23,772 nt of DNA. It comes from a virus. Positions within the stretch are counted from its first letter, which is position 1; each line of letters opens with the position of its first letter. The DNA lies in IMG/VR virus record IMGVR_UViG_3300008448_009650, positions 1-23,772 of that record. The stretch is one strand, 5' to 3'. The notes beneath the pieces are model-generated. The model saw nothing but the letters and a program-made list of their open reading frames with translations, was not told where the DNA came from and searched no databases. Below are positions 1 through 23,772 of the stretch, one piece after another. Position numbers and translations under genes: made by a program.

Positions 1-27
1 ACCTGTCAAAACCAAAAACGGACCCAT
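1..27 (-). CDS. N-terminal fragment of an unidentified protein leaving the left edge
   Basis: Only nine codons are visible, reading M-G-P-F-L-V-L-T-G on the minus strand. The call rests on position: the ATG lies about 18 bases downstream of a good Bacteroidota-type promoter on the same strand. A start ending in hydrophobic residues then T-G would suit the first strand and P-loop entry of a nucleotide-binding protein, but too little is visible to name a family. It would be transcribed away from the 392-aa gene that begins at 92. Confidence 0.4.
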
Positions 28-45
28 ATTTTCAAAGAACTTATA

Positions 46-76
46 CAAAGATAATATATTTGTTTCTATTATCCAA
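46..76 (-). promoter_or_regulatory. Host-type (Bacteroidota) promoter, minus strand
   Basis: On the minus strand a TTG (74-76) is followed after 20 bases by TATCTTTG (46-53), a full match to the Bacteroidota -33 TTG / -7 TAnnTTTG consensus. It points at the ATG at position 27. Confidence 0.6.
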
Positions 77-78
77 TA

Positions 79-91
79 TATTTATATAAAT
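79..91 (+). promoter_or_regulatory. TATTTAT phage promoter-like motif upstream of the 392-aa gene
   Basis: TATTTAT at 79-85 runs into ATAAAT, the same block seen before other plus-strand units. It ends only six bases before the ATG at 92, so a transcript started from it would have almost no leader. Confidence 0.4.
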
Positions 92-1270
92 ATGTTGAAA
101 AAAAAGTTTATTTTCGAAAACGACGATGAAGATCCTGACGACTGGTCTGATTATAAAAACATCATGCATTTAGCAAAAAATAGAATTAGCCCATATAGAG
201 TTACTTTTGAAACATCTGATGGTAAAAGTTTTGACGACATTATTGATGTTACTCACGATGGTATAGTTTTTACTTTTGACGGACTAAAAGATTATTTACA
301 ATTCTTTTTTCCTGAAGATTACGGTGAAGATAATACTGATGGTGAATACGATGCTGCTTATTATGAATCAATGTATTATGGTAACTGGGATTGGTATGAT
401 GACTTTTATGAAAGAGATAGTGAAGATTGGAAAGAAGGGTATGTTACTGAACGTCTTAGAACAAATCATTTAGAATTAATTAGAGATATAACAAAAACTA
501 TTTCACCAAGATTATACACAAAACTATCAAAAGTTTTAGAAGGAAAAAAGGAATTTGATTCAGAATTAAATATTGAAGTAAGAGATTTTTTAGATACAAT
601 AAATATTGGTGATAATATAGTAGAGGCATACACGGACGCTAATTACCAAGCAGTTGTAGATGAAATACCAAAAGGAATTAAAGACACGTATTGTGATTGT
701 TTAAAAAATGTTGGTGTTGAAAGATATAGTAAAAAAACTTGTTTTTGGAAATATGAAATGGATTGGGGATCTTGTATGATGTTATATGCTCGTTTTGGAA
801 CTGACGAAGATAAACTTTTAGATTTATTATTTGATTCAATTAAAAAAGAAGGTGTTAGACATTTACCTGCGTATTATGAAATGCAATATGAATTTTGGGA
901 TACCAATAGATTTGAATCTACTTGGAATAATAAAGTTACGGAAGTTCTTGAAAGAAAATTAGAAGATATTCAAAATAATCCTGAAGATTATGATGAAAAA
1001 TATTTAGAAGTTATTGATAAAGTAATGGAACTTGGTGGTGTTAATACTTGGATCAAAACAAAAGACAAAAAATACGAAATAAGAATTGATAATATTGAAC
1101 CAACTAATAGTTTAATCACCTATAAAATTAAAGAACCATTTAAATGGCAAGTTAAGGTAGGAAAAACTGATATTGATAGTTTAATTAGTATGATTTATAA
1201 TGAAAAGTTATTTAACATGATGGAGCATCTTGATAAATTTTCAATACTTAGAAATAAGACGTTCCTTTAA
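92..1270 (+). CDS. Acidic protein of unknown function (392 aa)
   Basis: I do not recognise a family. The protein is acidic and aromatic-rich, with an Asp/Glu-dense N-terminus (residues 10-20) and a Tyr/Trp/Asp-rich stretch around residues 75-115. No signal peptide, membrane segment or catalytic motif stands out, so a soluble cytoplasmic or virion-associated role is possible. The start at 92 follows a TATTTAT-type motif at very short distance; the next in-frame Met is residue 25. Its last 30 bases overlap, tail to tail, the end of the minus-strand peptidase gene. Codon use is AT-rich like its neighbours. The reading frame is convincing; the function is unknown. Confidence 0.8.
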   Translation: MLKKKFIFENDDEDPDDWSDYKNIMHLAKNRISPYRVTFETSDGKSFDDIIDVTHDGIVFTFDGLKDYLQFFFPEDYGEDNTDGEYDAAYYESMYYGNWDWYDDFYERDSEDWKEGYVTERLRTNHLELIRDITKTISPRLYTKLSKVLEGKKEFDSELNIEVRDFLDTINIGDNIVEAYTDANYQAVVDEIPKGIKDTYCDCLKNVGVERYSKKTCFWKYEMDWGSCMMLYARFGTDEDKLLDLLFDSIKKEGVRHLPAYYEMQYEFWDTNRFESTWNNKVTEVLERKLEDIQNNPEDYDEKYLEVIDKVMELGGVNTWIKTKDKKYEIRIDNIEPTNSLITYKIKEPFKWQVKVGKTDIDSLISMIYNEKLFNMMEHLDKFSILRNKTFL

Positions 1271-2287
1271 TATTTCATAAAGATATACCAAATCATCATC
1301 ATTTATAAAAAGATTATTACCATCAAAAATATCTGATATTGTAATACCATCTTTTTCTTCAATAACATCAATACTTTCTAATTGATGAACAGGGTAATCT
1401 TCAATTTCTTCATCATCTTGAAATTGTAATAACGAGTTCATAACAGTTTGTGGTGTATATACAATTGGTTTATATTCGTATTTATATTTTTTTAGACCCA
1501 ATTCTTTAACCATATTTAATCCAGCAGTAATCGCATTTTCAACATCTTCTATTGATACAAATTCTTGGTTTGAGTGCATATTGTAATAACCACAAGACAT
1601 ATTTATACAACAAACATCAATTTTCTTTTTTAATTGTGATATGTCAGTATAAGGGTGTGATTGAACAAACATTTCATTTCCAAACGCACTTTCAATAGCG
1701 TCAATTGATTTAATAAAAAATTCACTATCACGTTCAAATAAACGAACTCCCGAGCAAATCTCGGATATTAAATGATTTCCTGGAGCATCATATTGTGTAA
1801 TGTATCCAACATCTTGTAAAAAGTTTTCATCACATTTTGAAGATCCATGACACCCCGTTTCTTCTGATACAAAAAGACCAATTTTTACTTTATCTAAAGT
1901 CTTTAATAACTCCAAACAAATAAAAATACCACATTTATCATCACCCCCAATACCTGTTGGATTACCATCTTCGGTATATGCTTTCAAACACGAAACCTCA
2001 TCATTATTAAATGATTTACCAAAAGTATTTGGTCTGATGAGGTTTTCTTCTTTTACGATGATTTTATCTACCTTATGATGAACGGTGTCCGTGTGTGCAA
2101 TAAACATTGGGTAATATTCGCCTTCGTTTAATTCACCTTTAGTTACATATATATTCATCATATCATCTCGGTAGTAGGAGACGCCTGGAATTGTGTCAAG
2201 TTCATTACAAAGATATTCTACCATATCTTCTTCTTGATATGTTTTAGAAGGGATTGATAGTAACTCTTTGAATTTGTCTATGTTCAT
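1241..2287 (-). CDS. Zinc-dependent aminopeptidase-like protein (M20/M28/M42 clan)
   Basis: The protein (348 aa) shows the two-metal site of clan MH peptidases in the right order: HTD at 65-67, GGDDKCG with metal-bridging D116, the E142-E143 pair (general base plus metal ligand), D167, and a C-terminal His in NMHSNQE (H238). By family knowledge such enzymes release N-terminal residues from small peptides, as PepT does. At 348 aa it is shorter than PepT (about 400) and I see no room for the usual lid or dimerisation insert, so it may be a single-domain variant; a deacylase or amidase role cannot be excluded. There is no signal peptide, so it should act in the cytoplasm. It is transcribed from a host-type promoter and ends convergently inside the 392-aa gene. 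It might consume peptides made by Clp proteolysis (inference from the nearby ClpC gene). Confidence 0.85.
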   Translation of the reverse strand: MNIDKFKELLSIPSKTYQEEDMVEYLCNELDTIPGVSYYRDDMMNIYVTKGELNEGEYYPMFIAHTDTVHHKVDKIIVKEENLIRPNTFGKSFNNDEVSCLKAYTEDGNPTGIGGDDKCGIFICLELLKTLDKVKIGLFVSEETGCHGSSKCDENFLQDVGYITQYDAPGNHLISEICSGVRLFERDSEFFIKSIDAIESAFGNEMFVQSHPYTDISQLKKKIDVCCINMSCGYYNMHSNQEFVSIEDVENAITAGLNMVKELGLKKYKYEYKPIVYTPQTVMNSLLQFQDDEEIEDYPVHQLESIDVIEEKDGITISDIFDGNNLFINDDDLVYLYEILKERLISKY

Positions 2288-2300
2288 TTAAATTTTTTTA

Positions 2301-2330
2301 TAAAGATAGTATATTTATTAATAAAAACAA
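2301..2330 (-). promoter_or_regulatory. Host-type promoter for the aminopeptidase gene
   Basis: The minus strand has TTG (2328-2330), 19 bases, then TATCTTTA (2301-2308), one base off TAnnTTTG. The ATG at 2287 lies 13 bases further on. It overlaps the plus-strand TATTTAT motif, so the two divergent promoters share the same DNA. Confidence 0.55.
2312..2325 (+). promoter_or_regulatory. TATTTAT phage promoter-like motif upstream of OmpA-like paralogue A
   Basis: TATTTAT (2312-2318) is followed by ATAAAA, 18 bases from motif end to the ATG at 2337. No Shine-Dalgarno sequence is present. Confidence 0.5.
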
Positions 2331-2336
2331 AATTAT

Positions 2337-4220
2337 ATGAAAAATAATTTATTAGAATCTGAAATAGAAAGATTTAAACAACTATTGAGACATAACAGGG
2401 ATTTAAAAACAGGTTTACTGGAAAACACAAATAAACCATACGGACATGATATTTTAAATTTACATAAAGATGCCATAATAAAAGAATGGAATAAAAAAAG
2501 TTTAGTCGAGTCTAAAAATATTAAAAACCATATACTAATAAATGAAGATAACGAAACACCTATAGATTATACCAAACTTACAGTAAACGATTTAGTTGAA
2601 AAAGTTAGGGAGAAGTATAAGGGGGTTTTAGATAGTTTTGAAATATGGGAACCAATGCTGGTGTGGTGGTCAAATCATCAAAAAAATACAAGCACAAGAA
2701 TTTCATTATTAACTTTACTAGGTGAACAAGACACTAAAGATAAATACTACGATAGTAATATAGTAAAACAAGAAACCCTATTAAAGAAAATAGAATCTAC
2801 CTACACCCCAATGACGGAGGGTGACCCAAAAAGAGTTCAATTAGAAAATTTATATAAATTAATTAAATCATTTCACGACCAAAAAATAACTTTAAAGGCT
2901 AAATCCAATTATCTTGATACTATTTCTATTTTTTTAGATTCAATAGATAAACAAACAGACGCAAAAATTAAAAAAGAAATTACTAATTTATCTTCTAATT
3001 ACAAATCTTACGGAACTGGCCAATTTAGTCTCTTAACCACAAATACAGATGCTGAAGGAAACACGACTACCAATTATGACGAACTAAAAAGAATATTACA
3101 AGGTCTTACTGTTAAAGTTAATAAAGAAATGGCGTATAGACTAAAAAAGAAACTAAGACTAAAAACACCAACCATTGAAGGGGTAATTAAAAAAGCAGAT
3201 ACTTTGTATGTTAAACCAGGGGCAGAAAAGATTAGATCTTCTTCATTTCAACAACCTAAAAAAAATGACCCCCCAACAACTACTGTTGATTATGATACTT
3301 TTGAATGGCAGTATCCACCTGAAGATTTAGATGATGAACAAAGAAATAAATTATCAAAAAATATGATGGCAGATGACAGTATAAAAGTAGGGTCAGAGGC
3401 TGCAACATCCATAAGAAATGAAGTAAAAAATATGGTTGCTCAGATATTAAAAGATAAACAAGAAACACAAAACCTTGTAGAATATAAAATCACATTTGTT
3501 GGTATAAATGCATATTCGTCTACAAGTTGTGTTAGAACCTCATATAAGGCGGGATTTTTTGATAGGGCGAATAATGTTCAACTAGCAAAGGATAGAGCAA
3601 ATAATATACTTAGTTTTGGTGAAGGTGTTTGGAATCAATTTTCTAATAATTTAGAAGGTATTAAAGGATATGATGCTGTGACTAAATTGGCACCAACAAC
3701 AAACCCTAATATTGGACCTGAATGGGAAAAAATGGGAGGTAATTTTTTAGACGGAAGAGAAGTGACAATACAAGATTACGGACCTCTATATCAAGAAGCG
3801 TATCGAAAAAATAAAAGAATAACACCACAACAATTCTATGGGCCAAAAAAATCGTCTACTATTGGTGATTCATTTTTTAATAAAAAAACGGGAAAATGGG
3901 ATATAAAACGTAATCCACAATACGATGCTAATATCGCTAAAGAATATGAAAGTGTTTATAGTCGTTTTAGACACTCCGCATTTATGATTGAGGTTTCTGT
4001 TGAAAAGACAATAAAAGAAACCGCATTGACGGCCGACACTGAGACAATATATGTTGCTGAGTACCAAGATAATTTTAGTTCAGCAATAGCATGGAAAAGA
4101 TTTGAGATTGATTGGCCAGATCCTCCACCAGGAAGACCAAAAAGAAAAAAAGGAAGAAGAAGAAGAAGGGGTGGATCTAGAACACCAAAATATAATACTT
4201 TAGGTTGTCCTAAATGGTAA
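2337..4220 (+). CDS. Large OmpA-like protein with basic C-terminus, paralogue A (probable virion protein)
   Basis: 627 aa. The region around residues 320-430 resembles an OmpA/MotB-type domain: a Y-S-S-T-S-x-V-R-T segment (393-401) followed by N-N-x-Q-L-A-x-x-R-A-x-x-I (412-424), the part that in OmpA-like proteins precedes the RA helix binding peptidoglycan. After it come G-P-x-W, Q-Q-F-Y-G (498-502) and a basic tail (599-615) ending C-P-K-W. The whole C-terminal half aligns by eye with the protein at 7498-9360, so they are paralogues. There is no signal peptide. The N-terminal 300 residues look helical and charged. Inference: a phage particle component that touches peptidoglycan or packs with nucleic acid via the Arg/Lys tail. 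It faces a CAP gene across a shared terminator. Confidence 0.75.
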   Translation: MKNNLLESEIERFKQLLRHNRDLKTGLLENTNKPYGHDILNLHKDAIIKEWNKKSLVESKNIKNHILINEDNETPIDYTKLTVNDLVEKVREKYKGVLDSFEIWEPMLVWWSNHQKNTSTRISLLTLLGEQDTKDKYYDSNIVKQETLLKKIESTYTPMTEGDPKRVQLENLYKLIKSFHDQKITLKAKSNYLDTISIFLDSIDKQTDAKIKKEITNLSSNYKSYGTGQFSLLTTNTDAEGNTTTNYDELKRILQGLTVKVNKEMAYRLKKKLRLKTPTIEGVIKKADTLYVKPGAEKIRSSSFQQPKKNDPPTTTVDYDTFEWQYPPEDLDDEQRNKLSKNMMADDSIKVGSEAATSIRNEVKNMVAQILKDKQETQNLVEYKITFVGINAYSSTSCVRTSYKAGFFDRANNVQLAKDRANNILSFGEGVWNQFSNNLEGIKGYDAVTKLAPTTNPNIGPEWEKMGGNFLDGREVTIQDYGPLYQEAYRKNKRITPQQFYGPKKSSTIGDSFFNKKTGKWDIKRNPQYDANIAKEYESVYSRFRHSAFMIEVSVEKTIKETALTADTETIYVAEYQDNFSSAIAWKRFEIDWPDPPPGRPKRKKGRRRRRGGSRTPKYNTLGCPKW

Positions 4221-4221
4221 T

Positions 4222-4251
4222 AAAAAAAGGGAGATTTAACTCCCTTTTTTT
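4222..4251. terminator. Bidirectional hairpin terminator between OmpA-like A and CAP 1
   Basis: GGGAG (4229-4233) pairs with CTCCC (4240-4244) around a 6-base loop, and seven A before and seven T after extend the stem. It gives a U-tract in both directions. The T run overlaps the stop codon of the minus-strand CAP gene. Confidence 0.85.
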
Positions 4252-4780
4252 ATTTTACCGCCATCACACAAATCATTTTAAATCTTTCTCCTGTATACTT
4301 TGTTGCAACATAAAGACCTATTTTAGTTATGTCTGATCTTAACATTTGTTCATTATGTCCTTCAGATTGAGTCCAACAAAATACTATTTTAGTAGGTATT
4401 GTTAAAATTAGTTGTTTCCCACCTACCCACGCATTACTACTTGTAAATGTTTTATGTAAATTTTCTCCACGAACCCCATACTTACTTATATCTGAATGTT
4501 TAAATTGGTTTGTTGACACCAAATAATCAGAATAATTTTTAGCGTAATTTGTTAAAGACGTATCAATACTTAAATAAGGTAAATTATTTTCTTTTCTATA
4601 TTTATTAATATTTTTAATAGTTTCTGTATTAATACTATCAAAATCTATACTTTCATAAAATTTGACTAATGGTTTTATGGTGTATTCATAATGAAATTCT
4701 TCGTCAGTTAAATTATAAGATCCCTGAGAAAAAAAAGTTGTTACTAAAAGTAAAAATGATATAAGAGTTAAAGTTTTCAT
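4250..4780 (-). CDS. Secreted CAP-domain (SCP/PR1-like) protein 1
   Basis: 176 aa with an N-terminal signal peptide (hydrophobic core about residues 4-17, ending in FSQG). The rest matches the bacterial CAP fold: I-N-K-Y-R with N-x-L near 58-70, H95 in K-H-S-D, E106 in G-E-N-L, then W-T-Q-S-E-G-H-N with E140 and H142. These four residues are the complete His-Glu-Glu-His tetrad of CAP proteins. The product should be exported to the periplasm or outside. Bacterial CAP proteins have no single known activity. It is the first of three CAP paralogues in this window, is read from a full host-type promoter, and is convergent with a putative virion gene, like an independently expressed moron. Cargo roles such as host-envelope change or exclusion of other phages are guesses. 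Confidence 0.85.
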   Translation of the reverse strand: MKTLTLISFLLLVTTFFSQGSYNLTDEEFHYEYTIKPLVKFYESIDFDSINTETIKNINKYRKENNLPYLSIDTSLTNYAKNYSDYLVSTNQFKHSDISKYGVRGENLHKTFTSSNAWVGGKQLILTIPTKIVFCWTQSEGHNEQMLRSDITKIGLYVATKYTGERFKMICVMAVK

Positions 4781-4806
4781 AATATTTGTTTTAATGTGTT
4801 ATAATA

Positions 4807-4836
4807 CAAACTTACAAAAACTTTTCCATTATACAA
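4807..4836 (-). promoter_or_regulatory. Host-type promoter for CAP 1
   Basis: Minus strand: TTG (4834-4836), 19 bases, TAAGTTTG (4807-4814), exactly the Bacteroidota consensus. It sits between the stop codon of the ClpC gene and the CAP 1 start, giving CAP 1 its own transcript. Confidence 0.7.
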
Positions 4837-4838
4837 AA

Positions 4839-6875
4839 TTATTTCTTACGTTTTGTTGGTTTTTTTATTTTTACCTCAGTTTTTTTATCTTTTTCATCAT
4901 AAGATAAAATAAACTTAGACCCTTTTTCAGGATTATCTGAAATAATTTTATCAGTTACCGCATCATCAACCCATTTTTGAATGGTTCTTTTGAGGATTCT
5001 TGCGCCAAATCTAGTGTCGGTACCAATAGATATTATATGTTTTTTTAAAGACTCTTCAACTTCAAGTTCAAAATCGATAGATGTGACTCTACCATAGACT
5101 TTTTCTAATTCCAACTCAACTATTTTTAGTAAATCGGTTTCATTTAAATCTTTAAAATAGATTATTTCATCAAATCTGTTTATGAACTCAGGTGCAAACT
5201 TTTTAAATAATTCTTTTTCTAATACGGATTTTATTTCTTCTTCTTTTTTTTCAGTTTTAGAAGTTGTTGAAAACCCTACACCAGTACCAAAATCCTGAAC
5301 AACTTTTGTCCCTACGTTAGATGTCATTAGTATAATACAATTTTTAAAATTAATTTTTCTTCCATGACTGTCGGTTAAAAACCCTTCATCTAACATTTGT
5401 AAAAATACGTTAAATATTTCAGGGTGAGCCTTTTCTATTTCATCTAATAAAATAACAGAATATGGTTTATTTTTAATTTTATTTAAAAATGGAGACCCGT
5501 CTTCATAACCAACATAACCAGGTGAAGTGCCTGTTAATTTAGATGTGGCAATTTTATCTGAAAATTCACTCATATCTAACCTAATAAGAGCATCTTCAGT
5601 GTTAAACATGTGTTTAGCTAATTGCTTCGCTAATTCAGTTTTACCGACACCTGAGTTACCAATAAGTAATCCACTAAATATTGGTCTTTTTGGATCATTT
5701 AAACCAACCTTGTTTCTTTGAATTGACCTTGAAATTTTAGATACCGCATCATCTTGACCTATAACTTTTGTGGATAGTGTATCTTTTAGTGTTTTTAGTT
5801 GTTGTGTTTCATCCGTAGAAATTTTTGAAATTGGTATTTTTGTCATTAATGATGCCACGTCATAAACAACATCTTCTGTCACTTCTCTTTTGAATAAATT
5901 TCTATTTTTTTCAAATTCAGCCTTTTCTTTTTCTAAATCAGAAAGTACTTTTCTTTCTTTGTCTCTGAGATTTGCCGCTTCTTCGTATCTTTGACTATTA
6001 ATTACTTTTACTTTTTCTTCTTTTATTTCTTGAGCTTGTCTTTTTAGATCCTCAATAATTTCAGGTAGTTTAATTTCAACTTGTGATCTAGCTCCGACCT
6101 CATCAATAATATCAAACGCCTTATCAGGAAATTCCCTATCGGTAATATATCTATCCGCCAACTCAACACACAATTTTAAAATATCATCACTATACGTTAC
6201 TTTATGATGGTCTTCATATCTTTCTTTTACGTTTTTTAATATTTGTAACGTTTCTTCTTTTGTGGATGGGTCAACCATTACTTTTTGAAATCTTCTTTCT
6301 AATGCTCCGTCTTTCTCTATATTTTTTCTATATTCTTCTAATGTTGTTGCTCCGATACATTGTAGTTCTCCTCTTGATAGTGCTGGTTTAAAAATATTTG
6401 ATGCGTCCATAGACCCTGAAGAGTTACCCGCACCAATCATTGTATGTATCTCATCAATAAAAACAATAATATCTGGATTTGCGTAAAGTTCTTCAATAAT
6501 AACCTTCATACGTTCTTCAAATTGACCTCTATATTTTGTTCCTGCAACTATTGAAGTCATGTCTAACGAAACAATTCTTTTTCCTGAAAGGTTTTGTGGA
6601 CAATCTCCCTCAAATATTTTTTTGGCTAACCCCTCAACAATTGCTGTTTTACCACAACCAGGTTCCCCAAGTATTATTGGGTTATTTTTTTTTCTTCTTG
6701 AAAGAATTTGAGCGATTCTATTAATTTCATTTTCTCTACCGACAACAGGATCTAATTTTCCTTCTTCAGCTAATTTAATTAGGTCTCTTGAAAAGTTATC
6801 TAAAACAGGTGTTTTAGTTTTTGTTTCAGTATTTTTATTTTTAGATTTTTCCATGTCGTCGTATGATTCAATCAT
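4839..6875 (-). CDS. clpC: ClpC-type AAA+ unfoldase lacking the N-domain
   Basis: 678 aa with two AAA+ modules. Module 1 has Walker A G-E-P-G-C-G-K-T (70-77), Walker B D141-E142 and an arginine pair at 194-195. A middle domain with a UVR-like motif follows (about 283-312, core Q-R-Y-E-E-A-A-N-L-R-D). Module 2 has Walker A (406-413), Walker B D478-E479, arginine R567 in F-I-N-R and sensor-2 G-A-R (624-626). The UVR-bearing middle domain marks ClpC rather than ClpA or ClpB. V-G-F at 533-535 is where ClpC carries its ClpP-docking loop. The family is normally over 800 aa; the first ~150-residue N-domain, which binds adaptors and substrates, is absent, and the protein begins only about 20 residues before module 1. 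Inference: it unfolds proteins for host ClpP under changed adaptor control. It is divergent from a UVR protein that could be a partner. M8 is an alternative start. Confidence 0.93.
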   Translation of the reverse strand: MIESYDDMEKSKNKNTETKTKTPVLDNFSRDLIKLAEEGKLDPVVGRENEINRIAQILSRRKKNNPIILGEPGCGKTAIVEGLAKKIFEGDCPQNLSGKRIVSLDMTSIVAGTKYRGQFEERMKVIIEELYANPDIIVFIDEIHTMIGAGNSSGSMDASNIFKPALSRGELQCIGATTLEEYRKNIEKDGALERRFQKVMVDPSTKEETLQILKNVKERYEDHHKVTYSDDILKLCVELADRYITDREFPDKAFDIIDEVGARSQVEIKLPEIIEDLKRQAQEIKEEKVKVINSQRYEEAANLRDKERKVLSDLEKEKAEFEKNRNLFKREVTEDVVYDVASLMTKIPISKISTDETQQLKTLKDTLSTKVIGQDDAVSKISRSIQRNKVGLNDPKRPIFSGLLIGNSGVGKTELAKQLAKHMFNTEDALIRLDMSEFSDKIATSKLTGTSPGYVGYEDGSPFLNKIKNKPYSVILLDEIEKAHPEIFNVFLQMLDEGFLTDSHGRKINFKNCIILMTSNVGTKVVQDFGTGVGFSTTSKTEKKEEEIKSVLEKELFKKFAPEFINRFDEIIYFKDLNETDLLKIVELELEKVYGRVTSIDFELEVEESLKKHIISIGTDTRFGARILKRTIQKWVDDAVTDKIISDNPEKGSKFILSYDEKDKKTEVKIKKPTKRKK

Positions 6876-6903
6876 CTTATTTTTTTTAATAATTTATTTA
6901 GTT

Positions 6904-6934
6904 AAAATTTAATTATAACTAATCTAATAATCAA
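6904..6934 (-). promoter_or_regulatory. Possible host-type promoter for clpC
   Basis: Minus strand: TTG (6932-6934), 20 bases, TAAATTTT (6904-6911), one base off TAnnTTTG. The start codon is 28 bases downstream. The AT-rich background makes this weaker than the CAP promoters. Confidence 0.4.
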
Positions 6935-6957
6935 TATTTTTTATGTTTTTGTAATAA

Positions 6958-6983
6958 TGTCATAAAAACTGACATTTTGTCAT
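6958..6983. promoter_or_regulatory. TGTCAT repeats, possible operator between clpC and the UVR gene
   Basis: TGTCAT occurs at 6958-6963 and again at 6978-6983, exactly 20 bases apart. Between them TGACA (6970-6974) is the inverted half-site, making a perfect TGACA-TTT-TGTCA palindrome at 6970-6982. It lies in the 176-base divergent intergenic region, which otherwise holds only AT-rich promoter-like sequence. A dimeric regulator or a host heat-shock regulator could bind here; no specific protein can be named. Confidence 0.4.
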
Positions 6984-7051
6984 ACTTTATTTATTTGGCA
7001 TTTAATTGGTGTAAAATCATACCAAAATAAACTTATAAAAAAAATAAAATT

Positions 7052-7417
7052 ATGTTTAGTAGAAATTTTGAAAAATTATTTAACGATCTATGGTCGTCAG
7101 ATCCATTTTTAAATGGTGATAACTGGGAAAGAAAAAACTATAAATCCGAAGATGGTAATATTTCATTCACTTACATCACAAATAAACGTGGGGGGCTTAA
7201 TAAACAAGATGAATTGTCTTTATTGAAACAAAAATTAAATATTGCGGTCGACGAACAAAATTTTGAGGAGGCTGTAGAATTAAGAGACAAAATTAAAAAT
7301 TTAGAAAAAAACAAAAATAAAATTGATAAACTTAATTTAGAACTTGAGGAAAGTATAAAAAATCAAGATTTTGAAAAATCAATAATAATTAGAGATAAAC
7401 TAAAAGAACTAAAATAG
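7052..7417 (+). CDS. Small tandem-UVR protein, possible ClpC partner
   Basis: 121 aa. Two UVR (UvrB/UvrC, McsA, ClpC) motifs are visible: residues about 56-86, with N-F-E-E-A-V-E-L-R-D-K-I, and about 92-120, with D-F-E-K-S-I-I-I-R-D-K-L. UVR motifs form helical hairpins that mediate protein contacts; in Firmicutes the ClpC adaptor McsA carries one, and ClpC has one in its middle domain. The first 45 residues are aromatic and acidic and match no family I recognise; I see no McsA zinc-finger cysteines. The gene is divergent from the phage clpC with shared upstream DNA, and is monocistronic, ended by a strong terminator. Inference: an adaptor or regulator that docks on the phage or host ClpC middle domain. 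It has no DNA-repair domains, so a UvrB/C role is unlikely. Confidence 0.8.
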   Translation: MFSRNFEKLFNDLWSSDPFLNGDNWERKNYKSEDGNISFTYITNKRGGLNKQDELSLLKQKLNIAVDEQNFEEAVELRDKIKNLEKNKNKIDKLNLELEESIKNQDFEKSIIIRDKLKELK

Positions 7418-7441
7418 TTTATAACCAATCATAGTGTAAGT

Positions 7442-7471
7442 AAATCCATCATCAAAAGATGGATTTTTTTT
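7442..7471 (+). terminator. Rho-independent terminator after the UVR gene
   Basis: AAATCCATC (7442-7450) pairs with GATGGATTT (7458-7466) around a 7-base loop, followed by T through 7471. It contains the in-frame ATG at 7459, so the next gene must start further downstream. Confidence 0.88.
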
Positions 7472-7480
7472 ATTTACAAG

Positions 7481-7495
7481 TATTTATTAAAAAAA
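7481..7495 (+). promoter_or_regulatory. TATTTAT phage promoter-like motif upstream of OmpA-like paralogue B
   Basis: TATTTAT (7481-7487) directly follows the preceding terminator and lies 10 bases before the ATG at 7498. An A-rich tract continues to the start. Confidence 0.45.
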
Positions 7496-7497
7496 AT

Positions 7498-9360
7498 ATG
7501 ATGGAAAAAAAACTATTAGAAGAAATAAATAAAATGAGGTTTTATTTTGATTATAAACCTGGTAAAATTATTTCAGAACAAAAAAATGTATCTTTATTGA
7601 AAGAACAAAATGAAAAAAAATTCACAGATTGGTCTGAAGGTGGAACAAAAAAATGGGAAAATGCGGATATAAAAAAATTAATACAATTTATAAGAGAACA
7701 AGATAGTACTTTTGCATTTTCAAGATCTCCAATCTACAATGCAATGTTAGAGTGGTTTCAAGATCATCCAGACACAAAAACAAGAGAATCATTGAAATCT
7801 TGGGCAGGGTCAAAAGCATTTTCGTCAGGAGGAGAAAGCAATGAAAAAGATTATGTTTCTTTTGCAAACAATATATTATCAATGACCAACCCAAATTCAA
7901 CAGGAGGACGTAGAAAAAAGTTGGAAAATTTTGTAAATATAACTAAAGATTCTAATTTAAAAACATCCGCTCAAAATATTCTCAAACAACTTGATAGAAT
8001 TAATAAAGAATATAAAGAATTCAAAAGAAAAGGGGTATTTCCATCCACAGAATTTTCAAAAGAGGTGTATGACGAATTAACCAATTTAATAAACGGCATT
8101 AAAGTGGATGGAACATTAACTCAAATAGACGGCGAAACTGTTGATTTGAATAGTATTTTATCTAATTTAACGTCTTTTGATATTATTTCATCGGCAAAGG
8201 AATCAGGTAACGTTAGCATTGAGAGTGACGAAAACTCTAAAACTCAAATAATTGCACAATTAAACGTTAGTGCTGCAGAAAAATTGAATGATAAAAATTT
8301 TTTAGATGGGTTTTTTAGAGGAGTTAAGCCAACTTTAGAAGGTATGATTTTAAAGGCGAAAGCTATTGAGATAACAGAATCAAATGTAGAAATTGTTGCA
8401 CAATATAAAGACGCAAAAGTAAAAGAAAAAAGTTTAGGTAGGCAACTAGCGGTAAAAACTTTTACATATCCACAAGAAAATTTAGATCAAAACAAAAGAA
8501 ACGAATTAGCAATGAATATGTTTCCTGATGACGGAGATCAATTAGGACAAGAAGGTGAAAACGGTTTAAAATCTATGGTTGATGAGGCGTTACAAGTTTA
8601 TAATTCCGCAATAGCAGAAGATGAAGGAGCGGAATTAAAAACAATAAATATTAGAGTTTATTCGTCAACAAGTAAAGTTAGAACAATGTATAAGTCTGAT
8701 AAATATAGCGAACAAAACAATAAACAACTCGCAACAGCAAGAGCAAATATTATTGAAAAAAGAATAAAGGAACTTATAGACGAAACAGATTTAAGTAATG
8801 CCGAAAATGTTGTTACAATACTTAAAGTAGTTGATGCAAATAGAGGTCCAGGGTGGAACGATCAAATTAGTGTTGATTTAGCAGGACAACCTATGGATTT
8901 TGCAACTGCGTACGCAAATGCTCCACTTTATGTTGCTGCACATAATAAGTACCCTAAATTAACCGCAAGACAGTTTTATGGGGGTAGAGATAATAAGGCT
9001 GCGGCATATGCCACTAAACTAATTGGGAATAATGTCTCTGTTGAAGATTTAGAAATTGAATACGAAAATGTTTATGCAAAATGGAGATATTGTATGGGTG
9101 GAATAGATCTTAATATGTACGTCGCTAAATCAATAATAGAATCGGATCCTGAACAAGATTTTGTAGTTGCCGTTGCTGGTGGATTATCCGCACAAATAGA
9201 ATGGAGAGGTGATTATGAAGATGATGGAGGTGGAGGTGGTCGTAAAAAAAGAAGGAAAAATAAAAATACATTTTGGAAAAAAGTATACCTTAGATTAACA
9301 GGACAAAGAGGTGGTAAAGCACAAGTATTTAAAAGAAAAATAAATTGCCCTGTATGGTAA
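7498..9360 (+). CDS. Large OmpA-like protein with basic C-terminus, paralogue B (probable virion protein)
   Basis: 620 aa from the ATG at 7498; the one at 7501 is equally possible. I reject an upstream ATG at 7459 because it lies in the previous terminator hairpin. The C-terminal half repeats every landmark of the protein at 2337-4220: F-T-Y-P-x-E-N-L-D (about 322), V-Y-S-S-T-S-K-V-R-T (387-396), N-N-K-Q-L-A-T-A-R-A (407-416, OmpA-like), R-G-P-G-W, R-Q-F-Y-G, a Lys/Arg-rich tail and a C-P-V-W end. The N-terminal parts are much less alike, beyond a short helical start with L-L-E-x-E/I. There is no signal peptide or membrane helix. A Gly-run (D-G-G-G-G-G-G near 585) precedes the basic tail. Inference: a particle component contacting peptidoglycan or DNA. 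It is convergent with CAP 2. Confidence 0.78.
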   Translation: MMEKKLLEEINKMRFYFDYKPGKIISEQKNVSLLKEQNEKKFTDWSEGGTKKWENADIKKLIQFIREQDSTFAFSRSPIYNAMLEWFQDHPDTKTRESLKSWAGSKAFSSGGESNEKDYVSFANNILSMTNPNSTGGRRKKLENFVNITKDSNLKTSAQNILKQLDRINKEYKEFKRKGVFPSTEFSKEVYDELTNLINGIKVDGTLTQIDGETVDLNSILSNLTSFDIISSAKESGNVSIESDENSKTQIIAQLNVSAAEKLNDKNFLDGFFRGVKPTLEGMILKAKAIEITESNVEIVAQYKDAKVKEKSLGRQLAVKTFTYPQENLDQNKRNELAMNMFPDDGDQLGQEGENGLKSMVDEALQVYNSAIAEDEGAELKTINIRVYSSTSKVRTMYKSDKYSEQNNKQLATARANIIEKRIKELIDETDLSNAENVVTILKVVDANRGPGWNDQISVDLAGQPMDFATAYANAPLYVAAHNKYPKLTARQFYGGRDNKAAAYATKLIGNNVSVEDLEIEYENVYAKWRYCMGGIDLNMYVAKSIIESDPEQDFVVAVAGGLSAQIEWRGDYEDDGGGGGRKKRRKNKNTFWKKVYLRLTGQRGGKAQVFKRKINCPVW

Positions 9361-9364
9361 GTAA

Positions 9365-9388
9365 AATGGTGGTTAAAAAACCACCATT
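9365..9388. terminator. Shared hairpin between OmpA-like B and CAP 2
   Basis: AATGGTGGTT (9365-9374) and AACCACCATT (9379-9388) form a perfect 10-bp stem with an AAAA loop. It overlaps the last codons of CAP 2. No long T run follows on either strand, so it is a weaker terminator than the others and may instead protect 3' ends. Confidence 0.65.
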
Positions 9389-9894
9389 ACTATGTTAATA
9401 CAATAACCACTATTTTTTTTGATGTAAGTACCTACACCTATATTTGTTACATTTTTTGTTAACATATTTTTATTATGCCCATCCGAATTTTTCCATGTAT
9501 AAACTGCGTTTGAGGGTAATTTACTAAGTTGGTCGTATGTTAATAAAAACATACCAAACCCAGTTTCCATGTATAAATTTTCGGCAATTATATTTGATGA
9601 ACTAATATCGGAGTGATTTAATCTATTTGATATGGATAAACCCTCAGCATATCCTTTAGCGTAACCCATTAAAGAAGAATCAATAGATAACTCATTTAAT
9701 CCATTTAATTTTCTATATCTATTGATTAATTTAATGGTCTCAATAGACGAACTATCGGTGTTATATGAATTTAAAACTTTTACATTTTGTTGATTGATTA
9801 ACTCAACCATCTGATCTTTATGGTTTAATTCTGATGTTTGTGCAATAATATTAAATGAACAAACTGATAAAATAATAAACAATAAATTTTTCAT
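9373..9894 (-). CDS. Secreted CAP-domain protein 2
   Basis: 173 aa with a signal peptide (hydrophobic residues about 4-18, ending I-A-Q). CAP landmarks are I-N-R-Y-R (57-61), H94 in N-H-S-D, E105 in A-E-N-L, and W-K-N-S-D-G-H-N with D138 and H140. The second acidic tetrad residue is Asp rather than Glu, a conservative change. It shares overall layout with CAP 1, including the S-I-E/D-T-I-K-x-I-N spacing and the T-N-I-G-V-G-T segment near the end, so the two are paralogues. It is expected to be exported. It is convergent with OmpA-like B exactly as CAP 1 is with OmpA-like A, and has its own full host-type promoter separating it from CAP 3. Confidence 0.83.
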   Translation of the reverse strand: MKNLLFIILSVCSFNIIAQTSELNHKDQMVELINQQNVKVLNSYNTDSSSIETIKLINRYRKLNGLNELSIDSSLMGYAKGYAEGLSISNRLNHSDISSSNIIAENLYMETGFGMFLLTYDQLSKLPSNAVYTWKNSDGHNKNMLTKNVTNIGVGTYIKKNSGYCINIVMVVF

Positions 9895-9923
9895 AGGATT
9901 ATTTTTTTAATTAATATACATTA

Positions 9924-9953
9924 CAAAGATAGATTATTTTTTTGACTTAACAA
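9924..9953 (-). promoter_or_regulatory. Host-type promoter for CAP 2
   Basis: Minus strand: TTG (9951-9953), 19 bases, TATCTTTG (9924-9931), an exact consensus match. It fills the gap between CAP 3 stop and CAP 2 start, so CAP 2 need not depend on read-through. Confidence 0.7.
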
Positions 9954-9960
9954 ATTATTT

Positions 9961-10464
9961 TTATTTTAAAACCATAACACATTTTAGTTTATATGACTGA
10001 TCAAAAGTAGTAACAGTAGATAAACCGATTTCTTTGGCATTTGGATTTAAAAGATTTATATTGTGGTATTTAGATTTTACCCAGCTATTGAAAATTTTAC
10101 TTGGTGTTTTTTGTAGGTCCTCTAAGGTGTAATTAGGTACCCCGACTGAATTGATTGTATTTATGTTTTCACACAAATACCCATACTTTTCTATTTCTGA
10201 ATGACCTGTTACTTGACCTGTAACTGAAAGTTTTGCCCAATTTTTAGAATAATCTACAAGTTCGTTTGAGATTGTAAGTTCATTTAACCCCTGAGACTTT
10301 CTGTAATTGTTTATTAATTTTACAACTTCTAAACTTACACTATCGTAGTCTATTTTATTGTAGGCTTCTTTACTTTTGTTTATCCAATATTGATCATTTA
10401 TGTTTTCTTGAGAAAAAGAAACTAAAAAATTAAATAAAAATACTAATGAAAATAATTTATACAT
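9961..10464 (-). CDS. Secreted CAP-domain protein 3, with altered tetrad
   Basis: 167 aa with a signal peptide ending in S-F-S-Q (about residue 19). CAP landmarks: I-N-N-Y-R (51-55), H88 in G-H-S-E, E99 in C-E-N-I, and W-V-K-S-K-Y-H-N with H134. Where CAP 1 has Glu and CAP 2 Asp, this protein has Lys (K132), so the metal-binding tetrad should be broken; a structural or ligand-binding role is more likely than metal-dependent activity. The order of elements otherwise matches the other two copies. It probably arose by tandem duplication with CAP 2. It is expected to be exported. Confidence 0.8.
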   Translation of the reverse strand: MYKLFSLVFLFNFLVSFSQENINDQYWINKSKEAYNKIDYDSVSLEVVKLINNYRKSQGLNELTISNELVDYSKNWAKLSVTGQVTGHSEIEKYGYLCENINTINSVGVPNYTLEDLQKTPSKIFNSWVKSKYHNINLLNPNAKEIGLSTVTTFDQSYKLKCVMVLK

Positions 10465-10485
10465 GATTAAAAGATTTGTTCAATA

Positions 10486-10493
10486 CAAATATA
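10486..10493 (-). promoter_or_regulatory. Host-type -7 element for CAP 3
   Basis: The minus strand reads TATATTTG, matching TAnnTTTG, 21 bases before the ATG at 10464. No TTG is present at the expected upstream distance, so only half of the promoter is supported. Confidence 0.4.
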
Positions 10494-10515
10494 TGTACTT
10501 TTTTTTAATCTAAGC

Positions 10516-10529
10516 TATTTATATAAAAA
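10516..10529 (+). promoter_or_regulatory. TATTTAT phage promoter-like motif upstream of the KTSC gene
   Basis: TATTTAT (10516-10522) followed by ATAAAA, 20 bases before the ATG at 10543. It opens the plus-strand run that leads into the head genes. Confidence 0.5.
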
Positions 10530-10542
10530 AACTTTTTAAAAA

Positions 10543-10785
10543 ATGGCAATTAAAACAACATCTATAACGGGAACTAAAATAGTTTGTGAAGTTGAATCCT
10601 CTAACTTAGTAAAAACAGAATATGATTTAGAAACTAAAAAATTAGTTACTGAATTTAAAAATGGGGCAAAATATGAATATGACAACGTCCCACACAGTGT
10701 TTATTCACAATTTAGATTATCAGAATCACAAGGAAAATTTTTCAACACAGAAATTTCAAAAAAATATCAGTACAAAAAATTGTAA
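10543..10785 (+). CDS. KTSC-domain protein
   Basis: 80 aa that is almost entirely one KTSC domain: S-S-N-L-V then E-Y-D (residues 19-28), a strand ending F-K-N-G-A-K-Y-E-Y (38-46), V-P-H-S-V-Y (49-54), and the signature S-x-G-K-F-F-N (62-69). KTSC is a small domain of unknown biochemical function found in bacteria and phages, alone or fused to nucleic-acid enzymes. There is one base between its stop and the next start, so the two are translated from one message and probably coupled. No Shine-Dalgarno sequence. Confidence 0.88.
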   Translation: MAIKTTSITGTKIVCEVESSNLVKTEYDLETKKLVTEFKNGAKYEYDNVPHSVYSQFRLSESQGKFFNTEISKKYQYKKL

Positions 10786-10786
10786 A

Positions 10787-11536
10787 ATGAGCAGTGAAAA
10801 AAAAATTATAAATAGTTTCTACCTTCAAGATGAATTAAATCCTGCCGTTTGGACAAAAGAAAAAAATGGGGATTATGAATTAAAACCAGAAATAAGAAAA
10901 CGTTTACTAAAAGCTGCCGAAATTTTTGTAGATTACTTGGATGTTGATTTTTTTGTCCACGACATAATTTTTATAGGTTCACTTGTGGGGTATAATTGGA
11001 GTGATTTTTCAGATTTTGACGTTCATATTATTTTTGATTTTGATGAGTCAGGGGAAAATAAAGAACTATACAGCGAATTGTTTTATCTAAAAAAAACAAT
11101 TTTTAATGCCGCTCATGATATTAGAATAAAAGGATTTGAAACTGAATTTTTTGTTCAGGACATTTCAGAAAAGGAAAAAAGTATGGGGTCATTTTCAATT
11201 ATGAAAAATAAATGGATAAGAAAACCCATTAAAGAAAATTTTGAAGTTGATACAAAAAAACTAAAAGAAAAGGCTCAACAATGGATGGACATTATTGATG
11301 GTGTTTTAGAAAACGCAACAGATGAGGATTTAGAAGATGCGATACTTTTAGTTTCTAAATATAAAGATAAATTAAGAAAATATAGAGTTTGTGGATTATC
11401 AAAAGAAGGTGAGTATTCCTACGAAAATTTAGTGTTTAAATTTTTAAGAAGGAATGGGTATATTTCTAAATTAGAAAATTTTAAAAATAAAATAACAGAC
11501 AAAAAATTATCTTTAGAACAACAAAATTTAGAATAG
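10787..11536 (+). CDS. Nucleotidyltransferase-fold protein
   Basis: 249 aa. The N-terminal half has the polymerase-beta-type nucleotidyltransferase signature: G-S at 64-65 in F-I-G-S-L-V-G, then S-D-F-D with D76 and D78, and a plausible third carboxylate at E120 in E-T-E-F-F-V-Q-D. These residues bind the two metals and the nucleotide in this superfamily, which includes RNA, antibiotic and protein nucleotidyl transferases. The C-terminal half is helical and charged. The substrate cannot be told from sequence. I start it at 10787, just past the KTSC stop; the frame stays open upstream, but that stretch overlaps the KTSC gene out of frame and has no protein-like character. Followed by a 91-base AT-rich gap with a promoter motif. 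Confidence 0.82.
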   Translation: MSSEKKIINSFYLQDELNPAVWTKEKNGDYELKPEIRKRLLKAAEIFVDYLDVDFFVHDIIFIGSLVGYNWSDFSDFDVHIIFDFDESGENKELYSELFYLKKTIFNAAHDIRIKGFETEFFVQDISEKEKSMGSFSIMKNKWIRKPIKENFEVDTKKLKEKAQQWMDIIDGVLENATDEDLEDAILLVSKYKDKLRKYRVCGLSKEGEYSYENLVFKFLRRNGYISKLENFKNKITDKKLSLEQQNLE

Positions 11537-11560
11537 ACAAAAATTTACCGATACAACATA

Positions 11561-11576
11561 TATTTATATATAAAAA
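11561..11576 (+). promoter_or_regulatory. TATTTAT phage promoter-like motif upstream of the acidic 459-aa gene
   Basis: TATTTAT (11561-11567) within an ATATATTTATATATAAAA block, 60 bases before the ATG at 11628, the longest leader of the set. The rest of the 91-base gap is AT-rich with no further signal seen. Confidence 0.5.
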
Positions 11577-11627
11577 TAATTTCAAAATTTATTTTTGAAT
11601 AACTATTAAACAATTAAAAAAAATAAC

Positions 11628-13007
11628 ATGGGAGATTTAAGACCACTTGGTAGTGAAAAACTTGAAGGAGTTGACAAAATTAAAAGAATGATTGAAATTG
11701 CAACTTACAAAGAAACTCCAAAGAACAATACAATAACAGAAAGTAAGACTAACACATATTCAAAACAACTAGCTGATGGTTATGTATATGGTATTGTTTT
11801 AGAAAAATCTGGATACATTATAAAAAAGGGTTTGAATGAAAGTGATTTAGATTATGTTGATAACATTAGACAAAGAAAGTACTATCGTTCATATTCAGAA
11901 GCAATGAAAAAATTAAATTTAGTTGCTGCAGAAACAAATAGATTATACGAAAATTACGAAGGTATATCATTATTAGGGGAACAACCTGAAGGAAAAAAAA
12001 AATTCGTATTAAAGACTAAAAAACAAGCAACTGGTACAGCACCTGCTGAACCAACAGCACCTCCTGCGGAACCCGCAACCCCACCTGCTGAACCAACAGC
12101 AGCACCTCCTGCCGCAATGCCTACTGAACCCGGTACTGAAGGAGAAGATATGGCTATGCCACCCGCAGAACCTGGAATGGAAGCACCAACAGGACCTGAA
12201 GCTGAACCACCTGCAGAACCAGGAGCGGAAGGAGAAGATATGGGAATGCCAGCTGAACCTACAGAACCAGGAGCGGAAGGAGAAGATATGGGAATGCCAC
12301 CGGCAGAGGGTGAAGAAGATATGGGGATGGAAGATGATTTAGAAACTGAAGGTGGTGGTGAATCAAAAGTTAGTTTAAAAGCAATACAAAAACTTACAGG
12401 TAGATTAAGTCAAAAAGTTAGAGAGTACGAAAAAGAAAAAGGAATGGACTCTCAAGATAAAAAATATGTTTTAAATTCTCTTATATCGGCAATAAATGTA
12501 AAAAGTTTAGATGATGATGATAGAGATGATATTTTTGACAAACTTGAGCAATATGATGATTATGACTCAGGAGAGGGTGACTTAGACTTAAAAGGTGGTG
12601 AAATGGAAGAACCTATGGGTGGTGAAGAAATGCCGACAGACACTGAAGGGGGATCTGACGAATTATTAGGTGGAGAAGGTTCGGAAGAAGGTACTGAAGA
12701 TCTAGCCGCACCGCCAATGGCAGAATCGGTTGAAAACATATTATCAAAATACTTTATTATTAAAGATCAAGAAAAACCGATTTTAGAACAAAAAAAGAAA
12801 AAAGACTTTTTAAAAGAAAAAATAAAAATGATTGAAATAAAAAAAGAAATCACAAAATTAAGTGAGAATATAAAACAAAGAAATGCTGCTCTTAGATTGT
12901 TTGAATCGGATAATGTTAAATTTATTGGTAAAACAAATAAAGAAAATTTAGTTTTTGTAAAAAACGGCAAACAAATTAAAGTAACTCAACAAGGTAGAAT
13001 TATATGA
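11628..13007 (+). CDS. Acidic Pro/Ala/Glu-rich protein ahead of the terminase
   Basis: 459 aa, family not recognised. Layout: a globular-looking N-terminus (1-130) with a Tyr-rich, mixed helix/strand pattern; a low-complexity Pro/Ala/Glu/Met segment (about 134-245) built of repeats such as A-E-P and G-A-E-G-E-D-M-G-M-P; a helical acidic segment (246-310); a second Gly/Glu-rich stretch (311-368); and a basic helical C-terminus ending in a short beta-like F-V-K-N-G-K-Q-I-K-V. It sits three genes before the terminase and its ATGA overlap links it to the next gene. Acidic, extended architecture would suit a head-core or virion protein, but that is inference. The DNA behind the repeats includes an exact 38-base duplication. 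Confidence 0.72.
   Translation: MGDLRPLGSEKLEGVDKIKRMIEIATYKETPKNNTITESKTNTYSKQLADGYVYGIVLEKSGYIIKKGLNESDLDYVDNIRQRKYYRSYSEAMKKLNLVAAETNRLYENYEGISLLGEQPEGKKKFVLKTKKQATGTAPAEPTAPPAEPATPPAEPTAAPPAAMPTEPGTEGEDMAMPPAEPGMEAPTGPEAEPPAEPGAEGEDMGMPAEPTEPGAEGEDMGMPPAEGEEDMGMEDDLETEGGGESKVSLKAIQKLTGRLSQKVREYEKEKGMDSQDKKYVLNSLISAINVKSLDDDDRDDIFDKLEQYDDYDSGEGDLDLKGGEMEEPMGGEEMPTDTEGGSDELLGGEGSEEGTEDLAAPPMAESVENILSKYFIIKDQEKPILEQKKKKDFLKEKIKMIEIKKEITKLSENIKQRNAALRLFESDNVKFIGKTNKENLVFVKNGKQIKVTQQGRII
12214..12299 (+). repeat. In-frame 48-base-period direct repeat
   Basis: The 38 bases at 12214-12251 recur without change at 12262-12299, a period of 48 bases or 16 codons. Each copy encodes E-P-G-A-E-G-E-D-M-G-M-P. 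Identity at silent positions suggests a recent duplication. Confidence 0.85.
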
Positions 13008-13423
13008 CTTTAGTTTATATTAATGAATTAGGACCAAACTACAAAGGAGATAATATATATGAATTTATATTTTCTGATTTGGATGATGTTTGGGGAGATG
13101 AGTGGGATGCTGAGCCGGCATCGGGTAAACCGTCACCTCCAGATATTAATTATGTAAAAAAAGTTGGTGTTTTAAAAAACTCTGATATTGAATTAAATTT
13201 AATACAAAACTCTGATTTTTTTGGTGTTTATGATGCTATTGATGGTGTTATTTCTTTGGCTTGGGAAAAATCTGATAGTGATGAAATCCTTATACATAAA
13301 AGAAAACGTTTAGTTTTTAGTTACGGTGAAAGTGTAGACTTGGTTGAAAATAAATTATACGAAAGAGATGTCGTATTAAAATGGGAAAAAAATTTAGTAA
13401 AAGATGAATCATATGAATCCTAA
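13004..13423 (+). CDS. Small protein of unknown function coupled to its neighbours
   Basis: 139 aa. I recognise no named domain. The start region has N-E-L-G-x-N-Y-K-G-D-N-x-Y-E-F-I-F-S-D (residues 7-25), then an acidic Trp-rich loop and a predicted beta-rich body (R-K-R-L-V-F-S-Y-G-E, V-V-L-K-W-E). It overlaps the previous stop by four bases (ATGA), a common sign of translational coupling, and its own end overlaps the next gene. Position just before the terminase suggests a role in packaging or virion assembly, possibly a small terminase or neck partner, but the sequence alone does not show it. Confidence 0.72.
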   Translation: MTLVYINELGPNYKGDNIYEFIFSDLDDVWGDEWDAEPASGKPSPPDINYVKKVGVLKNSDIELNLIQNSDFFGVYDAIDGVISLAWEKSDSDEILIHKRKRLVFSYGESVDLVENKLYERDVVLKWEKNLVKDESYES

Positions 13424-13967
13424 AATTGTGACACTTCTTCATGAAGGTTTTTCTATGAAAACATTAGAAAAAATGTCTAAACAACAAATTACCGTTCTTT
13501 ACGAAAAAGTTAAAAGTAAAGAAATGAAAGAACAACCAGCACCTAAAGTCACTAATAAAACAGTAAAACAAATTGAGTTACCTGTTGGATCAAAAACAAC
13601 AGTTTCAGGTAACTATTCTGTTACTAACGATGCGGGTAAAACGGTTCTCACACAAACAGAAGGAGAAATGACCGAAAAGGCGGTTTCAAAACAACAACAA
13701 AAAATAATGGGATTGGCTCTATCGGTTAAAAGAGGAGATACCCCAAAAACAAAAGTTTCTAAAAAGGTTCAAGACATGGCTAAAAAAATGTCAGAAAAAG
13801 ATTTAAAGGATTTTGCAAAAACAAAACACAAAGGATTACCAAAAACAAAAGAAACGGAAGAAAGTGATATTAAAAAAATTGAAGAAAACATTATGAATAT
13901 AATTGGAAAACACATTTATAATGAAGTATCTAAAAAAGATGTTTTGAAAATTTTAAATAAAAAATAA
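13404..13967 (+). CDS. Protein with a DUF3008-like domain
   Basis: 187 aa (184 if the ATG at 13413 is used; both starts overlap the previous gene). A short helical N-terminus with L-E-K-M-S-K-Q-Q-I-T-V-L-Y is followed by a linker, then residues about 94-149 resemble DUF3008: V-S-K-Q-Q-Q-K-I-M-G, V-K-R-G, K-V-Q-D-M-A-K-K-M-S, and the strongly conserved D-F-A-x-T-K-H-K-G-L-P-K. This domain is common in T4-like marine phages and has no assigned function. A helical, Lys-rich C-terminus follows. It immediately precedes the terminase gene, which makes it a candidate packaging accessory, by position only. Confidence 0.8.
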   Translation: MNHMNPKIVTLLHEGFSMKTLEKMSKQQITVLYEKVKSKEMKEQPAPKVTNKTVKQIELPVGSKTTVSGNYSVTNDAGKTVLTQTEGEMTEKAVSKQQQKIMGLALSVKRGDTPKTKVSKKVQDMAKKMSEKDLKDFAKTKHKGLPKTKETEESDIKKIEENIMNIIGKHIYNEVSKKDVLKILNKK

Positions 13968-13976
13968 AAATAATGA

Positions 13977-15755
13977 ATGTCGTTAACAAGAGAACAAGCG
14001 TTATTAGAATATGCAAAGTGTATAAATAATACACCCTATGCCCTTAAATCATATCTTCAAACATACGACAACACACAATCAAAATATGTTCCGTTAGAAC
14101 TATTTAATGATCAAGTTACATTGGTGAGGGACTACGACGAGTGTGATGAAAATATTGCGTTAAAATACCGTCAGGCTGGTGTATCAACCGTAACGTCAGC
14201 ATGGGCATCAAAAAGATTGGTATTCGCAAAAAAAGAAAAACCTGAAAAAATTCTAATTATTGCAAACAAAATGGATACTGCCGTTGAGATGGCAAATAAA
14301 GTTAGATCATTTGTTGACCAATGGCCAAAATGGATGGGTGTTGGGTTTTCTGTTGAAAAGAATTCACAAAGACATTTTAAATTAACTAATGGTTGTGAAG
14401 TTAAGGCGGTCGCAACATCAAAAGATGCCTTACGTGGTTATACTCCTACAATTCTTATTTTCGATGAGGCCGCTTACATTAATGCGGATGAAGACTTTTG
14501 GTCTGCTTGTATGGCGTCCCTTTCAACAGGAGGTAAAGTAATTGTTATTTCAACACCAAATGGATTTGACCCAATTTATTATTCTATATACAGTCAGGCA
14601 GTTAAAGGAATGAATGACTTTAGGATTACTGAAATGTATTGGTTTAGAGATCCTAGGTATTCTAAAGATTTAAAATTAATTAAATGTAATGATATTGTAC
14701 ATTACATGTTAAATAGAGCTGACTATAAAGATGATGAAATTACAGTTGATTACGGTAATATTAAAGTCAGTGATAGAAATTTTGAAGAAATAAAACAAAA
14801 AATAGAAAATGATGGATATAAGGCCTACAGTTCTTGGTTTGAGGCCATGGCTAAAAAACTAAAATTTGATAGAAGAAAAATATCACAGGAGCTTGAATGT
14901 AACTTTTTAGGTTCGGGGGATAATGTAATACCACCCGAAACCATGAAATCAATTAAAGATAATCATATTAAAGAACCCGAAAATAAATTTATGGGGGGTG
15001 TTTTATGGCAATGGAAAGAACCTGTTGCGGGACATAAATATATTATGGGTATGGACGTTTCAAGAGGTGATAGTGAGGATTTTACAACATTTACTATTAT
15101 TGATTTTGATGAAAGAGAACAAGTGTTAGAATATATTGCAAAAGTACCACCTGATGTTGTTGCAGAAATTGCCTACAAATGGGCAACAATGTATAATGCA
15201 TTTATTGTGACCGATATTACTGGTGGTATGGGTGTTGCAACATCAAGAAAACTTCAAGAATTAGGATATAAAAATTTATATGTTGATGGAGTGAACCCAG
15301 CGGATAAATGGAAATGGGATCCAAAATCACAAGATAAAATACCGGGTATTAATTTTAACTCAAAAAGAGTTCAAATAGTTGCGTCTTTTGAGGAGTCTTT
15401 AAGACACAATTTTGGCGTTAGATCCCAAAGATTATATAATGAATTAAACACATTTGTTTATGTAAATGGTAGACCAGATCACCAAAAAGGACAACATGAT
15501 GATTTAATTATGTCAATGGCCATGGCGTTATATGTTGCTGAAACTTCATTTTCTAAATTAGAAAAAGCAACTGAACAAGCAAAGGCGATGTTAGAATCAT
15601 GGTCAACAGAAAAAACACAATATAGAGATTCATCAATGAATTTTAATCCTGGTGTACCTGTAAACCCTTCAGATAGAATGAATATGAATAGAAACACTTT
15701 GACACAAAGTGATTATGAAAAGTATTTATGGTTATTCGGAGGTAAAAGAGTTTAA
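13977..15755 (+). CDS. Terminase large subunit (T4 gp17-like)
   Basis: 592 aa DNA-packaging motor and headful nuclease. The ATPase half has a deviant Walker A, K-Y-R-Q-A-G-V-S-T (63-71), in which the usual internal lysine is replaced and K63 at the front may serve instead, Walker B I-L-I-F-D-E (159-164, D163 and catalytic E164), and the coupling motif S-T-P (192-194). The RNase-H-like nuclease half shows D360 in G-M-D-V-S-R-G-D, D413 in V-T-D-I-T-G-G, and D508-D509 in Q-H-D-D-L-I-M, the metal triad. Length is close to T4 gp17 (610). It docks on the portal encoded 38 bases downstream and acts in the host cytoplasm during head filling. Unlike T4, no tail sheath or tube genes separate terminase and portal. 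Confidence 0.96.
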   Translation: MSLTREQALLEYAKCINNTPYALKSYLQTYDNTQSKYVPLELFNDQVTLVRDYDECDENIALKYRQAGVSTVTSAWASKRLVFAKKEKPEKILIIANKMDTAVEMANKVRSFVDQWPKWMGVGFSVEKNSQRHFKLTNGCEVKAVATSKDALRGYTPTILIFDEAAYINADEDFWSACMASLSTGGKVIVISTPNGFDPIYYSIYSQAVKGMNDFRITEMYWFRDPRYSKDLKLIKCNDIVHYMLNRADYKDDEITVDYGNIKVSDRNFEEIKQKIENDGYKAYSSWFEAMAKKLKFDRRKISQELECNFLGSGDNVIPPETMKSIKDNHIKEPENKFMGGVLWQWKEPVAGHKYIMGMDVSRGDSEDFTTFTIIDFDEREQVLEYIAKVPPDVVAEIAYKWATMYNAFIVTDITGGMGVATSRKLQELGYKNLYVDGVNPADKWKWDPKSQDKIPGINFNSKRVQIVASFEESLRHNFGVRSQRLYNELNTFVYVNGRPDHQKGQHDDLIMSMAMALYVAETSFSKLEKATEQAKAMLESWSTEKTQYRDSSMNFNPGVPVNPSDRMNMNRNTLTQSDYEKYLWLFGGKRV

Positions 15756-15793
15756 TTTTTAATCTCTGATCTTATTTTTTTAAAAAAGTAACT

Positions 15794-17644
15794 ATGGCAG
15801 AACAAAAATATACAGTTTGGCAAAGGTTGGGCAGAGTGTTTGGACCCAATTCAACATTAGACCAACAAGCTCCGGTTTTTAAATTTGACAAAAAAGAATT
15901 ATTAAAAACCACAGATAAAAAAGAATATGAAAATGAAAAATTACAAGCACAACAAAGTATGTTTATTGGTAAACAATGGCAAAAAGTTGAAAGTAATTTA
16001 TACCAACAAGCGGTTTATTATGAACCAACAAGAATAGCGTCTTATTATGATTATGAATCTATGGAATATACTCCTGAGATTTCAGCGGCATTAGACATAT
16101 ATTCGGAAGAGTCAACAACTCCAGATAAAGATGGTTATATCTTAAAAATATATTCTGAGTCTAAAAGAATAAAAACCGTATTAGCGGACCTATTTAATAA
16201 CAGATTGGATATTAACACCAATCTACCAATGTGGACAAGAAATACTTGTAAGTATGGTGATAATTTTGTTTATTTAAAACTTGATCCTGAAAGAGGTATT
16301 GTTGGGTGTCAACAATTACCTAACATACAAGTAGAAAGGTTAGAAAGAGGTATGAAAATAAACTCTTCTACGTATGGTAAAGAAACCGAAAACGAATCTT
16401 TAAAATTCACATGGAAAGAAAAAAACATGGAATTTAACACATGGGAAATTGGGCATTTCAGAATTTTAGGTGATGATAGAAAATTACCATACGGTACTTC
16501 TATGTTAGAAAAGGCAAGACGTATATGGAAACAATTACTATTATGTGAGGATGCGATGTTGATTTATAGAGTATCTAGAGCACCTGAAAGAAGAGTATTT
16601 AAGGTATTTGTAGGAAACATGGATGACAAAGATGTTGATGCTTATGTACAAAAGGTTGCATCTAAATTTAAAAGAGACCAAATTGCAGACCCACAAACAG
16701 GAAATGTAGATATGAGATATAATCAATTGGCGGTAGATCAAGATTACTTTATACCTGTAAGAGATTCTGCTGCGGCAATGCCTATAGAAACTTTGGCGGG
16801 AGCCGCTAATTTAGCTGAAATTGCCGACATTGAGTATATTCAAAAAAAATTAGTAACTTCATTGAGAATACCAAAAGCATATTTAGGATTTGAAGAGGCC
16901 GTTGGTGATGGTAAAAATTTATCTTTACTTGATATTAGATTTGCAAGAACAATTAATAGAATACAAAAATCTATGATTGCCGAACTAAATAAAATTGCAA
17001 TAATACATTTATTTCTTTTAGGGTTTGAAGATGAGTTAACCAATTTCACATTAGGGTTAAATAACCCTTCTAAACAGGCTGATTTATTGGGTGTTGAGGT
17101 TTGGAAAGAAAAAATTACATTATATAAAGATGCTGTTGCAGAAATACCTAATTCTGTTGCACCTGTTTCTGCTTCGTGGGCTAAAAAACATATTTTAGGT
17201 TTCTCTGATGAAGAAATAAGATTAGATTTACAACAACAAAGAATTGAAAGGGCGGTTGCTGGTGAGTTAGCTAAAACCGCTGAGGTTATTTCTAAAACAG
17301 GTCTATTTGACAATATTGACAATTTATATAAACCTAAAAGTGGTGCTACATTTACTATGGGTGGTGGTGCTGATGCAGGTGCTGCGGATACCGGAGGGGC
17401 TACAGATACGGGCAGTTCACCTGACTTAGGCGGTGGTATGGATTTAGGATCAACCTCACCGGAAGGTGGTTCTGAACCGGCAGGTGGCTCTGAACCAACA
17501 GTACCCGAAAGGTTCAAAAAAGATGACTTAAATTTAATTGTTGAAGAAACTCTTTTTAATGGTATTGATTATATGGATTTATCAAAAGGGAGAAACTCTT
17601 TGGTAGAAATTAACAACAAACTGAAAGATTTAATTGATAAGTGA
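15794..17644 (+). CDS. Portal vertex protein (T4 gp20-like)
   Basis: 616 aa. The clearest T4 gp20 signature is L-I-Y-R-V-S-R-A-P-E-R-R-V-F with V-G-N (256-275), followed by F-I-P-V-R (319-323), the L-A-G-A-A-N-L-A-E-I-A-D-I-E-Y-I-Q-K-K-L tunnel region (334-353) and the R-I-P-K-A-Y-L-G stretch (358-365). It forms the dodecameric ring at one capsid vertex through which DNA enters and on which the prohead initiates. It is about 90 residues longer than T4 gp20; the excess is a Gly/Ala/Asp/Ser-rich linker (about 522-567) and a short conserved-looking C-terminal helix. It follows the terminase with no promoter motif between, so they are probably co-transcribed. A promoter motif begins directly after its stop codon. 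Confidence 0.96.
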   Translation: MAEQKYTVWQRLGRVFGPNSTLDQQAPVFKFDKKELLKTTDKKEYENEKLQAQQSMFIGKQWQKVESNLYQQAVYYEPTRIASYYDYESMEYTPEISAALDIYSEESTTPDKDGYILKIYSESKRIKTVLADLFNNRLDINTNLPMWTRNTCKYGDNFVYLKLDPERGIVGCQQLPNIQVERLERGMKINSSTYGKETENESLKFTWKEKNMEFNTWEIGHFRILGDDRKLPYGTSMLEKARRIWKQLLLCEDAMLIYRVSRAPERRVFKVFVGNMDDKDVDAYVQKVASKFKRDQIADPQTGNVDMRYNQLAVDQDYFIPVRDSAAAMPIETLAGAANLAEIADIEYIQKKLVTSLRIPKAYLGFEEAVGDGKNLSLLDIRFARTINRIQKSMIAELNKIAIIHLFLLGFEDELTNFTLGLNNPSKQADLLGVEVWKEKITLYKDAVAEIPNSVAPVSASWAKKHILGFSDEEIRLDLQQQRIERAVAGELAKTAEVISKTGLFDNIDNLYKPKSGATFTMGGGADAGAADTGGATDTGSSPDLGGGMDLGSTSPEGGSEPAGGSEPTVPERFKKDDLNLIVEETLFNGIDYMDLSKGRNSLVEINNKLKDLIDK

Positions 17645-17658
17645 TATTTATAAATAAA
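17645..17658 (+). promoter_or_regulatory. TATTTAT phage promoter-like motif upstream of the core-like gene
   Basis: TATTTAT (17645-17651) abuts the portal stop codon and runs into AAATAAAA. The ATG at 17664 is 12 bases downstream. TATTTATAAATA here is palindromic, so it also contains the T4 late box TATAAATA. Confidence 0.5.
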
Positions 17659-17663
17659 ATTAT

Positions 17664-18395
17664 ATGAGCACTTTTGGTAAAATTAAAACAAAAATAGAAA
17701 ACACTGCTGTTGAATTGGCAAAAAAACCAAATTTCAAAAGATTTATTTTTGAATTTAAAAGTTTGGTATTAAATAATAAAGATATGTCTGAACTTTATTA
17801 CATTTATGATGATCTATCAAGTAATAAAGAATTGCCACAGGACTTGGCTAATGATTATATTAATGAATCAATAGAATATTCTCAAGTATTAATAGAAAGT
17901 CAAAACAAAAATATTGATTATTTAAATCAATGGATAAACTCTTGGAATAAATCTAATATTAATAATTATACCGACATTGATAATGTTATATATAATAACA
18001 ACATAAGGAATTTAGAGTCGGTATTAGAGTCTAAAAGTAAAATAAAAAACACTTTAATTTCTGAAAACAATAAAAGTAAAATTACAGAATCTATAGAATT
18101 ACCATTATCTTCAGTAATTAAGATTGCAAATGAAAACCTTAAAAACGAGTTATCAAGCCTTAATGAATCTGAAAAAAAAGAATTAGAAAATGTATTGTCA
18201 TTAAATTTTGATGATATGAAAAAAGAATTTTTAACTTTAAAAGAAAATGTAATAGGTAATTTAAAAAATACATTAAATGAATCGGCAGAAAAAGATATTG
18301 ACGGTACAATCAATAAGACAATAGAAAAAATAATGGATGCAAAGTGTAACTATTATGACTATTATAAACTAAAAAAATTAAGTTTGGGACTATGA
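17664..18395 (+). CDS. Helical protein in the T4 gp67/gp68 (prohead core) position
   Basis: 243 aa, rich in Asn, Lys, Glu, Ser and Leu, with long helical, coiled-coil-like stretches (about 100-225) and no membrane segment or catalytic motif. I do not recognise the sequence. In T4 the slot between portal and prohead protease holds small core proteins gp67 and gp68, and a prohead core or scaffold role is a reasonable inference from position and composition. Its last four bases overlap the next start (ATGA), implying coupled translation. Confidence 0.7.
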   Translation: MSTFGKIKTKIENTAVELAKKPNFKRFIFEFKSLVLNNKDMSELYYIYDDLSSNKELPQDLANDYINESIEYSQVLIESQNKNIDYLNQWINSWNKSNINNYTDIDNVIYNNNIRNLESVLESKSKIKNTLISENNKSKITESIELPLSSVIKIANENLKNELSSLNESEKKELENVLSLNFDDMKKEFLTLKENVIGNLKNTLNESAEKDIDGTINKTIEKIMDAKCNYYDYYKLKKLSLGL

Positions 18396-18664
18396 AAAAA
18401 TTTTTTAGTGGAATTGGGAGATTGTTTATGGACAATCAAGGTAATGCATCATCAAAAAGATTTGTAGGAATCTTGTGTGGTGTATCTCTTTGTGTTACCT
18501 TATATGTAAATAGCTATTCTCACGGTGACATCAGACCATCTGACACTTTAGTAAATGCAGTAGCAATGCTAGCATTCGGTTGTTTAGGTCTTACATCAAC
18601 TGAAAAGATTTTTGGAAAAAAATCAGAAGAGAAAAAAGAAGAAGAATCTCAAGAATCTAATTGA
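18392..18664 (+). CDS. Small two-helix membrane protein, holin-like
   Basis: 90 aa with two hydrophobic segments, about residues 24-42 and 52-68, joined by a short polar turn (S-Y-S-H-G-D-I-R-P-S). A basic N-terminus (M-K-K-F-F) and a highly charged Lys/Glu C-tail complete a class-II holin-like layout. Such proteins sit in the cytoplasmic membrane; holins time lysis by forming pores. No endolysin gene is next to it, so the holin assignment is tentative and another membrane role, for example during prohead assembly at the membrane, is possible. Translation is coupled to the previous gene, and the end overlaps the antisense bS21 gene by 16 bases. Confidence 0.72.
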   Translation: MKKFFSGIGRLFMDNQGNASSKRFVGILCGVSLCVTLYVNSYSHGDIRPSDTLVNAVAMLAFGCLGLTSTEKIFGKKSEEKKEEESQESN

Positions 18665-18837
18665 TTCTTTTGTTTGTATTTAGCTTTTTGAATTTGAGCC
18701 CTTCGTTTTACGGAGGGTTTTTTATATTCTTTTCTTTCTTGTAATTTTTGTATTTGTTTTGTTTTATAAATTTTAAACTTATATGTTTTTAAGGCTTGCT
18801 CAATAGACTTTTCATTTTTTACCTGTACTATAATCAT
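18649..18837 (-). CDS. rpsU: Ribosomal protein bS21 (phage-encoded)
   Basis: 62 aa, the full bS21 length. It starts M-I-I-V-Q-V-K, has S-I-E-Q-A-L-K-T-Y-K, and the conserved K-K-P-S-V-K-R-R-A-Q-I-Q-K-A block (39-52), with Tyr at 54. bS21 sits on the 30S platform by the 3' end of 16S rRNA. In flavobacteria bS21 with bS18 and bS6 hides the anti-Shine-Dalgarno sequence, and from memory Tyr54 is part of that contact. Flavobacterial host bS21 genes commonly carry a strong SD for autoregulation; the phage gene has none, the upstream bases being A-rich. It is preceded by a TATTTAT motif on its own strand and is convergent with the holin-like gene. Inference: it replaces host bS21 in ribosomes late in infection to favour phage mRNA. 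Confidence 0.93.
   Translation of the reverse strand: MIIVQVKNEKSIEQALKTYKFKIYKTKQIQKLQERKEYKKPSVKRRAQIQKAKYKQKNQLDS
18699..18723 (+). terminator. Terminator of the portal-downstream unit, inside antisense bS21
   Basis: CCCTTCG (18699-18705) pairs with CGGAGGG (18711-18717), one G-U pair, around TTTTA, followed by six T. It lies 35 bases past the holin-like stop and within the bS21 coding sequence on the opposite strand. Confidence 0.8.
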
Positions 18838-18851
18838 AAATTTTTTGGTTT

Positions 18852-18864
18852 TATAATATAAATA
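18852..18864 (-). promoter_or_regulatory. TATTTAT phage promoter-like motif for bS21, minus strand
   Basis: On the minus strand TATTTAT (18864 to 18858) is followed by ATTATAAAA, 20 bases before the bS21 ATG at 18837. This minus-strand example shows the motif follows the direction of transcription. The remaining 78 bases up to the next gene are AT-rich with nothing else seen. Confidence 0.5.
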
Positions 18865-18942
18865 GTAAGATATTTTTTAATTTTTGACAACTGAGTATTT
18901 TTTTAATATTATTGTAAAAAATAAACTTGAAAGTTATGAAAA

Positions 18943-19392
18943 ATGAAAAAAGGAAAAACATCAAAATTAAATGTTTTTGATGATGCAAAATGTTACTATG
19001 GTACCGTCGACTCAAAAGAATTAAAATCAATCTATTTAGTTTTACAAACTTGGATTGAGCCATTAAACGAATATGACAATTGGAATAAAATTATTGGAAC
19101 CATAAAACGTCAAATATTACACACTTTATTAGAAATTGTTGATTTACATACGTTTGAAAGAAAACAAATAGTTGATTTAGATTTAAGGACAAGTGGGATA
19201 CAAAAAGATAAAAAAAGTTTTTTAAATTTAGAAATTACGTTATTTGTACACGATAAAACTATTGATTTTAAATCATTAATTTTAAGATCTAAAATTAAAA
19301 ATATTATAACCTCAGTTTATTTTGATGATTTAAAAAAATCAAAGTATTTTACATTAAGTAAAACAAAAAATAAAGAAACCATATTAATATAA
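18943..19392 (+). CDS. Protein of unknown function between membrane protein and protease
   Basis: 149 aa, no recognised domain. It begins basic (M-K-K-G-K-T-S-K) and has V-F-D-D-A-K-C-Y-Y-G-T-V-D, a Trp-containing helix, an E-I-V-D-L-H-T-F-E-R segment, and a strand-rich second half. It has no signal peptide or membrane segment. The chosen ATG at 18943 is in frame; one seven bases upstream is in another frame and closes quickly. Genes between gp20 and gp21 in T4 are core proteins, but this one looks globular rather than coiled. Only a weak TATTTTT box precedes it. Confidence 0.7.
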   Translation: MKKGKTSKLNVFDDAKCYYGTVDSKELKSIYLVLQTWIEPLNEYDNWNKIIGTIKRQILHTLLEIVDLHTFERKQIVDLDLRTSGIQKDKKSFLNLEITLFVHDKTIDFKSLILRSKIKNIITSVYFDDLKKSKYFTLSKTKNKETILI

Positions 19393-19406
19393 TATTTATC
19401 ATAAAA
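19393..19406 (+). promoter_or_regulatory. TATTTAT phage promoter-like motif upstream of the prohead protease
   Basis: TATTTAT (19393-19399) begins at the base after the previous stop codon, continues CATAAAA and ends 13 bases before the ATG at 19413. Confidence 0.5.
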
Positions 19407-19412
19407 AAGATT

Positions 19413-20123
19413 ATGAAAATATTAGGACCAAGTGATATAGGGAAGGGCATATTAGTAGAATGGGATGCTGGAACAATCAATCCAAAAGAATATAGAAACA
19501 GTAAAGTTATAAAAGAATCTTACGGTCAATTAGACCATTCTAAACCATTTGAGTTTTATGCTACTTTACAAAAATATGGAGTACCAAATAGAAACGGAAG
19601 AATTTACCCTGAAAAAATATTAAAAAGAGAAGCGGAAAGATATAAGGAAATGATAGAAAGAGGTATGTCAATTTCAGAATTAAATCACCCTGAATCGTCT
19701 CTTATTGATTTAGATAGAGTGGCTCATTTAATAACCGATATTTGGTGGGAAGACAATGTGTTAGTTGGTAAGGTTAAATTACTTACAACCCCTGGATTTC
19801 ATGAAAGTGGGGTTGTTTCATCAAAAGGGGACGTGGCTGCAAATATGATGAGACAAGGGGTTACTATGGGTGTTTCTTCAAGAGGTGTTGGATCATTGGT
19901 TAAAAAAGGAGAACAAAATGAAGTACAAGACGATTTTGAATTAATATGTTTTGATTTAGTTTCATCACCATCAACACCAGGAGCTTACCTTTACTTGAAC
20001 AAAGAGGATAGACCAAAGTATGAGGAAAAACTTACAGAACATGAAAATATTGAAATTTCAACAAATCCTTTAGATAAATCTGTTGACTTAATGAAAAGAT
20101 TATCTGATTATTTAGATAAATAA
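19413..20123 (+). CDS. Prohead core protease (T4 gp21-like, S80/S78-type fold)
   Basis: 236 aa. The serine protease fold of T4 gp21 and HK97-like prohead proteases is recognisable from H92 in S-E-L-N-H-P-E-S, the serine in M-G-V-S-S-R-G-V-G-S (S155 or S156), and D181 in C-F-D-L-V-S-S-P-S-T-P-G-A. It is expected to cleave scaffold and capsid proteins after Glu within I/L-x-E sites and then itself, emptying the prohead before DNA entry. A candidate target, L-I-N-E then A-S-A, occurs in the capsid protein of this window at residue 60. Gene order protease, small protein, scaffold, capsid matches T4 apart from the 69-aa insert. Confidence 0.93.
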   Translation: MKILGPSDIGKGILVEWDAGTINPKEYRNSKVIKESYGQLDHSKPFEFYATLQKYGVPNRNGRIYPEKILKREAERYKEMIERGMSISELNHPESSLIDLDRVAHLITDIWWEDNVLVGKVKLLTTPGFHESGVVSSKGDVAANMMRQGVTMGVSSRGVGSLVKKGEQNEVQDDFELICFDLVSSPSTPGAYLYLNKEDRPKYEEKLTEHENIEISTNPLDKSVDLMKRLSDYLDK

Positions 20124-20134
20124 AAAATAAAGTT

Positions 20135-20344
20135 ATGGATGAAAAGTATTTTGTTGCTAGAGTAACAACCGATATGGTTGACGAAAACACAGGTAAAGTA
20201 AAAAAAATTAAAGAAGAAAAATTAGTAAAGGCATTTTCCCCAACTGACGTTGAGGCGAAGGTTACTAAAGCTTACGAAGCCTACACTATGGATTGGAGAA
20301 TTACAGCAATTGTAGAAAGTAAAATTGATGAGGTTATTGAATAA
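20135..20344 (+). CDS. Small DUF4494-like protein
   Basis: 69 aa. The pattern Y-F-V-A-R-V, an acidic turn, E-E-K-L-V-K-A-F-S-P-T-D-V-E-A-K-V, and W-R-I-T-A-I-V-E-S-K-I-D-E-V-I resembles the core of DUF4494, a Bacteroidota domain of unknown function that is usually longer. It lies 11 bases after the protease gene and before a strong terminator, so it ends the protease unit. Location suggests a head-assembly accessory; nothing in it shows a mechanism. Confidence 0.68.
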   Translation: MDEKYFVARVTTDMVDENTGKVKKIKEEKLVKAFSPTDVEAKVTKAYEAYTMDWRITAIVESKIDEVIE

Positions 20345-20374
20345 ATAAAAGATTTAATCACAGTAATTTTAAAG

Positions 20375-20404
20375 GGGAGACATTTTTGTCTCCCTTTTTT
20401 TTTT
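20375..20404 (+). terminator. Strong rho-independent terminator after the protease unit
   Basis: GGGAGACA (20375-20382) pairs with TGTCTCCC (20387-20394), TTTT loop, followed by ten T. It separates the protease unit from the scaffold and capsid unit. Confidence 0.92.
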
Positions 20405-20434
20405 GATAAAAAACAATTTTTTTGTAAATGCATA

Positions 20435-20453
20435 TATTTATTTGATAAATAAA
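20435..20453 (+). promoter_or_regulatory. TATTTAT phage promoter-like motif upstream of the scaffold gene
   Basis: TATTTAT (20435-20441), then TTGATAAATAAA, 35 bases before the ATG at 20477. It directly follows the terminator, as expected for a new transcription unit. Confidence 0.55.
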
Positions 20454-20476
20454 CGAGCAAAATACTATTTAAAATA

Positions 20477-22048
20477 ATGAGTATGCAAACAAAATCGATA
20501 GTAGAAGACACTTTATTAAAAATTAAAGCAGTCGAAGAAGCTATCAGTGAAAACGCAAAAGGAATACTTGCTTCAACTATGAAGGAAGAAATCAGTGAAT
20601 TAGTTAAGGAATCGTTAAATGATTCAAAAAGAAAAAAAAGGTCACTTAGAGAACAAGAAGAAGTACCAGTTTCTGATGAAGAAGAGGTAGACATGGATGT
20701 TGAGGCATCTGATGAAATGGGTGACGAAGAAGAGTCTATTGACATGGATGTTGAAGATTCTGAAGAAGACATGGAAGACATGGAAGACGCAGAAGAATCT
20801 GACGACATTGAAGCTATGTCTATGGATGATAATGAAATGCCTCCGTTAGATATGACACAAGCGTCTCCTGAAGAAGTTTTAAAAGTTTTTAAAGCTATGG
20901 GTGATGAAGATGGTATTATTGTTAAAAAAGATGGTAATTTTTTACATCTTTCAGACAATGAAACAAATAAGGATTATTTAATCCAAACTGAGGCAAGAAA
21001 AAGAAGAAACATGAAATCAAACTTAAACGAAAGAGTTTTGTATGAGTTACAATTCAGAGATGATGAAAATGAAGGAAGACCTTCACGTAGAAGATCGTCT
21101 AGAGATTTTGATATGGAGGACATGGACACTGATGTTGATATGGAGGACATGGATGAAATGTATGACATGGATGAAATGTATGAAATGGATGATTACGTTT
21201 CTGAGTATAACGAAAATGAAGAAGAGTCTGATGAAACTATTTACGAATTAGAAATGGACGAAATGGAAGACTTGGACGAAATGGAAGACTTGGACGAAAT
21301 GGAAGACTTGGACGAAATGGAAGACTTGGACGAAATGGAAGACTTGGACGAAATGGAAGACTTGGACGAAGAAGAAGACGAAGATGACGAGGATGAAGTT
21401 AACGAAGCATTCAAAGCAAAAGGAAAAGTTGGAAAAATGAAATTTTCATATCCTAAAAAACTTAGAAAAGGTGTATCTGAAACTTCAGACGAAGATGAAG
21501 AATTTTCTGAATGGAATGAAGAAGAAGAGGATGAGTTTGTTGAAAGTGATGAAGACGAAATGGAAACCACTGAAGCCGCTAGAACTATGACATATAGAAG
21601 AAGGGCTGAAAGAGGTAGGGTGACTGCACCTAGACAAGTTTCTGAGTCAAAATTGAATGAAATAAAACTTTTAAGAGAAAAAAATGAAGAGTATAAAAAA
21701 GCTTTAGATTTCTTCAGAAACAAACTTAATGAAGTAGCAGTATTTAATTCAAATTTGGCATATTCAACAAGATTATTCACTGAACATTCAACTACAAAAC
21801 AAGAAAAGATTAATATTCTAAGAAGATTTGACAACGTAGAAACTTTGAAAGAATCTAAAAATCTTTATAAAACAATTAAAAATGAATTAGATACTAATAA
21901 CCAAAAAGGTAATGTTGTAAAAGAATCTATTGAAAGAAAAGTTACAAAAATACCACAAAATGGTTCAGCAACTAATTTGATTGAAAGTAAAACGTATGAG
22001 AATCCTCAATTCTTGAGAATGAAGGATTTGATGACAAAAATTAAATAA
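20477..22048 (+). CDS. Prohead scaffold / core protein (T4 gp22-like)
   Basis: 523 aa, extremely acidic. N-terminal helices (1-50) with K-I-K-A-V-E-E-A-I-S and E-E-I-S-E-L-V-K-E-S lead into Asp/Glu/Met tracts (about 66-120), a small folded-looking patch around 130-190, a second acidic region with six copies of D-E-M-E-D-L, and a basic, helical C-terminal part from about residue 380. The gene occupies the gp22 slot between protease and capsid; T4 gp22 is also an acidic, helical scaffold that gp21 destroys. The protein is roughly twice the size of T4 gp22 (about 270), mainly through low-complexity expansion. The family call rests on position and composition more than on sequence identity. The second ATG, two codons on, is an alternative start. 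Confidence 0.78.
   Translation: MSMQTKSIVEDTLLKIKAVEEAISENAKGILASTMKEEISELVKESLNDSKRKKRSLREQEEVPVSDEEEVDMDVEASDEMGDEEESIDMDVEDSEEDMEDMEDAEESDDIEAMSMDDNEMPPLDMTQASPEEVLKVFKAMGDEDGIIVKKDGNFLHLSDNETNKDYLIQTEARKRRNMKSNLNERVLYELQFRDDENEGRPSRRRSSRDFDMEDMDTDVDMEDMDEMYDMDEMYEMDDYVSEYNENEEESDETIYELEMDEMEDLDEMEDLDEMEDLDEMEDLDEMEDLDEMEDLDEEEDEDDEDEVNEAFKAKGKVGKMKFSYPKKLRKGVSETSDEDEEFSEWNEEEEDEFVESDEDEMETTEAARTMTYRRRAERGRVTAPRQVSESKLNEIKLLREKNEEYKKALDFFRNKLNEVAVFNSNLAYSTRLFTEHSTTKQEKINILRRFDNVETLKESKNLYKTIKNELDTNNQKGNVVKESIERKVTKIPQNGSATNLIESKTYENPQFLRMKDLMTKIK
21257..21364 (+). repeat. Six perfect tandem copies of an 18-base unit
   Basis: GACGAAATGGAAGACTTG repeats six times with no base change, coding D-E-M-E-D-L in the scaffold gene. 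A broken seventh copy (GACGAAGAAGAAGAC) follows. Perfect identity at third positions indicates recent slippage or unequal recombination. Confidence 0.95.
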
Positions 22049-22073
22049 AAATAAACTTTTTTAAAAAACTGTA

Positions 22074-22089
22074 TATTTATATACATAAA
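22074..22089 (+). promoter_or_regulatory. TATTTAT phage promoter-like motif upstream of the capsid gene
   Basis: TATTTAT (22074-22080) then ATACATAAAA, 40 bases before the ATG at 22121. It gives the capsid gene its own start in addition to read-through from the scaffold. Confidence 0.55.
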
Positions 22090-22120
22090 ATAAAAATAAA
22101 CTCAATTTAAAAATAAAAAA

Positions 22121-23772
22121 ATGGGAGCATTATTAGAATCAGGTCTTGTTGGTAACATCGGGTTAAAACACCTTAAAGTTATCAAAGAAGATACAATTAA
22201 CAAATGGGATAGATTAGGATTCCTAGACGGACTTAAAGGTCACGTTAAAGAGAACATGGCACAATTATATGAAAACCAAGCGTCTCACCTTATTAACGAA
22301 GCGTCAGCAACGGATAGTTCAGGTTCATTTGAAACTGTAGTATTTCCTATCGTTAGACGTGTATTCTCTAAATTGTTGGCTAATGATTTAGTATCTGTAC
22401 AAGCAATGAACTTACCTATCGGTAAATTGTTCTACTTTATTCCTAAAATCCAAGGATATCAAACACCTGGAACAAATGAAATTGCACACTTTGGTCCAAT
22501 TGGTGCAGATGATGGTCCTACATATACAGCTGCACAAGCGGCTTACGGAGCAAACGACAAAAACCTTTATGATAGATTTTACGAAGGAAATGAACCAGGA
22601 TTAGATCCGGCTGGTTTATTTGATTACTCCAAAGGTGCATATACTGCGAATACTTCAACTAATGTTGGTACAGTTGTTTGGTCGGCAGGTCAATTAGTTT
22701 CTTCTGGTTATGGTGCTAATCAAGAATACAGAAAAGTACTTATTGGTTTGTCAGGTTTTTCTAACGCAGGTGCTGGAAAACTTATCGGACCTGATGGTCA
22801 AGAAATGGATAACGAAGCATTCCTTTCCGATTTAAAAGTATTTGCAACACAGGCAGGTACTAACGGTTTCTCTGGTTTAGGTGCTAATGAATTACTTTTC
22901 AGAGTAGTTACTCAAAAATATGGAAAAGGAATAGTTCAATACGGAACACAAACCTCAACTACATGGTCTTCAACAGGTAATGGTGGAGCATATGATGATA
23001 TTTGTTCTGCAAACGGTATTATTTACTTAGAAGTTGACTTACAAACACCAGCATCTATTGGAGCAAATAGTCTTGATGGTTATACAGGATTTACTTTACC
23101 TATTACAGGTTTAGCGACCGCAGGATCTGCATTCAGATGTAGTTACAGAACATACAAAAACTTGGAGTTTGAAGACAAAATTGGTGAGGTTTCTTTTGAT
23201 TTAGAATCAGTAACTGTTTCTGTAACTGAAAGAAAACTAAGAGCACAATGGTCTCCTGAATTGGCACAAGACGTTTCTGCATTCCATAACATCGATGCTG
23301 AAGCTGAATTAACGGCTTTATTATCTGAGCAAGTTGCCGCAGAAATTGACCGTGAAATTTTACGTGACTTACGTAAAGGTGCGGCTTGGACATTACGTTG
23401 GGATTACAACGGATGGAAAAGAGGTACTGCATCTAACCCATTAACACAGTACACTCAAAAAGATTGGAATCAAACTTTGATTACAGCAATCAACCAAATT
23501 TCAGCACAAATCCACAAATCTACTTTAAGAGGTGGAGCTAACTGGATTGTTGTATCTTCTGAGATTTCTGCAATATTTGATGACTTAGAATACTTCCACG
23601 TATCTAACGCATCTCCTGAGCAAGATCAGTACAACATGGGTATTGAAAGAGTTGGTACATTAGCTGGTCGTTACCAAGTGTATAGAGACCCTTACTTCCC
23701 ACCAAACACAATCTTGTTGGGTCACAAAGGTTCTTCATTGTTAGATACAGGGTACGTTTACGCACCGTATGT
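22121..23772 (+). CDS. Major capsid protein (T4 gp23-like), cut by the right edge
   Basis: 550 codons are present and the frame is still open, so the gene continues outside the window. The T4 gp23 signature is clear around residues 371-405: R-K-L-R-A-Q-W-S-P-E-L-A-Q-D-V-S-A, then N-I-D-A-E-A-E-L, then E-I-D-R-E-I. It forms the hexameric capsid lattice. The first 60 residues look like a propeptide: L-I-N-E60 followed by A-S-A fits the I/L-x-E cut site of the gp21 protease, close to T4 gp23 which is cut after residue 65. The gene uses more C-ending codons (AAC, TAC, ATC, GAC) and CGT than its neighbours, as expected for the most highly expressed phage gene. The leader is A-rich with no Shine-Dalgarno sequence. 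Confidence 0.96.
   Translation, partial: MGALLESGLVGNIGLKHLKVIKEDTINKWDRLGFLDGLKGHVKENMAQLYENQASHLINEASATDSSGSFETVVFPIVRRVFSKLLANDLVSVQAMNLPIGKLFYFIPKIQGYQTPGTNEIAHFGPIGADDGPTYTAAQAAYGANDKNLYDRFYEGNEPGLDPAGLFDYSKGAYTANTSTNVGTVVWSAGQLVSSGYGANQEYRKVLIGLSGFSNAGAGKLIGPDGQEMDNEAFLSDLKVFATQAGTNGFSGLGANELLFRVVTQKYGKGIVQYGTQTSTTWSSTGNGGAYDDICSANGIIYLEVDLQTPASIGANSLDGYTGFTLPITGLATAGSAFRCSYRTYKNLEFEDKIGEVSFDLESVTVSVTERKLRAQWSPELAQDVSAFHNIDAEAELTALLSEQVAAEIDREILRDLRKGAAWTLRWDYNGWKRGTASNPLTQYTQKDWNQTLITAINQISAQIHKSTLRGGANWIVVSSEISAIFDDLEYFHVSNASPEQDQYNMGIERVGTLAGRYQVYRDPYFPPNTILLGHKGSSLLDTGYVYAPY

Follow-up and report, generated by a model that had tools for sequence, protein, structure and literature searches.

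A bS21 gene that retains Tyr54 and lacks a Shine-Dalgarno sequence in a T4-like myovirus

A 23.8-kb IMG/VR virus record from a T4-like myovirus was found to carry a homologue of rpsU, encoding ribosomal protein bS21, that retains Tyr54, lies behind a leader without a Shine-Dalgarno (SD) sequence and is preceded by the motif TATTTAT; the whole 23,772-nucleotide record is referred to here as the window. The reading that we favour, at a probability of roughly 0.55, is that this gene encodes a functional bS21 paralogue that is transcribed, as an SD-less mRNA, from a late-type TATTTAT promoter of its own, enters the 30S subunit, keeps the anti-SD sequestered and favours SD-less phage mRNAs. Ribosomal proteins are widespread in phages and their use is unproven. 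The Flavobacteriaceae offer a defined host circuit, the SD-driven autoregulation of rpsU, and the phage gene has the key residue of the protein without the input of the circuit; ribosome takeover can thus be tested with existing Flavobacterium johnsoniae reporters and strains. Such a gene has already been published for lake Bacteroidetes phages and the leader comparisons are the new part: the promoter and SD of phage bS21 are not treated in PMC9723584, and neither a comparison of phage leaders with host SDs nor a description of the phage promoter was found in that paper or in PMC9976891. The features discussed are listed in Table 1.

Table 1. Features of the window around the phage bS21 gene.
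Feature	Position	Strand	Basis or remark
T4-like portal (gp20)	15794..17644	+	PF07230, 5.8e-77
Small probable membrane protein, 90 aa	18392..18664	+	Convergent with bS21, 3' ends overlap by 16 bp; found in the window clade
Phage bS21 (rpsU homologue)	18649..18837	-	62 aa, ATG at 18837, residue 54 is Tyr
Probable intrinsic terminator of the portal-core-membrane protein unit	18696..18727	+	Antisense within the bS21 CDS
bS21 leader, TATTTATA to ATG (TTATAAAACCAAAAAATTT)	18838..18856	-	A-rich, no SD
TATTTATA, phage-type -10-like promoter element of bS21	18857..18864	-	Motif enrichment, conservation
Host-type promoter of the divergent plus-strand gene (TTTTGACAA ... TATTATTG)	18882..18915	+	TTGACA-17-TATTAT, 11/12
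Divergent neighbour, 149 aa	18943..19392	+	Probably bS21_CN of Chen et al. 2022
Prohead protease	19413..20123	+	PF03420, 3.2e-22; TATTTAT at -20

The initial annotation had described a phage bS21 with Tyr54, over a range extended to 18864 to take in the leader, and this identification was borne out. The open reading frame scored above the cut-offs of both Pfam PF01165 (E 2.6e-10, 40.3 bits against 27) and NCBIfam TIGR00030 (34.4 against 28.95), and its residues 1-57 gave a gap-free alignment with F. johnsoniae bS21 (7JIL, chain 7jil_z; E 7e-11), including Tyr54, the residue that marks the Bacteroidia-type bS21 that sequesters the anti-SD. Most relatives carry Tyr, His or Phe at this position. 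The C-terminal tail beyond it is unlike that of the hosts, so that sequestration by the phage protein may be imperfect. The median dN/dS of about 0.10 demonstrated that the gene is under purifying selection. No in-frame start codon was present upstream of the ATG, and the start and leader were kept across 80 relatives. These relatives were 80 IMG/VR loci, to which loci from three further scans and one neighbour-protein scan were added; one IMG/VR match (L155) resembled a bacterial Weeksellaceae-type rpsU and was left out of the phage evidence. A query of a phage collection with bS21 returned five matches only, all uncultured (four huge-phage records and one of 9.9 kb). On the host side, the genome of Hyunsoonleella aquatilis was seen to hold two bS21 genes.

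The absence of an SD, also claimed at the outset, was confirmed by pairing the leader with the 16S tail. The leader runs TATTTATA-TTATAAAACCAAAAAATTT-ATG, with TATTTATA 20 nt before the ATG, and the best pairing of positions -22 to -2 with UCACCUCCUUUCU was +1.6 kcal/mol; the start region was predicted to be unstructured. The objection that a transcript starting further upstream could include an SD is moot, since, for any transcription start, an SD has to be no further than about 15 nt from the ATG. An extended SD of the type described by McNutt et al. 2023 lies below -13 kcal/mol, a value that none of the leaders in the full virus set (115 distinct) reached. Loci in which the 149-aa neighbour is encoded as well gave 102 distinct leaders, of which two fell between -13 and -9, 13 between -9 and -5, and the remaining 87 were weaker than -5. 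Some relatives do bear SDs, which span weak to strong from -6 to -12.2: AAAAGGAGGAAAAAAAT (L262 and L265, -12.2), AGGAG (L300 and L301), AAAGGA (-6.2) and, in the leader of a 735-kb phage, AAAGGAGG (-12.1).

The same comparison was made for hosts, whose bS21 genes had been said to carry a strong SD commonly. In a first sample, skewed to Flavobacteriaceae by the peptide patterns used, all 32 distinct rpsU leaders were below -13 kcal/mol (range -15.8 to -22.1, mean -18.7). The contrast with the phage lineage at this threshold is therefore 32/32 against 0/102. It is tempered by a second sample, drawn across the Flavobacteriales with the 30 best-scoring loci read, in which only 12 of 31 distinct leaders had an SD of either kind: seven carried a canonical one below -13 and five the Weeksellaceae-type GAGATG, four of the latter with a matching CATCTCA anti-SD in the genome. 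Most of the other leaders in this sample were without an SD, including that of one genome (G044) whose anti-SD is canonical. Uncultivated Flavobacteriales with an rpsU without a recognisable SD were L320, L323-L325, L327, L330, L332-L337, L342 and L343. The statement on host genes thus holds for the Flavobacteriaceae and does not extend to the order. Because many Flavobacteriales rpsU genes are without an SD, autoregulation through the SD is lineage-dependent, and whether the phage gene escapes host feedback depends on whether the rpsU of its own host has one.

The nature of the TATTTAT element was studied in 283 genes from the window and two large relatives, with open reading frames called from ATG only. 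TATTTAT was the most enriched 7-mer upstream of start codons (78 of 283 genes against 15.2 expected), with peaks at -11/12 and -20/21, and it was present in 91 of the 102 distinct bS21 leaders, in agreement with its original description as a phage-type motif. The two large relatives have TATTTAT at 67 genes and the host-type TTG-n18-23-TAnnTTTG at 12 (1.5 expected when all 283 genes are subjected to mononucleotide shuffling), with zero overlap. The TATTTAT genes were mostly of structural or lysis type (protease, VanY/M23, GEVED/CHU_C proteins), and the genes with host-type promoters were of DNA-metabolism type (gp32 SSB, pyrimidine dimer glycosylase), together with M42-like genes. In G002 and G003 (L093-L104), about 24 genes had TATTTAT 11-12 nt before the ATG, and the peak at this distance suggests leaderless phage mRNAs that start about 11 nt past the first T of the motif. 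For bS21, with the motif at -27, a leader of 15-16 nt would be predicted. The motif and the gene classes place bS21 in a probable late class, in agreement with metatranscriptomes published for this phage group, and its promoter is probably late-type. A candidate sigma factor was found in 6/8 large relatives as a syntenic open reading frame of about 245 aa (L162-L167), with weak matches to sigma-70 region 2 and to gp55-type proteins; the gp55-like similarity was marginal (E 3e-4 to 0.008 per genome), the element on the coding strand is TATTTAT, and the structure model was poor (pLDDT 60). No relevant paper on TATTTAT as a phage promoter came up in a literature search.

The region between bS21 and the divergent neighbour was conserved over 43 distinct sequences, with TTTTGACAA...TAttaTTG serving the neighbour and TATTTATA serving bS21. 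Two loci, L250 and L267, have kept the neighbour and TTTTGACAA, and both bS21 and TATTTATA are absent; the two promoters are thus separable, and the two genes are not obligately linked. At L248 (2160-2420), a small lipoprotein-like, Lys/Arg-rich open reading frame stands at the place of bS21 behind a retained TATTTATA. TTGTCAAAA was considered as a -35/-33 element of bS21 and set aside, since it is better read as the TTTTGACAA of the divergent gene, which is retained where bS21 is absent. The consensus of T4 late promoters is TATAAATA, and TATTTATA at 18857-18864 could really be this element, pointing on the plus strand toward the gene 79 nt downstream. However, the motif enriched in these phages is TATTTAT on the coding strand, at the two preferred distances given above, and the relatives that lack bS21 keep the TTTTGACAA of the plus-strand gene and lose TATAAATA. 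On the strength of the motif orientation statistics and these relatives, a TATAAATA promoter for the neighbour was rejected as the main reading and is considered very improbable.

The bS21 gene lies on the minus strand among TerL (13977), portal and protease genes that are all on the plus strand, the MCP being without a model match; this is the architecture of the bS21 phages of Chen et al. 2022. On the strand opposite the codons for KKPSVKRRA, an 11-pair hairpin is followed by T6 (18696-18720, plus strand). The hairpin has a predicted energy of -14.6 kcal/mol; synonymous shuffles gave about -6.6, and over 47 CDS the mean z was -1.95. Within the window clade, 46 of the 76 distinct bS21 CDS contain the terminator, against 0/78 host CDS. 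The portal-core-membrane protein transcript probably ends inside the bS21 gene at this antisense terminator. The 149-aa neighbour was beside bS21 in 72 of 75 testable neighbour loci, in divergent orientation in nearly all. Its AlphaFold model (pLDDT 88), examined for a possible role as a ribosome factor, gave a best VIA Z of 7.2, to unrelated folds, and weak neck-protein matches, and a Foldseek comparison yielded nothing at E<=0.001; a query of the phage collection with this protein gave no matches.

Elsewhere in the window, a ClpA/C-like ATPase with two AAA domains (4839-6875, minus strand) adjoins a small ClpC-adaptor-like protein (7052-7417, plus strand) in which the UVR motif occurs twice; McNutt et al. 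had speculated on a phage protease acting against host bS21 (PMC9976891). Three similar small, secreted-looking proteins are encoded on the minus strand (4250-4780, 9373-9894 and 9961-10464), with a CAP-domain match for the first two; the third was grouped with them by eye. An acidic protein with tandem MEDLDE repeats (20477-22048, plus strand) lies between the protease and the capsid region.

It could be that the missing SD is neutral, a bS21 coding sequence having been captured behind the standard SD-less late promoter and leader, with the benefit lying in the supply of bS21, or of a modified bS21, at high translation demand. Had the coding sequence alone been taken up, the absence of an SD would need no explanation, and the lack of SDs as the phage default makes this the simplest rival. 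Among the 283 phage genes none was below -13 kcal/mol and one was below -9, the bS21 leader looks like other phage leaders, and ACC, AGG and GGAGG interchange at one place among relatives with the context unchanged. However, the very strong SD of the host is normally integral to rpsU, and that it should be consistently missing is left unexplained; this account is held to be possible but doubtful. An absent SD is the default in an AT-rich phage; two points stand above chance, the difference from the leaders of Flavobacteriaceae rpsU and the degree to which TATTTAT is conserved. Another proposal, made by Chen et al. 2022, is that the divergent N-terminal and middle part of the protein (YKFKxYKTKQ) retunes the choice of mRNA toward phage mRNAs, independently of anti-SD sequestration. 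The divergent stretch is indeed phage-specific and conserved within the clade, and the divergence has been mapped to the mRNA side (PMC9723584), but SD-lessness is common to phage and host mRNAs and so offers no obvious discriminating feature. We can adopt this proposal only tentatively, as one that is less probable than the reading given at the outset.

According to that favoured reading, a T4-like Bacteroidetes myovirus would produce, from a TATTTAT promoter, a short monocistronic bS21 mRNA without an SD, which ribosomes replete with bS21, and hence blind to SDs, should be able to translate. In contrast to host rpsU, the phage gene would keep up its output when bS21 is plentiful, because its mRNA has no SD. 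The product most likely enters the 30S subunit in place of host bS21, by analogy with the pelagiphage bS21 in E. coli (PMC6375957), where its Tyr54 would keep the anti-SD sequestered and favour SD-less phage mRNAs. Feedback repression of host rpsU may follow as a side effect, where host rpsU has an SD. The suggestion that the phage makes bS21 outside host feedback can be kept in part: given the SD-less leader and the phage-type promoter, expression is likely uncoupled from SD feedback, but an SD-less leader is the norm in these phages, some relatives have an SD and the SD of host rpsU varies. No selection for escape from feedback need be assumed, since the lack of an SD is shared by all genes of these phages. 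The idea that host SD-dependent regulation is silenced reduces to rpsU itself, this being the only gene with an obvious SD in F. johnsoniae (PMC9976891). A bolder version is a feed-forward switch, in which a late SD-less mRNA is best read by bS21-replete ribosomes and its product replaces host bS21, locks the anti-SD and in this way turns host rpsU off, a growing share of the ribosome pool thus being phage-marked; we consider this rather unlikely.

Comparison with known systems places these observations in context. With T4 late transcription (gp55, TATAAATA) the present phages share T4-like head genes, promoters of -10-like elements only and a weak gp55-like open reading frame; they differ in that the element is TATTTAT on the coding strand and the sigma similarity is marginal. 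The Pelagibacter phage HTVC008M also encodes a bS21, but its host belongs to another phylum. We know of no Tyr54-type anti-SD sequestration in the ribosomes of that phylum. The HTVC008M protein enters E. coli ribosomes (Mizuno et al. 2019, PMC6375957). In freshwater phages with predicted Bacteroidetes hosts, Chen et al. 2022 described bS21 genes on the reverse strand between TerL, portal, protease and MCP, with Tyr54 or another aromatic residue conserved and late expression, and proposed substitution into host ribosomes (PMC9723584). Their huge phages (clades a-e) have in common with the phages studied here the reverse-strand bS21 between portal/core and protease, the aromatic residue 54 and the conserved divergent neighbour; in the present set, three relatives carry the divergent neighbour without bS21. 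The rpsU gene of F. johnsoniae controls its own expression by means of an extended SD that is read by bS21-lacking ribosomes, which initiate less well on SD-less mRNAs (McNutt et al. 2023, PMC9976891). The phage gene belongs to the same family and has the same Tyr54, but it has no counterpart of the extended host SD, which lies below -13 kcal/mol.
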